From: Rhodobacteraceae bacterium IMCC1909
GTDB taxonomy: Bacteria > Pseudomonadota > Alphaproteobacteria > Rhodobacterales > Rhodobacteraceae
NCBI GenBank assembly: GCA_030704425.1
Contig: JAPDHM010000001.1
Coordinates: 1,054,001 to 1,118,000 of the forward strand
Length of the DNA stretch: 64,000 nucleotides
Reading direction: 5' to 3'
Below, one piece after another: positions 1 through 64,000 of the stretch (position 1 is its first letter; the number at the start of each line of letters is the position of its first letter). The notes below the pieces were generated by a model that was not told the DNA's origin, made no database searches, and saw only the letters and a list, made by a program, of their open reading frames with translations. The translations under genes and the position numbers were made by a program.

Positions 1-1239
1 AAGGCGCGGGTGGGCGACCAATATGCCAAGCGTTTTGCGATCCATTTTCCCAATGAAGAGCGCGACGCTGGCCGGCCTGTCCGCACCCGCCCCGCACATG
101 CTTTGCAAACGACCCTTGGCGGCGTGTTTGGGCTGAACTACGGCTGGGAGCATGTGCAGTGGTTTGCCGATCACCCCGGCGCAAAGGACACAAATGGCTT
201 CACCCGCCAAAATTGGTTCGAGCCCGTGGGCCGCGAATGCCGTATGCTGCGCAATACGGCTGGGATCATAGATATTTCGAATTTCGCCAAATATCGCGTC
301 TGTGGCGGGCAGGCGGAGGAATGGCTCAACGCCGTCTTCGCCAATACCATGCCCAAGGCCGTGGGCCGCTCTTGCCTGACGCCTTTGATCGGTGTACGCG
401 GGGGGATTGCTGGGGATTTCACAGTGACGCGCTTGGCCGAAGATGAATTTATGATCATCGGCTCCGGCATGGCCGAACGCTATCATCAGCGGTTCTGGAA
501 GATGGTTCCGATGCCTGCAGGTGTGAGCTTTGAAAGCCTGACCGAAGCGCTTTGCGGCTTTAATGTTGCGGGGCCAAATTCCCGCGGATTGCTGCAGCGT
601 CTGACGAATACGTCGCTGGCTACTGAGGATTTCCCCTTCATGCGATCCAAACGTATTGAGCTGGCCGGCGTTGACTGCGTCGCGCTGCGGGTCTCTTTCA
701 CAGGGGATTTGGGCTGGGAACTGCATTGTAAAACAGAAGACCAGTTGCGTCTCTATGAGGCCCTGCTGGACTGTGCGAAAGACTTTGACGCAGGCCCTGT
801 CGGGGCCCGTGCATTAATGAGCCTTCGAGTGGAAAAAGGCTACGGCTCTTGGTCGCGGGAATATAGCCCGGAATATTGGCCGCAGGAGGTTGGTCTGGCG
901 GGCTTGATCAAGCTAGACAAGGATTTTCTGCATAAAGAGGCCTATCTGGCCATCAAAGATAAAGATCCGCGCGAGCGGCTTTGCATCGTTGAGATCCTGG
1001 CGCCAGATAATGCCGATGCCACGGGCGGTGAACCCATTTTCGACAAGGCTGGAGCGGGTGTTGGACGGGTGACATCTGGCACCTATGGCTATGGGGTTAA
1101 TAAGTCCTTGGCGCTGTGTTACCTGAAAAATGTGGCAGCGGATGATGAGCTGGATGTTATGATCTTGGGAAAACCGCATCATGCGATTGTTCTGCCTGAA
1201 GCCCCCTTTGATCCGAAGGGGAAGAAATTGCGGGCTTAG
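1..1239 (+). CDS. Dimethylglycine/sarcosine dehydrogenase-like protein, C-terminal part (5' truncated by window edge)
   Basis: The reading frame is open to the first base, and about 412 residues of the 3' part are present. The sequence matches the aminomethyltransferase (GcvT) fold that forms the second half of FAD-dependent dimethylglycine or sarcosine dehydrogenases. It has a folate-binding GcvT core at roughly residues 45-290 and a GcvT C-terminal barrel at about 310-400, with the motif GDLGWELH. Full-length relatives are about 800 residues with an N-terminal FAD oxidoreductase domain, which would lie upstream of the window. The GTG at base 10 is only the first in-frame start codon and is probably not the real start. 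Such enzymes oxidatively demethylate N-methylglycines and pass the one-carbon unit to tetrahydrofolate. The substrate cannot be decided from this half. The gene converges on the next one with two bases between their stop codons. Confidence 0.85.
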   Translation, partial: KARVGDQYAKRFAIHFPNEERDAGRPVRTRPAHALQTTLGGVFGLNYGWEHVQWFADHPGAKDTNGFTRQNWFEPVGRECRMLRNTAGIIDISNFAKYRVCGGQAEEWLNAVFANTMPKAVGRSCLTPLIGVRGGIAGDFTVTRLAEDEFMIIGSGMAERYHQRFWKMVPMPAGVSFESLTEALCGFNVAGPNSRGLLQRLTNTSLATEDFPFMRSKRIELAGVDCVALRVSFTGDLGWELHCKTEDQLRLYEALLDCAKDFDAGPVGARALMSLRVEKGYGSWSREYSPEYWPQEVGLAGLIKLDKDFLHKEAYLAIKDKDPRERLCIVEILAPDNADATGGEPIFDKAGAGVGRVTSGTYGYGVNKSLALCYLKNVAADDELDVMILGKPHHAIVLPEAPFDPKGKKLRA

Positions 1240-1241
1240 CT

Positions 1242-2000
1242 CTAGATTGAACCGCCTTCGACCAAAAAGTTTTGCGCCGAACAGGCCGCAGAATCGTCGG
1301 AGGCGAGAAAAAGCACCATTCGGGCGACATATACAGGATCGATGGGATCGGGCAGGCATTGGCGGTCGATTTGCTTGGCGAGGGCTTCGGGAGTGACCCA
1401 AAGCTGTTTTTGCCGCTCGGTCATAATCCAACCCGGCACCACTGTATTGACCCGAATGCGATGATCGCCCAGATCGCGCGCCATGGTGCGGGTCAGCCCA
1501 TGCACGGCCGCTTTGGCGGTGGTATAGGCCGGAAAGCCGCCACCGGCTTCCCACCAAGAATTTGATCCCATGTTGATAATCGAGCCACCGCCGGCCGCGA
1601 TCATCCCATCGGCTACAGCTTGAATGGCAAAGAACATATGGCGAAGATTGTTATTTTGCCGCTCATCCCAATACTCAGGCGTCACCTCGCGCCAATCATG
1701 TCGGTCATCGCGCGCAGCATTGTTGACCAAGATCTCCGCTGGCCCAAGGGTCTCAGCCAATTGGGCAAAGGTGGCTTTCAGCGCGGCTATATCGCGCAGA
1801 TCACAAGGTGCAAAGCCATGCGTGCCCTCCAGCTTGGCCAAAAGCGCCTCCGATCCAGCGATGTCCATGTCAACAAAACCAACATTGGCGCCCTGCTTGG
1901 CAAAGGCAGTGACTATCTCAGCACCGATGCCCGATGCGCCGCCTGTTACAAACACAGTTTTGCCGCACAGGCTGGGGTAATTGGCAAATTTTTCTCTCAT
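1242..2000 (-). CDS. SDR family oxidoreductase
   Basis: This is a classical short-chain dehydrogenase of 252 residues. The NAD(P)-binding motif TGGASGIG lies near residue 15, followed by NNAA near residue 87. The catalytic region contains SIINMGSNSW and YTTAK (Tyr-x-x-x-Lys), then the PG motif VVPGW. The start at 2000 (MREKFANY) gives the usual length. An in-frame ATG at 2036 has a modest AAGAAG upstream and is a possible alternative, and the frame stays open further to 2168, where it would run into the divergent MAPEG gene. The substrate is unknown. Sugar or polyol dehydrogenases and 3-oxoacyl reductases share this pattern. Confidence 0.85.
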   Translation of the reverse strand: MREKFANYPSLCGKTVFVTGGASGIGAEIVTAFAKQGANVGFVDMDIAGSEALLAKLEGTHGFAPCDLRDIAALKATFAQLAETLGPAEILVNNAARDDRHDWREVTPEYWDERQNNNLRHMFFAIQAVADGMIAAGGGSIINMGSNSWWEAGGGFPAYTTAKAAVHGLTRTMARDLGDHRIRVNTVVPGWIMTERQKQLWVTPEALAKQIDRQCLPDPIDPVYVARMVLFLASDDSAACSAQNFLVEGGSI

Positions 2001-2166
2001 TTGGGGATCTTTCGTGTCTTGGCCTGGGGTGAACATGTCTTCTTGCCGTCCGATATGCAATCCCTTCCCGCGGGCCAATCGTTCATTTTGCAGCCGGTCC
2101 AAAAAGCAGTTGCTCGACATCCTATAACAGGTTAGCCACAGGCAACTTACATGAGGAAATTTCGGC

Positions 2167-2553
2167 ATGATTACCGCATTCTACGGTGCTCTCTTGGGCC
2201 TGTTTTTCACCATTTTGACCCTTCGGGTTTTGGCGTTACGGGGTGTTACGTCTCTGAAATGGCTGGCTTTCAACAATTTTGGAGCGCAGGCGCTCGACCG
2301 TTCCGTGCGGGCGCATGGCAACTTTATTGAATATGTCCCAATGGTTTTGCTGATGATGTATTTTGCAGAGGCCGCAGAGCTCTCACCGCTGCGGCTTCAC
2401 ATCACAGGGACAACGCTTTTGCTGGGGCGTGTCATGCACGGGATTTGCTTTGGGTTTCTCGAGTTTAACATGCCGCTCCGGTTTGGCGGTATGGTGCTCA
2501 CGCTTTTGGCTTTGATCAATATTTCAGTGAGTCTGCTGATCGTGGCGCTCTAG
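2167..2553 (+). CDS. MAPEG family membrane protein
   Basis: A 128-residue protein with about four hydrophobic segments. It resembles the bacterial YecN-like branch of the MAPEG superfamily, which includes microsomal glutathione S-transferase relatives. The family-like signature is the pair RSVRAHGNFIEYVP and GRVMHGICFG, giving the conserved Arg-Ala-His-x-Asn and Gly-Arg elements. The start has a good ribosome binding site (GAGGAAA, about eight bases upstream). It is divergent from the SDR gene and convergent with the TetR gene. Function in bacteria is poorly defined; a glutathione-linked detoxification role is only an inference. Confidence 0.8.
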   Translation: MITAFYGALLGLFFTILTLRVLALRGVTSLKWLAFNNFGAQALDRSVRAHGNFIEYVPMVLLMMYFAEAAELSPLRLHITGTTLLLGRVMHGICFGFLEFNMPLRFGGMVLTLLALINISVSLLIVAL

Positions 2554-2562
2554 TGGGATCTA

Positions 2563-3180
2563 TCAATCTGGGGCAATAAGGCCCAAACCACGCAGATAAA
2601 TGCCCATGCCGCTTTCCAGCAGTTGTTCAGGTGGAAAGGGGCTGCGTCCACCCGGTGCGTCGCGGGCAAACAGCTCGACCACCCCATGGCTCAGCGCCCA
2701 GATATGGGCGGCAAACATCTGCGGTGGTGGGCGTTTCTCGGCTGGGATATTCTTACTCAGCTCCACTGCCGCAGCTTGCAAAACCTTTTGCGCCTCCATT
2801 GCGGCCTGGTTGAGCTCGGGGCTGCGCTGAAGCGGTAGACCACTTTCAAACATAGCGACGTAATGGCCGCGGTACGCGCGGGCAAAATCCAAATAAGCCC
2901 GGCCCGCCGCCTCAAAGGCACGAAACGCGTTGGGTTGCCCGCCATTATAGGCCGTTTCCATGCGCTCGGCAAAAATGCCAAAGCCTTGTAACGCCACCTC
3001 AGCAATCAGGTCCTCGCGGCCCTCGAAATGGCGATAGACGGCGGCGGGTGTGACCCCGACATTTTTGGCCGCCTCCGATAGGGTAAAGCCAGTTGGGCCC
3101 TTTGTTTCAATCAACAAAAGCGCAGCATCCACCAAAGCTTGACGCAGGTTGCCGTGATGATATCTGCGTTTTTGCATCAT
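2563..3180 (-). CDS. TetR/AcrR family transcriptional regulator
   Basis: A 205-residue repressor-type protein. The N-terminal TetR helix-turn-helix spans about residues 8-55 (YHHGNLRQALVDAAL, then GVTPAAVYRHFEGREDLI, the typical recognition helix). The C-terminal half has the pattern of the WHG-type TetR ligand-binding domain, including MFAAHIWALSHGVVEL. It ends nine bases from the convergent MAPEG gene. Its targets are unknown. No clear operator was identified. Confidence 0.88.
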   Translation of the reverse strand: MMQKRRYHHGNLRQALVDAALLLIETKGPTGFTLSEAAKNVGVTPAAVYRHFEGREDLIAEVALQGFGIFAERMETAYNGGQPNAFRAFEAAGRAYLDFARAYRGHYVAMFESGLPLQRSPELNQAAMEAQKVLQAAAVELSKNIPAEKRPPPQMFAAHIWALSHGVVELFARDAPGGRSPFPPEQLLESGMGIYLRGLGLIAPD

Positions 3181-3229
3181 TGATCCGATCCACCTTCGCC
3201 CAATTGGGCAGGGTTGCAGTACTCAAAGT

Positions 3230-4147
3230 CTAGCGGCCTATCGCATTGCGATCAAAGGGCGTTGTCTGGTAGATTTCATTGATCCAATTACCATACAGAA
3301 GATGCGCATGCGAGCGCCAGCGGTTCAGGGGCGTTTGGCTTGGATCATCGCCTGGATAATAATGACCTGGAATGTTGATTGAGGTGCCATTGGCGATGTC
3401 GCGATCATATTCCTGTTTCAGCGTATTGCTATCATATTCAAAATGATTGAACAGATAGAGCGCATGATGGGCGGGATCCTCGACCAAACAAGGACCGGTC
3501 TCGCTCGACCCAAGCAGGGTTTTGAGACCCGACACAACGGCAATTTCATCCTGCTTCATCTCTGTCCAGCGGCTGACGGGCACCACGAAATCATCCGAAA
3601 ACCCACGCAAATAAGGCGAGGAGGGATCTAGGTTTTGATGTCGAAAACAGCCAAAAGCCTTTTGCGGCAAATCATGTTTTTTCACCCCATGCAGGTGATT
3701 GATCATCGCCATGCCGCCCCAGCAGACCCCCAAGGTGGCATGCACATGGCTTTGCGTCCATTTCATCACCTCCACCATTTCGGGCCAATAGGTGACGTCT
3801 TGGAAATCCAAATGCTCAATCGGCGCACCGGTGATGATCAACCCATCAAATTTTTCATCCCGAACCGCGCTGAAGGGTTTATAAAATTGCTCCATATGAT
3901 CGGAGGAGGTGTTTTTTGTTTGGTGGCTCGTCATCCGCAAGAGGGTGAGTTCAATCTGCAACGGGGTGGCCCCGATGAGGCGGGCAAATTGATTTTCCGT
4001 CTGAATTTTGAGCGGCATGAGGTTGAGCAATGCGATGCGGAGCGGACGGATGTCTTGGCGGTCCGCCTGGCTGGGGTCCATGACCATCACGCCTTCGGCG
4101 CTCAGAACAGCGTGGGCGGGCAGATTTGCGGGAATCTTAATTGGCAT
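3230..4147 (-). CDS. metAA: Homoserine O-acetyltransferase (MetA type)
   Basis: A 305-residue MetA-family enzyme that acylates homoserine in methionine biosynthesis. Counting from the start codon, the catalytic residues fall at the E. coli MetA positions: Cys142 (GVCWGG), His235 and Glu237 (NHFEYDS). Residue 111 is Glu (APIEHLDF). In this family Glu111 is associated with acetyl-CoA and Gly111 with succinyl-CoA, so acetylation is predicted. The gene begins five bases after the stop of the upstream ATPase gene, so the two are probably cotranscribed. No SAM-II-like riboswitch was seen in front of it. Confidence 0.93.
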
Positions 4148-4152
4148 AAAGT

Positions 4153-5043
4153 TCAGTCCTCGCCGCCATTGGATTGCGATTCTGCGGCGTGGTGGTTTAG
4201 GGTCTCGGCCACCAGAGCTTCGAAATCCTGCGGCGACTTTAAATTTTGCACATCATTGGCTTGAAGCGTAATGCCCCATTTGGCCATTTGCACATACCGT
4301 GGCTGGCGGTGTGCCATGGCGCGCGCATAGGTCCAGCGGATGAAATCATCGGGGTCCACCTTATCGGGCTGAACGCCTGTTTCACACTGATAGTCCGACC
4401 AACATATCATGAGAAATTCCGGCTGATAGCACATCGGTTTTGGCGCCAAATCAAAGCGCCGCACCAATTCAGCCGTGTGATCCTTGCTGCCGGCAATCCA
4501 GATCATCAGCAGGTTTTCCGATAGGGCGGTTAAAATCGGATCTGCCGCATCCCAAGGATCGACAACTTCACAAATAGATCCGCCACTGTCGCAGATAAAG
4601 TTGTCATAACCATAAAGATCACTGGCCCGCTCAATGAAGTGAGGCGTATCCAAAAGCGCGGCGCGTTCGGCAGCGTGATGTTGCGCTTGGCGGTTGCAAT
4701 AATCATCAAATGGAATGCCGCCCTTCGACACATCGCCCGGTTTTCCCAAATATGTGGACAGCGGCGCAAGGTTCTCAAAGGTAATATTCGAGGACATAGA
4801 AATAGAATCTGACCGCAATAACTCAGCCAAAAAAGGCACAGCCATAGCGGCTTTCCTAAAATTATCTACAATGTGCTCGCCCATGTAGCGCGTGCCAATG
4901 CGATAATCTATGGAGTAATGAAACCAATTCCCCCGATGGCGCAGCATGGAAGATATGTAAGTTTTTCCGAGGCCTGACATGGCAAACAGAAGGGCTTTTT
5001 TCTGTTTGGCTTCGGTCCATTTTGCGCCGTCTTCATAGATCAT
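4153..5043 (-). CDS. P-loop ATPase of unknown function upstream of metA
   Basis: A 296-residue protein with an N-terminal P-loop at residues 21-28 (AMSGLGKT) that fits the Walker A pattern. The segment [13 protein letters not shown] near residue 150 could supply a Walker B-like acidic residue. There are no membrane segments or signal peptide. I recognise it only as a conserved ATPase seen in Rhodobacterales and cannot assign a substrate. It is the first gene of a probable two-gene transcript with metA (five-base gap), so a link to methionine supply is possible. The start is the first ATG of the frame, followed by IYEDGAKW. Confidence 0.75.
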
Positions 5044-5107
5044 GGCTCTTATTCCCTAGCTTCTGCTCTGTCATAAGCCAATATGGTCGATTGGAAAAGA
5101 CCTTGCA

Positions 5108-5956
5108 CTAGGTTTGGCGCTTTAGATTTAGGTAATTGGCGAGTAAAATCAATACAGCTCCAAGAACCAGATAAAGATCCAAGCTCTCACCATAGAAAAC
5201 AACGCCAATAACCGCAACTAATGGCAGTCGGGCAAAGTCTACGGGCATTACCAGGCTGGCGGGCGCTAAAGAGAGAGATTTAGTCATGCAAAAATGTGCG
5301 GCCAGCCCAGCGGCGCCAATCAGTATGAGCCAAGGAGCCGTGACAACAGAGGGCAGGGCGATGTCCCCATCATAGCCGGCGCAAAGCAACCCAAAGAAAA
5401 TTTGTAGCCCCGTGAGAAAGAATAATATTTTGGTCAATGAGTTTTGCACCGTCAGTTTACGGGTCAAAATTGCCGCGCCTGCAAATCCAATGGCCGCACA
5501 AGCCGCGGCCAAAATGCCGATGTTTACCGCACCAATTTCGGGTCGGGCTACGATCAATACGCCGATGAAGCCCAAGGCCGCAATCGCCAATTTGCGGAGG
5601 GTTAACCCTTCGCCTAAAAAGATTGGAGCCAAGAGTAACACCCAGATGGGTGAGGTGAACTCTAGCGCGAATAATTGTGCCAGTGGAATTAATGGCAGAG
5701 CGAAGAACCAAAGGTTTTGGCCGGTAAAGTGAAAGATGTTGCGCAGAAGGTGAAGGCGGAAATGTTTAAGGTCTATTTCCCCCAACGTGCCAACAGTTTT
5801 CGCCACGGCGACGACAATTAAAAAGCCCATAATGGAACGATAGAACATGATCTCGAACGTATCGAGTTGGCCGGATATTGCGCGACCAGCAATGGCCATT
5901 GATGTGAACGAAAAAATAGCACCAATCATCCAAAGCGCGGCACGGCGGTTGTTCAT
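5108..5956 (-). CDS. DMT superfamily transporter, EamA type
   Basis: A 282-residue integral membrane protein with about ten hydrophobic helices arranged as two EamA repeats (roughly residues 5-135 and 145-278). The first repeat carries EFTSPIWVLLLAPIFLGE and the second PLVAVIGVVFYGE, which are the typical repeat-end motifs. It is probably an inner-membrane exporter of a small metabolite; the substrate is not predictable. The gene stands alone between the ATPase-metA pair and the accessory region near guaA. Confidence 0.87.
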   Translation of the reverse strand: MNNRRAALWMIGAIFSFTSMAIAGRAISGQLDTFEIMFYRSIMGFLIVVAVAKTVGTLGEIDLKHFRLHLLRNIFHFTGQNLWFFALPLIPLAQLFALEFTSPIWVLLLAPIFLGEGLTLRKLAIAALGFIGVLIVARPEIGAVNIGILAAACAAIGFAGAAILTRKLTVQNSLTKILFFLTGLQIFFGLLCAGYDGDIALPSVVTAPWLILIGAAGLAAHFCMTKSLSLAPASLVMPVDFARLPLVAVIGVVFYGESLDLYLVLGAVLILLANYLNLKRQT

Positions 5957-6053
5957 TTTGCAAGCCTCTTACAGTCTGGGCCAACCCAATGATATAATTT
6001 TGCCCTACGCAAGCCACAAAACGAAACATCATCGTTCTGTAGCTTCAAACAGC

Positions 6054-6080
6054 ATAGGGCGGAGAAAACCCCCGCCCTAT
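6054..6080 (-). terminator. Hairpin downstream of the H-NS-like pseudogene
   Basis: A perfect nine-base stem (ATAGGGCGG paired with CCGCCCTAT) with a nine-base loop. It starts ten bases beyond the stop of the H-NS-like frame on the minus strand. There is no strong run of T after it on either strand, so terminator function is likely but unproven. Confidence 0.45.
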
Positions 6081-6089
6081 TAAAACACC

Positions 6090-6267
6090 TTAGGTTTTTG
6101 GCGTGCGATTGCGGCCCTTGGCCACCACGCCTTGAAACATGCCGGCGGTGAAGCCAAATTCCTTACACAGTTGTTTGACCTTTTTGAGCGCTTCCGCGTT
6201 TCTTCGCTTCCTCCATCTGAGCTTCCAAATTGTCCATCTCAGATTTCAACTCACTATAAGTTTTCAT
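6090..6267 (-). pseudogene. H-NS-like nucleoid protein gene, frameshifted
   Basis: Reading from ATG at 6267 gives MKTYSELKSEMDNLEAQ, then MEEAKKR, before the frame drifts to an early stop. Skipping one G near base 6195 restores a continuous frame: EALKKVKQLCKEFGFTAGM, then FQGVVAKGRNRTPKT and a TAA at 6090-6092. The combined 58-residue product has the coiled-coil oligomerisation helix and the short basic tail (KGRNR) of small H-NS family proteins. One extra base therefore appears to have broken the gene, or there is a sequencing error. It sits directly downstream of a transposase remnant on the same strand. Confidence 0.6.
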
Positions 6268-6279
6268 AAAATACATTCC

Positions 6280-6430
6280 TTAAAATAAAGTGTAAACAGG
6301 GGGGCGCATTCTGAGCGCATGGTGGGGCCTGATGTGATTGTATTCCTTTAGCCATGTGTTGATCACAACTTTTGCCTGTTTGACACTATTGAACCATTCG
6401 GCATTATCAACGACTGATTTGTGATTGTGA
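6280..6430 (-). mobile_element. Transposase C-terminal remnant (IS3/IS481-like, DDE type)
   Basis: The minus-strand frame ending at TAA 6280-6282 reads NAEWFNSVKQAKVVINTW and then LKEYNHIRPHHALRMRPP. This is the characteristic C-terminus of IS3/IS481-type integrase-core transposases, with the YN..RPH.AL..RPP signature. Only about the last 50 residues can be recognised; upstream the sequence changes abruptly to AT-rich DNA at about 6430. No terminal inverted repeats were found, so this is a scar rather than an active element. Confidence 0.7.
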
Positions 6431-6437
6431 AAGTATT

Positions 6438-6475
6438 GTGTAAGTACCTAATACAATAAAATCAATTACTTACAC
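6438..6475. repeat. Inverted pair of TGTAAGTA iterons
   Basis: GTGTAAGTA at 6438-6446 and its exact inverse TACTTACAC at 6467-6475 form a nine-base inverted repeat separated by 20 bases. The same octamer recurs as direct repeats at 6547-6554 and 6558-6565. The cluster flanks the att-like repeat at 6488 and resembles arm-type recombinase or excisionase binding sites. Confidence 0.6.
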
Positions 6476-6483
6476 TCAAATAA

Positions 6484-6501
6484 CTACTCCCACTCAATAG
6501 T
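6484..6501 (-). repeat. Displaced copy of the guaA 3' end (att-like direct repeat)
   Basis: On the minus strand this reads ACT ATT GAG TGG GAG TAG, encoding Thr-Ile-Glu-Trp-Glu-stop. That is the same C-terminus as guaA itself at 7022-7039. The identical core TCCCACTCAAT (plus strand) is at 6488-6498 and again at 7026-7036. The 3' end of guaA is a known integration site for genomic islands, and such insertions leave a duplicate of the gene end at the far border. Confidence 0.65.
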
Positions 6502-6545
6502 TTTAAGCAATTAACCAATTATTAATAAATACTTTAATCTAGTGT

Positions 6546-6565
6546 TTGTAAGTACTTTGTAAGTA
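6546..6565. repeat. Direct TTGTAAGTA iterons
   Basis: TTGTAAGTA occurs at 6546-6554 and again at 6557-6565, with an 11-base period (one helical turn). This places two protein-binding half-sites on the same DNA face. It lies just inside the candidate island border at 6488-6498. Confidence 0.55.
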
Positions 6566-6613
6566 TTAGGAGCGTTGGAAGAATCAAACAATAGCACTGA
6601 ATTCTACACGTAG

Positions 6614-6841
6614 TTATGCATTCAAGTATCCAATTAGCAATGAGATGAAAGCACCAACATGTACAACCATAATTGCTTTATCTTTCCACATAAAACCTAC
6701 GGCAAACCATAAGAATATCCCTATAAAAAACATGTATATATTATAAGGGATTAAGTTCAATCCAGTCATACCATATCCAATAAGTTGGATTACTGTTGCT
6801 AACCATTTAACAACATCAATGAACTTGAATTTAGCCATCAT
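6614..6841 (-). CDS. Small integral membrane protein, DUF6552-like
   Basis: A 75-residue protein with a short charged N-terminus (MMAKFKFIDVVKW) and three hydrophobic stretches. It contains a conserved-looking core ATVIQLIGYG, IPYNIYMFFIG and FMWKDKAIM. I associate this pattern with the DUF6552 family of small membrane proteins found in marine bacteria, phages and island DNA; the function is unknown. AAGGACAC lies about ten bases upstream as a ribosome binding site. Either of two adjacent ATGs (6841 or 6838) may start it. It is the only gene between the two guaA-end repeats, and its DNA is far richer in A+T than the flanking genes, suggesting transfer. Confidence 0.65.
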   Translation of the reverse strand: MMAKFKFIDVVKWLATVIQLIGYGMTGLNLIPYNIYMFFIGIFLWFAVGFMWKDKAIMVVHVGAFISLLIGYLNA

Positions 6842-7021
6842 TTTATAAGTGTCCTTTACTCTTAAACTCAGCGCTAATCTATGAAACGCAATAGTTCCAC
6901 CACTTTGTATGAAAGTTTGTAAATCAATATTTTTTATTATTTAAAAACAATGATTTAATTTTTGATGATGGCATATCTCTTGAAATATTATATAATAATA
7001 TCAATGATTTAATGAATCCAT
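6842..7021. other. AT-rich intergenic segment next to guaA
   Basis: A very AT-rich stretch between the DUF6552-like gene and the guaA stop. No coding frame or clear hairpin was seen. It belongs to the candidate island inserted at the guaA end. Confidence 0.5.
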
Positions 7022-8578
7022 TCATTCCCACTCAATCGTCCCTGGAGGCTTGGAGGTAATATCATAGGTCACCCGGTTGATGCCTTGCACTTCGTTGATG
7101 ATACGCGTGGCTGTTTCGCCAAGGAATTCATGGGAAAACGGGTAGTAGTCCGCGGTCATGCCGTCGACAGATGTCACGGCCCGCAGGGCGCAGGCGAAAT
7201 CATAGGTTCGGCTGTCGCCCATAACGCCCACGGTGCGCACCGGTAGGATAGCGACAAAGGCTTGCCAGATCTCGTCATAAAGACCGTGCTTGCGGATTTG
7301 ATCAATGTAAATGGCATCGGCACGCCGCAAAATCTGCAGCTTTTCGCGAGTAATTACCCCTGGGCAGCGGATGGCTAGGCCGGGGCCAGGGAAGGGGTGG
7401 CGACCTATGAAAGAGGCGGGCAGGCCCAACTCGCGGCCCAAGGCACGCACTTCATCTTTGAACAGCTCACGCAAAGGCTCCACCAAGCTCAAGCCCATTT
7501 TTTCCGGCAATCCACCGACATTGTGATGCGACTTGATGGTCACCGATGGTCCACCCGAAAAGCTTACGCTTTCAATGACATCTGGGTACAAAGTGCCCTG
7601 AGCTAGGAATTTGGCGCCCCCGACATCTGACGCATGTTTTTGAAACACGTCGATAAACAACTTCCCAATGATCTTCCGCTTGGTTTCTGGATCAGATTGA
7701 CCATCCAGCGCGCTGAGAAAAAGCTCCTTCTCATCGGCATGGATGAAGCGCATATTGTAGTGATCGCGGAACATACCGATGACCTCTTCGGCCTCGCCTT
7801 GGCGCAACAAGCCATGGTCGACAAAAACACATGTCAGCTGGTCACCAATCGCCTCATGGATCAGAACCGCAGCAACAGAGCTGTCAACGCCGCCCGAAAG
7901 GCCGCAGATCACCTTTTGATCTCCCACTTGATCGCGAATGGCCTGTAGGGCCTGCTCGCGGTAAGCCCCCATGGTCCAATCGCCGGTAAATCCTGCACGG
8001 CGAATGAAATTCTCAAAAAGTTTTGCACCTTTGGGGGTGTGATGCACCTCTGGATGAAACTGCACGGCATAAAATTCGCGGGCCGGGTCAGCCGTCACTG
8101 CAAACGGCGCATTGGGAGAGGTGCCATAGACCTCGAATCCGGGCGCAATGGCGCTGACATGATCGCCATGGCTCATCCAGACCTGTTCTTCGCCCTCTTC
8201 AAACCAGCCTTCCAGAAGGCTTAGGGGGGCCTTTGGGCTCACATAGGCGCGGCCAAATTCCGCTGTTCCATGCCCGCGTTCCACTTTGCCGCCCAGACAG
8301 TGCATCATCACCTGTTGGCCATAACAAATTCCTAAAACCGGAATATTCATCTCAAACACAGCCATTGGAGGGCGTGGGGAGCCTTCATCAATCACTGAGG
8401 CAGGTCCGCCCGAAAGGATCACAGCTTTGGGCGCAAACTGCTGCAAAAACTCCTGCGTTACATTCTGAAACGGGTGTATTTCGCAATAAACATTAAGCTC
8501 GCGCAAACGCCGCGCGATAAGTTGCGTAACTTGACTGCCAAAGTCGATGATGAGTAATTTTTCATGCATATGTTCCAT
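7022..8578 (-). CDS. guaA: GMP synthase (glutamine-hydrolysing)
   Basis: A 518-residue enzyme that aminates XMP to GMP using glutamine and ATP. The N-terminal class I glutamine amidotransferase domain has the nucleophile Cys85 (GICYGQQ) and the His-x-Glu pair in QFHPEVHH. The ATP pyrophosphatase domain has GLSGGVDSS, and the C-terminal dimerisation domain ends with GTIEWE. A start at 8569 (MHEKLLIID) is also possible; the upstream GGGGG favours neither strongly. The final codons coincide with the repeat that borders the adjacent AT-rich insertion, yet the C-terminus remains intact. Confidence 0.97.
7026..7036 (-). repeat. guaA-proximal att-like repeat
   Basis: The 11-base core TCCCACTCAAT lies inside the last codons of guaA and is repeated exactly at 6488-6498. 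Together the two copies delimit a 538-base AT-rich segment. Confidence 0.6.
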
Positions 8579-8732
8579 AGCCCCCGATATTCTGACCTTT
8601 AAAAAGGTTCAACCCAAGGAAAGAGAAGATTTTACAACTTATGTCGTTTTCCCGTCCGAAGTGGCGGAAATTAACGTCGCTTGGTTGAAGAAATGCCTAG
8701 AAGCAACGTAACAATCAATTAGGGGTTTCAAA

Positions 8733-10274
8733 ATGTCCGAGACACGAGCGCGCAGATCACGCAGCGGCGGTGGCGCCGCCCGCCGAGCCGAACGCACAGC
8801 GGTGAGCGTCGAAACAGAACGCTATCTAGAGCGCAATATCCCACTATATGAGTTCTTGGACGAAGCAACACTTGAAATCATAGAATATAATGCGGAAACC
8901 GTGCTTGAAGAAATCGGGGTGAACTTTGTGGACAGCCCGGAAGCCCTAGAGCGTTGGCGCTCAGTTGGGGCGACCATTGAGGGCGAGCGTGTTCGGATCC
9001 CGCGCGGTCTGGCGCGCGAGCTGTGCAAAACGGCGCCGTCGAAATTTGTGCAACATGCGCGCAACCCTGAGCGGAACGTGGAAATTGGCGGCAAAACTTT
9101 AGTGACGGCGCCCGTCTATGGCCCGCCCTTCGTGCGCGACCGCGATGGTGGCCGCCGGTATGCAACTTTGGCTGATTTTCAAAAGTTTGTAAAATTGGGC
9201 TATATGTCAAAATATCTGCACCATTCCGGCGGGACCGTTTGCGAACCCACCGATGTGCCAGTTAATAAGCGCCATCTGGATATGCTTTTGACGCATATGG
9301 TGTATAGCGATAAGCCGTTCATGGGGTCTGTGACCGAGCCAAGCCGCGCGCAGGACTCCGTCGAGATGTGCGAAATTTTGTTTGGAAAAAAGTTCATACA
9401 AAACAACACCGTGATGACATCGTTGATCAATATCAACAGCCCGCTCACCTTTGACAGCATTATGATGGGCGCTTTGGAGGTTTTTGCCTCCAACAATCAG
9501 GCCAGCATTATCTCGCCCTTCATCGTAGGCGGGGCGATGGCGCCGGTGTCGGTCGTGGGCACATTGACCCAGGTTCTGGCTGAAGTTTTGGCGGGTATCG
9601 CCTATAGTCAAATCATCAAGCCCGGGGCTCCCGTGATCTTTGGCACATTTGTGACCTCCATCGACATGAACTCCGGCGCACCGACCTTCGGCACGCCAGA
9701 GGCCAGCCAAATTCTTTACGGAGCCGGGCAGTTGGCCCGCCGGATGAACTTGCCGTTTCGCTCAGGCGGCGGGCTTTGTGGCTCGAAATTACCCGACGCG
9801 CAGGCGGCTTATGAGACCGCCAATACGCTCAACGCCGCGCTTTTGGGTGGGGTCAACTTTATGCTTCACTCCTGCGGCTGGCTGGAAGGTGGGCTTGTGG
9901 CGTCCTTTGAGAAATTCGTTATGGATGCTGACCACCTCGGCACTCTACAGAAAATGGGACTTGGGGTCTCAGCTGATGAAAACGGCCAAGCAATGGATGC
10001 CATCCGCGAGGTTGGGCCAAGCGGCCACTACCTCGGATGTGACCACACGCTAAAGAACTTCAAATCTGCGTTTTGGCGGTCGAATTTGTTTGACTACAAG
10101 CCCTTTGAGACCTGGTACGAAGAGGGCGCGCGCGACACCTATAGTTTGGCCGCAGAGCGCGTGGCCTCTCAATTGGCCAGCTATCAGCAACCGCCGCTCG
10201 ATCCTGAAATTTTGGCGGCGCTTGAGAAATATGTGGCCGACAAAAAAGCGGCGATGCCCGACGCTTTTGTCTAG
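8733..10274 (+). CDS. MttB/COG5598 family corrinoid methyltransferase (non-pyrrolysine)
   Basis: A 513-residue member of the trimethylamine methyltransferase (MttB) family. A basic low-complexity N-terminus (residues 1-25) is followed by a single long TIM-barrel domain with typical segments such as VTAPVYGPPF, TSLININSPLTFD and MLHSCGWLEGGL. No in-frame amber codon interrupts it, so it belongs to the larger branch without pyrrolysine. That branch includes enzymes demethylating glycine betaine or other quaternary amines. No corrinoid protein gene is seen in this window. The AGGGG upstream of the ATG acts as ribosome binding site. Finding it ~7.5 kb from a DMGDH-like gene fits a methylated-amine role, but the substrate is unproven. 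Confidence 0.87.
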   Translation: MSETRARRSRSGGGAARRAERTAVSVETERYLERNIPLYEFLDEATLEIIEYNAETVLEEIGVNFVDSPEALERWRSVGATIEGERVRIPRGLARELCKTAPSKFVQHARNPERNVEIGGKTLVTAPVYGPPFVRDRDGGRRYATLADFQKFVKLGYMSKYLHHSGGTVCEPTDVPVNKRHLDMLLTHMVYSDKPFMGSVTEPSRAQDSVEMCEILFGKKFIQNNTVMTSLININSPLTFDSIMMGALEVFASNNQASIISPFIVGGAMAPVSVVGTLTQVLAEVLAGIAYSQIIKPGAPVIFGTFVTSIDMNSGAPTFGTPEASQILYGAGQLARRMNLPFRSGGGLCGSKLPDAQAAYETANTLNAALLGGVNFMLHSCGWLEGGLVASFEKFVMDADHLGTLQKMGLGVSADENGQAMDAIREVGPSGHYLGCDHTLKNFKSAFWRSNLFDYKPFETWYEEGARDTYSLAAERVASQLASYQQPPLDPEILAALEKYVADKKAAMPDAFV

Positions 10275-10296
10275 GGCATTGGCCTTTGGTCCTTAG

Positions 10297-10349
10297 GTCT
10301 TTTTAAGACTGCTGTATTCTGCCGATATGGCAATAAGATATCGGATGCG
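10297..10349 (+). other. Two hairpins in the mttB 3' UTR
   Basis: GTCTT-TTT-AAGAC (10297-10309) and CCGATAT-nine-base loop-ATATCGG (10322-10344) precede the terminator hairpin at 10350. The three stacked structures are more than a simple terminator needs and could be a 3'-UTR-derived small RNA. Confidence 0.4.
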
Positions 10350-10381
10350 GCGCGCTGGGGAATACTCAGCGCGCTTTTCTT
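10350..10381 (+). terminator. Rho-independent terminator after the MttB-family gene
   Basis: A perfect eight-base stem GCGCGCTG/CAGCGCGC with a nine-base loop is followed by TTTTCTTT. It begins 76 bases beyond the stop codon and also lies just past the stop of the convergent DUF6477 gene. Confidence 0.8.
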
Positions 10382-10388
10382 TGCGCAA

Positions 10389-10574
10389 TCAGTTGTAAGT
10401 CTCTTCAATGTCAAACAAGAAATCGAGTTGGCCGGTTTTGCTGCGGTGGAGCGACCCTCCTAAGAGCACCGGAAGATGGCGGCTGGGATCATAACTGGCC
10501 AGCCCATTACGCACCGCCTCTAACATGAGCTTGGGACGTTTGAGAGTGTTCAATCTGAGTTCAATGTGCCGCAT
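10389..10574 (-). CDS. DUF6477 family small protein
   Basis: A 61-residue soluble protein with the pattern LNTLKRPKLMLEAVRNGL, then YDPSRHLPVLLGG, typical of the Rhodobacterales DUF6477 family. The ATG at 10574 is preceded by a strong GGAGGT at a seven-base spacing; the in-frame GTG at 10577 is a weaker candidate. It is divergent from the DUF6456 gene, an arrangement I associate with these two families in this order. Function unknown. Confidence 0.75.
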   Translation of the reverse strand: MRHIELRLNTLKRPKLMLEAVRNGLASYDPSRHLPVLLGGSLHRSKTGQLDFLFDIEETYN

Positions 10575-10708
10575 CACGCACCTCCATTTTGAGAAACAAC
10601 CCTCAGGCTGGCACAGGTGCCTAGGGTTTTGCGTCTCGCGGCGTTTGGCGTTCGGTCAATTCATAGATCGGCTAATTTTATCCATCATTCTTTCAGGTTT
10701 AGAGCGAA

Positions 10709-10732
10709 TTAACCAAGGCGTAATAATTATTA
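10709..10732. promoter_or_regulatory. CtrA-like box and 12-base palindrome between DUF6477 and DUF6456
   Basis: TTAA-CCAAGGC-GTAA at 10709-10723 differs by one base from the CtrA consensus TTAA-N7-TTAA. It abuts the perfect palindrome TAATAATTATTA at 10721-10732. Both lie in an AT-rich, 241-base divergent intergenic region. Regulation by CtrA is only a suggestion from the motif. Confidence 0.3.
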
Positions 10733-10815
10733 CAATAATACTAATGCAACCTGTGAGAAGATTGGTGTCTGGAGTGCGTATCTCACAATTTGACTTTTCG
10801 AACGGTCGAGGCGGC

Positions 10816-11850
10816 GTGCCACATTCGAAAATGCCTGTCTGGATGCCTCATGCGGTCAAGCTGTATCTGGCCCATAAAGAGCATGGACATTCTATTCGCA
10901 GTTTGGCCCAGTATTCTGGTGTTCACCCGTCAACGGTGTCGCGCTCTGTCCGCAAGATTGAGACATTGCGTGACGATCCTCTTATCGATCACGCGGTCCA
11001 AGAATTGAGCAAATACTGCTTGGAATCAGCGCCCCGGCGCTTTGAGGATAAACCCATGAGCTCTCACAACCCTGACCCAAACCCCCTGTGCTACCCGGCC
11101 TCTCTGGGTGCGCCGAGCATCACCGCCTTGCGGTATTTGGCACGAAAAAATACCGTCTTAGCTTTGGTGCAGGGGCTTGAATTGGCGGTTATTTTCCGTG
11201 AGGCGGTTCAGGAACAGGTTGAGAAATTGGGCACGCTTGATCGGGCGCAGGTCATAGCCATGACCATGCAAGATTGGCTCAAATATGACGATCCGCAAGC
11301 GCGGATCATGCGCTTTCATCTTACAGATGTCGGTTTAAAACTGCTGGCAAGACTTGAGGAGGCCGATACGAATGAATCCGAAGGCCGAGAGGGCGGGCCC
11401 TCCGACCCCGTCAGCCGTGGGCGATTGCGCTACGGCCAGGCGATCAGCCCGGTGCACGCTTTGGCGCGCCGTCGCAACAAAGATGGCGAGCCATATATTT
11501 CACGCAGCCTTGTGAAACAGGCGGAGCGGTTACGGGAGGATTATGAATTGGCGCTGCTCGAAAGCAACGCGCCCATCGATTGGCTCGGGGCCATTCGCTC
11601 CGGCTTGAACCGGATGTCTCAGGCGCCCGCAGCCTCAGCGCTTTATCGCGCGCGCTCCGCTTTGGCAGATTTGGGACCAGGTCTTGGCGATGTGGCGCTG
11701 CGCTGTTGTTGCCGGCTCGAGGGGCTTGAGGCCGTGGAGCAGACCATGGCTTGGTCAGCGCGCTCTGGCAAAATCGTGTTGCGCATTGCTCTGCAAAGGC
11801 TGGCGCGCCATTACGAAGACACGCAAGCGGCTGAAGCCTTGGTCGGTTAA
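10816..11850 (+). CDS. DUF6456 domain-containing protein with N-terminal helix-turn-helix
   Basis: About 344 residues. The N-terminal part (HGHSIRSLAQYSGVHPSTVS) is a helix-turn-helix, so DNA binding is likely. The C-terminal 180 residues (RGRLRYGQAISPVHALARR, YISRSLVKQAERLREDYELA, then LEGLEAVEQTMAWSARSGK) match the alphaproteobacterial DUF6456 domain. The start is uncertain: GTG 10816 has GAGG close upstream, ATG 10831 follows in frame, and the frame is open back to 10525. Function is not established. Confidence 0.75.
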   Translation: MPHSKMPVWMPHAVKLYLAHKEHGHSIRSLAQYSGVHPSTVSRSVRKIETLRDDPLIDHAVQELSKYCLESAPRRFEDKPMSSHNPDPNPLCYPASLGAPSITALRYLARKNTVLALVQGLELAVIFREAVQEQVEKLGTLDRAQVIAMTMQDWLKYDDPQARIMRFHLTDVGLKLLARLEEADTNESEGREGGPSDPVSRGRLRYGQAISPVHALARRRNKDGEPYISRSLVKQAERLREDYELALLESNAPIDWLGAIRSGLNRMSQAPAASALYRARSALADLGPGLGDVALRCCCRLEGLEAVEQTMAWSARSGKIVLRIALQRLARHYEDTQAAEALVG

Positions 11851-11937
11851 CGCCTCAGTGCATAACGGATATTCCCAACCTTGGGGGTGGCTGTTTACGC
11901 GGGTTGTGTTAGTTTAAAGCAACTGAGGACGACTGAC

Positions 11938-12885
11938 ATGCGTGATTTAAAAATTCCCGAGCAACGCCATCCTGAAAAAGCCAAACGGCCGGACAATCCG
12001 CAGCCGAAAAAGCCGGCTTGGATTCGTGTGAAAGCCCCTGTGGGGCAAGGCTATCAAGAAACACGCAAAATCATGCGTGACAATAAGCTTGTGACTGTCT
12101 GTGAAGAGGCCGGCTGCCCCAATGTGGGGGAATGCTGGAATCAAGGCCATGCCACAATGATGATCATGGGGGAGGTCTGCACAAGGGCCTGTACCTTTTG
12201 CAATATTGCCACCGGAAAACCGCCAGAAGATTTAGATGCGTTCGAGCCGGGCCGGGTGGCCGATGCCGTAAAAAAATTAGGGCTCAACCACGTTGTGGTC
12301 ACCTCAGTGGATCGCGACGATATCGAAGATGGCGGTGCGGCGCATTTCGCCCAAACCATTCGCGCAATTCGCAAGCAATCGCCCAGCACAACCATTGAGA
12401 TCCTCACACCTGATTTTATTCGTTGCGCCCCTGAAGCCTTGGAAGAGGTTGTGGCGGCGAAACCCGATGTGTTTAACCACAATCTAGAAACCGTCCCCGG
12501 TCTCTACCCTGAAGTGCGCCCCGGCGCGCGGTATTTTTACTCACTGCGTTTGCTGCAAAGGGTCAAGGAGCTTGATCCCACGATGTTTACCAAATCGGGC
12601 ATAATGGTTGGTTTGGGTGAGGATCGCCAAGCTGTGCATCAGGTCATGGATGATATGCGCGCGGCCAATGTAGATTTTATCACCATCGGCCAATATCTCC
12701 AACCGACGCTCAAACATCACCGGGTTGACCGATTTGTTACGCCAGAGGAATTTGCCAGCTATGAGAAAGCGGCCAAAGGGAAGGGATTCTTGATGGTCTC
12801 AGCGACCCCCTTAACCCGCAGTTCCTATCACGCGGGTGACGATTTTGCGAAAATGCAACAGGCACGGCAGGCGGCGCAGGGTTAG
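11938..12885 (+). CDS. lipA: Lipoyl synthase
   Basis: A 315-residue radical SAM enzyme that inserts sulfur into protein-bound octanoyl groups to make lipoyl cofactors. The auxiliary cluster motif [12 protein letters not shown] (Cys-x4-Cys-x5-Cys) is followed by the radical SAM motif CTRACTFC (Cys-x3-Cys-x2-Cys). The C-terminal serine motif is in LTRSSYHAG. The ATG at 11938 has GAGGA about ten bases upstream; the longer open frame from 11881 is not needed. Confidence 0.96.
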
Positions 12886-12938
12886 GGCCAAAGGCTGCGT
12901 TAAAACCCTATGCCGGCGCGATGCGAATTCACCGTCAA

Positions 12939-13079
12939 TCAATCTGGCCAGCCGATCAATCGCTCGATGCCAAAGAGGACCAAAGCGAACCCTACAACGG
13001 CAATCCATAAGAGGATGGTTTTTTTCGAGGGTGGATGGCGCGCAATCTGCGCCATTTTTAGAAAAAATCTTGGGTTCAT
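12939..13079 (-). CDS. 46-residue single-span membrane protein coupled to hpt
   Basis: A short frame running from ATG at 13079-13077 to TGA at 12941-12939. The start overlaps the hpt stop as ATGA (13076-13079), the usual sign of translational coupling. The product has a basic N-terminus ([20 protein letters not shown]), one hydrophobic helix ([18 protein letters not shown]) and a short polar tail ending IGWPD. I have the impression that similar short proteins occur after hpt in other Rhodobacterales, but I cannot name a family. Function unknown. Confidence 0.7.
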
Positions 13080-13612
13080 GTAAAACGAACTTTTCCAATA
13101 AAGGGCAGGTTGCGGTTGCGTTGGGCGAAATCAATACCATAGCCTACCACAAACTCATCTGGAATTTCAAAGCCTAAGAAGTCAGTCTTAATGTCAACCT
13201 CGCGTCGTGAGGGCTTGTCCAACAAGGCGATGGTTCGCATGCGTTTGGGTTGACGGCGCACAATATGCTCGGTGACATTCTTCATCGTGTGGCCGGTGTC
13301 GACGATGTCCTCGACAATAAGGACGTCACGATTCTCGATGGTTCCACGCAGATCCTTCAATATACGCACTTCACGCGAGCTTTCCATGGCGTCGCCATAG
13401 CTGCTGACCTCCAGGAAATCGACCTCAATCGGCAAATTAATCTCGCGCACCAAATCAGCAATGAAAACAAATGAGCCACGCAAAAGTCCGACCACCACGA
13501 GTTTATCAGTATCTGCAAATTCTTGCTCAATTTCTGCGGCCAATTGCTCTATTCTGGCCGCGATAGACTTGGCAGAAATCATATTGTCGATGATATAAGG
13601 TTTTTGCGACAT
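13076..13612 (-). CDS. hpt: Hypoxanthine phosphoribosyltransferase
   Basis: A 178-residue purine salvage enzyme that converts hypoxanthine (and guanine) with PRPP to IMP (or GMP). The PRPP-binding motif is [14 protein letters not shown] near residue 100, and DFLEVSSYG precedes it. The C-terminal Lys/Asp region is [17 protein letters not shown]. The start at 13612 (MSQKPYIID) has GAGGG at a good distance; the open frame continues to 13678 but that would reach the divergent neighbour. Confidence 0.93.
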
Positions 13613-13677
13613 AGTACCCTCTTGAATTTTCCCCAGCTTTCTAGGACATCTTGCGCTCAAAGTCAGCGGGAAACACA

Positions 13678-14133
13678 ATGCCTACGCATAATGAAACAAA
13701 AATTTTGCCATATTCTGCGCAGGGCATGTATGATTTGGTCGCAGATGTGGCCTCATACCCGGAATTTTTGCCTTGGTGTGCCGCCGCGCGCGTGAAATCG
13801 GTGACCGATGAGGGATCGCGGCAAATCATGGCGGCGGATCTTGTTATCTCTTTTAAAGTGTTTCGCGAACGCTTCGGCAGTCAGGTGATCTTGCATCCCA
13901 AGGATAAGTTCATCGACACCCAATATCTCGATGGACCATTCAAATATATGAAATCGACCTGGAAGTTTGAGGATGTATCCGAAGGCTGCGCTGTTACATT
14001 CTTTGTAGATTTCGAGTTCAAGAACGCCATTTTACAAGGTGTGATTGGTCTGGTCTTCAATGAGGCGATGCTGCGGATCGTACGAGCGTTTGAGACCCGA
14101 GCGGATGCGCTCTATGGGCAAGCCCGGCCATAA
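13678..14133 (+). CDS. RatA/COQ10-like START domain protein
   Basis: A 151-residue protein of the COQ10/RatA branch of the START (SRPBCC) fold. It shows the typical opening [33 protein letters not shown] and the C-terminal helix [21 protein letters not shown], each part separated by the sheet region. The family binds ubiquinone in mitochondria and alphaproteobacteria and has been annotated as the RatA toxin in E. coli. Here ubiquinone chaperoning for respiration is the more likely role. It is divergent from hpt and followed by a terminator. Confidence 0.85.
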
Positions 14134-14161
14134 AAAAGGCCCCCAAATGGGAGCCTTTTTC
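14134..14161 (+). terminator. Terminator after the RatA/COQ10-like gene
   Basis: AAGGCCCCC-AAAT-GGGAGCCTT (one mismatch) followed by TTTTT, starting right after the stop codon. The A-rich left arm could let it work for the convergent amtB transcript as well. Confidence 0.8.
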
Positions 14162-14179
14162 GATTATTTTCCTTAGGTT

Positions 14180-15367
14180 TTATGACGTGTGATCATAGGC
14201 GCGCTCACCATGGGCAGCCAGATCCAACCCGGTGTATTCGTCTTCTTCACTGACCCGCAGAGGGGTCACGAGTGACACGAGCTTGACCAGTAGCACGGTC
14301 ACAACCACCGTGAAGATGCCGACAATGACAAGGCTGCCAATTTGCGCGACCCATGCGCCTGCTCCAAAGACTGCGATCATGATGGTTCCAAATATCCCGC
14401 CGACACCGTGGACGGCGAAGACGTCCAAAGTATCGTCTATTTTCAAGCTGTTGCGCACCAGATTCACCGATTCCTGGCACAGGATACCTGCGACTGAACC
14501 GATGAGGAGTGCCTCAATCGGACCAACGAAGCCAGAAGCTGGTGTGATAGAGGCCAGACCTGCAATCGTGCCGGTGACCATACCCACTAGTGAGGCTTTG
14601 CCGTATTTAATCCGCTCCCAGAGCGCCCAGGTGAGCGAGGCCGCTGCGGCAGAAATATGCGTAACCGTCACAGCCATAGCTGCACCGCCATCGGCCGCCA
14701 ATTGCGATCCGCCGTTAAAGCCGAACCAACCAACCCAAAGCATCGCAGCCCCGAGCATGACAAAGCCAGGGTTATGCGGTGGGGTGGTTGTATTGCGCCG
14801 CGCGCCAAGCATCACTGCAATGACCAATGCCGCCAGCCCCGCCGTTTCATGCACCACAACACCGCCCGCGAAATCCTTTAATCCAGTAGCGCCAAACAGG
14901 CCGCCATCGGCCAGGAAACCGCCTCCCCAGACCCAATGGACAACCGGCGCATAGCAAAGCAGCATCCAAAGCCCGGAAAATGTCATCACAAACCCAAAGC
15001 CGATCCGCTCGACATAGGCGCCGACGATCAAGGCGGGGGTGATGATGGCGAAGGTCATTTGAAAGGCAAAGAACAGAACTTCTGGCAGGGTGGTGCCATC
15101 GCGGACGGTACTGGCGTCAACACCGTTCAGGAACACATGGCTCAGACCACCCCAATAGCCGGAGGTGCCAGAACCAAAGGCGATGGAATAGCCGAAGGCC
15201 AACCAAAGCACACTCATGAGACAAGCAATGCCGAAACATTGCATAAATACACTCAGAACATTCCGCGCGCGCACCAGCCCCCCGTAAAACAGAGCCAGCC
15301 CAGGCAGAGTCATGAATAGCACCAATGCCGTGGCAACAATAATCCAAGCTGTATCAGCAGCGTTCAT
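14180..15367 (-). CDS. amtB: Ammonium transporter
   Basis: A 395-residue Amt-family channel with about eleven transmembrane helices. The twin-histidine pair that lines the pore is present in GGVVVHETAG and FAVHGVGGIFG. The family signatures LALFYGGLVRARN and DFAGG are also present. No cleavable signal peptide is obvious. A glnK gene, which often accompanies amtB, is not next to it on either side. A GGAGGTT ribosome binding site precedes the ATG. It lies ~2.4 kb from the ntr gene run, though not in the same operon. Confidence 0.95.
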   Translation of the reverse strand: MNAADTAWIIVATALVLFMTLPGLALFYGGLVRARNVLSVFMQCFGIACLMSVLWLAFGYSIAFGSGTSGYWGGLSHVFLNGVDASTVRDGTTLPEVLFFAFQMTFAIITPALIVGAYVERIGFGFVMTFSGLWMLLCYAPVVHWVWGGGFLADGGLFGATGLKDFAGGVVVHETAGLAALVIAVMLGARRNTTTPPHNPGFVMLGAAMLWVGWFGFNGGSQLAADGGAAMAVTVTHISAAAASLTWALWERIKYGKASLVGMVTGTIAGLASITPASGFVGPIEALLIGSVAGILCQESVNLVRNSLKIDDTLDVFAVHGVGGIFGTIMIAVFGAGAWVAQIGSLVIVGIFTVVVTVLLVKLVSLVTPLRVSEEDEYTGLDLAAHGERAYDHTS

Positions 15368-15506
15368 AGTAACCTCCTAAACATGTGCCGGCCTTTTCGA
15401 CCATAAGCACAGGTGATGGAAAGCGTCATGCCGAGCGCGCCGATGTTTTTCAGGGCTTATTCAAGGTTTGCATAAATTTTGGGCGAAAATAACGCGCCGG
15501 GTTTAA

Positions 15507-15986
15507 TCAATGGGCTAAGTTGAGATGCATATAGATTAAGTTTAAGGCATGATTTAAAGAGGCCTGGCGCACCGCGGCCCGGCCCAGCGCGCCAAATTCC
15601 TCGGTTTCGCTTTGGGTGCCGTGAGCGCTGGCTAGGGCAAAACATACGCGGCCCTCGGGCTTAATTTCAGAGCCACCCGGCCCCGCAATGCCGCTGACTG
15701 AGATTGCGAGATCGGCCTGTGACTGGCGCAATGCGCCTTCAGCCATTTCGCGCGCCACGGGTTCCGAGACAGCGCCGTAATCGGCAAGGGTCTTTTGGCG
15801 CACCCCAAGCATCTTCTGCTTTGCCCCATTGGAATAGGTGACAAAGCCTTGTTCAAATATGGCTGAACTGCCAGCAATATCTGTCAAAGCGGCGCTAATC
15901 ATCCCGCCCGTGCAGCTTTCAGCACAGGTGATTTTCAGCCCAAAAGCCTGGGCCTTGCGCAAGATCTCTTCGGCGATAGGGCTCAT
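15507..15986 (-). CDS. pncC: CinA C-terminal family nicotinamide-nucleotide amidohydrolase
   Basis: A 159-residue stand-alone CinA C-terminal domain, which deamidates NMN to nicotinate mononucleotide in NAD recycling. Signature motifs are ITCAESCTGGMISAALTDI near residue 20 and SVSGIAGPGGSE near residue 97. The start overlaps the stop of pgpA as ATGA, so it is the last gene of an ispDF-pgpA-pncC transcript. Confidence 0.9.
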   Translation of the reverse strand: MSPIAEEILRKAQAFGLKITCAESCTGGMISAALTDIAGSSAIFEQGFVTYSNGAKQKMLGVRQKTLADYGAVSEPVAREMAEGALRQSQADLAISVSGIAGPGGSEIKPEGRVCFALASAHGTQSETEEFGALGRAAVRQASLNHALNLIYMHLNLAH

Positions 15987-16444
15987 AAGGCCACCATCAC
16001 AAGAGCCATGGCCAAGGCTGCCATCAACCCGGCAATGATATCATCGAGCATCACGCCAAGAGGGCCCACAAGACGATCGGCCCATCCGACCAGACCTGGT
16101 TTTGTAATATCAAACAGGCGAAAGGCAACGAAACCGAACAGATAATAGAAAGCGGCGCTGTCAAAGGATAGGGGCCAAATCGCGAGCGGCAGCAAGGCAA
16201 TCCATTGCCCGGCCACTTCGTCAATAACAATTTCCGAAGGATCATGGTCACTTTTTCCAGCTGTTTCGCGCGCTGTGGCCCAATAGCCCAGCAGGCAAGA
16301 CAGGAAAATTCCAATGCAAAGCCCAATGAGACCCGCGCTATTTATCACAGCCGCACCACTGATCAACGCGGCCAAGCTGCCCCAGCTGCCCGGAGCCGGG
16401 CGCAAATGCCCGATGTAAAAGAAAGTGGCAATTATATGGCTCAT
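15983..16444 (-). CDS. pgpA: Phosphatidylglycerophosphatase A
   Basis: A 153-residue membrane phosphatase of the PgpA family that makes phosphatidylglycerol from its phosphate. Signatures are GHLRPAPGSWGSLAAL near the N-terminus, DPSEIVIDEVAGQWIAL in the middle and RLFDITKPGLVGWADRL further on. Four hydrophobic segments are visible. The ATG at 16444 overlaps the ispDF stop (ATGA); the longer open frame upstream is antisense-like and was rejected. Confidence 0.92.
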   Translation of the reverse strand: MSHIIATFFYIGHLRPAPGSWGSLAALISGAAVINSAGLIGLCIGIFLSCLLGYWATARETAGKSDHDPSEIVIDEVAGQWIALLPLAIWPLSFDSAAFYYLFGFVAFRLFDITKPGLVGWADRLVGPLGVMLDDIIAGLMAALAMALVMVAL

Positions 16445-17583
16445 TGGCTCACCAAGGCCGCGGTGGCGATGGCTGCAATGCCCTCTTCGCGCCCCGTAAA
16501 CCCAAGGGTTTCTGACGTGGTGGCTTTGATGGAGACTTGATCGCACTCCAGACCCATGATCTGTGCCATCCGCGCCTGCATCGCTTGTGCATGGGGGCCG
16601 ATTTTTGGAAATTCGCAAATCAAGGTGCAATCCACGTTTTCAATGTGAAAGCCAAGGTCTTTGGCCAGTTGTACCGCGTGTTTTAGGAAAATATCCGAGG
16701 GGACGCCCTTCCATTGGGGATCCGAGGGTGGAAAATGTTGACCAATATCGCCACGTGCCAATGCGCCATAAATGGCATCGGTCACCGCATGCATCCCAAC
16801 ATCTGCATCAGAATGGCCCAGCAGACCGGCCTTATGGGGCAGGGTGATGCCGCAAAGCGTGATCTCTGTACCCGGTCCAAATTTATGAACGTCAAACCCG
16901 TTGCCCAAACGTAGTTTCATGCGGCCTCGCAAAATTCGTTCCGCCCGGGCAAAGTCACCGGGCACTGTTACTTTCAGATTATCGGCATCTCCGGGGACAA
17001 TGGCAACAGGGTGTCCCGTGGCGCGAACAACTTGCACATCATCCGTCGCCGGGTCGGTTGCGGCCGCATGTGCCGCATAAATTATCGGATAAGAAAAGCA
17101 CTGGGGCGTTTGGGCTCGCCATAGATCACTGCGATCTACTTGCGCCGTCACTGTATCACCGCCGCGCCACAAGGTATCTTGCACCGCGACAGCGGGCGCC
17201 GCTGCGCCCTGGGCGCGCATGGCCTCAACGCAATGAGAGATCACAGAATGGGTCACACATGGGCGCGCGGCATCGTGGATCAAAACATAGTCTGGGGCCT
17301 GATCTTTGAACGCCTCAAGGGCGCAACGCACAGAATCGTCGCGGTTTTCGCCGCCGTGCAGGGAGCGTACTGCTGCAGGCAGCTGCGCGATCCGATCTTG
17401 ATCCTCCGGGTGATGCACCACCATGACCGCATCAATTTCGGAGTGAGACATAAACGTATCGATAGACCAAGCTATAAGTGGCTTGCCCAGGAGCGTTCTC
17501 CATTGTTTCGGCACTGTGCCGCCAGCGCGCGTGCCACGGCCGGCCGCCAGTACAATCGCGATAGTTTTGGGTGCATCTGTCAT
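16441..17583 (-). CDS. ispDF: Bifunctional IspD/IspF (MEP pathway)
   Basis: A 380-residue fusion catalysing two non-adjacent steps of isoprenoid synthesis. Residues ~1-220 are the IspD cytidylyltransferase (LAAGRGTRAGGTVPKQW, then IHDAARPCV). Residues ~225-380 are the IspF cyclodiphosphate synthase (GNGFDVHKF, GHSDADVGMHAVTDAIYG, FPPSDP, ending TSETLGFTGREEGIAA). The fusion is common in alphaproteobacteria. It heads the transcript with pgpA and pncC, with a candidate promoter at 17592-17619. Confidence 0.96.
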   Translation of the reverse strand: MTDAPKTIAIVLAAGRGTRAGGTVPKQWRTLLGKPLIAWSIDTFMSHSEIDAVMVVHHPEDQDRIAQLPAAVRSLHGGENRDDSVRCALEAFKDQAPDYVLIHDAARPCVTHSVISHCVEAMRAQGAAAPAVAVQDTLWRGGDTVTAQVDRSDLWRAQTPQCFSYPIIYAAHAAATDPATDDVQVVRATGHPVAIVPGDADNLKVTVPGDFARAERILRGRMKLRLGNGFDVHKFGPGTEITLCGITLPHKAGLLGHSDADVGMHAVTDAIYGALARGDIGQHFPPSDPQWKGVPSDIFLKHAVQLAKDLGFHIENVDCTLICEFPKIGPHAQAMQARMAQIMGLECDQVSIKATTSETLGFTGREEGIAAIATAALVSQ

Positions 17584-17591
17584 AGGGTGTG

Positions 17592-17619
17592 CTTATATCT
17601 TTTGATTTTCTGCATGCAA
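17592..17619 (-). promoter_or_regulatory. Candidate sigma-70 promoter for ispDF-pgpA-pncC
   Basis: On the minus strand TTGCAT (17619-17614), 16-base spacer, TATAAG (17597-17592). It ends only nine bases before the ATG, so the transcript would be nearly leaderless. Confidence 0.45.
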
Positions 17620-17640
17620 TCCTTGGTTTTGACTGGAATT

Positions 17641-17668
17641 TTGCTCAATTTTTGTGCAGATGTATAAA
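17641..17668 (+). promoter_or_regulatory. Candidate sigma-70 promoter for the dusB-ntrBC operon
   Basis: TTGCTC (17641-17646), 16-base spacer, TATAAA (17663-17668), about 80 bases before the dusB start. No sigma-54 type GG-N10-GC element was noticed, in line with an NtrC that lacks the sigma-54 contact motif. Confidence 0.5.
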
Positions 17669-17748
17669 AATGCGGATGTAACGTAACGAAGGGCTTGTCG
17701 CCCGCGGGTCAGATCGTGTGAGTTTGCTGAGCGTTTGGAGATGAAACC

Positions 17749-18735
17749 TTGACCTTCGTATTAGGAAATCAACCTGTTTTTCCTCCTGTTCTGTTGGCCC
17801 CTCTGGCCGGCATCACAGATGTGCCTTTTCGCAATTTGGTTCAGTCCTTTGGGGCTGGTCTTGTTGTGTCCGAAATGGTGGCCAGCCACGAGATGGTGCA
17901 AAGAAAGCCAGGTGTGCGCGAAAGAGCGGAGCTTGGTTTTGGGATCGACAGCACCTCGGTGCAAATTGCCGGATGTGACGCCTATTTGATGGCCGAAGCG
18001 GCCCGGATGATTGAGGCCAACGGCGCAAAAATAATCGACATTAACATGGGCTGTCCTGCCAAAAAGGTCACCAGCGGCCAGTCAGGCTCGGCGCTCATGC
18101 GCACACCAGATTTTGCTTTGGAGCTGGTCGAGGCGGTTGTGCAAGCCACATCGCTGGACGTCACTTTGAAAATGCGCCTGGGGTGGGATGACAACAGCCT
18201 CAACGCTCCAGAGATCGCCAAAAGGGCTGAGGCTGCGGGTGTGAAGATGATCACAGTGCATGGGCGTACGCGCTGCCAGTTCTACAAAGGCGCAGCTGAT
18301 TGGCAGGCCATTGGCCGGGTGAAGCGGGCTGTGTCCATTCCCGTAATTGCCAATGGCGATATTGTGGATGTGACCTCTGCGCGCCAAGCTTTGCAGCAAT
18401 CGAGCGCCGATGGGGTCATGGTGGGACGCGGGGCGCAGGGCGCGCCTTGGCGATTGGCGCAAATCGCGTCAGCGCTCTATGGCACGCCAGCGCCAAAGAT
18501 CCCCCACGTTTCTGAACTGGCACAGTTAATTTTAGAGCATCATCAGGCAATCGTGGACTTCTACGGGGGCACGCATGGGCTGAAAAACGCCCGCAAGCAT
18601 TTGGGTTGGTATTTAGATGGCTTGAATGTGGCTCCTGAGCTGCGCCAGTCGGTATTGAGATCCTTTGATCTTGCTGAAATTCGCGAGCTGATCTGGCGCG
18701 CCGTCGAGATGCCTTCCGCGGGTGTGGCCGCGTGA
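17749..18735 (+). CDS. dusB: tRNA-dihydrouridine synthase (NifR3/DusB)
   Basis: A 328-residue flavoenzyme that reduces uridines in tRNA. Family motifs: LAPLAGITDVPFR, DINMGCPAKKV, TVHGRTRCQFYKG and DGVMVGRGAQGAPW. It starts at a TTG preceded by GGAG at nine bases; the nearby ATG at 17741 leads at once to a stop. It is the first gene of nifR3-ntrB-ntrC, the operon known from Rhodobacter capsulatus, and its stop overlaps the ntrB start. Confidence 0.95.
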   Translation: MTFVLGNQPVFPPVLLAPLAGITDVPFRNLVQSFGAGLVVSEMVASHEMVQRKPGVRERAELGFGIDSTSVQIAGCDAYLMAEAARMIEANGAKIIDINMGCPAKKVTSGQSGSALMRTPDFALELVEAVVQATSLDVTLKMRLGWDDNSLNAPEIAKRAEAAGVKMITVHGRTRCQFYKGAADWQAIGRVKRAVSIPVIANGDIVDVTSARQALQQSSADGVMVGRGAQGAPWRLAQIASALYGTPAPKIPHVSELAQLILEHHQAIVDFYGGTHGLKNARKHLGWYLDGLNVAPELRQSVLRSFDLAEIRELIWRAVEMPSAGVAA

Positions 18736-19796
18736 GCCTGTATCGAGAACTTTGGTCACAGCTTCCAATCCCCGCCTTGCTGGTGACGGGCGATGATAAC
18801 GTGCAAGAGCTGAACCTGGCCGCCGAACAATTCCTCGGAATTTCTGCCAAGGTCATCCTAGGTCAACCCATTTGGAACTACCTGAGGGGGGAGGAGTTTT
18901 TGCCAGCAGGCCTAGAGCGGGCACGCGCGACCTCACGGCCCATCGTTATTTCGCAGATCACAACCCATGGTCGTACAACGGCACCCCAGACCTGTGCAGT
19001 CTATCTTTGTCCGATGACAGGGGCAGAGGCGCAGATCATGATTTTGCTCATTGCGCATGAAACGCTCGGCAGTCGATTTGGAGAAACCGCGCCGCTTTCG
19101 GCCGCGCATTCTGCCATTGGCATGGCCGAAATGCTGGCCCATGAGATCAAAAACCCCCTGGCCGGCATCACGGGCGCGGCGCAGTTTTTGTCATTGTCTT
19201 TGCCGGCTGAAGATCTTGAAATGACGGATCTGATCGTCGAAGAAAGCAAACGCATTGTCAGCCTTCTTGATCAGGTGGAACAATTCGGCGATATCACGCC
19301 GCCAAGTTGTGCTTTTGTAAATATTCATGATGTGCTCGATCGAGCCGCACGCTCGGCCGTGTTTGGATTTGCTGGCGACATCCAGATTCACAAGACCTAT
19401 GACCCCTCCCTACCGGAAGTCTGGGCAGATGCGGATCAAATGGTGCAGGTCTTTCTTAATTTGGTCAAAAACGCCTGTGAGGCTTTGGGTCCAGAGGGAA
19501 AAGTGACTATTCGCACCTTCTATGACCCAAGCTTGCGCCTGCCTCTGCCGGATGGAACAGGACGCCGCCTTCCTTTGCATGTGGAGATCATCGACAACGG
19601 ACCGGGCTTGCCGAAGGCGCTGGCCAATCATGTTTTTGAGCCCTTTGTGACCACAAAAAACAATGGCAAGGGGCTCGGATTGGCCTTGGTGTCCAAAATA
19701 ATTGCCCAGCATCGCGCGTGGATCAGCGTCGCCTCACAGCCAGGTCATACGAATTTCAGAGTATCATTGTCGGTACATAACGAGAGTAGGAGTTAA
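18732..19796 (+). CDS. ntrB: Nitrogen regulation sensor histidine kinase NtrB
   Basis: A 354-residue soluble kinase/phosphatase for NtrC. An N-terminal PAS domain (~10-110) is followed by the H-box MLAHEIKNPLAGITGAAQF with the phospho-acceptor His. The N-box is VKNACEALGP and the G boxes are DNGPGLPK and GKGLGLALV. It starts at a GTG that overlaps the dusB stop (GTGA). In other bacteria PII protein controls it; no PII gene lies in this window. Confidence 0.95.
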   Translation: MSLYRELWSQLPIPALLVTGDDNVQELNLAAEQFLGISAKVILGQPIWNYLRGEEFLPAGLERARATSRPIVISQITTHGRTTAPQTCAVYLCPMTGAEAQIMILLIAHETLGSRFGETAPLSAAHSAIGMAEMLAHEIKNPLAGITGAAQFLSLSLPAEDLEMTDLIVEESKRIVSLLDQVEQFGDITPPSCAFVNIHDVLDRAARSAVFGFAGDIQIHKTYDPSLPEVWADADQMVQVFLNLVKNACEALGPEGKVTIRTFYDPSLRLPLPDGTGRRLPLHVEIIDNGPGLPKALANHVFEPFVTTKNNGKGLGLALVSKIIAQHRAWISVASQPGHTNFRVSLSVHNESRS

Positions 19797-19800
19797 CACC

Positions 19801-21159
19801 GTGGATGGAACGGTTTTAATCGCAGATGACGACCGAACGATTCGAACGGTCCTAACTCAGGCCTTCACCCGGGCTGGATGTAAAGTCCACGCGACGTCAT
19901 CGCTGGTCACTTTGATGCGCTGGGTCGAGGATGGCAAAGGGGATTTGGTGGTGTCGGATGTGGTTATGCCCGATGGCAACGGCCTCGAGAATTTGCCACA
20001 CATCACCAAACTGCGCCCCAATCTCCCGGTCATTATTATATCTGCTCAAAACACAATCGTGACGGCCATTCGCGCCAATGAGGCCAAAGCTTTTGACTAC
20101 CTGCCTAAACCCTTTGACTTGCCCGAGTTAATGCATCGCGCGGCCAAAGCCTTGGAGCGCCGTCATCCGCCGCAAGTGTCCGGGGATGTGGCAGAGGTGC
20201 AGGATGCTGAAATCCCGTTGGTTGGGCAATCGACGGCGATGCAAACGCTTTATCGGTTAATCGCACGCGCTATGAACGCGCCGGCGCCTGTGCTGGTGTT
20301 GGGCGAGGCTGGCACAGGAAAGTCCTTGATCGCTTCCAGCCTGCACAAGTTTTCGAAACGTGCCGATCAACCGATGGTGGTTTTGCATCCAGAGATGATG
20401 GAAAGCCAATCTACCATTCGTGATGCGCTCATGCGCAGCGGGTCTGGCACGTTGATCTTGGATGGGGTGAGCGACTTGAGCCCAGCGGCGCAACTGCGAT
20501 TGCTGCATATTTTGGGGGAGCCGGGCGACCAAAACCTGCGTTTGGTCTCAACCGCTGCCCCAAATATTCTGGCAGATGTTCAAAATGGAAATTTCAGAAA
20601 TGATCTGTTTTTTCGCCTGTCTAGCCTACAGCTGACCGTTCCGGCCTTGCGTGAGAGGGTTGAAGATATTTCAGTCTTGGCCCAGCATTTCATTGCGACG
20701 TTGCAAGCGGATATAAAGTTTGAGCTCAGCCAGGCCGGCGCTGCGGCCCTGCGCGATTTCAATTGGCCGGGCAATGTGCGCCAATTGCAGAACGTCATCG
20801 GCCAATTGATGATGGAGTCGCTCAACACATTGCTTGATGGCAATGCTGTGAAGGAAGTGTTGAAAAAAGCTGGGCCCAGCAACGCAATCAGTGCGTTGTT
20901 ACCCTCTGAAAGTCTAGCAGAATCTGTTGGGCTGCATGTGCAACGGTATTTTGATCTTCACGGTGCGAATTTGCCTCCAGACGGGGTGTATCAAAGAATT
21001 TTGCGCGAAATTGAAGTTCCTTTGATTGAGATTTCACTGGCGGCCACCTCCGGCAACCAAGCAAAATGCGCCGATTTGCTTGGCATTAATCGCAATACCC
21101 TGCGCAAAAAAATCAACGACCTTGAAATTGTCGTGACACGCCGACGCAAAATGATGTAA
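19801..21159 (+). CDS. ntrC: Nitrogen regulation response regulator NtrC (Rhodobacter type, no GAFTGA)
   Basis: A 452-residue three-domain activator. The receiver domain has Asp53 (VVSDVVMPDGNG). The AAA+ domain has Walker A GEAGTGKS and the sensor-like segment RNDLFFRLSSLQL. The C-terminal Fis-like helix-turn-helix is QAKCADLLGINRNTLRKKI. Between Walker A and the B strand (GSGTLILDGVSD) the usual ELFG...GAFTGA loop is absent. In R. capsulatus such an NtrC activates the housekeeping RNA polymerase rather than sigma-54. The GTG start at 19801 has AGGAG upstream and lies four bases after ntrB; longer frames overlap ntrB needlessly. Confidence 0.95.
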   Translation: MDGTVLIADDDRTIRTVLTQAFTRAGCKVHATSSLVTLMRWVEDGKGDLVVSDVVMPDGNGLENLPHITKLRPNLPVIIISAQNTIVTAIRANEAKAFDYLPKPFDLPELMHRAAKALERRHPPQVSGDVAEVQDAEIPLVGQSTAMQTLYRLIARAMNAPAPVLVLGEAGTGKSLIASSLHKFSKRADQPMVVLHPEMMESQSTIRDALMRSGSGTLILDGVSDLSPAAQLRLLHILGEPGDQNLRLVSTAAPNILADVQNGNFRNDLFFRLSSLQLTVPALRERVEDISVLAQHFIATLQADIKFELSQAGAAALRDFNWPGNVRQLQNVIGQLMMESLNTLLDGNAVKEVLKKAGPSNAISALLPSESLAESVGLHVQRYFDLHGANLPPDGVYQRILREIEVPLIEISLAATSGNQAKCADLLGINRNTLRKKINDLEIVVTRRRKMM

Positions 21160-21234
21160 AAGTGCAACAAGCGTGGCATTTTGGCACTTTTCCACAATGC
21201 GCACGAATCACGGTCACCAAAAGGGTCAGCAGAA

Positions 21235-23493
21235 ATGCGCCAAGGGCTTGTCAGTTCTTTATTAGACAAAATGGCGGATCTGCGTGCAACCCCGCAGGTC
21301 AACTCGAACTTTACCTTTGTTCTGGTGGTTACGGGGCCTTTGCTGGTGTTCCTGACGTTCTATGCCATGCAGCCAATCAAAGGCGGGCGGGCATCGCTAC
21401 GGTTTATTTTGACCGCTGATTTTGTTTATATTTTGTTTATCACAACATTGCTGATCCGCCGAATTGTCCAGCTGGCGGCCGCGCGCCGGGCGCAATCGGC
21501 AGGCTCGCGGTTGCATTTCCGCCTCACGACAGCCTTCGGGGTGATTGCGCTGTTCCCAACGATTTTGGTCGCCATATTTGCTGTGCTTTCGGTCAATCAG
21601 GCGCTGGAGGGGTGGTTTTCTGAAAGAGTACGTAATGCAGTCGGGGCCTCTTTGAGTGCCGCGCAGGCCTATGAGGCGCAGACTCGCAACGGGGTCATAT
21701 CGGATACTAAAATTTTTGCGCAACGCCTTAATACTTTGAACCAAAATGAATTTTTCTCCCGCAGCATAGATATGGACAGCCAACTCAGCCCGGCGCTCAC
21801 CCGTCTTCAGACCCAGTTTGAACGTGGCTTTAAAGAGATCTACATCATCAACAATCTGGGAGAATTGCGACTGCGCGGACCGTCGTCCTATTTGTTTGAT
21901 TACGAACAACCAACCGAAGAACAAATGATGGCCGCAGATGGGCTGGAGCCAGTGATTATGACGGATTGGCCCAGCAATGAGATGCGGGCCCTGATCCGAT
22001 TGAAAACTTATACCAACCACTATCTGTACCTAACGCGCAGCGTTGAGGGGTCTCTTTTGTCCTTGCTCGAAGAAACCACCGAAACCGCGCGCTACTATAA
22101 TCAGCTTGAATCGGAACGCGGGCGGCTCTTGTTTGATTTTGGGCTTTTGTATCTGGCCTTTGCGGTGATTTTGATTTTGACCGCGACCTGGCTTGGGCTT
22201 TGGTTTGCTGAAAGATTGGCCAGTCCCGTGGGGCGCATGGCGGCGGCGGCGCAAAAGGTTGGAGCAGGGGACTTAGACGCGCAGATCGAAAATATCAAAG
22301 GCGATGATGAAATCGCCATGCTGGCGCGTTACTTCAACCAAATGACCCATAGATTAAAAGGTCAACGCGACACCTTACTTAAAAGTGCAGATCAAGCGGA
22401 GCGCCGAAGAAGATTGTTTGATTCCGTTCTGGCCTCTGTGACCTCTGGCGTGATTGGACTCGATCAAGCGGGCAATATTATGTTTTTAAACAAATCCGCC
22501 CAGCGGGTTTTGGATTTACCAGAGTCCGCTGAACCGCGCGCGCTCTCGGAGGCGGTGCCTGAGTTGGCCAGTATGTTCACAGATTTCTGTTCAAGCCTGT
22601 CTGATGTGGCGCAACGCGAAGTGCGGGTGGTGCGCCGCGGGAAGTTAGAGAGCCTTTTGGTGCGCATTGCGCGCCGCTCGGGTGAGCTGTCTGATGCAGA
22701 GGGCTATGTGATCGCGCTGGAAGATGTCACGGATCTCGTCAGCGCACAGCGCATGGCCGCTTGGGGCGATGTCGCCCGGCGAATTGCTCATGAGATTAAG
22801 AATCCATTGACACCTATTCGACTGTCTGCGGAGCGTATAAAACGCAAATTTTCACCACAGGTTGGCGAGGAGTCAGAGCAGCTAGAACGTATGACGGATG
22901 TCATTGTGCGCCAAACCAATGAGCTCAGTCGCATTGTCGACGAATTTTCGCAATTCGCGCGTATGCCAGAGCCAGATTGTCGCCCCACGGATTTTGCTGA
23001 CTTTCTCAAGGGGACGATCTTGTTGCAAGAAAGTGGACAGCCAGATGTGAAATTCACATTGGATCTGCCGAAAGAAGCGCTTTGGATTGATGCAGATGCT
23101 GCAATGATTGGCCGTGCTGTGACCAATTTGTTAAAGAACGCCGGCGAATCCATCAGCGATAGAAAAGCGCATCAGCCCGATCATAAGGGCGAAATTCGCA
23201 TTGCAGCGGCCCAAACAGATCGGTCGGTGGTTGTAGAGATATCGGACAACGGCGCAGGGCTGCCCGAAGATCGCGCACGTCTGCTCGAGCCCTATGTGAC
23301 CAATCGCCTATCGGGGACGGGCCTTGGCCTGTCAATTGTAGTGAAAACCATCGAAGAGCATGGAGGCACCTTTGCACTGACGGATGCGGAAGCCTTTCAA
23401 GAAGGCGACAGGCCAGGGGCAAAGGCAGTCATTAGGCTGCCACGTCTTGCCGATAGCATCGCACAGAAAATTGATCTAGGAATACCAGCATGA
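21235..23493 (+). CDS. ntrY: Nitrogen regulation membrane sensor kinase NtrY
   Basis: About 752 residues. Three or four N-terminal transmembrane helices and a periplasmic region precede another helix (~residues 315-340), a HAMP linker (AERLASPVGRMAAAAQKVGAG), a PAS domain, the H-box RRIAHEIKNPLTPIRLSAE, and ATPase boxes NLLKNAGES, DNGAGLPE and GTGLGLSIV. The start is uncertain: ATG 21235 gives the usual length, TTG 21181 and ATG 21271 are alternatives. Its stop overlaps the ntrX start (ATGA). NtrY/NtrX systems respond to nitrogen and redox or microaerobic conditions. Confidence 0.93.
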   Translation: MRQGLVSSLLDKMADLRATPQVNSNFTFVLVVTGPLLVFLTFYAMQPIKGGRASLRFILTADFVYILFITTLLIRRIVQLAAARRAQSAGSRLHFRLTTAFGVIALFPTILVAIFAVLSVNQALEGWFSERVRNAVGASLSAAQAYEAQTRNGVISDTKIFAQRLNTLNQNEFFSRSIDMDSQLSPALTRLQTQFERGFKEIYIINNLGELRLRGPSSYLFDYEQPTEEQMMAADGLEPVIMTDWPSNEMRALIRLKTYTNHYLYLTRSVEGSLLSLLEETTETARYYNQLESERGRLLFDFGLLYLAFAVILILTATWLGLWFAERLASPVGRMAAAAQKVGAGDLDAQIENIKGDDEIAMLARYFNQMTHRLKGQRDTLLKSADQAERRRRLFDSVLASVTSGVIGLDQAGNIMFLNKSAQRVLDLPESAEPRALSEAVPELASMFTDFCSSLSDVAQREVRVVRRGKLESLLVRIARRSGELSDAEGYVIALEDVTDLVSAQRMAAWGDVARRIAHEIKNPLTPIRLSAERIKRKFSPQVGEESEQLERMTDVIVRQTNELSRIVDEFSQFARMPEPDCRPTDFADFLKGTILLQESGQPDVKFTLDLPKEALWIDADAAMIGRAVTNLLKNAGESISDRKAHQPDHKGEIRIAAAQTDRSVVVEISDNGAGLPEDRARLLEPYVTNRLSGTGLGLSIVVKTIEEHGGTFALTDAEAFQEGDRPGAKAVIRLPRLADSIAQKIDLGIPA

Positions 23494-24890
23494 CAGATAT
23501 TTTGATTATTGATGATGAGCGCGATATCCGTGAATTGATCTCTGAAATATTGATCGATGAAGGCTACAAAACACGGCTCGCGGGCACCTCTGATGCAGCC
23601 ATGCGCCAGATTGCCGATGAGCGCCCGGCCATGCTGATCCTAGACATCTGGCTCAAAGACAGTGCGATGGATGGCATTGATATTTTGAAGTCCGTGAAAT
23701 CCAATTACCCGGATGTGCCGGTGGTGATTATTTCCGGTCATGGTAACATCGAGATTGCTGTTGCGGCGATCAAGCAAGGCGCGTTCGATTTCATCGAGAA
23801 ACCTTTCAATATAGATCAATTACTCGTGGTTATTCGCCGGGCTATGGAAGTGGCCAACCTGCGCAGTGAAAACATCGCTCTGCGCAGCCAATACCAACAA
23901 CCCTTGGAACTCATTGGACAAAGTGCCGTTTTCAAAGCCTTGAAGAGCAGTCTCGATAAGGTCACTAAATCGAATGGGCGCGTTTTGTTAACGGGCCCAT
24001 CTGGCGTTGGCAAGGAAACGGCTGCGCGCTACATTCACACCAATTCAAACAGGTTCAGTACACCGCTTGTGGTGGTCAACTGCGCCTCTCTTGATGCCGA
24101 GACAGCAGATGCAAAGCTATTTGGAGTCGAGCTCAACGGCAGGCTGCATCAAACGGGCCTATTAGAGTTGGCGCATAACGGTATTTTATTTTTTGACGAA
24201 ATTGCAGATTTACCGCTGACCGTACAAGCTCGGCTTTTGCGGGTTTTGGTAGATCAAAGCTTCACGCGGGTGGATGGAACCGCCGCACAGAAGGTAGATA
24301 TCCGCGTGATTTCAGCCACGGCGAAAGATTTGACGCAAGAGATTGAGCGCGGAGCGTTCCGTGAAGAATTGTTCCACCGCCTAAATGTGGTGCCGATTGC
24401 AGTGCCCAGCCTTGAGGAACGTCGCGAGGACATCTCAGTTCTCGCCGAGTATTTTTTGGGTGAGTTTCATGACAAGCTTGGCCTGCCCAATCGCCGCTTG
24501 AGCGAAGATGCGGCCACGACTTTGGAAAGTATGATTTGGCCCGGAAACATTCGGCAGCTTAAAAACCTTATGGAGCGCGTGTTGATCATGGGTCCAACCT
24601 CGGGGGATATTGAGCCCGAAGAGCTGGCCAATGACACAGGTGTAGGCGAGAGCCGGGACGGGCAGATCGTGATTTCAGGCAGTGTTGCCACCTATTCTTT
24701 GCGCGAAGCCCGCGAGCTTTTTGAGCGGGAATATCTTTTAACGCAAATCAACCGCTTTGGCGGCAACATCAGCCGCACCGCCAGTTTTGTAGGTATGGAG
24801 CGCTCAGCGCTGCACCGTAAACTAAAATCGCTCGGGGTGGTGACCTCACATCGCAGCGGTGAGCGGCACGCACAGCTTGAACCGGAGTGA
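23490..24890 (+). CDS. ntrX: Nitrogen regulation response regulator NtrX
   Basis: A 466-residue response regulator with receiver Asp52 (LILDIWLKDSAMDG), an AAA+ domain with Walker A GPSGVGKE and Walker B ILFFDEIADLP, and a C-terminal helix-turn-helix (GGNISRTASFVGMERSALH). As in most NtrX proteins the canonical GAFTGA is replaced (KLFGVELNGRLHQTG), so sigma-54 activation is not expected. It partners NtrY and is followed 77 bases later by trkA. Confidence 0.95.
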   Translation: MTDILIIDDERDIRELISEILIDEGYKTRLAGTSDAAMRQIADERPAMLILDIWLKDSAMDGIDILKSVKSNYPDVPVVIISGHGNIEIAVAAIKQGAFDFIEKPFNIDQLLVVIRRAMEVANLRSENIALRSQYQQPLELIGQSAVFKALKSSLDKVTKSNGRVLLTGPSGVGKETAARYIHTNSNRFSTPLVVVNCASLDAETADAKLFGVELNGRLHQTGLLELAHNGILFFDEIADLPLTVQARLLRVLVDQSFTRVDGTAAQKVDIRVISATAKDLTQEIERGAFREELFHRLNVVPIAVPSLEERREDISVLAEYFLGEFHDKLGLPNRRLSEDAATTLESMIWPGNIRQLKNLMERVLIMGPTSGDIEPEELANDTGVGESRDGQIVISGSVATYSLREARELFEREYLLTQINRFGGNISRTASFVGMERSALHRKLKSLGVVTSHRSGERHAQLEPE

Positions 24891-24967
24891 ATGAAAGAAT
24901 TGACCTTCTGCATGTGGTCTGACACACCCGCGCGCAGAGTTTATCTGATTTCAAGGGGGCAAAACCC

Positions 24968-26344
24968 ATGAAAGTGATCATATGCGGAGCAGGTCAGGTT
25001 GGCTGGCAAATTGCACGCCATCTCGCCAATGAAAAAAACGACGTGACAGTCGTTGATCGCAATTCTGATCTGGTACGCCGGGCGACAGACACTTTGGATG
25101 TTCAAGGTATCGTTGGCTTTGCCAGCTATCCGGATGTTTTGTCGCGCGCTGGTGCGGAGGATGCCGATATGGTCATCGCGGCCACCCATTCCGATGAGGT
25201 CAATATGGTGACCTGTCAGGTGGCGCATTCTGTGTTTAACATCCCGCGTAAAATCGCGCGCTTGCGGTCGCAAAGCTATTTAGATGCAATTTATGCTGAT
25301 CTCTATCGCCGCGATCACCTGCCAATCGATGTGGTCATCAGCCCAGAGAAAGAAGTCTCCGAGGCCGCTTTACGCCGGCTGCAAACACCAGCCGCCTTTG
25401 AAACGGAATTTTTCTTCAACGGTGATGTCCAATTGCTTGGGATTACTTTGGACGATAAATGCCCGGTTCTTAGTACACCGTTACGCCAGTTGTCTGACCT
25501 TTTCTCAACACTTTCCGCCGTGGTGGTGGCCATTAGGCGCGATGGCACGCTGTTTGTTCCGAGCTCTGGTGACCAACTCTTTGCCGGAGATTCTTGTCAC
25601 ATATTTGTGCAAAAACATGATGTGCAGCGGGCGCTGGAGGTCTTTGGTAAAACCGCTCACGTGCAAGATCGCATCGTCATCGTTGGCGGCGGTAATGTCG
25701 GGTTTGCTGTGGCCAAGAACCTCGAGAACCGCAGCAGCCGCATTCGGGCTAAGGTGATCGAGAAAGACCGGTTCACCGCAGAGCAAGCAGCTGAATTATT
25801 AGAAAAAACCATCGTTCTTCATGGGGATGGATTGGATGCAGACATGCTATCGGAGGCCAATATTGAACGCAGCGATGCGATCTTGGCGGTGACCGATGAC
25901 GACAAAACCAATCTTCTTGCGGCCATTCGAGCCAAATCTATGGGCTGTCCGCTGGCGATCTGTTTGATCAACGATCCATCGATGGAGCCTCTGCTGCGCG
26001 CCATGGGAATTGATGCGCATGTAAACCCTCGGGCGACGACCGTGTCCTCGATTTTGCGCCATATCCGCCATGGGCGTGTGCGGGGCGTCTATTCCATTGG
26101 TGACGCGGAAGCGGAGGTGATTGAAGCACAGGTTTTGTCGACTTCCTCCATAGCGGGTCAGAATATTCGCGATATTGAGTTTCCCGAGGGCGTGCTAGTC
26201 GGCGCGGTGCGCAAAGGGGATAAGATCCTAAAGCCTTCTGGCTCCCTGCGTATTGAAGAGGGGGATCATGTGGTTCTTTTCTCCCTCTCAGCAGATGTGG
26301 CCGAAGTGGAACGTTTGCTACAAGTTACGATAGATTTCTTCTAG
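24968..26344 (+). CDS. trkA: Trk potassium uptake regulatory protein TrkA
   Basis: A 458-residue cytoplasmic peripheral subunit with two RCK/TrkA-N plus TrkA-C repeats. The first Rossmann motif is CGAGQVGWQIARHL at residue 5, the second VGGGNVGFAVAKNL near residue 238. It binds NAD(H)/ATP and gates TrkH. AAGGGGGC precedes the ATG. It sits in the ntrX-trkA-trkH order common in alphaproteobacteria, two bases before trkH. Confidence 0.95.
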   Translation: MKVIICGAGQVGWQIARHLANEKNDVTVVDRNSDLVRRATDTLDVQGIVGFASYPDVLSRAGAEDADMVIAATHSDEVNMVTCQVAHSVFNIPRKIARLRSQSYLDAIYADLYRRDHLPIDVVISPEKEVSEAALRRLQTPAAFETEFFFNGDVQLLGITLDDKCPVLSTPLRQLSDLFSTLSAVVVAIRRDGTLFVPSSGDQLFAGDSCHIFVQKHDVQRALEVFGKTAHVQDRIVIVGGGNVGFAVAKNLENRSSRIRAKVIEKDRFTAEQAAELLEKTIVLHGDGLDADMLSEANIERSDAILAVTDDDKTNLLAAIRAKSMGCPLAICLINDPSMEPLLRAMGIDAHVNPRATTVSSILRHIRHGRVRGVYSIGDAEAEVIEAQVLSTSSIAGQNIRDIEFPEGVLVGAVRKGDKILKPSGSLRIEEGDHVVLFSLSADVAEVERLLQVTIDFF

Positions 26345-26346
26345 TC

Positions 26347-27831
26347 ATGTGGGTGCGTTTTCAGAAATTGCCGTTGGCAATCTCAATCCCAACTCTTCTA
26401 ATTGTGATGATGATGATCCCGTCGGTGCACGGATTCATATCCGGAGACTCCCACGAGGGGCGTAGCTTCTTTTATGCCGTACTCATGGGGCTCTTTGGCT
26501 TGAGTTTTTTGGGGTTCTCTCTACAAGGAACTGTTTTTCCTATGCATCGTCATGCGCAACTATGGTCGCTGATCTCCTTCTTTCTCGGTTTTCCGATCCT
26601 TTTGGCCATACCACTTTATGAAGTAAGCGGAGCAGGTGGGTTTGTTGACGCTTATCTTGATATCGTAAGCACCGTGACAACAACAGGTCTTCCGGTCTTC
26701 GCCCCTGGCAGCATGAGCGAAACATTGGTCATTTGGCGGGTTAGTCTGGGCTGGGCCAGTGGGTTTTTGATTTGGGTTTTCGCGTGGTCGATTTTCGCGC
26801 CACTCAATCTGGGCGGATTTGAGCATCTGGGTGCCCGTGGAGAGGCGATGACCCGATCACAAAGCGCGCGGCAAACCGCAGGTCGACTGCCGGCAGAGAA
26901 ATTCTGGCGCGAAGCCCATCGCCTCGGGCCAGTCTATCTGTGGATCACGCTGGTAGCGGCTCTTGCACTTTTGATCGTCAGCGGCGACCCGACCTATGCA
27001 ATCTTGCGTGCCATGGCAACAATAGCGACTTTTGGGATTGAAATTCCTGGACATTCTGGTGCAGGTGGTGTGTCTGGGGAGGTGATTTTGGCATTTGTGA
27101 TGCTGTTTTCCCTGTCACGTTCTACGTTTTCAACTATCTTTGCCCGAGCCCGTAAATGGCGCATGACCGAAGATCCAGAACTTCGCGTGGCCGCTGGCTT
27201 GGTTCTTGCGGCAGCGCTTGTTCTCATCGGACATGGGGCGCGATATGTTGAGGGTCTTGGTGCGGGTCTTGAGTTGGTCTGGGGCGCGTTTTTTACCAGT
27301 CTGTCATTCCTGACCACTACGGGGCTGGCTTCCGAATTTCTACCTTCGGGACTTGTGACCTTGGATCCGGTGGAAATCATACTTGTTGCGCTGGCAATGA
27401 TTGGCGGCGGCGTGGCGACAACGGCAGGGGGCATAAAACTCTTGCGGGTTTTTATCCTGGCCGGTCATAGCCAAGCCGAGGTCAATCGCCTTACAGCACC
27501 ATCACAGGTGATATCGGGGCAGATAGAAAGCCGCTCGCATGATCATCACAGTGCGATGTTGGCTTGTGTATTTTTGGTGCTGTTCATTTTAGTTCTGGGG
27601 GCCACCACCTTGGCGTTGACGCTCACAGGCAGCCCGGTGAATGAAGCATTGTACCTCACATTGGCCACTGTCACCAATACAGGACCACTTTTGCCGACAG
27701 GCGGCGGCACCCAGACGCTGGTGATGGCACTTCCAACCCAGGCCAAAATGATCTTGGCTGCGGCAATGGTTCTGGGTCGGCTTGAGGTATTGGCGCTCTT
27801 GGCCTTGTTAAATCCTGATATTTATCGCTGA
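26347..27831 (+). CDS. trkH: Trk potassium uptake membrane subunit TrkH
   Basis: A 494-residue integral membrane protein with four pore-loop repeats. Filter-like segments are VSTVTTTGLPVF, MATIATFGIEIPGHSG, SLSFLTTTGLASE and LATVTNTGPLLPTGG. GGGVATTAGGIKLLRV is a typical TrkH signature. It starts two bases after trkA and is certainly coexpressed with it. Confidence 0.94.
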   Translation: MWVRFQKLPLAISIPTLLIVMMMIPSVHGFISGDSHEGRSFFYAVLMGLFGLSFLGFSLQGTVFPMHRHAQLWSLISFFLGFPILLAIPLYEVSGAGGFVDAYLDIVSTVTTTGLPVFAPGSMSETLVIWRVSLGWASGFLIWVFAWSIFAPLNLGGFEHLGARGEAMTRSQSARQTAGRLPAEKFWREAHRLGPVYLWITLVAALALLIVSGDPTYAILRAMATIATFGIEIPGHSGAGGVSGEVILAFVMLFSLSRSTFSTIFARARKWRMTEDPELRVAAGLVLAAALVLIGHGARYVEGLGAGLELVWGAFFTSLSFLTTTGLASEFLPSGLVTLDPVEIILVALAMIGGGVATTAGGIKLLRVFILAGHSQAEVNRLTAPSQVISGQIESRSHDHHSAMLACVFLVLFILVLGATTLALTLTGSPVNEALYLTLATVTNTGPLLPTGGGTQTLVMALPTQAKMILAAAMVLGRLEVLALLALLNPDIYR

Positions 27832-27863
27832 CGCAGAAATTTATGCCGATTTGCTACTAGAAA

Positions 27864-27919
27864 TTGCTGAAAAACCACTACATACTAAATACTCCGGGGT
27901 GTAATTTTGTGTGTCCCCG
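27864..27919 (+). promoter_or_regulatory. Candidate promoter and 5'-UTR hairpin of hfq
   Basis: TTGCTG (27864-27869), 16-base spacer, TAAATA (27886-27891). A CGGGG (27895-27899)/CCCCG (27915-27919) stem lies at the start of the putative leader, about 20 bases before the hfq ATG. Confidence 0.35.
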
Positions 27920-27940
27920 CAATAAAAAAGGGCTTAAAGA

Positions 27941-28174
27941 ATGGCTTCTGATAAACAAAACTTACAAGACGCATTTCTCAATCAAGTGCGCAAAACAAAG
28001 GTTCCTGTCACCATCTTTTTGATAAATGGCGTGAAGCTGCAAGGCGTTGTCACATGGTTTGACAATTTCTGCGTGCTCTTGCGCCGCGATGGGGCATCGC
28101 AATTGGTTTATAAACATGCGATTTCAACCATTATGCCAGCCCAGCCAATTTCTCTTTATGACGGTGAAGAATAG
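27941..28174 (+). CDS. hfq: RNA chaperone Hfq
   Basis: A 77-residue Sm-like protein that binds small RNAs and mRNAs as a hexamer. The Sm1 motif is [20 protein letters not shown] and the Sm2 motif is [10 protein letters not shown]. The short C-terminal tail is usual for alphaproteobacteria. It lies five bases before hflX, the classical neighbour. Confidence 0.97.
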
Positions 28175-28179
28175 GCATT

Positions 28180-29484
28180 ATGGGCAATACGCCAGATGCG
28201 CATGAGACCCACGCCTGGGTTTTACATCCCGATATAAAAACCGATTATTCCGCGCGTCCAGCGACGGATGCTTTGGCTGAGGCGGTGTCTTTGGCTGATG
28301 CGCTTCCCGGGCTCGAAGTGATGGGAAAAACCATTGTGCGTTTGCCCCGGGCTCATCCGGGCAAGCTCTTTGGCAAGGGAAAAATTGCTGAACTTGCTGA
28401 GTTGTTTAAAGCTGCCGAAGTGGAACTTGTGCTCATAGATGGGCATGTCTCGCCGGTGCAACAGCGTAACCTGGAAAAAGATTGGGGCGTCAAAATCCTT
28501 GATCGCACCGGCTTAATCCTCGAAATTTTCTCTGATCGTGCGCGCACCCGTGAGGGGGTTTTGCAGGTGGAAATGGCCGCTTTGAGCTATCAACGTACAC
28601 GGCTTGTGCGCGCGTGGACCCATTTGGAACGTCAACGGGGTGGTCTTGGTTTTGTGGGGGGGCCGGGCGAGACGCAAATTGAGTCCGATCGACGGGCCAT
28701 TGATATCCAATTGGTGCGGTTGCAAAAACAACTCGACAAGGTGGTGAAAACCCGCGAGCTACACCGGTCGGCACGGGCAAAAGTGCCTTATCCAATCGTG
28801 GCTCTTGTGGGCTATACCAATGCGGGCAAGTCGACATTGTTCAACTATATGACCGGGGCCAAGGTCTTGGCAAAAGACATGCTTTTCGCCACGCTTGATC
28901 CGACGATGCGTGCGGTGAAACTGCCCAGTGGCATGGATGTGATCTTGTCAGATACTGTGGGTTTTATCTCTGATCTGCCAACCGAGCTTGTCGCCTCCTT
29001 CCGCGCGACCTTGGAAGAGGTGACGGCAGCGCAGCTGGTGGTTCATGTACGCGACATCGCCCATCCCGAAACTGCAGAGCAGGCGCAGGACGTGAACACG
29101 ATTCTCGAAACGTTAGGCCTTGATCGCGATGTGCCACGCATTGAGATGTGGAATAAAAGCGATATCTTGGACCCAAGCGCCTTGAAGGCGCTGCAAAACG
29201 CGGCTGAGCGGTCGGATGATGTATTTATCACCTCGGCGCTCACCGGCGCAGGCGTGCCTGAGTTTTTAGATGCCGTGTCAAGGCGGCTGACGCCTGACAA
29301 AACCCAATCAGAGCTTGTGCTTGGCTTTGACGAAGGGCGCGCGCGCGCCTGGTTGTTTGAGCAAGGTTTGGTGCGCGACGAGCAACAAACGCAAGAGGGG
29401 TTTTCCCTATCAATCTCTTGGACAGCACGCCAAAAGAAAGCCTTTAGCGATCAGTTTGGTCCAAAACTGGTGTCAGGGTCGTAA
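28180..29484 (+). CDS. hflX: GTPase HflX
   Basis: A 434-residue ribosome-associated GTPase involved in rescue or splitting of stalled ribosomes. The N-terminal HflX domain includes GLEVMGKTIVRLPRAHPG and the glycine-rich GGLGFVGGPGETQIE. The GTPase domain has G1 GYTNAGKST, G3 DTVGFI and G4 NKSD. Its 3' end overlaps the convergent penicillin acylase family gene by 41 bases, so the two transcripts are antisense there. Confidence 0.95.
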   Translation: MGNTPDAHETHAWVLHPDIKTDYSARPATDALAEAVSLADALPGLEVMGKTIVRLPRAHPGKLFGKGKIAELAELFKAAEVELVLIDGHVSPVQQRNLEKDWGVKILDRTGLILEIFSDRARTREGVLQVEMAALSYQRTRLVRAWTHLERQRGGLGFVGGPGETQIESDRRAIDIQLVRLQKQLDKVVKTRELHRSARAKVPYPIVALVGYTNAGKSTLFNYMTGAKVLAKDMLFATLDPTMRAVKLPSGMDVILSDTVGFISDLPTELVASFRATLEEVTAAQLVVHVRDIAHPETAEQAQDVNTILETLGLDRDVPRIEMWNKSDILDPSALKALQNAAERSDDVFITSALTGAGVPEFLDAVSRRLTPDKTQSELVLGFDEGRARAWLFEQGLVRDEQQTQEGFSLSISWTARQKKAFSDQFGPKLVSGS

Positions 29485-31921
29485 GGCCAGTTGCACCCGC
29501 TCGGGCCAAAGTTTCATCTAATGTCATGGGCACATATTCGCCGCGGCGCCATAATTTGCCGAGATTGTCGTAATGCCGCGACAAGGGATGTCCACTTTGT
29601 CCAGTTGAAATGATAAAAACAGAACTGTCAGGATCGGCAAAATCATAGACCCCACGATAGGCGCCTGCATGGGTGTTTAGATAGGGGTTCGGCCCTGTGC
29701 CGATGGTTTTGCCGCGTTGGAGCGTATGGTCTCCTCCGGAGGTTGATTGCCGAATGTTTACGAACCACCTCAAGATCGGAATATCGCCCAAAACGGGATG
29801 ATCATGGGTGGCTTGATGCGCCTCTCCCCAGCGCAGAGCGGTGATTTCGCTGCCATAGGTCTTGACCAGTTCGGCAAGGGCATCATCCAGAGCCAAACGA
29901 GACATCTCAGCGCAGCTTTCCACTCTGCGCGACTGCACCACGTCACACCAAATGCTGGCTCCTGACACATCGCGAAACACCCGCTCAATGAAGAGCGGCT
30001 CGACATGGGTGAAGGCCTCATGTAACGCTCCAAGTTCATCCACTATGAGACGCTTTTGCAAGGCTCTGAGCCAGGCCGCATAGATCAATGGCTCTGGCAG
30101 GTGTTCATTCATCTCACCATTCCAATAGGCCAAAAGATCCAAGGCTGTTTGGCGTCTTCCAGCCGTGCTGTCTTCTGCCACGGCTTCTGATTGAAACCAA
30201 AGCTCTGCGCCAATCAGCGGCAAAATTGTGCGCGCGACAGGCGACACGCTGTCCAATTGCGCTTCGATAAAACTGTCGCGGGTGTGGGCCTCTCGGGTTT
30301 GGAGCAGGCGAGTCATACGCTGAACCCTCTGACTGTCACCCCAGTCATAGCTGATATGTTCGGGAAAGCTGCGATCGGTGTATTTATTGTTGGTGTGTCC
30401 CAAAATACCATTGGCGGGGTTTAGAAAAACCGGATTTGCCGAGAGATCAAACACGCCTTGCCACCGGTTTTGTGCCAGCCAACCGGCGCTTGGCAGGCGC
30501 CCTTTGGATTGGTGGCGCGGATCGCGTTTGGGTAGGGCGCCGATAGTGCGCATGGCAATCTGTTTGGAATCGGCCAGCGTGAGTATCTGACTGGGCGCCA
30601 CAAAGCTGCGGGAGGCCTGCAAGCCTTCCTGCACCGACTGCGCGGCCATTAGATCAAAGCCGGCCTCAACGGATGTGTCCTGGCTCGACAGAAGCGTCCA
30701 AGCCATCGACGTGACATGACCGGCCGGAGTCACAGCGCCTAGGTTCGCATGGCTGCCGGGCAAAACCGGGCCGTTGTCCGTCCAAAACATCTCCAACGTA
30801 ACGGGTGATTTGTCTTTGATCCGAACAATGCTTTGCTTTTTGACAAAAGGTTTGTAGCCCTCCGGTGTTTGATATTCGCTTGAATCCAGTGGGTTTAGCT
30901 TTTCAATGTAAATATCTGTATCATCGAGGTTTGAGCTAGTTAAGCCCCAGCCCAGCTTTGCCGAGCGTCCCACCAAAACCAGCGGAAGGCCGGGAATGGT
31001 GCCACCAATGACGCCGCCGGTGGAGAGCTCGAGACGCGCCAGATACCAAATTGAGGGGGCGGTGAGTTCGAGATGCGGATCATTGGCCAGAAGCGTGCCG
31101 CGGGTGGCACTGCGCCCGGGCAAGGCGGCCCATGCATTCGAAGCCCCCGAAAGGGCTATAGATTTGAACGGGGAGAGGGCTGAGCGCGGCGCTTCAGCTG
31201 TGGCTCTATTGGGTAGAATCTTTGGGAATAGGCGCGTGAAATCGATGATTTCCGCTTGGATATTGCCCGGCATATCGGGCAGTAAATCCTTGATCCGATC
31301 ATCATCTAGAATGAGAGACGCCCGCGCGCGCAGCACTTCTTGTTGTAAATGACTGGAAAGCTGAATCCCCATAAGTTTGATGATCGCCAGGCTGTCGGCG
31401 GCGGTCCATGGGGATATCGCATTGGAAAATAGAAAAAACTCTGGCGCGCCACGCCCGAGTGCACCGTTGTTTATCTCAAGGAGCCGGGCATTCACCCCAA
31501 GCGCATAGGCATCCAGTTTGGCAAGCGTGTCGGGGCGAAGGGCCGACAGCGATTGCCGGGCGGCACTATAGATCGCCAAGCGGCGCACCGTCATATCAAT
31601 AGACAGGGTGGCCTCGCCAAAAAGCTCCGACAGCCGCCCCTGCGCCGTGCGACGCAGCATTGTCATTTGCCACAGACGATCCTGGGCATGGGCATAGCCG
31701 AGGGCAAACAGTGTATCATGATCATTTTTACCGAAAATATGCGGCACATTGGCCGTATCGCGAACGATTTCCACCGGGGCTATCAGCTGCTCAAATTGTA
31801 CGGTCTTTGTGTAGTCCGGCAGGGATCGGGACAGAACATACCAGGTGAAAGCAAAAAACAGGGCGCCAATGACAGCCAGGCTGAGTATGAGACGCATGAG
31901 CCATACAAAAATGCGATCCAT
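29444..31921 (-). CDS. Penicillin acylase family N-terminal nucleophile hydrolase
   Basis: An 825-residue protein. A membrane-anchor or signal helix (LILSLAVIGALFFAFTWYVL) is followed by the alpha-subunit domain (FGYAHAQDRLWQMTMLRR-like segment at ~75-91). The autoprocessing site is Gly259-Ala260-Ser261 (ALSGASNAWA), where Ser261 would become the N-terminal nucleophile. The rest is the beta subunit. Family members hydrolyse amides such as acyl-homoserine lactones or beta-lactams; the substrate here is unknown. It shares 41 bases with the 3' end of hflX. Confidence 0.9.
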   Translation of the reverse strand: MDRIFVWLMRLILSLAVIGALFFAFTWYVLSRSLPDYTKTVQFEQLIAPVEIVRDTANVPHIFGKNDHDTLFALGYAHAQDRLWQMTMLRRTAQGRLSELFGEATLSIDMTVRRLAIYSAARQSLSALRPDTLAKLDAYALGVNARLLEINNGALGRGAPEFFLFSNAISPWTAADSLAIIKLMGIQLSSHLQQEVLRARASLILDDDRIKDLLPDMPGNIQAEIIDFTRLFPKILPNRATAEAPRSALSPFKSIALSGASNAWAALPGRSATRGTLLANDPHLELTAPSIWYLARLELSTGGVIGGTIPGLPLVLVGRSAKLGWGLTSSNLDDTDIYIEKLNPLDSSEYQTPEGYKPFVKKQSIVRIKDKSPVTLEMFWTDNGPVLPGSHANLGAVTPAGHVTSMAWTLLSSQDTSVEAGFDLMAAQSVQEGLQASRSFVAPSQILTLADSKQIAMRTIGALPKRDPRHQSKGRLPSAGWLAQNRWQGVFDLSANPVFLNPANGILGHTNNKYTDRSFPEHISYDWGDSQRVQRMTRLLQTREAHTRDSFIEAQLDSVSPVARTILPLIGAELWFQSEAVAEDSTAGRRQTALDLLAYWNGEMNEHLPEPLIYAAWLRALQKRLIVDELGALHEAFTHVEPLFIERVFRDVSGASIWCDVVQSRRVESCAEMSRLALDDALAELVKTYGSEITALRWGEAHQATHDHPVLGDIPILRWFVNIRQSTSGGDHTLQRGKTIGTGPNPYLNTHAGAYRGVYDFADPDSSVFIISTGQSGHPLSRHYDNLGKLWRRGEYVPMTLDETLARAGATGLTTLTPVLDQTDR

Positions 31922-31991
31922 AGGGTACTTTCACTGGCAGCGTGGCGAATTGCCCTGCATTTTGGATTTTGTTTTACATACTATCAAGTTC

Positions 31992-32549
31992 TTACGGGAT
32001 GATCCTTGTGTATTTTGTCCCTTCAAGCGTGGCGCCGAAGCGCAGGCCGGCCTGTGCGAAAACAACAGCAATGACCGAATTAAACGTGGTGGTGGTGTCG
32101 GCGGCGAAGGAGTCGCCTTGATCTTGGTAAGCGTATTCAACATTTGCTCCGGCCACCCAGCCCGGTGAAGCTCTAAACCCGGCCAATGCGTCATCGGTCA
32201 TGAAAAATAGCACATGTGAATATTGCTGCGCACCAAGTTGAAACCCGGCGCTCGCCCCGGCTGCAGAATAGTAATCGACATTGGAATCACCAACCCGCAG
32301 CGCACCACGGCCAAAACTGCCGCCCAGGCCGAAACCCGCTTCGGTAATCAAAGGCATGACCAACATGCCGCTGGCGTTCTTGGCCAATTGTTGGGTGCCG
32401 GGGTAACTGTCAAACATGACCTGTAAGGTTGACCCAACAGCCGCATCAATTTGCGGTGCCTTATTAGAACCAATCGCATTTGAACAGGCCGCTGTGCCGC
32501 CAAGGGCGAGAAGGCCAAGTGAAAAATTTCGTCGTGTTGTCTGTGTCAT
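31992..32549 (-). CDS. SYLF/YSC84 domain lipoprotein
   Basis: A 185-residue protein with a lipoprotein signal: TTRRNFSLGLLALGGTAAC, lipobox ending at Cys22, with a twin-arginine look. The mature part has the SYLF (YSC84) pattern: SYPGTQQLAKNASGMLVMP, GFGLGGSFGRGALRV, YYSAAGASAGFQLGAQ and FFMTDDALAGF. Bacterial SYLF proteins are poorly characterised envelope proteins. It lies 70 bases downstream of no obvious partner; the penicillin acylase gene follows on the same strand. Confidence 0.85.
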   Translation of the reverse strand: MTQTTRRNFSLGLLALGGTAACSNAIGSNKAPQIDAAVGSTLQVMFDSYPGTQQLAKNASGMLVMPLITEAGFGLGGSFGRGALRVGDSNVDYYSAAGASAGFQLGAQQYSHVLFFMTDDALAGFRASPGWVAGANVEYAYQDQGDSFAADTTTTFNSVIAVVFAQAGLRFGATLEGTKYTRIIP

Positions 32550-32636
32550 AGATGCTCCGCCTTTTTCTGTCCGATTTATCGGTTCTTCGATAAATTTTAT
32601 ATCATTTCCTGATGCCTGTCACTAGCGCACCTAGGT

Positions 32637-33647
32637 TCAATTCGCGCCGTTTAAGATTTCGGCGACCTCTGGCGCAAAATAGGTCAAAACCCCGTCACAT
32701 CCGGCCCGCTTAAAGGCCATGAGGCTCTCGAGCATGACCCGGCGCCCATCAAGCCAGCCATTTTGCGCCGCCGCTTGCAGCATCGCATACTCTCCAGACA
32801 CCTGATAGGCGAATGTTGGCACGCCAAATTCGCTCTTCGCCCGATGGCAAATGTCCAAATAGGGCATGCCGGGTTTGACCATGACCATATCTGCCCCTTC
32901 AGACAAATCCCGCGCAATCATCCGCAGGGCTTCGTCGCTGTTTGCCGGATCTATTTGATAGGTATTTTTGTCGCCCGTGAGCGCACCCGTGGCCCCAACG
33001 GCATCGCGGAATGGCCCATAAAATGCGGAAGAAAACTTGGCAGAATAGCTCAATATGCTAACGTTGTGGAAGGAGTTTTGCTCCAACATGGTCCGCAAAG
33101 CACCGATGCGCCCATCCATCATATCAGACGGTCCAAGAATATCGGCACCCGATTGAGCCTGTGCCTCGCCCATTTTGACCAGAGCGGCCACGGTTTCGTC
33201 GTTAATGATCTCACCGTCCCGCACGATGCCATCGTGGCCGTTGATGTTATAAGGATCTAGCGCAATATCTGTCATGACCATGATGTCAGGAACAGCATCT
33301 TTGATCGCTCGAATGGCCCGATTGGACAGGTTGTCAGGATTCCAAGCCTCTTTGCAATCTTCAGTTTTTAATGCCGGGTCGGTATATGGAAAAATGCAGA
33401 TTGCAGGAATGCCGAACCTATGGGCCGTCGCCGCCAAAGCGGGCAACCGATCAACCGTGTGGCGACTGACACCCGGCATAGAGCTCACGGGTTCGTGGCT
33501 ATCTTCTCCCGCCATGACAAAGATGGGCCAAATCAAATCAGCAGGGCTGAGATGTGTTTCGCGCACCATCGCCCGCAGTGCAGGATAGGCCCGCAGCCGT
33601 CGAGGACGCAGGGCAGGAAAGGGGGCTTGGGTTTGAAAACGCGCCAT
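32637..33647 (-). CDS. hemB: Delta-aminolevulinic acid dehydratase (porphobilinogen synthase)
   Basis: A 336-residue enzyme that condenses two 5-aminolevulinates to porphobilinogen in tetrapyrrole synthesis. The two active-site lysines are in SYSAKFSSAFYGPFRDA and MVMVKPGMPYLD. The metal site has DIALDPYNINGHDG in place of the Cys-rich DxCxC...C motif. This marks it as the magnesium- or potassium-dependent, non-zinc type usual in alphaproteobacteria. Confidence 0.96.
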   Translation of the reverse strand: MARFQTQAPFPALRPRRLRAYPALRAMVRETHLSPADLIWPIFVMAGEDSHEPVSSMPGVSRHTVDRLPALAATAHRFGIPAICIFPYTDPALKTEDCKEAWNPDNLSNRAIRAIKDAVPDIMVMTDIALDPYNINGHDGIVRDGEIINDETVAALVKMGEAQAQSGADILGPSDMMDGRIGALRTMLEQNSFHNVSILSYSAKFSSAFYGPFRDAVGATGALTGDKNTYQIDPANSDEALRMIARDLSEGADMVMVKPGMPYLDICHRAKSEFGVPTFAYQVSGEYAMLQAAAQNGWLDGRRVMLESLMAFKRAGCDGVLTYFAPEVAEILNGAN

Positions 33648-33744
33648 GACTGGAACCTCATTTGCATAGATAGTTTGGGTTTTCTTCTGATCGGCTTAGG
33701 TGTAGCAGAGAAAAAATGCAAATTCCAAATTCAAGTGACCCTTA

Positions 33745-34230
33745 ATGAGCCTCATTGAACTTCTTTCATGGGATGCCTTTGGCAGCGGATGGTTTTGGTC
33801 CCTTATTGTGTTGCAATGGTTTTGGCATGGCGCTCAAGTCCTCGGAGTGCCTGTTGATTGCCTTCAATCCAAAGACAGGGGGCAGCTTTTTACGATCGTA
33901 AAGTGGCGCGCTCAACGCAGGGTTGATACAGCCCATCAAGCGCCGCTCGCTGTTGTGGTCGCACTGTCGTTTTTGGTATCGGTGCTCTTCATATTGGGGT
34001 TTGTCTACCAGATCGAACTCTGTGCCGCCGCCAGTCTTTTGATCCTCCCAGAATTGGTGATTTTCCGATTGGGTTATCGCACGGCGCAGACCATATGCGC
34101 CGATCACCAGGAGTTTGAGCCATTGATCAAAGATTTGAAAAAACTGCATCTAAAGATCCATGCCACAGGTGCCGCGGCTATTTTCTGCGCCGGGGTATTT
34201 GGCTACGGGTTCGAGGTCTTGACACAATGA
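33745..34230 (+). CDS. Conserved small membrane protein (Rhodobacterales)
   Basis: A 161-residue protein with about four hydrophobic segments (WFWSLIVLQWFWHGAQVLG, a central pair, and a C-terminal helix). The motif WHGAQVLGVPVDCLQ resembles a Rhodobacterales family that some annotations call a SufBCD complex component; I see nothing in the sequence to support that name. DUF599-like is another possibility. It precedes mfd by 26 bases on the same strand. Confidence 0.65.
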   Translation: MSLIELLSWDAFGSGWFWSLIVLQWFWHGAQVLGVPVDCLQSKDRGQLFTIVKWRAQRRVDTAHQAPLAVVVALSFLVSVLFILGFVYQIELCAAASLLILPELVIFRLGYRTAQTICADHQEFEPLIKDLKKLHLKIHATGAAAIFCAGVFGYGFEVLTQ

Positions 34231-34256
34231 TAAGACAAAAGGTTTGACGGGCTGAT

Positions 34257-37200
34257 ATGACATCCAACCACATCTTGATGAGCGGCGCCCCCGAGGGCTT
34301 TGACGCGACCATTGTGAGTAAAGAAGCGCAGCAGGGCGGGGTGATCCATGTCGCGCGCGATGCCCATCGTCTACAGGCGATGCGGGCCGCTTTGGAATTT
34401 TTTGCTCCTGAGCTGCCCGTCTTTCATTTTCCCGCTTGGGACTGTCTGCCGTTTGACCGCGTATCGCCGAATGCAGATATCAGTGCCCAGCGCATGTCGA
34501 GCCTGGCCAGTTTTCTTGCGCAAATGCCCAAGTCCTATGTTGTCTTGACCACGCTTTCGGCTGCCAGCCAACGCGTGCCGGCGCGCAGGACTGTTGGATC
34601 CGCCGTCTTTCGCGCCTCGGTTCAGAGCCGCGTGGATGAACAAGCCTTGCGGGCTTTTCTGGTGCGTATGGGATTCACGCAAACGCCAACCGTCATGGAG
34701 CCGGGCGATTATTCAATTCGGGGGGGCATTATCGACATTTTCCCACCCAGCCTGTCTGAACCAATCCGTCTGGATTTTTTTGGCGATACGCTTGACGGCA
34801 TTCGCCAATTTGATCCAGCAACGCAGCGCACAGTGAAATCGCTTGAGAAGGTTGAATTGTCCCCCGTGTCAGAAGTGATCCTAGATGAGGCCTCGATCCG
34901 GCGATTTCGACAAAACTACCGCATTGAGTTTGGCGCCGCAGGCACAGATGATCCGCTCTATGAGGCCATTTCAGCCGGCCGAAAGCATCAAGGGGTGGAG
35001 CATTGGCTGCCGTTCTTTCACGAAGAAATGGACACGCTGTTTGACTACTTGCCCGATGCGAGGGTTATTCTGGATGATCAATCGACCCCAGCGCGCTTGG
35101 CCCGCTGGGACACCATTGCGGATCAATATGACGCGCGCAAAACCGCATTCACGCAAAAGGGGCGTTTAGATACGGTCTATAAACCCGCGCCACCAGAATT
35201 GCTCTATCTCAATGATGCCACCTGGCAGGAGGCCTTGGCAGGGCGGCGGCAAGTTGCCCTATCGGTTTTGCCCCAACCGACGGGGTTGAATGTCCTGGAT
35301 GCGGGCGCGCGGCTTGGCCGCAATTTTGCGCCTGAGCGTCAGAACGAGGCCCTGAGCCTCTTTGGTGCGGTCTCTGACCATATTAAGAACAAGCGCGCCG
35401 CCAAGCCTGTAGTGATTACGTCCTACTCGACGGGCGCCAGAGAGCGACTGTCGGGCCTGTTGCAAGATGAGGGGCATGGGGAGCTGATTGAGATCAGCAA
35501 TATAAAAGGCCTGCGCGGCGCGGGCACATATCTGGCGGTCTCGCCGCTGGAACATGGCTTTGAAACCGAAGATCTCCTGTTGATCTCTGAGCAGGATATT
35601 TTGGGTGATCGTTTGGTGCGCAGCACGAAAAAACGCAAACGGGCCGATAATTTCCTCACCGAAACTCAAAGTTTGAGCCCAGGCGATTTGGTGGTGCATG
35701 TGGATCACGGGGTGGGACGGTTCAAAGCTCTGGAGATTATCAGTGCAGCGGGTGCCGATCATGAATGCCTGCTGCTCGAATATGCCGAAAATTCCAAACT
35801 CTATTTGCCGGTGGAAAACATTGAGCTTTTGTCACGCTATGGCCATGACGAAGGCCTTTTGGATCGTTTGGGCGGCGGCGCGTGGCAAGCAAAGAAAGCG
35901 CGCCTCAAAGAACGCATCCGTGAAATGGCAGAAAAGCTCATTCGTGTGGCAGCCGAGCGTGCGTTGCGCAAAGCGCCGCTGGTAGATCCACCTTTGGGCA
36001 TGTGGGATAGTTTTTGTGCACGTTTTCCGTATCAAGAAACCGACGATCAACTGAGCGCCATTTCTGACGTGATAGAAGATCTCGGCACCGGCCGCCCGAT
36101 GGATCGGTTAATTTGTGGCGATGTTGGGTTTGGCAAAACTGAAGTTGCGATGCGGGCGGCATTTGTGGCGGCCTGTAGTGGTTTGCAAGTGGCAGTGGTC
36201 GCACCGACGACGCTTCTTGCGCGTCAACACGCGAAAAGCTTCGCCGAGCGGTTTCGCGGCTTTCCGCTCGAGATCCGGCAACTGTCGCGTTTTGTCTCGG
36301 CCAAAGCGGCCAATGAAACCCGAGACGGGCTGGCCCGCGGCACAGTCGATATCGTGATCGGAACCCATGCGGTGCTCGCAGATCAGGTTCGTTTCAAAAA
36401 CCTTGGGCTCTTGGTCATTGACGAGGAACAACGCTTCGGCGTGGGGCATAAAGAAAAGCTCAAACAATTGCGCTCTGACGTGCATGTGCTCACTCTGACG
36501 GCCACACCTATCCCAAGGACCTTGCAATTGTCTTTGACCGGTGTACGAGACCTATCCATCATTGGCACACCGCCCATCGATCGGCTGGCCATTCGAACCT
36601 ATGTCAGCGAGTTTGACACCATCACCCTTAGAGAGGCGCTATTGCGCGAGCATTATCGCGGCGGGCAAAGCTTTTTTGTGGTGCCGCGCATTCAAGACAT
36701 CCCCGACATGGAGGCATTTTTGCGCGAGCATGTGCCGGAAGTTTCGGTCGTTGTGGGACATGGGCAGATGCCGGCGGGCGAATTAGATGATAAGATGAAT
36801 GCATTTTACGACGGCAAATATGATGTGCTTTTGGCCACAACCATCGTGGAATCCGGTCTGGATATTCCCACAGCCAATACGATGATTATTTACCGCGCAG
36901 ATATGTTCGGCCTGTCACAACTTTATCAAATCCGTGGTCGGGTCGGGCGCTCCAAAACGCGGGCCTTTGCCTATTTGACCACCAAACCGCGTGCCAAACT
37001 CACGCCCACCGCGGAAAAACGCCTGCGAGTCTTAGGCTCACTGGATTCTTTGGGGGCGGGCTTCACGCTCGCCAGCCAAGATTTGGACATTCGCGGCGCC
37101 GGCAATCTTTTAGGCGAAGAGCAATCAGGTCAAATGCGGGACGTGGGCTATGAACTCTATCAGCAAATGCTGGAAGACGCGATTGCCAAGATCAGGTCGG

Positions 37201-37697
37201 GCGAGACCGAAGCCAATCTGGATAATGACCAATGGGCGCCGCAAATAAACCTTGGGGTGTCCGTCCTGATCCCTGCGGCCTATGTGCCGGATCTGGATGT
37301 GCGCTTGGGCTTGTATCGTCGGTTGTCGTCTCTTGCCACTAAAGTTGAGCTGGAGGGCTTCGCCGCTGAGCTGATCGACCGTTTTGGGCCTCTGCCCAAA
37401 GAGGTCAATACGTTGATGCTCATCGTGCGCATAAAAGCCATGTGTCGCAAAGCCGGGATCGCCAAACTGGACGGCGGGCCAAAAGGGGCGACCATACAGT
37501 TTCATAATGATAAATTTGCCTCGCCCGGCGGTTTGGTGGCTTTCTTGGAAGATCAACGCGGTCTTGCGAAAATTCGTGAAAACAAGGTTGTTGTGCGCCG
37601 AGATTGGGGCCGTACATCCGACAAAATCAAAGGCGCCTTCGCCATTGCCAAGGATCTGGCTACGCTTGTGGCCGCAGAGGCGAAACGCAAGGCCTAG
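34257..37697 (+). CDS. mfd: Transcription-repair coupling factor Mfd
   Basis: An 1146-residue ATP-dependent translocase that removes stalled RNA polymerase and recruits UvrA. The N-terminal UvrB-like domains include MEPGDYSIRGGIIDIFPP. The RNAP-binding CarD-like module is SPGDLVVHVDHGVGRFKAL. The helicase motifs are GDVGFGKTEVAMRAAF (Walker A), IDEEQRFGVGHKEKLK (Walker B region) and QIRGRVGRSKTRAFAYL. The C-terminal TRCF domain ends the protein. The stop overlaps the convergent FrnE-like gene by four bases. Confidence 0.97.
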   Translation: MTSNHILMSGAPEGFDATIVSKEAQQGGVIHVARDAHRLQAMRAALEFFAPELPVFHFPAWDCLPFDRVSPNADISAQRMSSLASFLAQMPKSYVVLTTLSAASQRVPARRTVGSAVFRASVQSRVDEQALRAFLVRMGFTQTPTVMEPGDYSIRGGIIDIFPPSLSEPIRLDFFGDTLDGIRQFDPATQRTVKSLEKVELSPVSEVILDEASIRRFRQNYRIEFGAAGTDDPLYEAISAGRKHQGVEHWLPFFHEEMDTLFDYLPDARVILDDQSTPARLARWDTIADQYDARKTAFTQKGRLDTVYKPAPPELLYLNDATWQEALAGRRQVALSVLPQPTGLNVLDAGARLGRNFAPERQNEALSLFGAVSDHIKNKRAAKPVVITSYSTGARERLSGLLQDEGHGELIEISNIKGLRGAGTYLAVSPLEHGFETEDLLLISEQDILGDRLVRSTKKRKRADNFLTETQSLSPGDLVVHVDHGVGRFKALEIISAAGADHECLLLEYAENSKLYLPVENIELLSRYGHDEGLLDRLGGGAWQAKKARLKERIREMAEKLIRVAAERALRKAPLVDPPLGMWDSFCARFPYQETDDQLSAISDVIEDLGTGRPMDRLICGDVGFGKTEVAMRAAFVAACSGLQVAVVAPTTLLARQHAKSFAERFRGFPLEIRQLSRFVSAKAANETRDGLARGTVDIVIGTHAVLADQVRFKNLGLLVIDEEQRFGVGHKEKLKQLRSDVHVLTLTATPIPRTLQLSLTGVRDLSIIGTPPIDRLAIRTYVSEFDTITLREALLREHYRGGQSFFVVPRIQDIPDMEAFLREHVPEVSVVVGHGQMPAGELDDKMNAFYDGKYDVLLATTIVESGLDIPTANTMIIYRADMFGLSQLYQIRGRVGRSKTRAFAYLTTKPRAKLTPTAEKRLRVLGSLDSLGAGFTLASQDLDIRGAGNLLGEEQSGQMRDVGYELYQQMLEDAIAKIRSGETEANLDNDQWAPQINLGVSVLIPAAYVPDLDVRLGLYRRLSSLATKVELEGFAAELIDRFGPLPKEVNTLMLIVRIKAMCRKAGIAKLDGGPKGATIQFHNDKFASPGGLVAFLEDQRGLAKIRENKVVVRRDWGRTSDKIKGAFAIAKDLATLVAAEAKRKA

Positions 37698-38335
37698 GTT
37701 TCGGCCAATTGCCCTTGCAGCTCCGTTATTATGGACGTCCAGACCTCTGGCGGTTGCGCACCGGGCACAGCATGTTGATTGGCAATAATGAATGTCGGTA
37801 CAGCCGTGATGCCCATTTTTCGACTATGGGCGTCACGCTCTTGGATCATCGCGCGGTCGGCATCGCTGGCCAAAAGCCGGGCGATGACATCTCGTTCCAG
37901 GCCAATCACCTCGGCAATGTCGCACAATGCCTCGCGGTTGCCGATGTCGATACCCATGCAAAAATAGGCTTGAAACAGCGCATCCACCACCGCATTTTGC
38001 TTTTGCTCCAACCCGGCCCAATGAATAAGGCGATGGGCATCGATGGTATTGGGGGTGCGCTTCATGGCGGCAAAATCGATGGGCAGCCCCAGCGCTTCCG
38101 CGGTTTGCGCAATTTGAGAATAAACTTTGATCGCGGCCTCTTTGCCGCCAAATTTGCGCTCTAAATAGACGCGGCGGTCCATGCCCTCAGCTGGCATATC
38201 TGGATTGAGCTGGAAAGGATGCCATTCCACCGTGAAGGGGTGATCTGGGTGTTCAGCGAGCGCCTTTTCAAGATGGGTTTTGCCGATATAGCACCAGGGG
38301 CAAATCGGATCAGACATGATATCTAGTTTAATCAT
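37694..38335 (-). CDS. DsbA family oxidoreductase, FrnE-like
   Basis: A 213-residue thioredoxin-fold protein with an N-terminal Cys12-Pro-Trp-Cys15 active site (DPICPWCYIGK) and the cis-proline region GITAVPTFII. There is no signal peptide, so it is cytoplasmic. The FrnE branch catalyses disulfide exchange or isomerisation and is linked to oxidative stress tolerance. It overlaps the end of the acyl-CoA synthetase gene by four bases and is probably cotranscribed with it. Confidence 0.88.
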   Translation of the reverse strand: MIKLDIMSDPICPWCYIGKTHLEKALAEHPDHPFTVEWHPFQLNPDMPAEGMDRRVYLERKFGGKEAAIKVYSQIAQTAEALGLPIDFAAMKRTPNTIDAHRLIHWAGLEQKQNAVVDALFQAYFCMGIDIGNREALCDIAEVIGLERDVIARLLASDADRAMIQERDAHSRKMGITAVPTFIIANQHAVPGAQPPEVWTSIITELQGQLAET

Positions 38336-39828
38336 AACTCAGAGTTCCACAATTGGGGCAGGGCGGCCCGGATTAATTTCCCATTTGGGTTGCGCGGCAA
38401 GGCAGGCACTTTTTGCACGATGCGAGGTTGTTTGTAGCGTGCTAAATCCCTCGCGGCCAGTGCGTCGATCTGGGCAAGATCGCAGGGGTCCTCACCCACA
38501 ACGAAAGCGGCGATGACAAAAACATCCGGACGCACCTCAACTTCGGTGATACCAACCTCTTGCACACCGGGGCAGGCCTCTAACACTTGCTCAATTTCTC
38601 GAGGCGCGACGCGGTAACCACCGGCATTGAGGATATCCCCGCTGCGCCCGGCAAAACCAATCCGACCATCCGCATACATCTGCCCTTGATCGGCCGTGTG
38701 ATACCAGCCGTTTTTCAGGGGCAAGTTGATCGCCGCATCCTCAATATAACCAAGCATCAAGCCCGGATCCCGCCCATCGACTGCGATGGTCCCGATCTGT
38801 CCACGCTCGGCCAGGTCATCACCGTCAAAGATGGCAATCTTGCGGCCGGGTTGCACGGCAAGATGCTCAGGCGCAGATGGCGTCGCCGATAGAAAGGTTG
38901 AGCATTCGGTCATGCCAAAGGCTTCGCAAATCGCGGTTTGGGTGCGGTCTTGCCAGCTTTGGCGCACCGAACGCGGCAGCACATCACCGGCGCTCAAACC
39001 GTGGCGTAGGCGCGGCGGCTGCACAAAAGACTGTTGCAGCAACCGGCGGTAAATTCCAGGGGCAGCGGCAAAGATGCTCGCCTCTTCCGCCCGCATAATC
39101 TGCCACAATTCGGCGGGCTCTTGCGTGTTGGGGATGACAGCGCTGGCTCCAATTGCCCAAGGGTCCATCAATCCCGTTCCCAATGTGTAGGTCCAATTAA
39201 AGGCGCCGGCGTGCATCATGACATCTTGCGGCGTCAGCTCATACCAGCCAGTCCACATCATTCTACGCGCCCAAACTGCGCGATGAGCATGCAGAACGGC
39301 GCGTGGCTGGCCGGATGTGCCGGAGGTGAAAATGATATAGCCGGGGCGATTGGGATCACCCATGATCGGCCGGGCCGGGGGAAGATTTTGAAATGCCTGC
39401 AGCTGCTGGGTCTGCAATGTCAGCCCGTCAAACCCCGCCAAGCCATGGTTTGGGTCACAAATCATGGCTTTGGGCTGGGTTTTGACCAGCAGCACTTGCA
39501 CCTCGCGGTCCGTTAACGCGATTGAACATGGCATCGCAACAGCATCTAGCGCCGCAAGGGCCAGAAAGCAGACCGGAAAATCGACAGTATTGCCGATGCG
39601 CAGCAAAACACGGTCTCCTGCGGCAATCCCCGCCTGGCGCAGCCCTGTGGCCACGCCAAATACTGCCCGCGCCAGTTGCGCATAGCTGTATTTGCGCGCA
39701 ACACCCGCCTCATAGACGGTCAAAGCAACCTTGTCGGGCGTATTATTTGCGGCAGCCAGGACATAGGCCGCCAGATTGAAGTTCTGGGGGCAGGGAGGCG
39801 CAGGAGAAAGGTCAATCAAAGCATCCAT
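38332..39828 (-). CDS. Acyl-CoA synthetase (AMP-forming, benzoate-CoA ligase-like)
   Basis: A 498-residue ANL-superfamily ligase. Motifs: P-loop IIFTSGTSGQPRAVLHAH, AFGMTECS, the hinge GRSGDILNAGGYRVAPREIE, and the C-terminal catalytic Lys in PRNPNGKLIR. The N-terminal layout, FNLAAYVL and the MMWTGWYEL segment resemble benzoate- or aryl-CoA ligases. The substrate is not determined. It is divergent from the XRE-cupin regulator, which may control it. Confidence 0.85.
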   Translation of the reverse strand: MDALIDLSPAPPCPQNFNLAAYVLAAANNTPDKVALTVYEAGVARKYSYAQLARAVFGVATGLRQAGIAAGDRVLLRIGNTVDFPVCFLALAALDAVAMPCSIALTDREVQVLLVKTQPKAMICDPNHGLAGFDGLTLQTQQLQAFQNLPPARPIMGDPNRPGYIIFTSGTSGQPRAVLHAHRAVWARRMMWTGWYELTPQDVMMHAGAFNWTYTLGTGLMDPWAIGASAVIPNTQEPAELWQIMRAEEASIFAAAPGIYRRLLQQSFVQPPRLRHGLSAGDVLPRSVRQSWQDRTQTAICEAFGMTECSTFLSATPSAPEHLAVQPGRKIAIFDGDDLAERGQIGTIAVDGRDPGLMLGYIEDAAINLPLKNGWYHTADQGQMYADGRIGFAGRSGDILNAGGYRVAPREIEQVLEACPGVQEVGITEVEVRPDVFVIAAFVVGEDPCDLAQIDALAARDLARYKQPRIVQKVPALPRNPNGKLIRAALPQLWNSEL

Positions 39829-39892
39829 AGGCTTCGGCTAGCGCGCGTCACCTCAGGTTGCAAGCCTTGTGCGGGCAGTTTATGACGGGCCT

Positions 39893-40516
39893 ATGACAAA
39901 AAATGATCCCAGTTCGATTATCCAAATCGCTCGTGAAAATGGCAATTCTGAAGATGGATTGCCTCTCAACCTTGGGTTGCGCGTGCGCGAATTGCGCAAA
40001 GCGCGCAATTGGACGTTACAGCAAGCCGCGAGCCAAGCAGGTCTGGCCCGCAGCACCCTATCAAAAATCGAAAATGGGCAAATGTCTCCGACCTATGATG
40101 CGTTAAAAAAGCTTGCCATTGGCTTGGAAATTTCCGTGCCACAGCTCTTTACCCCACCGGTCAACAATCAAATCAACGGCCGCCTGGCCCATACCAAAGC
40201 GGGCGAGGGGCAAAGCCATGTCACCGCCACATATGAGCATGAACTTTTAGCCAATTCCCTGTCAAAAAAACGCATGTTGCCCTATCGCGCCGTGGTACAC
40301 GCCCGGTCGATGGAAGAATTCGATGGCTGGGTGCGTCATGATGGTGAGGAATTCCTCTATGTGCTGACCGGGGTGGTTAAGCTATATACGGAGTTCTACG
40401 AACCGATTGAGATGCGCCGGGGTGATAGCGCCTACTACGATGCCTCTATGGGGCATAATGTGGTGACGCAAAGTGTGGAAGATGCGACCATTTTATGGGT
40501 CACCTCGCTCGGTTAA
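39893..40516 (+). CDS. XRE family regulator with C-terminal cupin
   Basis: A 207-residue protein with an N-terminal XRE helix-turn-helix (LRVRELRKARNWTLQQAA, then GLARSTLSKIENGQMSPTYD) and a C-terminal cupin (VRHDGEEFLYVLTGVVKLY, GDSAYYDASMGH). Such regulators usually sense a small acid or its CoA ester and control catabolic genes. ATG 39893 is favoured; a GTG at 39869 is possible. It is divergent from the acyl-CoA synthetase gene and its stop overlaps the convergent aquaporin gene by four bases. Confidence 0.87.
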   Translation: MTKNDPSSIIQIARENGNSEDGLPLNLGLRVRELRKARNWTLQQAASQAGLARSTLSKIENGQMSPTYDALKKLAIGLEISVPQLFTPPVNNQINGRLAHTKAGEGQSHVTATYEHELLANSLSKKRMLPYRAVVHARSMEEFDGWVRHDGEEFLYVLTGVVKLYTEFYEPIEMRRGDSAYYDASMGHNVVTQSVEDATILWVTSLG

Positions 40517-41172
40517 CCGCTTGTTTCGGTGTTAAATACGGCCCTTACAGCCCAAAGCGCCAGGGCCATTCCGATCAGTTGGCATAGGATAAACATTGGC
40601 ACATGGGCCGGATCAATCCCTGCAAATGTATCTGACAGCGCCCGCGCGATGGAGACCGCAGGGTTGGCAAAGCTGGTGGAGGCGGTGAACCAATAGGCTC
40701 CTGTGATATAAAGCGCGACCATTGTGGCAATGGCTTTGGAGTTTTGTGCCAAACCGCCGAAAACGATCAGCAACAGCCCGAAACTTGCAAAAATTTCAGA
40801 CACCCAAAGCGGCCCACCGCTCCGCGGGGTTTGCGAAAGCTGAAACAAGCTTTGATCAAACATAGCATGGGTCAAGATAACCCCCGTAATTGCGCCAAAA
40901 ATCTGCGCTGACATGAAGGCGCAGGCCCGCGTGATTGGCATCTCGCCGCGCAGCACAAAGGCCAGGGAGACAATGGGGTTGAAATGCGCGCCAGAGACCG
41001 CACCAAATAGGGTGATGATGCAATAGAGCATACAGCCCGTTGCAATGGCATTGGCCAGTAGCGCCAAAGCAATATTTCCACCAGCCAGAGTCTCAGCCAT
41101 GATTCCGCTGCCGACCACTGAAACTAATAGAAAACCTGTCCCCAAAAACTCCGCAAGAACCGCATTTTTCAT
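40513..41172 (-). CDS. Aquaporin/MIP family channel
   Basis: A 219-residue channel with six helices and the two half-helix loops. The second carries the classical Asn-Pro-Ala (SFANPAVSIARAL), but the first is Asn-Pro-Ile (GAHFNPIVSLAF). The start at 41172 (MKNAVLAEFLGTG) has GGAG at about ten bases; the upstream open frame overlaps the previous gene. Water, glycerol or metalloid transport cannot be distinguished. It lies 31 bases downstream of the YejA-like gene. Confidence 0.87.
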   Translation of the reverse strand: MKNAVLAEFLGTGFLLVSVVGSGIMAETLAGGNIALALLANAIATGCMLYCIITLFGAVSGAHFNPIVSLAFVLRGEMPITRACAFMSAQIFGAITGVILTHAMFDQSLFQLSQTPRSGGPLWVSEIFASFGLLLIVFGGLAQNSKAIATMVALYITGAYWFTASTSFANPAVSIARALSDTFAGIDPAHVPMFILCQLIGMALALWAVRAVFNTETSG

Positions 41173-41203
41173 TGTGGATCTACTCCAATATTTACCCCAG
41201 CGC

Positions 41204-43024
41204 CTATTGCGCTTCATACCACCAAACATCCGGCAGAAATCCAATCCAATCGCCATACATCGGTAGGCGATCGGGATATTTGATTTCTTTGACATGGGCC
41301 AATCTGCTGAAAGAACTCGTGTGAATTGGAATAACGTAGCGTCCCGCGGTTAAAATCCGGTCCAGCGCCTTCACGGCCGCGAGAAAGTCCTCTCGGCTGG
41401 TCGAGCTCACCAGTTTTGCAATCATAGATTCGGCAGCGGGAGAGTTCATCCCCATCCAATTGCGGGTGCCAGATTGATCCACCCCATAGCCGCCCCAATA
41501 GAGCATCTGTTCATTGCCGGGGCTAAGCGACAGGCCACGTCGATAATAGGCCATGTCAAAATCGTAGATCTGCGTGCGCTCTTTATATTGTGCCGCATCG
41601 AGCACCTCTGTCGTGAGGGTGATGCCCAAACGTTCGAGGGCTTGTTGATAAATATCCATCATCGATTGGCTTTCCGTGTCCCCTTGTTTCAACGTCACTG
41701 TGATTTCAAAGGGCGCGCCCTTTGCATTTCGGCGCACCCCGTCTTGAACAGTCCAACCGGCTTTTGTCAGCAAAGCATCGGCTGCACGAATATTCTTACG
41801 ATTGCGCGCGCTGCCGTCAGATTGCGGCAGGCGGTAGCCTTCAATCGTGCCGGCCAGAAGGGTGTCCGCATAGGGCTCCAACAACTCAAGCACCCGACCT
41901 TTCGCTGGTCCCGCCTCCATTGAGAGCACCGAATTTGAGAAATAGGAGGTGATCCGCTCCTGGCGCCCGCCGGTGTTCGCCTGATTGATGAACTCGAAGT
42001 TAAACGCCGCAATCAAAGCCTCGCGCACACGCCAATCTGCGAACTTGGGCTTGCGCGTGTTCATCACAAAGCCTGTGATGCCGCTGGGGCGCTTGTGGGG
42101 TATGATGGATTTGACGATTTTCCCCGTCTGGACGGCGTCAAAATCGTAAGAGTTTTCCCAGCGTTCGGCGTTCAACTCTCTGAATGAGGAGGATTCGCCC
42201 GCTTTAAATGCCTCGAACTGCACCGATCCATCCGCATAGAAATCCAATCGAACCTCATCAAAATTGTTTGTGCCGCGACGAAATCCAATGTCTTTGCCCC
42301 AATACTCTGGGTTGCGCATGAGACGAACATAGTTTCCCGGATCAAAATCGCGGATGACATAGGGGGCACTGGAAATGGGGATTACATCAAGGCCGGAATT
42401 TTCGAAATCTGCGCTCTCCCATTGTGCCTTTTTCAAAATTGGTCTGAGACCCACCAAGAGCGCCAACTCACGGTCCTGATCGGCAAAGGTGAATTTCACC
42501 TTACGCGGTCCGGTCTGGCTGACCGTTTCAATTTTCTTCCAAAGCCCGTGGTAGCGCGGATGACCAATGGTGCCCAAAGTTTCATATGACCAAATCACAT
42601 CCTCCACCGTCACTGGGCTGCCATCAGAGAATCGCGCCTGTGGATGAAGCGAAAATTCAACCCAGCGGCGGCTCTCATCGGTCTCAATCGATTCGGCGAG
42701 AAGCGTGTAAAGGGTGAAAGGCTCGTCATAAGAACGGCCCATCAGGCTTTCATAGGCCAGGAACCGAAGCTGCCAAGGCACAGAGCCTTTGCGGACATGC
42801 GGATTGAGAGAGGTGAAGGTGCCTCCCTCTGCGGAAACGATGGTTCCCCCTTTTGGAGCGTTTGGGTTTGCATAGGGTAGGGACACAAAATCATGTGGTA
42901 ATGCGGGTTCACCATACATAGCTATGCCATGCGTTGGCTCTGCCATCCCCAAATTGGCCGCCAGCAAAGCGGCGGCAAAAACCGCGCCAATAAGTTTGGA
43001 ATTGATCCCTTGTCCATATGTCAT
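41204..43024 (-). CDS. Extracellular solute-binding protein family 5, YejA-like
   Basis: A 606-residue periplasmic peptide-binding protein. The signal peptide is KLIGAVFAAALLAANLGMA. The mature region shows the family 5 pattern seen in YejA: HGIAMYGEPALPHDFVSLPY, NPNAPKGGTIV, FTSLNPHVRKG and FSDGSPVTVEDVIWSYE. YejA proteins bind oligopeptides or microcin C-like compounds for the YejBEF importer. No yejBEF genes follow; the downstream gene is an aquaporin. The start at 43024 has AGGAT upstream. Confidence 0.87.
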   Translation of the reverse strand: MTYGQGINSKLIGAVFAAALLAANLGMAEPTHGIAMYGEPALPHDFVSLPYANPNAPKGGTIVSAEGGTFTSLNPHVRKGSVPWQLRFLAYESLMGRSYDEPFTLYTLLAESIETDESRRWVEFSLHPQARFSDGSPVTVEDVIWSYETLGTIGHPRYHGLWKKIETVSQTGPRKVKFTFADQDRELALLVGLRPILKKAQWESADFENSGLDVIPISSAPYVIRDFDPGNYVRLMRNPEYWGKDIGFRRGTNNFDEVRLDFYADGSVQFEAFKAGESSSFRELNAERWENSYDFDAVQTGKIVKSIIPHKRPSGITGFVMNTRKPKFADWRVREALIAAFNFEFINQANTGGRQERITSYFSNSVLSMEAGPAKGRVLELLEPYADTLLAGTIEGYRLPQSDGSARNRKNIRAADALLTKAGWTVQDGVRRNAKGAPFEITVTLKQGDTESQSMMDIYQQALERLGITLTTEVLDAAQYKERTQIYDFDMAYYRRGLSLSPGNEQMLYWGGYGVDQSGTRNWMGMNSPAAESMIAKLVSSTSREDFLAAVKALDRILTAGRYVIPIHTSSFSRLAHVKEIKYPDRLPMYGDWIGFLPDVWWYEAQ

Positions 43025-43101
43025 CTGGGGCAGATCCTTTTGTTTTTGCCGGGCTGTGGCCACAGGCTAGCGTGGGAATATTACATTTTCAAACTTTTAG
43101 C

Positions 43102-43130
43102 TTGGACCCGCTAAACAGTTTGTTTATAGT
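43102..43130 (+). promoter_or_regulatory. Sigma-70 promoter of the predicted small RNA
   Basis: TTGGAC (43102-43107), an ideal 17-base spacer, and TATAGT (43125-43130) in the gap between two minus-strand genes. No protein-coding gene lies downstream on this strand before the terminator at 43185. Confidence 0.65.
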
Positions 43131-43136
43131 AGTGTT

Positions 43137-43212
43137 ACTGCTCGATAGGTTTCTTGCCTGTATGAAACCTGCCTCAATAACTTGACGCCAGCTTCGTGCT
43201 GGCGTTTTTTTT
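43137..43212 (+). ncRNA. Predicted small RNA, ~76 nt
   Basis: The expected start about seven bases after the -10 box is A43137. The transcript folds into a first hairpin AGGTTTC (43147-43153)/GAAACCT (43164-43170) with a pyrimidine-rich ten-base loop. A single-stranded CCTCAATAA-type linker follows, then a terminator hairpin ACGCCAGC-TTCGT-GCTGGCGT with a run of eight T ending at 43212. Promoter, two stems and terminator fit the layout of a trans-acting, possibly Hfq-dependent regulator. No family was recognised; it lacks the CCUCCUCCC motif of CcsR RNAs. Confidence 0.65.
43185..43212 (+). terminator. Terminator of the predicted small RNA
   Basis: Perfect eight-base stem ACGCCAGC/GCTGGCGT, loop TTCGT, then an uninterrupted T run. 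On the minus strand there is no T tract after the stem, so it is oriented for a plus-strand transcript. Confidence 0.85.
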
Positions 43213-43237
43213 GCTCCCGATGATGCGAAGGGCGCGC

Positions 43238-43843
43238 TCAAGAGCACACCAACAAAGCGGCAATGGCCCACATGGTCATGCCAACCAAAATATCCAGCAC
43301 CCGCCAAGCCTTGCTCGATCCCATAAGCGGCGCCAATATTCGAGCACCGAATCCAAGGGCGCAGAAAAACACCAAAGACCCTAAACTGGCACCTGTCGCG
43401 AAGGCGTAGCGTAGGCTGTCTGCATCATATTGTGCCGATACTGCGCCGATGAGGCCGATTGTGTCGAGATAGACATGCGGATTTAAAAAGGTGAAACCGG
43501 CTAGAGTAAGGAAGGTCTTTTTGAGACTTTCTCGTCCCTCGCCAAGCTGCAAACTATAGTCCCCCCGATAGGCCGCGCGAAAACGTAGGGCGCCATAGGT
43601 GCATAAGAACACTGCGCCGGCCCAGGTCATCAGACGGGCGAACCCCGGCGCCATCTGCGCCAAAACTCCAAAGCCAATCACCCCTGTCCAAATCAGAAGC
43701 GCATCGCTGGCAGCGGCAAAGAGGCATAGAGGCAAGACATGGCGACGTAGAATGCCCTGACGCAGGATGAACACATTTTGCGCTCCCACCGCCAGGATCA
43801 GCGACATGAGAGTGACGAAACCGGTGAAAAAGGCCTGGGTCAC
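43238..43843 (-). CDS. LysE/ArgO family amino acid exporter
   Basis: A 201-residue membrane protein with five or six helices. The LysE signature is GAQNVFILRQGILRRHV near residue 20, and NPHVYLDTIGLIG lies near residue 125. Basic amino acids (Lys, Arg) are the usual substrates of this branch. The start overlaps the end of the DUF502 gene by four bases, indicating cotranscription. Confidence 0.9.
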   Translation of the reverse strand: MTQAFFTGFVTLMSLILAVGAQNVFILRQGILRRHVLPLCLFAAASDALLIWTGVIGFGVLAQMAPGFARLMTWAGAVFLCTYGALRFRAAYRGDYSLQLGEGRESLKKTFLTLAGFTFLNPHVYLDTIGLIGAVSAQYDADSLRYAFATGASLGSLVFFCALGFGARILAPLMGSSKAWRVLDILVGMTMWAIAALLVCS

Positions 43844-44538
43844 GCGCTGGTTGGCGCGCTGTCTTCGGGATAGACCAGACCCGCCGATATAATCAGCTTC
43901 GCTGCATCCTCAACAGACATTTGTAGCTCTGTGATGTCCTGACCCGGCACAAACAACAAAAAGCCAGAGGTCGGGTTGGGCGTTGTCGGCACGAAAACCG
44001 AGACCAATTTATCGCCATCAGGCGCATGGGCGGCAACCTCACCTCGGGCGGTGGTGGCGACAAAGCCGATCACCCAGATTCCCTTGCGCGGGTATTCAAT
44101 CAAACAGGCCCGGTCAAAGCTGTTATTTTTTTGATTAAAGACCGTTTCTGCGATTTGCTTGACGCCGCTATAGATCGTGCGCACCACGGGCATGCGGCGC
44201 ACCAAACCTTCAGCCCAACGCAGCAAAGACCGCCCCACAAAGCCTTTTCCGAGCCAGCCCACAACAAAGGTGAACACCAAAAAGACAATGAGGCCAAATC
44301 CGCGGATGTCATATTGGTCGCTCAGCTGAATATCGAAAAGAGTTTGGATATAGCGATCGGGCTGATAGCTGTCAGGGACAATCGCCCAGACCCGCGCATC
44401 AATCCACCCCACGACCGACCAAATCAACCAAGCCGTCAGCCCGATTGGCGCGATAATAACCAAGCCGGTAAAGAAGTTTGAGCGCATTGCGCCCATCCAA
44501 CCTTTACGTCGGTGTTTTTGATCTGGTGTCGTTTGCAT
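43840..44538 (-). CDS. DUF502 family membrane protein
   Basis: A 232-residue protein with two transmembrane helices (FFTGLVIIAPIGLTAWLIW and FGLIVFLVFTFVVGWLG). The family motifs are MPVVRTIYSGVKQIAETV and the soluble C-terminal VSVFVPTTPNPTSGFLLFVP. Function is unknown across bacteria. It is translationally coupled to the LysE exporter gene. Confidence 0.88.
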   Translation of the reverse strand: MQTTPDQKHRRKGWMGAMRSNFFTGLVIIAPIGLTAWLIWSVVGWIDARVWAIVPDSYQPDRYIQTLFDIQLSDQYDIRGFGLIVFLVFTFVVGWLGKGFVGRSLLRWAEGLVRRMPVVRTIYSGVKQIAETVFNQKNNSFDRACLIEYPRKGIWVIGFVATTARGEVAAHAPDGDKLVSVFVPTTPNPTSGFLLFVPGQDITELQMSVEDAAKLIISAGLVYPEDSAPTSA

Positions 44539-44612
44539 GCGGTGTCCTATGTCCCTGTCGCCCGTGGTTTAGCCAGCACACTCTTGCGTTACAAGATTTT
44601 TTCTATCCATCT

Positions 44613-45536
44613 TCATGATTTAGGCAATTCCCTGCAGGATTTGGCGATCTGAGCGGCCAACCGCGCATTATTTTTCACCAGGGCAATATTGGTTTGCAGG
44701 GATTTGCCCTCGGTCAGCTCAAAAATGCGGCCCAGTAAAAACGGGGTGACAGCTTTGGCGTTGATCCCTTGCCTGTGGGCCTCATGCAGGGCCAGCTCTA
44801 TCATTGGGCCGATCTCTTCGGCGCTAATCTCATCGGCCTTTGGCACGGGATTGGCAATCAATTGCCCGCCGCTTAGGCCCAGGGCTTGGCGCGCACGCAA
44901 TCCGGCTACAATCTGCTGAGGCGTATCGCAACGCAGGGGGGCAGGGATGTCACTTTTCTGCGACCAAAAGGCAGGCATCTCGTCTTGACCATAAGCAATC
45001 ACAGGAACACCATAGGTTTCGAGGACTTCCATGGTTTTGGGGATATCTAAAATGGCTTTGGCCCCGGCGGCCACGACGATAGTATCGGTGAGTGCCAATT
45101 CGCGCAGATCTGCCGAAATGTCAAAGGTGAGCTCTGCGCCGCGGTGCACCCCACCAATGCCTCCAGTTGCGAACACCTCAATGCCAGCCGCCTGCGCTGC
45201 AATCATCGTGGCGGCCACCGTGGTGGCGCCGCTTTTGCCCTGTGCCATAACAAAGGCCATATCTGCGCGCGATACTTTGGCGACATCGCGCGCCTGTGCC
45301 AAATCTGTCAATTGCTCCGGATCCAGCCCGATATGCAGCGAACCGTTCAGGACTGCGATGGTTGCCGGAACGGCGCCTGCGTCTCGCACCTCTTGCTCAA
45401 CCGCCCGTGCCACTTCCAAGTTTTGCGGATAGGGCATGCCATGGGTGATGATCGTGCTCTCCAGCGCCACCACCGGCTTGGAAAATCCAGCATCGGTCCG
45501 AATAGCCTCAATCTCGGCGTTACAGGTCAGTTGCAT
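44613..45536 (-). CDS. psuG: Pseudouridine-5'-phosphate glycosidase
   Basis: A 307-residue enzyme that splits pseudouridine 5'-phosphate into uracil and ribose 5-phosphate. Motifs: VVALESTIITHGMPYP, GKSGATTVAATMIAAQ, FATGGIGGVHRG and KAVTPFLLGRIFELT. It follows the kinase psuK with a three-base gap, giving the standard two-step pseudouridine degradation pathway. Confidence 0.94.
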   Translation of the reverse strand: MQLTCNAEIEAIRTDAGFSKPVVALESTIITHGMPYPQNLEVARAVEQEVRDAGAVPATIAVLNGSLHIGLDPEQLTDLAQARDVAKVSRADMAFVMAQGKSGATTVAATMIAAQAAGIEVFATGGIGGVHRGAELTFDISADLRELALTDTIVVAAGAKAILDIPKTMEVLETYGVPVIAYGQDEMPAFWSQKSDIPAPLRCDTPQQIVAGLRARQALGLSGGQLIANPVPKADEISAEEIGPMIELALHEAHRQGINAKAVTPFLLGRIFELTEGKSLQTNIALVKNNARLAAQIAKSCRELPKS

Positions 45537-45539
45537 AGT

Positions 45540-46433
45540 CTATCCCTCTGATTTTCCTGAAACATAGGCTGCGGCTGCATTTGAGGCGGCTTGCAGCGCC
45601 TGCAGTGCACCTGCACCGCGCAGCTCTGCGGCGATATGTGCGGCCATAAATGTGTCGCCTGCACCTGTGACACGGCTGGCCAAAACAGCAGGCGGCAGGG
45701 CCAGAACGCAGCCGTCGCCATCGGCCTTAGCGGCGGCTTTAGGGCCATGGGTCACAACTGCGCGATTGGCACCACGCGCCACCAATGCCGAGGCCGCTTC
45801 GGCCGCGTCGCTGAAGTCACGCCCCAAAATCAACTCCGATTCTTCAACATTGACATAAAGCGTTGCGCCCGGGTGCCCAAGCAGCGGCAACAATCGCTCC
45901 GCCTTTCCCGGAGAGGCCGGCGCGATCCGCAAATCGGCTCGGGCAAACAGCGGGGAGGCGGCGATCTGCGCCAAAAGCCCCACGGTCAGATTGCCATCAA
46001 GTGCAATCAAGCCATGAAATGGCTGCTCAGCCCGTCCCAGACGTCCGTCAGCCAGCGGCCGCAATATCTTGTCTCCCGCCGCTTCAAGTGAATGGGCATC
46101 CGCAATCGCCGCAATTAGGCCGTTGCTGCCCTCAATGGCCATATAGCGGTCGGTCGGTAGGTCTTGGGAGCGGTAGAGATTCTCGGTATTGAGCCCCAGA
46201 ACTTCTGCGGCCGCAATCAATTCCTGCCCATCAAGGTCTTGTCCAACCACGGACAAAAGTGCCGGATGCAGATCAAATCGCTTTAAAGTCATCGCAATAT
46301 TCATGGCGACACCGCCCGGCAACCGCGTAATACGGCCCGGCACATCGGACCCGGCTTGCATGGCACGGGTTGAGCGGCCAATGACATCCCACAGCACCGA
46401 ACCGATGCACAATATATCTGGACTCTGCGTCAT
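45540..46433 (-). CDS. psuK: PfkB-family pseudouridine kinase
   Basis: A 297-residue ribokinase-fold kinase. The PfkB signatures are RLPGGVAMNIAMTLKRF near the N-terminus and VTGAGDTFMAAHIAAEL near the C-terminus, with the catalytic Asp in GAGD. The adjacent psuG makes pseudouridine the expected substrate. ATG 46433 (MTQSPDILCIG) is the natural start; a TTG at 46448 is in frame. Confidence 0.9.
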   Translation of the reverse strand: MTQSPDILCIGSVLWDVIGRSTRAMQAGSDVPGRITRLPGGVAMNIAMTLKRFDLHPALLSVVGQDLDGQELIAAAEVLGLNTENLYRSQDLPTDRYMAIEGSNGLIAAIADAHSLEAAGDKILRPLADGRLGRAEQPFHGLIALDGNLTVGLLAQIAASPLFARADLRIAPASPGKAERLLPLLGHPGATLYVNVEESELILGRDFSDAAEAASALVARGANRAVVTHGPKAAAKADGDGCVLALPPAVLASRVTGAGDTFMAAHIAAELRGAGALQALQAASNAAAAYVSGKSEG

Positions 46434-46693
46434 ATGGGTTTGTGGCAAACTGATCTATGAGAGACAAGTTCTTTTGCGCATTCGGGCGCAGCAGGCCTCG
46501 CTTTTCGTGGTTTAACAAAGGTGCCAAGCAGGGGCGTGAGTAAGAGCTTGCTATTTTGTTAAAAATATCCTAAAGAACTCATGCGACGTTACATCTATCG
46601 GCATAACTGCTCCTTACGGCTCAGTCTTTCGATCTAGCACTGACTTAGCCACACTGCTGCATTCCGCGGGCAGATCAAACAAGGAGAACGACG

Positions 46694-46900
46694 ATGGCTA
46701 CTGGCACCGTCAAATGGTTTAACACTTCAAAAGGCTTCGGCTTTATCGCTCCCGATGGCGGCTCTAAAGATGTATTTGTACACATCTCTGCTGTTGAGCG
46801 CGCAGGCTTGACTGGCTTGAATGATGACCAAAAAGTAACATTCGATATCGAACCTGGCCGTGACGGCCGCGAAAGCGCGACAAACATCGCTTTGGCTTAA
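46694..46900 (+). CDS. Cold-shock protein
   Basis: A 68-residue CspA-type single-strand nucleic acid binding protein with RNP1 (KGFGFI) and RNP2 (VFVHI) motifs in the five-strand barrel. AAGGAG lies nine bases before the ATG. About 160 bases of noncoding leader precede it, which fits a cold-regulated 5' UTR. It is followed by a strong terminator. Confidence 0.94.
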   Translation: MATGTVKWFNTSKGFGFIAPDGGSKDVFVHISAVERAGLTGLNDDQKVTFDIEPGRDGRESATNIALA

Positions 46901-46941
46901 GGGCCGGCATCCGATTGGGAGCCGATATCTTTGAAATTCAC

Positions 46942-46981
46942 AAAGGGCGTGCGGAAAAATGGCGCGCCCTTTTTGCTTTTT
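46942..46981 (+). terminator. Terminator after the cold-shock gene
   Basis: AAAGGGCGTGC paired with GCGCGCCCTTT (one wobble), followed by TTTTGCTTTTTT. Confidence 0.85.
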
Positions 46982-47131
46982 TACCCTCAAAGGCCACAAA
47001 TCGCGCATAACACGGCTGAATATGCTTAATTTACGCCGCTTTTCGCTTGCAAAGGGGCAGGGGGGCAATTAATGCAGCCCTACTTCGCAGGTGGGGTTTG
47101 GGCCTTTGGGGGAGAAATCCTCAAAAGTCCG

Positions 47132-47176
47132 CCGGTTGAGAGCAATCTCTGACATCCCCGCCGAGGCATAAACCGG
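47132..47176 (+). promoter_or_regulatory. Possible structured leader of rpsB
   Basis: CCGGTT (47132-47137) pairs with AACCGG (47171-47176) to close a domain containing AGAG-CAAT-CTCT (47139-47150) and a C-rich loop. The closing stem ends next to the ribosome binding site (GGAAAGG), so it could expose or mask it. S2 autoregulates its own mRNA in E. coli; the same here is only an inference. Confidence 0.35.
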
Positions 47177-47189
47177 AAAGGAAATGGCA

Positions 47190-47975
47190 ATGGCCGCAGA
47201 TTTCACAATGCGTCAGCTCTTGGAAGCTGGCGTGCACTTTGGGCACCAAACACAACGCTGGAACCCACGTATGGGTCAATTTATCTATGGGGAGCGTAAC
47301 GGCATCCACATCATGGATCTGACACAGACCGTTCCAATGCTCGATGCAGCTTTGAAAGCCATTCAAGACACCGTCGCAAAAGGCGGCCGTATCTTGTTTA
47401 TTGGCACAAAGCGTCAAGCACAAAACCCAGTTGCAGAAGCCGCTGAGAAATGTGCGCAATACTACATGAATCACCGTTGGCTTGGTGGCACGCTGACCAA
47501 CTGGCAAACCGTATCCAAATCCATCAGCCGTCTGAAAGACATTGATGAGAAAATGGAAACGGGTTTTGCCGGTTTGACCAAAAAAGAGCGTTTGGGCATG
47601 GAACGTGACCAAGCTAAATTGCAAGCCTCTTTGGGCGGCATTCGTGAAATGGGCGGTGTTCCTGATCTGTTGTTCGTAATCGACGTGAACAAAGAAGATC
47701 TGGCCATTGCAGAGGCGAAAAAGCTGGGCATTCCAGTGGTGGCTGTTGTGGATACAAACTGCCCACCCGATGGCATTGACTACGTCATTCCCGGCAATGA
47801 CGACGCGGCACGTGCAATTGCACTTTACTGCGATCTCGCCGCGCGCGCAGCCTTGGAAGGCATGTCCGCACAGCTCGGCGCCGCTGGCGTTGATCTCGGC
47901 TCTATGGAAGAGGCTGTCGCGGAAGAGGCTCTTGTTGAAGCCGCCGCAGAAGACGCTCCAGCCGCTGAGGCTTAA
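47190..47975 (+). CDS. rpsB: 30S ribosomal protein S2
   Basis: A 261-residue S2 protein: [20 protein letters not shown] at the start, then [22 protein letters not shown] and [19 protein letters not shown]. The C-terminus is an acidic Ala/Glu-rich tail. ATG 47190 is chosen because GGAAAGG then has an eight-base spacing; ATG 47184 is too close to it. It is followed by tsf, the usual pair. Confidence 0.96.
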
Positions 47976-48048
47976 GCCCAGATTGGAAGTTTACATCGGT
48001 TGCGGGAAACCGCAGCCGAGATTCTCTTATAGGAAAAGGAACACGATT

Positions 48049-48924
48049 ATGGCGATTACTGCTGCAATGGTGAAAGAAATGCGCGAGAAATCCGGCGCAG
48101 GCATGATGGATGCCAAAAAAGCATTGACCGAAAACGATGGCGATATGGAAGCGGCAATGGATTGGCTGCGCACCAAAGGTCTGGCCAAAGCTGCAAAAAA
48201 ATCCGGTCGGACTGCGGCTGAGGGACTTGTGGCTGTGGCCGTTCAAGCGGGCAAGGGTGTTGCGGTTGAGGTGAACTCAGAGACTGATTTCGTCGGCAAA
48301 AACGCAGATTTCCAAGCGATGGTTGCGAAAATCGCAACAGCTGGCTTATCCGCAGACAGCACAGAAGGCTTGGCTGCGACTGTTGTGGACGGCAAGCCTG
48401 TGGCTGATCTGATCACAGATGCGATTGCCACCATTGGCGAAAATATGTCTTTGCGCCGCATGGCGACGGTTTCGGCAGATACGGTTGTGTCCTATGTGCA
48501 TAATGCCGCGGCCGAGGGTATGGGCAAGATTGGCGTTTTGGTTGGCCTGTCTGGTGCCAATGAAGCCTTTGGCAAGCAGGTGGCGATGCATATCGCTGCG
48601 GCCAATCCTGCAGCCTTGAATGAAGCTTCCTTGGATCCCGCAGTTGTTGAAAAAGAAAAGCAAATTCAGATGGATATTGCCCGAGAAAGCGGCAAGCCTG
48701 AAGCTGTGATCGAAAAAATGATCGTGGGCCGGATGAAGAAATTCATGGCGGACTCGACCTTGATGGGTCAAGCTTTTGTGGTCAATCCCGATCTGACGGT
48801 TGAAGCGGCGGCGAAAGAAGCTGGCGTTGAGGTCACAGGGTTTGTGCGCCTTGAAGTGGGTGAAGGCATCGAAAAAGTGGTGGAAGATTTCGCCGCCGAA
48901 GTTGCGAAAACAATGAAGGGTTAA
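48049..48924 (+). CDS. tsf: Elongation factor Ts
   Basis: A 291-residue guanine-nucleotide exchange factor for EF-Tu. The N-terminal UBA-like motif is [20 protein letters not shown]. The core has [12 protein letters not shown] and [16 protein letters not shown] lies upstream of the ATG. It is 73 bases after rpsB and ends at a strong terminator. Confidence 0.97.
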
Positions 48925-48943
48925 CCCAGCCCAGACCGAAATT

Positions 48944-48973
48944 AAAAAGGCGTCCCTTAGGACGCCTTTTTTT
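48944..48973 (+). terminator. Terminator of the rpsB-tsf operon
   Basis: Perfect twelve-base stem AAAAAGGCGTCC/GGACGCCTTTTT with a CTTA loop and additional T residues. Confidence 0.92.
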
Positions 48974-49210
48974 ATACGCTTCTTTTTATACGCTACAACC
49001 GGGCAGCGCTTGCCGGGGGGCAGCCGGTGTTGCCACCGGGCAAAGTGTTTTGGCTTGGCGGTTGGGGTATGCAGATGTCTTCATTTTTAAATTAAGTTGT
49101 TGTTTTTGAGAACAAGTTGTATTTTTTTAGGTTATGTCTGGTTAGTTTAATTCATAATCTATATTATGTTAAATAATTAATGGGACAAAAACATCAATGC
49201 TATCTGACGA
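48974..49210. other. Noncoding spacer with tandem repeat and GC-rich hairpins
   Basis: TTTTTATACGCT occurs twice with a two-base spacer just after the tsf terminator. CCGGTG-TTGC-CACCGG forms a perfect stem inside a GC-rich block (about 49000-49060). The last ~120 bases are very AT-rich. No coding frame is convincing. Confidence 0.45.
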
Positions 49211-49744
49211 TTACACTTCAGAGATTGCCTTTAATCCTTCGGCAAAACGCCGCATGTTGGTTTGATAGCCTATGGCGGATGCCAAGAGCCTTTCGATTTC
49301 CGCCTCAGTTAAACTGCGCACTACTTTGCCCGGAGCGCCGACGACAAGGGAATTGTCGGGAATGATTTTGCCTTCGGTGATCAAGGCGCCGGCGCCGATC
49401 AAACAGTTGCGGCCAATCTGCGCGCCGTTCAAAACAATCGCCCCCATACCAATCAGGCTTTGATCGCCGATGCTGCAGCCGTGCAAAACGGCCTTATGCC
49501 CGATGGTGCAATTGCGGCCTATGGTTAGAGGAAAGCCAATATCGGTATGTAATACGGAATTTTCCTGCACATTTGAGCCGACTCCGATGTCAATCCACTC
49601 ATTATCCCCACGCAGCGTCGCGCCAAACCAGACCGAAGCGCCGGCGCTGAGGCGTATTTTACCGATCACATTTGCATCTGGCGCCACCCAAAAATTGCCA
49701 CCTTTGGGAAATTCTGGTTTATTTTCATATAGCTTATAGATCAT
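49211..49744 (-). CDS. Gamma carbonic anhydrase family protein
   Basis: A 177-residue left-handed beta-helix protein with hexapeptide repeats ([36 protein letters not shown]). The metal-ligand region has NSVLHTD and GHKAVLHGC, keeping three His. Relatives have carbonic anhydrase activity in some species, while others are assembly factors. Its start overlaps the gmk stop by eleven bases. Confidence 0.9.
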
Positions 49745-50375
49745 TGTTCATCTCAAATTCAGTTTGCAGCGCGCGGACATGTTCGACGAGACCGGGCTGT
49801 TGGCTCCGGCGCAAGCGCTCTGTTGTGACTATGGTTTTTAGCTTTTCTTCCGTGGCAACGAGGTCATCGTTGATCAGGACATAATCATAACCCGACCAAT
49901 GGCTTATCTCATCCCAGCTTTTTTGCATACGCTTGGCGATTGTCTCTGCGGTGTCTTGCCCCCTGCCCTCAAGCCGGCGTTGCAGCTCGGTGATGGAAGG
50001 CGGGAGGATGAAGATTGAGAGCACATGCTCTTGCAATGCGGAGTTGGAAATCTGCTGTGCGCCTTGCCAGTCAATGTCAAACAAGACGTCCTGCCCCTTG
50101 CCGATGGCGGCCTCTACGGGCCCTTTTGGCGATCCATAAAATTTACCGAAAACATGCGCATGTTCAAGCATCTCTCCATCCCGGACTTGGCGTTTAAAAT
50201 CAGCCTCATCAACGAAAAAATAATCTTGCCCGTCCACCTCTCCCTTGCGCATCGCGCGGGTGGTTGCTGAAACTGAAAATGCCAGCGAGGAATCCCAACG
50301 CATCAGGCGCCGCGCGAGCGTGGATTTACCCGCTCCGGAGGGGGACGACAGAATGATTAATAGGCCACGCCGCAT
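49734..50375 (-). CDS. gmk: Guanylate kinase
   Basis: A 213-residue kinase converting GMP to GDP. Motifs: P-loop [30 protein letters not shown], and DIDWQGAQQ. The ATG at 50375 has GGAG at seven bases; an in-frame ATG at 50390 would overlap yicC. It is in the yicC-gmk order seen in many alphaproteobacteria. Confidence 0.95.
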
Positions 50376-50379
50376 GGTC

Positions 50380-51261
50380 TCACTCCACATTTTGCACTTG
50401 CTCGCGCATTTGATCTATCAAGACCTTCATTTCAAGTCCAATGGCCGTCAAGGCCTTTGACCCTGACTTGGAACACAGGGTATTGGCCTCACGGTTGAAC
50501 TCCTGCATCAGAAAATCAAATTTGCGCCCCGACGGCCCATCGGACGTCAGCAACGCCTGCGCCGCTGCGATATGGGCCTGCAAGCGGTCTATTTCCTCAG
50601 TGATATCACTTTTCACCGCTAAAATCGCCATTTCTTGCGCCAAACGCTCGGAATCAATATCTTGTTTCAGACGCGCTAGGGCGGCCCTGAAATTTTCTTC
50701 AAAGCTGTCAGCGCGGGTTTTTAAGGTGGCTAGAGCTTGGGTGATAAGCTCTTCCATCTGTTTCAGATTCTCCGCAAGTAAGCGGTGCAGCGCCGCGCCT
50801 TCGGCTTTTCGGGAGGCTTGAAATTGGGCAATCAGTTTTGGCAGATCTTTTGTCAAAACAGAGATCACGGCCTGCTGCGCCTCGGTATCAGCATCGACAT
50901 CCAAAAAACCATTTTGCGCCGCGATATCAGACAGGCTTAGCGGCGCAACAGATAGGCCTTTTTGCGCCGCATGCTCTGCCACAACCGCAGCGTTGGCCAA
51001 TATATGCTCCAATTTTTCCGGATCAATCTGCCGCTGGCCCTGTCCTGCAACATGGGAAATCTTGAGTGAAAACTGCAGCGATCCACGGGCAACCTGGGAT
51101 GAAATCGCCTTGCGCGCGGTTTGATCGAATCCAACCAGCCATTCAGGCACCCTTGTGCGAATGTCCAACCCTTTGTTGTTCACAGCGCGCAGTTCCATGG
51201 ACCAATCATAGGGGCCCGACGCTCCACTCATCGCAGCCATGCCCGTCATTGATGTTAACAT
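50380..51261 (-). CDS. YicC family endoribonuclease-like protein
   Basis: A 293-residue YicC protein with the typical N-terminus ([13 protein letters not shown], then [20 protein letters not shown]) and C-terminus ([30 protein letters not shown], broken by me here as two blocks [17 protein letters not shown] and ANTLCSKS). E. coli YicC is linked to RNA turnover. It lies four bases before the gmk start. Confidence 0.92.
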
Positions 51262-51427
51262 GCCACCCTCCCCAAGCCTGCCATCATCTGTCTACGTTAA
51301 ATTTTTGTTCAATAAAATGTTAAATTTGACTGAAATTATTAACACTCTTTTTACCAAACTGCTGAAAACATGGTTATCAGAACCTTAACCAAAATCTCGC
51401 CGACACAACCGCGAGCAATGAGGACGC

Positions 51428-52156
51428 ATGCAGTTACCGATTGATACAGTCATCCAGCCAAAGTTCACTCAACACCGGCTACAGCGCGCGCTCTATAGCC
51501 TGTGGCAAGCGAGGTGCCGAGATGGTCAAATTCCCTTGTGGCAGTCTCTCCCCTGCCAGGCGCTTGGCCCCTACCTATCTGCGGCCTGTGTCACCGGCCT
51601 GGCCGCGTCGAACCGCATTGTCATTCGCATCGCCAGCACGCAAGCAAACCAGCTGCTGGGGCAGGACAGTCGTGGCCAAACGCTGGACAGTCTTTGCGCC
51701 CCAGCAATCCAGCCACAATTTGAACATCTGGTGTCGCAGGTTTTTACCAGGCAATCCCCGATGAGCGTCACCTTGCGATCGCGGGCCTTTGACCGGGAGT
51801 CTGTTCTTACAATGCTGCCGCTTTTGGACCCGCAGGGGCAGTGTCGCCGGGCACTGGCCGCGGTGGATCTCGTCCACGGTCAATATCGCTGCGAGGAGCA
51901 ACAGAAGGCAGCGCCATTTCAGCGCTGGGACCAGTATATTATGCCGCGCGCCCTGGCCACAGCCCGCAAGAGACTGACGCGCTTGTGCTTTGCATGGGAC
52001 GCAAAAAGGGCGCACAGATCCCTGCGCGCCCCTATCTTAAATTGGTCAGTTGATCCTAAATATTCAGAGATCCTAAACGGCCAACCGCGCCGCGCGGGTT
52101 TTGTTGGTTTGACTCAACTCTTCAGCGACCAAAAAGGCCAGTTCCAAAGATTGTGA
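51428..52156 (+). CDS. PAS-like domain protein, 3' end doubtful
   Basis: The frame encodes 242 residues. Residues ~15-150 resemble the alphaproteobacterial PAS_5-type domain ([17 protein letters not shown] at the start, then [24 protein letters not shown]-type and AAVDLVHGQ). The part after ~170 does not look like the family and overlaps aroG on the other strand by 84 bases. In the +1 frame a tail ending [10 protein letters not shown] stops at 52053 and looks more like family C-termini. A frameshift or a genuine odd tail are both possible. Confidence 0.6.
52003..52031 (-). terminator. Terminator of aroG
   Basis: On the minus strand GGGCGCGCA-GGGATC-TGTGCGCCC (one G-T wobble) followed by TTTTT, starting 42 bases after the aroG stop. 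It lies within the 3' part of the convergent PAS-like frame. Confidence 0.8.
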
Positions 52157-53443
52157 TGCGTTCAAACGCGGATCACAGGCGGTGTGATAGCGATCTGACA
52201 AATTCTCATCGGTCACAGCCCGCACGCCGCCGGTGCATTCGGTGACGTCTTGGCCGGTCATCTCAAAATGCACGCCGCCCGGCACGGTATTTTCCGACCT
52301 GTGGATGGCGAAGAATTCTTGCACCTCGCGCAATACGCTTTCAAACGGCCGGGTTTTATACCCAGAGGAAGCCTTGATGGTGTTGCCATGCATCGCATCA
52401 CAGGTCCAAACCACATTCGCACCTTCCTCCTTGACCGTTTTGATCAAACGCGGCAGGTGATCGCCGACAGCGCCAGCGCCAAAGCGTGCGATGAGCGTCA
52501 AACGCCCCGCTTCATTGTTAGGGTTTAGCTTTTCCATCAAAACCTTAAGGTCTTCCGCTGTCGTTGTCGGGCCACATTTCAGGCCAATTGGGTTTTGCAC
52601 ACCGCGACAGAACTCAACATGGGCGCCATCAGGTTGGCGGGTCCGATCGCCAATCCACACCATATGTCCCGATCCCGCCACATAGGTCCCGCTTGTGCTG
52701 TCCAAGCGACACAAGGCCTCTTCATACTCCAGCAACAGCGCCTCATGGGAGGTATAAAAATCAACGGAACTTAGCTCAGCATTTTTCTCAGAGGTCAGCC
52801 CAGCCGCCTCCATGAAATCTAAGGCATCCGAAATTCGGTTTGCCATTTCACGATAGGCCGAAGCCTTTTGCGATTCGGTGAAACCCAGAGTCCAAGAATG
52901 CACCTGATGAATATCCGCAAACCCACCTTTAGAAAACGCGCGCAATAGGTTCAGAGTGGCCGCCGCCTGCGTATAGGCTTGCAACATCTTCTGTGGGTTT
53001 GAAATACGGGCCTCGGGGGTGAAATCGAGCTCATTGATAATGTCACCGCGATAGCTCGGCAGTTCGACACCATTCTGGGTTTCCGTAGGAGCAGAGCGTG
53101 GTTTGGCAAACTGTCCAGCCATGCGGCCCACTTTGACCACAGGGACTTTTGCGCCATAAGTCAAAACCATGGCCATTTGCAGCATCACTTTGAACGTGTC
53201 GCGGATGTTGTCCGCAGAAAACTCTTTAAAGCTTTCAGCACAATCGCCGCCCTGCAATAGAAAGGCCTCGCCGCGACTGACGGCGGCCAATTGCTGACGC
53301 AAGGCCCGCGCTTCGCCAGCAAAAACGAGCGGAGGATATTGCCGCAACTGCTGTTCAGCCACAGCCAAGGTCGCTTGGTCCGTATAGTCGGGCATCTGAA
53401 CTCTCGGCTTATTGCGCCAATCAGATTTTTGCCAGCTGGTCAT
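52073..53443 (-). CDS. aroG: Class II 3-deoxy-7-phosphoheptulonate synthase
   Basis: A 456-residue class II (plant/Mycobacterium type) DAHP synthase, the first enzyme of the shikimate pathway. Motifs: [15 protein letters not shown] with the metal-binding Cys, [24 protein letters not shown] and [10 protein letters not shown]. The start at 53443 ([11 protein letters not shown]) has GGAG at nine bases. The open frame extends 600 bases further but only as antisense to the GlxA-type gene, so it was not used. Confidence 0.95.
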
Positions 53444-53484
53444 AAGTATGTGCTCCGGTATTGTGTTAGCGTTATCTCTCATCA

Positions 53485-53510
53485 GTTTATCGTGATTTTC
53501 ATTGATAAAC
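53485..53510. promoter_or_regulatory. Inverted repeat between aroG and the GlxA-type regulator
   Basis: GTTTATC (53485-53491) and GATAAAC (53504-53510) are separated by 12 bases, a spacing suited to a dimeric regulator. It could be an operator for either divergent gene. Confidence 0.35.
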
Positions 53511-53614
53511 CACCGTAAAATGTGCCTCATAGCAATAGAGCCTTGACCTAGTTTCTCATCAAGGCCAAAGGGGACCGTGTTGCCCAGATCAGGGCACGAT
53601 GAAGGATGATCCTT

Positions 53615-54619
53615 ATGGATATATTTGATCAACTCGTCGGAACGATTGAAGCCCCCGCCAAGCCGCGGCGCTTTGTGTTTGTCCTGCTCGAAGAGTTCAC
53701 AATGCTTTGCTTTTCGGCAGCGGTCGAATCTTTGCGGATCGCGAACCGCATGTCGGGGCGTGATCTTTATACATGGGTTTTGATGTCCGAAAGTGGCGCG
53801 CCTGTGCGCTGCTCGGCAGGGATTGAATTTGTTGTTCAGCATGAGTTGATTGATGTGTCGCGCGACGACACAGTCATGATCTGCGGCGGCGTAAACATCA
53901 AAACCGCCTCCTCTAAGAAAATTGTCAACTGGCTGCGCCGCGAGTCGCGCCGTGGGCCATTGATGGCGGGGCTTTGCACGGCGGGCTATACGCTGGCGAA
54001 AGCTGGGCTGCTCGACGGAAAACGCGCCACGATCCATTGGGAAAATCAGGACAGTTTTATTGAGGAGTTTGAGGAGGTCGAGCTTACGAAATCAGTTTTT
54101 GTCGTGGACGGCAACCGTATTACCACCGCTGGCGGCACCTCATCGATTGATCTCATGCTGAAACTGATCGCGCAGGATCATGGAGAGGATTTGGCCAATG
54201 CGGTGGCCGATCAGCTCATTTATTCCTCCATTCGGACCGATCAAGATACTCAGCGCCTTTCGATTCCCACGCGCATTGGGGTGCGCCATCCGAAATTGAG
54301 CCAAGTGATCCAAAAAATGGAACAAAATATTGAAGAGCCAATCAGCCCGTCGCTTTTGGCCCGAGATGTTAATATGTCGACCCGGCAGCTTGAGCGCTTG
54401 TTTCGCCGTTATCTCAACCGCTCACCAAAGCGTTACTACATGGAGCTGCGTTTGCAAAAAGCCCGCAATTTGTTGATGCAAACAGATATGTCAGTGATCA
54501 ATGTGGCTTTGGCCTGTGGCTTTGCCTCGCCCTCACATTTTTCGAAATGTTACCGAGCTCATTATGATACTACCCCTTACCGCGAACGCGGCGCGCAATC
54601 GTCGCGGTTATCACATTAA
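53615..54619 (+). CDS. GlxA family AraC-type transcriptional regulator
   Basis: A 334-residue regulator. The N-terminal class I glutamine-amidotransferase-like (DJ-1/PfpI) domain (~20-195) carries [15 protein letters not shown]. The C-terminal AraC helix-turn-helix pair contains [19 protein letters not shown] and [18 protein letters not shown]. The group includes GbdR and CdhR, which control betaine and carnitine catabolism, but the effector here is unknown. ATG 53615 has AAGGA at eight bases; the ATG at 53606 overlaps that site. Confidence 0.87.
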
Positions 54620-54806
54620 TTCAGCCAGTTGAGCCCATAAACTGTGTTTTAGTATTTTTTATCATTTGCCCAACTTTCAAAAGTATATGAAGTTTCATAA
54701 TATCGAGGAAAATGGACTTTGTGTGTCTGAAAAAATATCAAAGTCCAGGGAGCGTGTCCGGTTCACCGCACACAGATGCGCCTAAATGGCCAAATCCCTA
54801 GAAGCA

Positions 54807-54841
54807 AAATGCCGGGACACTGGGCCCCGGCATTTATTTTT
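54807..54841 (+). terminator. Terminator between the GlxA-type gene and livK
   Basis: Perfect ten-base stem AAATGCCGGG/CCCGGCATTT followed by ATTTTTT on the plus strand. On the minus strand the stem is followed by TTTTGC, so it may serve both convergent transcripts. Confidence 0.8.
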
Positions 54842-54857
54842 TGCGCTATTGACAGAC

Positions 54858-56051
54858 TTACTCAATTAATGTCGCCGCCCAAGCACCATCTACAACAGAG
54901 CTCATACTGAATAGGCCAGCAACGTCGCCGTTTTCATCGAAGTCTTGGTTTCCAGCTGCCCCTTCATAGTTGATGTCGCCACCCTTTGCGAGAATACCTT
55001 TGGCCTTTTCCCATTCACCTGGAAGGATAACTTCGCCTGGTGCGCTTGCAATTTCACGAAGTGCTGCTGCAATGCCTTCACGGTCAGCGGAGCCCGCTTT
55101 TTCGATTGCCAAAGCTATCATGAATGTCGCGTCATATGCGTTTGGAACGAATGGATCAGACGCAGGGACGCCCGCCGCATCCGCGATGGCTTTCCATGCT
55201 CCAAAGGCTTTTGTTGTTGGATCAGACGCAGAAGTTGTGAACGTGGTTGTACCCAAGTTCTCTGAACCTATCTGATCAATCACTTCATCAGACAACATGC
55301 CGTCTGCACCGATGAATGTTGTGAACGCAGATGTTTCTAAAGCGTTCCGCATCAATGTAATACCGCCAGAACCATAGTAAGCAAAAAGTGCGAGATTGTC
55401 AGATGTCGCGCCCAAGGTTGCAACTTCGGAGCGGTAGGAAGCTTTGCTTGGCTCGTGTGCCTCGTTGGCTGTAACCGTGCCGCCAGCAGCTGTAAATGCC
55501 TCAGAAAAAACGCCGGCGATCGCAACGTTATAGTCGTCGTTCGCATAAGAAACAGCAACATCAGTGATGCCTTTAGCAATCGCAAGGTTTGCTAATGCAA
55601 CACCTTGGTAAGCGTCAGAGGCAGCAGTACGGAATACAAGGTCGGTGCCATTCTCCATGTTTGTGATCGCAGGTGATGAGGCTGAAACAGATAACGTCAC
55701 AACACCGGCTGGAATTGAAACTGACTCAGCTTGCGCAATCGCAGCACCTGAACACACAGGACCAACAATAGCAGCAACAGAGCTAACGTTGATCAACTTG
55801 GTCACAGCATCTACTGCCGCAACAGGATCACAAGCGGAATCCGCACGAATGACGTTGTACGCTTCTCCACCAGAAAACATGCCGCCTTGATCGTTAATGT
55901 TCTGTGCAGCCAGATCAACAGCCTGCGCCATTGGGGCAACAAGATCAGGGATAGGGCCCGTCAAAGCCATTGGATTGCCAATGTTGACGTCAGCAACAGC
56001 AGTTGTTGCTAACATCCCTATCAGTGTGTTCGCGAATAGTATTTTTTTCAT
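54858..56051 (-). CDS. Branched-chain/other amino acid ABC substrate-binding protein (LivK-like)
   Basis: A 397-residue periplasmic binding protein with signal peptide KKILFANTLIGMLATTAVA. The mature part is a type I fold (VNIGNPMALTGPIPDLVAPM at the start, IVGPVCSGAAIAQA later). It is the last gene of livG-F-H-M-K. The Liv family carries branched-chain amino acids but also proline derivatives, amides and urea; the specificity is not readable. The codons look less GC-rich than in flanking core genes. Confidence 0.9.
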   Translation of the reverse strand: MKKILFANTLIGMLATTAVADVNIGNPMALTGPIPDLVAPMAQAVDLAAQNINDQGGMFSGGEAYNVIRADSACDPVAAVDAVTKLINVSSVAAIVGPVCSGAAIAQAESVSIPAGVVTLSVSASSPAITNMENGTDLVFRTAASDAYQGVALANLAIAKGITDVAVSYANDDYNVAIAGVFSEAFTAAGGTVTANEAHEPSKASYRSEVATLGATSDNLALFAYYGSGGITLMRNALETSAFTTFIGADGMLSDEVIDQIGSENLGTTTFTTSASDPTTKAFGAWKAIADAAGVPASDPFVPNAYDATFMIALAIEKAGSADREGIAAALREIASAPGEVILPGEWEKAKGILAKGGDINYEGAAGNQDFDENGDVAGLFSMSSVVDGAWAATLIE

Positions 56052-56075
56052 GTTTAGTCTCCCAGTTCCCGCGAG

Positions 56076-57146
56076 TTATTTATTTGACCGAGGCGAAGCG
56101 GGTCTCACCTCTGGCAGTATCCCTGCAGGGTACTTTTGTAACACTACCTGCATCAGAATTCCAATTAGCATCATCCGCAAAAATCCGGCGCGTGTCGCGA
56201 GTAACCCTGTATCAAAAGTCTGGAACACATAACCGGCCAAGTCAATAATACCACTTATCATCAATTCGCTTGCAGACCAGATGGTCCAGATAAGGAAAGC
56301 CCCCAGCATTGCACCACGATTATTACCCGACCCACCAAGAATTAACATCACCCAAACAAGGAACGTGACCTTCGCAGGATCAAATGTATTCGTCGGTTCT
56401 ATCAGGCGCAAATGCTGAGCAAACAGTGCTCCTGCGAACCCCATGATCGCTGCCCCAATCACAAACGCTTCGACGCGGCGCGCAGTTACGTTCTTACCAG
56501 ACGCGCGCGCTGCCGGTTCGTTTTCACGGATAGCAGTCATCATACGCCCCCAAGGCGAGATGCGCGCGCGCTCTAACATGCGATAGATGACGTACATGCA
56601 GAAGAGAACGGTCGCAGCAAAACATGGCTGCCACCACCAATTTGGGAGTGCGTCAAAGAATACGGCCCAGCCGTCTGGAGTGTTGAACCAACTCATTGGC
56701 CAACTTGAATAGAACCGTTCTTCTGAGAAATGTTCCCAAGCGCGCGGGATCTTGTTGATGCCACGCGGGCCATTGGTGACTTCGGTTTCGTTCTTCAGGA
56801 TCAGCTTGATGATTTCGGCAATCCCGATAGTCGCAATCGCGAGATAATCCGATCGTAAACGTATGCATATCAGACCGATCACACCCGCAATCACGGCAGA
56901 GGCGACCATCGCTACGAACATCCCAACCGGTAAAGGTAGATCCAAACCACCATAGTGGAACGTGCTTTCAGCAGTTGTCAGCAGGGCATAAGTATAGGCA
57001 CCAACTGCGGCGAATCCCACAATACCTACGTTGAAAAGACCCGCGAACCCCCACTGTACATTAAGCCCCAGCGCAAAGATTGCGTAGATACCGCCAACAG
57101 TAGCCAGCGAGAGGAAGTAGAGAAAATAGCCTAAATATGCCTCCAT
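56076..57146 (-). CDS. Branched-chain amino acid ABC permease LivM
   Basis: A 356-residue permease with about nine helices. The LivM pattern is FGLNVQWGFAGLFNVGIVGFA-like near residue 27 and the EAA-like loop PWGRMMTAIRENEPAARASG near residue 200. Its ATG shares one base with the livH stop (TAATG), so translation is coupled. Confidence 0.9.
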   Translation of the reverse strand: MEAYLGYFLYFLSLATVGGIYAIFALGLNVQWGFAGLFNVGIVGFAAVGAYTYALLTTAESTFHYGGLDLPLPVGMFVAMVASAVIAGVIGLICIRLRSDYLAIATIGIAEIIKLILKNETEVTNGPRGINKIPRAWEHFSEERFYSSWPMSWFNTPDGWAVFFDALPNWWWQPCFAATVLFCMYVIYRMLERARISPWGRMMTAIRENEPAARASGKNVTARRVEAFVIGAAIMGFAGALFAQHLRLIEPTNTFDPAKVTFLVWVMLILGGSGNNRGAMLGAFLIWTIWSASELMISGIIDLAGYVFQTFDTGLLATRAGFLRMMLIGILMQVVLQKYPAGILPEVRPASPRSNK

Positions 57147-58096
57147 TAGAACGACCTCCCCTTGAACAAGCCCTGCGGCCGCACAATCAACATGACGACC
57201 ATAATCGCGAAGGCAACGCCTGTCTTGTAACCAGGGCTAAGAAGAGGCGCATCGCCGATCCACGGATAGGCGGAAAGCTCTTCTGAAAGCCCTATGACAA
57301 GCCCACCAACTACAGCGCCATAAGGTTTACCAATGCCTCCAAGAATGGCGGCGGCGAACATAGGCAGCAACATGCGAAAGCCCATCGTCGTTTCCAGCAT
57401 CTGGATATCCATCGCGAGAAAAACACCAGCGGCAATCGCACAAACGCCGCCAACGATCCATGTAGCGCGGATCACCTGATCCACGTCGATGCCTGTAACA
57501 TGCGCAAGATCAGGACTGTCTGAAACCGCACGCATCGCTTTACCTATCCGCGTGCGATTGAGAATGTAGCTTAGCACAACGACAAACAAGATCGTGCCAG
57601 CAAAAATAAACAAGTGCTTGTTCGGTATCAACAGCATCGCACCAATGTCACTGCTCCACCCCAACAGGCTTGGGTTTGGTTTGGCAATTCCCGGCACAAA
57701 GGTAAGCTGGTTTGGACCCCAGATCACTTGTACAGCACTACGCAAGATCAACATCATACCAAAGCTGGCCATAACTACTTTAATGGTGTCAGCCTTGCGG
57801 AAGGGCTTGTAGAAAAACTTATCGGTCCAGAAAAACAGATAGATCACCACGATAGAGGCTGGAATTGCAGCAAGCAAAGGATGCACTGCAATCCCTAATA
57901 CTGCCGTAGCAATCGCCATAATCGTCCATGTTAGGTAGGCCCCCATCATCATCAATTCACCATGCGCAAAGTTGGCAAAACGCAAAATACCAAAGGTCAG
58001 CGTGATCCCAATCGCACCCAGCGCGTATATACAACCTAATACCAAACCGGGAATGAAGTAGAAGTTCACGAATTCAAAACCAAATGATTCCCACAT
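57146..58096 (-). CDS. Branched-chain amino acid ABC permease LivH
   Basis: A 316-residue permease with about eight helices and the LivH N-terminus GCIYALGAIGITLTFGILRF, then ANFAHGELMM. The ATG at 58096 follows the livF stop by one base and has a GGGGGG site; the longer frame from 58243 only overlaps livF. It pairs with LivM to form the membrane channel. Confidence 0.91.
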   Translation of the reverse strand: MWESFGFEFVNFYFIPGLVLGCIYALGAIGITLTFGILRFANFAHGELMMMGAYLTWTIMAIATAVLGIAVHPLLAAIPASIVVIYLFFWTDKFFYKPFRKADTIKVVMASFGMMLILRSAVQVIWGPNQLTFVPGIAKPNPSLLGWSSDIGAMLLIPNKHLFIFAGTILFVVVLSYILNRTRIGKAMRAVSDSPDLAHVTGIDVDQVIRATWIVGGVCAIAAGVFLAMDIQMLETTMGFRMLLPMFAAAILGGIGKPYGAVVGGLVIGLSEELSAYPWIGDAPLLSPGYKTGVAFAIMVVMLIVRPQGLFKGRSF

Positions 58097-58097
58097 A

Positions 58098-58808
58098 TCA
58101 GTGCCCCCCGCCCAAAAACATGCGCGCAATTTCGCGATCTTCAAGCAACTCCTTACCTTTCCCAGTGTAACGGTTCGCACCGTCCACCAGAACATAACCA
58201 CGATCCGCAACACCAAGCGCTTGCTTGGCATTCTGCTCAACAATCAAAATAGGAACACCTGTTGATTTAATTTTTTGGATTGTTGTAAAAATTTCACCAC
58301 GATATTTTGGTGATAACCCAGCAGTTGGTTCATCAAGTAACAAAATCTTCGCATCAACCATCAGCGCCTTAGCCATCGCAACCATCTGACGTTGACCGCC
58401 AGACAGCGACCCCGCCGCTTGGTTCCTTTTTTCACCAAGGTCTGGGAATAGCTCAAACATCTCTGCGAGGCGCTCTCGGATGCCTAAGGGACGTGTCCAC
58501 GCCCCCATCTCAAGGTTTTCTTGCACGGACAGGTTCACAAAAACGTTCTGCGTTTGCGGCACGTAAGAAATACCAAGACGCACTACTTCAGCCGCTGGCG
58601 TATTGGTGATATCTTTACCGTTCAATTCGACATTGCCGGAATTAATGGTAAGCAAGCCAAGCACTGATTTCATCGCCGTTGACTTGCCAGCACCATTAGG
58701 ACCGATGATCGCTACAATTTCATTTGGGTTAACAAATATGGACACGTCATGCAGAACCTCTGTCTGGCCATAACCTGCGTACAAGTTGTTTAGAGATAGA
58801 ACGCTCAT
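58098..58808 (-). CDS. Branched-chain amino acid ABC ATPase LivF
   Basis: A 236-residue ABC ATPase. Walker A is GPNGAGKST, the signature is LSGGQRQMV and Walker B is KILLLDEPTAGLSP. The QTQNVF segment around the Q-loop and short length match LivF. It overlaps the livG stop by four bases. Confidence 0.93.
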   Translation of the reverse strand: MSVLSLNNLYAGYGQTEVLHDVSIFVNPNEIVAIIGPNGAGKSTAMKSVLGLLTINSGNVELNGKDITNTPAAEVVRLGISYVPQTQNVFVNLSVQENLEMGAWTRPLGIRERLAEMFELFPDLGEKRNQAAGSLSGGQRQMVAMAKALMVDAKILLLDEPTAGLSPKYRGEIFTTIQKIKSTGVPILIVEQNAKQALGVADRGYVLVDGANRYTGKGKELLEDREIARMFLGGGH

Positions 58809-59584
58809 ACTACTTCACCACCGAAATAGGCGTCGATTACGCGTTCGTCACTGCGTACCTCGTCCATTGTGCCGTGCATCAAGACTTGTCCTTCTGCAAG
58901 CACCACAACTTTGCCACAAAGACGCGCGATCATGTCCATGTCATGCTCTATAATACAAAAAGTATAGCCACGCTCTTGGTTCAACTGTTCGATCATGTCT
59001 GCAACCTTGCGCATTAAAGTCGGGTTCACCCCAGCGCCTGGTTCGTCCAAAAGAACGACTTTAGAATCGTTCATCATCGTGCGGCCGATTTCAAGAAGCT
59101 TCTTTTGACCACCAGAAAGATTGCCCGCAAGTTCATCAACAACATGGGTCAAACCCAAAAATTCCAATGTCTCACGAGCTAGTTCGACAACCTCTGCTTC
59201 GCGCTTTCGCACTTTAGCACCTGCGAACCAGCTAGACCAAATGCTTTCACCTACTTGCCGAGGGGCTGCAACCGCCAAGTTTTCAAGGGATGTCATGCGT
59301 GCATACTCGTTGCTTAGCTGGAAGGTACGCATCAAGCCCTTGTGATAAAGAAGATCGGTGCGCTGACCGGTCACGTCTTCACCAAGCAATTCAATGCTAC
59401 CAGCGGTAGGTGGTAATTCACCCGCAATCATATTGAACATCGTAGTCTTGCCAGCACCGTTTGGACCAATAAGACCAACGATTGCGCCCCGCTCCACATT
59501 AAGATCGACACCGCGTACCGCATGAAGGCCCCCAAAGTTCTTTTTGAGCCCTGAAACGCTGAGCACATTGTCACTCGCCGCCAT
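58805..59584 (-). CDS. Branched-chain amino acid ABC ATPase LivG
   Basis: A 259-residue ABC ATPase, the first gene of the liv operon. Walker A is GPNGAGKTT, signature LSGGQKKLLE and Walker B VVLLDEPGAGVNP; the C-terminal HDMD segment and YFGGE ending are typical of LivG. GGGAG lies about ten bases before the ATG. Confidence 0.93.
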   Translation of the reverse strand: MAASDNVLSVSGLKKNFGGLHAVRGVDLNVERGAIVGLIGPNGAGKTTMFNMIAGELPPTAGSIELLGEDVTGQRTDLLYHKGLMRTFQLSNEYARMTSLENLAVAAPRQVGESIWSSWFAGAKVRKREAEVVELARETLEFLGLTHVVDELAGNLSGGQKKLLEIGRTMMNDSKVVLLDEPGAGVNPTLMRKVADMIEQLNQERGYTFCIIEHDMDMIARLCGKVVVLAEGQVLMHGTMDEVRSDERVIDAYFGGEVV

Positions 59585-60366
59585 ACATTATTCTCCCTTA
59601 GAAATCCAAAGCGCGCCATAGGCTTATCGTGACTCTCTTAGCGCATTTAATGGATAAATGGCCATGCAAATAAATAAGCAAGCTTTTTTCTCTACAGCGA
59701 ATTATTGCGATAGGTACCAAGCGTTGCCCCTGGCAAACAAGAATACAAAACGTTCCTGAAATAGACAACCAGTAGGACATACGCAACGTTGGGCTGACAA
59801 AAGTGTTATTAATTTGATAATTTTTATGTACTTATGTCGGTAAAGACGGCTCTTGAATCTTATGTTTCAACTTGGCCCTTGTCTTTCATTTAGATACGAA
59901 ATGATCGACGATATTACTCCCTCATCAAAATACCAATTCGGACCACAATGATCTCACCACAAAAAAGCTAAGGTCGGGCACACGCTGGCAAACAATAGGT
60001 GAAATCGTATGCATGCCAACCGTCAGTGCTTAGTAAAAGCAATGTCTGCTTGCTCAATGGACACTGGACGCCTCGCCCCCCCGCTAGATTCACTTGCCCA
60101 GTACTGAATAACCCGGTCCCAAGACTCTGGACCTTTTGCTTGGCATGGCGTTCCGATATCTTGAGGGACAACTAGAGCTATTGGGTGCAGCAATCCCTGA
60201 ACCAATCTAATTTAGACTAATGTTTGATTGTGGGTAATGATTTGCGATAAAATTTTAATTATTTTTAATTAATTAATACATTATCTACAATTCAACGGTT
60301 TCAAAAGGCAATGCCCAGAGCTTTGTAAAAAATATATATTGCAAAGTGCATCGTTGGCGAAGAATC
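59585..60366. other. Gene-poor 780-base gap between livG and the racemase-family gene
   Basis: AT-rich overall, with no intact gene recognised. On the minus strand at 60023-60205 and in a shifted frame at 59968-60171 there are short frames with protein-like stretches (for example PQDIGTPCQAKGPESWDRV). They could be remains of a lost catabolic gene, but I cannot match them to a family. Confidence 0.4.
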
Positions 60367-61398
60367 TTATTTGTAGTTCGGCCAAGTATCAGCAAGCCGG
60401 TAGCCCTCGGGCCATGGATCGCTTGGATCCAACATGTGTTGGTGTGTGCCCGTTACCCAACCACGACCACTGATCTGTGGTCTAATTGCTGAGATTTTTC
60501 CAACTTTTGTTTCGCCCAAGATTTTACCCTGGAATTTCGATCCGATGATCGAAATTCCTGTGAAGCGGTCTCCAACGGTCATCTCACCCTTTGCATAAAG
60601 CAACGCCATACGAGCAGAGACAGCAGTTCCAGTTGGTGAACGATCTAGCTTTCCTGGCTGGATGGAGACCACCGATTTTGCCTGAAGGACACCGTCAACA
60701 TATTGCAACATACCTGCAAATAGACAGAACGAATGGTGTCTCCAATCTGGATTTAGTGGATGAACAAAACTCAATTGTTCATTTGCAGCATTTGTGATTT
60801 TCACGCCCAGTTCAGCGAGATTTTGTGCCTCGTCGGATTTCAGCGAAAGCCCAAATGAAGCCTGATCAACCACGACGAAACTGTCACCGCCAAACGCTGT
60901 GTCCACCATGACGGTTCCGATACCTTCAATTTCCAGAGGTACGGCTATCAGGCCAGCAAATGAGGGCAGGTTTTCCACTTCAATCAACTCAGCTTTGCCA
61001 TTGGCGCAATACGCCCGAACGCGCACAAGGCCACCAGGAGCTTCAAGAACCATTTCTGTGACAGGCTCTTGCATCGGAATAATGCCTGTATCCAGCAAGA
61101 CGGTAGATACACAAATTGAATTTGAGCCAGACATTGGCGGTGTATCCTCCGGCTCCATGATGATCCAAGCCGCATGAGCCTCTGGATTCTTGGGTGGCAC
61201 CAATAGATTAACATGGCGAAACACACCGCCGCGCGGTTCATTAAGCATGAAATTGCGAAGTACGTCATCCTTGGCAATCCACTCGCGTTGCGCCCAAATG
61301 CTATCGCCGGCCGGTGGTGCGACGCCACCAATAATTACGTCTCCAACCTCGCCCTCGGCATGACAAGAAACTGAGTGGATAACTTTTGTGCTTCGCAT
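60367..61398 (-). CDS. Proline racemase superfamily protein, trans-3-hydroxyproline dehydratase-like
   Basis: A 343-residue member of the proline racemase/hydroxyproline epimerase fold. It opens with [19 protein letters not shown] and has the family segments [27 protein letters not shown] and [21 protein letters not shown]. At the two acid-base positions that are Cys in racemases and epimerases it has Ser90 ([10 protein letters not shown]) and Thr256 (DRSPTGT). A two-Cys racemization mechanism is thus excluded, and dehydration of trans-3-hydroxy-L-proline is the likeliest activity. It lies upstream of the liv operon on the same strand. Confidence 0.85.
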
Positions 61399-62018
61399 GT
61401 TTCGACCTTAACGAATGTTAGAAGACATTTCGACTGATATAGCAGCCTTAGGTAATGGTCCAAAGCATTTTCTGCTTCCGAAATTATTATGCGTATCACA
61501 GAACTCAAAAAATTATAATACCAATATTTATAGTCGGTAGTCTAAGGCGCCGACCCCCAAGTTAGTGGTTACTTGTTCCGTGACATTCAGCCCTGCTTTG
61601 GTTGGGTGCTGCTCCCAATTGCTACTGGATTCAATAACCACCGACCAAATAACGCCATCCTACTCGGATTGAGTCACAACAACGCTAACAGCAAGACGTG
61701 GGTGTCCGCTCTAAAACGTATGCGCAGAGGCAGATTTAAGTACTCGTTTTTACACGTTAAGAATCTGGCTTTGTTTTCTGGCGCCAACATTGAACGTGTA
61801 GTCATGGCGACATCGTTGACTGTAGCAGGCCTTGCATCAACTGCGTGGCATTTAATCGATTAGATAAGTTTTTGAACCACTCTCATTTACCTGTAAGTCC
61901 GTGTGTCGATCTTCGCCACAGCTGTTGTTGGCGGGCTAGGTAGTCATGGGGTTGATATTAATTTTGGTACTCAAATCTGCGCCTAAAGGATTCATGTCTG
62001 AAAAGTAGCTCTTTCCTT
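61399..62018. other. Intergenic region upstream of typA without a convincing gene
   Basis: About 620 bases of mixed composition. The only frame of note is 61573-61863 (+), 96 codons from a TTG, with no ribosome binding site and no recognisable family. I treat it as noncoding or decayed DNA. Confidence 0.4.
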
Positions 62019-62049
62019 TCGCCGCGCCGCAGTATAGGCGGCGCGGTGA
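62019..62049 (+). repeat. Strong hairpin in the typA leader
   Basis: CCGCGCCGC (62022-62030) and GCGGCGCGG (62038-62046) form a perfect nine-base stem around AGTATAG, extendable to about eleven pairs. It ends four bases before the AAGGAAGAG ribosome binding site of typA. No T tract follows. Confidence 0.6.
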
Positions 62050-62067
62050 GCAAGGAAGAGGCACCTA

Positions 62068-63885
62068 ATGGACCTTCGTAATATCGCGATCATCGCACAC
62101 GTTGACCACGGCAAAACCACTTTGGTGGATGAGCTGTTAAAGCAATCCGGCACCTACCGGGAAAATCAAGCCACGACCGAACGGGCCATGGACAGCAATG
62201 ACTTGGAACGAGAGCGGGGCATCACCATTCTGGCCAAGGCGACATCGGTAGTATGGCACGGCACGCGGATCAACATCGTTGACACGCCAGGTCACGCGGA
62301 TTTCGGCGGCGAGGTGGAACGCATCCTGTCTATGGTGGACGGAGTCGTCTTGTTGGTGGACGCGGCAGAAGGCCCAATGCCTCAGACGAAATTTGTCACC
62401 TCCAAAGCGCTGGCGCTTGGCCTGAACCCGATTGTCGTGGTCAATAAAGTGGACAAGCCCGATGGTGAACCTGACCGCGCCCTAGATGAGTGTTTTGATC
62501 TCTTTGCGTCACTGGATGCCAATGAGCAGCAATTGGACTTCCCGGTTCTCTATGCCTCTGGTCGAGCTGGCTGGGCAGATGAGGAGCTGGACGGGCCGCG
62601 TAAGGATCTTTCCGCTTTGTTCGAGTTGATCGTGCGCCATGTGCAATCCCCCAAACAGGCAGAAAAAGCCCATGAGCCCTTTTCCATGCTGGCGACGACG
62701 CTTGGAGCGGATCCATTCATTGGCCGCATTCTGACCGGGCGGGTCGAAACGGGCCGCCTCAAAGCTGGGGACCCCGTGAAGGCCCTATCTCGGGATGGCA
62801 GCAAGATTGAGCAGTTCCGCTGCACAAAAATTCTCGCATTCCGCGGCCTGTCGCAGACTGCGATTGATGAGGCCGTGGCGGGCGATATCGTGTCGCTGGC
62901 TGGCATGACCAAAGCCACCGTTGCAGACACCATCTGCGCACCTGAAATAAACGAGGCCCTGCCCTCATTGCCGATTGATCCCCCCACCATATCGGTGACC
63001 TTTGGGATCAATGACAGCCCCCTCGCCGGCCGTGACGGTAAAAAAGTTCAAAGCCGGGTGATCCGCAAGCGTTTGATGGAAGAAGCGGAAACCAATGTAG
63101 CGATCCGCGTGACAGATACGCCAAGCGGCGAGGCCTTTGAGGTCGCCGGCCGCGGCGAGTTGCAAATGGGTGTTCTGATCGAGAACATGCGCCGTGAAGG
63201 TTTTGAGCTGTCTATCAGCCGCCCACGGGTTTTGTTCAAAGAAGCGGATAGCCAGCGCCTGGAGCCCATCGAAGAAGTGACCGTCGATGTGGATGAAGAA
63301 TATTCTGGTGTTGTGATTGAAAAGCTGACCGGCTTTCGCAAGGGTGACTTGGTAGAGATGAAATCCGCAGGGGCCGGCAAGACGCGCATCATCGCGCATG
63401 TGCCGTCACGCGGCCTGATCGGCTATCAAGGCGAATTCATGACCGACACCCGCGGCAACGGCGTTTTGAACCGCGTATTTCACACCTGGGCTCCTCACAA
63501 AGGTGCGATCCCAGGCCGTCGAGCTGGCGTTTTGATCTCCATGGAGAATGGGGTCTCTGTGCCCTATGCGATCTTTAACCTTGAAGATCGCGGCAAATTC
63601 TTCATCGGCAGCCAAGAGGATGTCTACCAAGGCATGATTATCGGCGAGCACAACCGCGAAAACGATCTTGAGGTGAATCCGCTTAAAGGCAAGAAATTGA
63701 CGAACGTGCGGGCCAGCGGAACGGATGAAGCGGTGCGCCTGACCACGCCTGTCAAAATGTCATTGGAAGAGGCGATTGCATATATCGACAATGATGAGCT
63801 GGTGGAAGTCACGCCGAATGCCATTCGTCTGCGTAAGATCCACCTCGATCCGCATGAGCGCAAACGCGCCTCACGCAGCGCATAA
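62068..63885 (+). CDS. typA: Translational GTPase TypA/BipA
   Basis: A 605-residue ribosome-binding GTPase involved in stress and low-temperature ribosome assembly. G1 is [11 protein letters not shown]3 DTPGHADF, and G4 NKVD. EF-G-like domains and the TypA-specific C-terminal domain follow ([18 protein letters not shown], then [19 protein letters not shown] split over the motif). AAGGAAGAG lies before the ATG and a strong hairpin precedes it. Confidence 0.96.
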
Positions 63886-63890
63886 ATAGC

Positions 63891-63928
63891 AAAAAGGGAT
63901 GCAGAGTTTCATCTGCATCCCTTTTTAT
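63891..63928 (+). terminator. Terminator of typA
   Basis: Perfect fifteen-base stem AAAAAGGGATGCAGA/TCTGCATCCCTTTTT with a six-base loop. Confidence 0.93.
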
Positions 63929-63958
63929 TCTTTAGCCTATACCCAGTTCAATCCGCGA

Positions 63959-64000
63959 TCAGTCGATGGTTTCCACAATCATCAATGAGCGTTGAAACCC
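63959..64000 (-). CDS. 3' end of an unidentified gene (truncated by window edge)
   Basis: On the minus strand the edge reads into GFQRSLMIVETID followed by TGA at 63961-63959. Only 13 residues are visible, too few to assign. Its position just beyond the typA terminator fits a convergent gene. Confidence 0.3.
   Translation of the reverse strand, partial: GFQRSLMIVETID

Follow-up and report, generated by a model that had tools for sequence, protein, structure and literature searches.

A conserved small RNA gene of Rhodobacteraceae, probably an StsR ortholog, with a partner site in the mraZ/dcw leader

StsR and the small RNA gene of the window

StsR (RSs0827) of R. sphaeroides is a small RNA (sRNA) of 72 nt (PMC8307010) that is under RpoHI/RpoHII control, pairs with UpsM as well as the dcw 5' leader, promotes RNase E cleavage and acts as a stress-induced brake on cell division (PMC8307010, PMC8625941, PMC11354728). 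It binds Hfq (PMC8307010), and RSs0827 reportedly rises when iron is limiting and in the late phase of singlet-oxygen stress (PMC3688512, PMC3413700). The RpoHI/RpoHII promoters of R. sphaeroides carry TTG at -35 and TAT at -12 (PMC3441632, PMC10673084), and the long dcw leader that yields UpsM has been described as a feature of the Rhodobacteraceae (PMC5089854). The accessible portion of the StsR literature, which does not take in the primary description (10.1093/nar/gkab491), contains no statement on conservation of StsR across the family.

We analyzed an sRNA gene in Rhodobacteraceae bacterium IMCC1909, located in a 64,000-nt stretch of contig JAPDHM010000001.1 (the window), which a preliminary description had regarded as undescribed. 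The best evidence instead makes it an ortholog of StsR acting on the dcw leader and UpsM, a reading that we hold with a probability of about 0.9. The gene is complementary to the very RNA with which StsR reportedly pairs. The resemblance comprises the predicted length of 72-76 nt (vs. 72 nt), an RpoH-like promoter and the conserved complementarity to the dcw leader/UpsM; it is drawn from partner, length and promoter rather than from the R. sphaeroides stsR sequence, the nearest named locus being that of Cereibacter flavus (L105). UpsM with the long dcw 5' leader carries the partner site and is thus the target, not the window sRNA itself. Unlike StsR, the window gene and its relatives gave no sign of pairing with rpoE in 11 loci, and the partner site of the window genus has one mismatch. 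As for rpoE, where pairing has been reported just after the start codon, no helix rose above shuffles in the 11 loci with a recognized rpoE-like ORF, that of the window genome included and that of R. sphaeroides not among them, as judged by a simple ungapped helix; the pairing has been reported for R. sphaeroides alone, and we do not regard it as a defining trait of the family.

Searches with Rfam 15, covering the window and the local stretch, returned no match above the gathering threshold. The overlaps below threshold, namely SorY (RF02651; 13.7/111 bits), RyhB (RF00057; 19.4/55 bits), Hrs12 (RF02630; 16.9/70 bits) and NsiR1 (RF02399; 12.7/39 bits), were not taken as relatives, and the exact sRNA string was not found in a text search of the literature. 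How deeply the sRNA is conserved, the presence of its partner site throughout the family and the mismatch in the target site of the window genus are apparently new, at least to us.

Features of the sRNA locus and its surroundings (positions in the window)
Feature	Position	Strand	Remark
hfq coding sequence	27941..28171	+	PF17209
YejA-like periplasmic binding protein gene	41204..43063	-	PF00496; likelier start ATG at 43024
Conserved TTCAAACTTTTAGC block	43088..43101		directly upstream of -35 box; goes with divergent yejA
-35 element TTGGAC	43102..43107	+	conserved part TTG
-10 element TATAGT	43125..43130	+	direct reading of sequence
StsR-type sRNA, predicted ~72-76 nt	43137..43212	+	both ends predicted from sequence
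Near-invariant 41-nt block, nt 1-41	43137..43177	+	pattern search, family genomes
Hairpin 1, 7-bp stem, 10-nt loop	43147..43170	+	AGGTTTC-TTGCCTGTAT-GAAACCT; direct reading, folding
Pairing region, nt 19-36 (hairpin-1 loop and 3' arm)	43155..43172	+	complementary to mraZ/dcw leader (UpsM)
Intrinsic terminator, stem ACGCCAGC/GCTGGCGT	43184..43212	+	stem covaries
LysE-type exporter gene	43238..43843	-	PF01810

Direct reading bore out the promoter, hairpin and terminator positions proposed earlier (43102-43212, plus strand), with a 17-nt spacer between the -35 and -10 elements, 6 nt from TATAGT to A43137 and a terminal run of eight T at 43205-43212. The predicted transcript, its ends read from the sequence alone, would run from 43137 to 43208-43212. 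Folding of the 77 nt from 43137 to 43213 yielded -25.2 kcal/mol (z = -4.4), a value that none of 200 shuffles equaled. As had been proposed, the gene overlaps neither flanking gene, both of which lie on the minus strand (ORFs, PF00496, PF01810), and Hfq is indeed encoded on the plus strand about 15 kb away; since StsR binds Hfq, a role of Hfq for the window sRNA is plausible by analogy.

The promoter had been called ideal, which is overstated: TTGGAC agrees with the sigma-70 consensus TTGACA in 3 of 6 positions, that is, in TTG alone. Among 143 loci, these three positions are conserved in 100, 88 and 95%, respectively, and the TATA positions of the -10 element in 96-99%, with TATAAA as the commonest form in the family. 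The loci numbered 147 and were picked from among the matches listed for an exact 34-nt pattern, or as best BLAST matches (30 loci), so identity within that pattern is built in by the choice of locus; four with short flanks were left out. With its conserved TTG at -35 and TAT at -12, the sequence agrees with the pattern reported for RpoHI/RpoHII, and the promoter looks more like an RpoH type than an ideal housekeeping one.

Conservation of the gene across the family

In unselected samples of the family (198 genomes, used for the BLASTN, 41-nt and partner-site searches), the sRNA region was matched in 193 genomes by BLASTN with a 121-nt query, with a single match in 190 of these 193; for good assemblies, the figure was 172 of 174. 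The 41-nt pattern starting at A43137 was found in 190/198 genomes with up to 3 mismatches, and the block was exact in 137 of 150 places among the matches listed. BLASTN against 385 genomes drawn from the whole class yielded six matches, five within the family (for which this sample carries no family denominator) and one weak partial match outside, in G345, which spans nt 48-68 only and hence the terminator. A covariance model based on 62 sequences gave seven matches in 367 class genomes, five of them strong and within the family; the two weak ones outside (G431, G270) consist of an ordinary G+C-rich terminator only, the 41-nt block reaching at most 18/41 there.

We also examined a hard set of 20 genomes picked mainly as difficult cases, in which the covariance model found the sRNA in 15, including three genomes (G029, G102, G136) missed by the 41-nt pattern. 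The five assemblies with no model match are 71-92% complete, and three of them (G033, G133, G166) still carry a partner site in the mraZ leader.

In the 62 sequences, 6 of the 8 pairs of the terminator stem are changed on both sides, with 52 cells vs. 15.7 in shuffles, and further pair types are not above shuffles (11 vs. 11.4). All 7 pairs of hairpin 1 are invariant, but these sequences were selected with the hairpin-1 stretch exact and thus carry no covariation evidence either way for this stem. Together with its presence in 193/198 family genomes, the covarying stem upholds the view of a free-standing sRNA gene that has a promoter and a terminator of its own. A consensus scan of 40000-46000 yielded 1 promoter-like and 5 terminator-like sites vs. 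shuffle means of 3.8 and 7.6, respectively, and is by itself no evidence for a gene; we judge the window gene to be a real, highly conserved sRNA gene because of conservation and terminator covariation, not because of consensus scans.

A few rare lineages have an altered loop or 5' end in the sRNA (L223 in G029, L217 in G059, L222 in G102). No clean case of compensatory change emerged among the sRNA variants (G029, G059; the leader of G017 lies beyond its contig): the altered 5' end in G029 has a 10-nt match to its own leader, and in G059 no match of at least 9 nt was found between the altered sRNA and its own leader.

The partner site in the mraZ/dcw leader

Leaders of mraZ were collected from 29 of 30 genomes, one genome having no MraZ match; 28 of the 30 were among the best BLAST matches, and a second match in G042 (L177) was left out. 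Uninterrupted complementarity to the sRNA reaches at least 15 nt in 22 of the 29 leaders and at least 10 nt in all 29, as compared with a mean of 7.0 and a maximum of 11 in 580 shuffled leaders; a second round of 580 shuffles gave at least 10 nt in 10, at least 11 in 3 and at least 12 in 2. Measured against these shuffled lengths, leader matches of 15-18 nt greatly exceed what chance would give, but one of 10-11 nt, taken alone, does not. Five of the 29 leaders (10, 10, 11, 11 and 11 nt), including both from the window genus, are not above the shuffle maximum, and in three of the 29 the best 18-nt match (12, 12 and 13 positions) is near the shuffle mean of 12, a mean taken from the two window-genus leaders.

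The site, AGGTTTCATACAGGC, is complementary to hairpin 1 in its loop and 3' arm. Of the 29 leaders, 27 have the core CATACAGGC and were aligned on it, so that the core is fixed by selection; positions 5' of the core are 74-100% conserved as far as the complement extends and about 33-62% farther out. By folding, the core is unpaired more often than the leader average (0.61 vs. 0.43), and co-folding predicted, in all four leaders tried, an opened 3' arm in hairpin 1 and a duplex over about nt 18-39. In the hard set, mraZ was present in 17 genomes with a readable leader in 16; 10 of these 16 have CATACAGGC, G133 has the variant AGGTTTCGTACAGGC, G030, G083 and G102 have different stretches of the complement (9-15 nt), and G059 and G029 have no clear site for sRNA nt 19-41. 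When AGGTTTCATACAGGC was sought across the 198 family genomes with up to one mismatch, at least two sites, one being the sRNA gene and the second counted anywhere in the genome, were found in 145, a single site in 48 and none in 5; the reversed control had any match in 12/198.

The leader of the window genome itself (L166) reads GCAGGTTGCATACAGGCA about 190 nt upstream of mraZ, with one mismatch within the duplex that is common to the sister genome (L175), the one further member of this genus in the sample. Both leaders match 17 of 18 positions, which 0 of 1000 shuffles each equaled.

Two further complementary stretches are leads only. CGAGCAG, in the dcw leader of all 29 genomes (L166:1073-1079), is complementary to sRNA nt 2-8 (CUGCUCG) and might be a second leader contact; it is absent from the predicted minimum-energy complexes of the four co-folded leaders. 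TGAGGCAGG, at the mraZ start/ribosome-binding site (L166:1199-1207), is complementary to sRNA nt 33-41 and could provide an added contact there; among 25 leaders listed, all 9 nt are found only in L166, and 8/9 in L175, L152, L154 and L164.

Alternative readings and proposed role

The setting between yejA and a LysE exporter, as first described, is common to the family as regards the divergent yejA, but the LysE neighbor is not kept in most of the loci examined. Among 151 of 162 loci (duplicates and loci with less than 400 nt upstream being left out), 145 have a YejA gene upstream in divergent orientation. The other six (L036, L042, L052, L057, L062, L100) have the sRNA without a YejA neighbor; two of them bear the name Neomegalonema and several others look A+T-rich. 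At least 9 of the 11 positions of TCAAACTTTTA are matched in 129 of the 145 loci with YejA and in none of the six without. The block upstream of the -35 box, TTCAAACTTTTA, being present in most loci with YejA and absent from those without it, may therefore be a property of yejA or of the lineage, and the TTCAAACTTTTAGC block is a possible control element of yejA. That the sRNA itself regulates yejA, in cis or through a shared promoter, would accord with the prevalence of the divergent gene; however, the sRNA does not overlap yejA, persists in the six loci that lack it and has its strong complementarity to the mraZ leader instead. We consider this reading very improbable and have rejected it.

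Of the other readings, one would retain the same RNA family but have its main job moved to other mRNAs in the window lineage, leaving the leader pairing as a remnant. The one mismatched position in the leader site of the window genus speaks for such a shift, as does the near-invariance of sRNA nt 1-10 and 37-41, which fall outside the contiguous match in most of the 29 leaders. Nevertheless, when the leader of the window genome was co-folded with the sRNA of the sister species, which differs from that of the window by a single base not in the pairing region, a duplex with one mismatch was still predicted over nt 19-39, and no conserved partner of the sRNA other than the leader site was found; we deem the shift unlikely. 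A mini-ORF (MKPASIT) in place of an untranslated RNA has in its favor an ATG within the invariant block and a stop at the eighth codon in 58 of 109 distinct sequences, but 49 of the 109 have no in-frame stop before the end of the 78-nt segment, for which reason we rejected it; in addition, spacer indels shift the frame and no clear ribosome-binding site was seen by eye, so that we regard translation as extremely improbable. Finally, the notion that promoter- and terminator-like strings merely align by chance, to which the consensus scan lends itself in giving no more sites than shuffles, is refuted by family-wide conservation and terminator covariation and has a practically negligible probability.

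Taking the gene as an StsR ortholog, we envisage that stress or stationary phase would switch the sRNA on, probably via an RpoH-type sigma factor, and that the sRNA would probably be held by Hfq. We infer that the hairpin-1 loop GCCUGUAUG would be the starting seed, landing on CAUACAGGC in the long dcw 5' leader and on UpsM, the sRNA that arises from termination within this leader. The 3' arm of hairpin 1 would then open and the duplex extend to about 15-18 bp, whereupon RNase E may cut the leader and expression of division and cell-wall genes would drop. This scheme joins the gene, its conservation, the terminator covariation, the promoter match and the partner site, as established above, to steps carried over from the R. 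sphaeroides StsR work, i.e., induction, Hfq binding, the RNase E step and the effect on growth. Because the 41 near-invariant nucleotides exceed the 15-18 nt used by the leader, we surmise that there is a second conserved partner, be it RNA or protein. Tentatively, and at somewhat less than even odds, we postulate an old, co-maintained division brake of the whole family, made up of StsR paired with the UpsM/dcw leader, with the second partner fixing the sRNA 5' end ACUGCUCGAU and the segment CUGCCUCAA; the CGAGCAG contact within this leader is one candidate.

Annotation that relies on Rfam would miss this sRNA, since no family of Rfam 15 matches it. The family also offers a natural data set on the co-evolution of an sRNA and its target, in which 41 bases of the sRNA are near-invariant, the partner site is conserved and one side has changed in a few lineages. 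If our reading is true, a division-control circuit described in one phototroph would be common to most of the Rhodobacteraceae and could be tested there.
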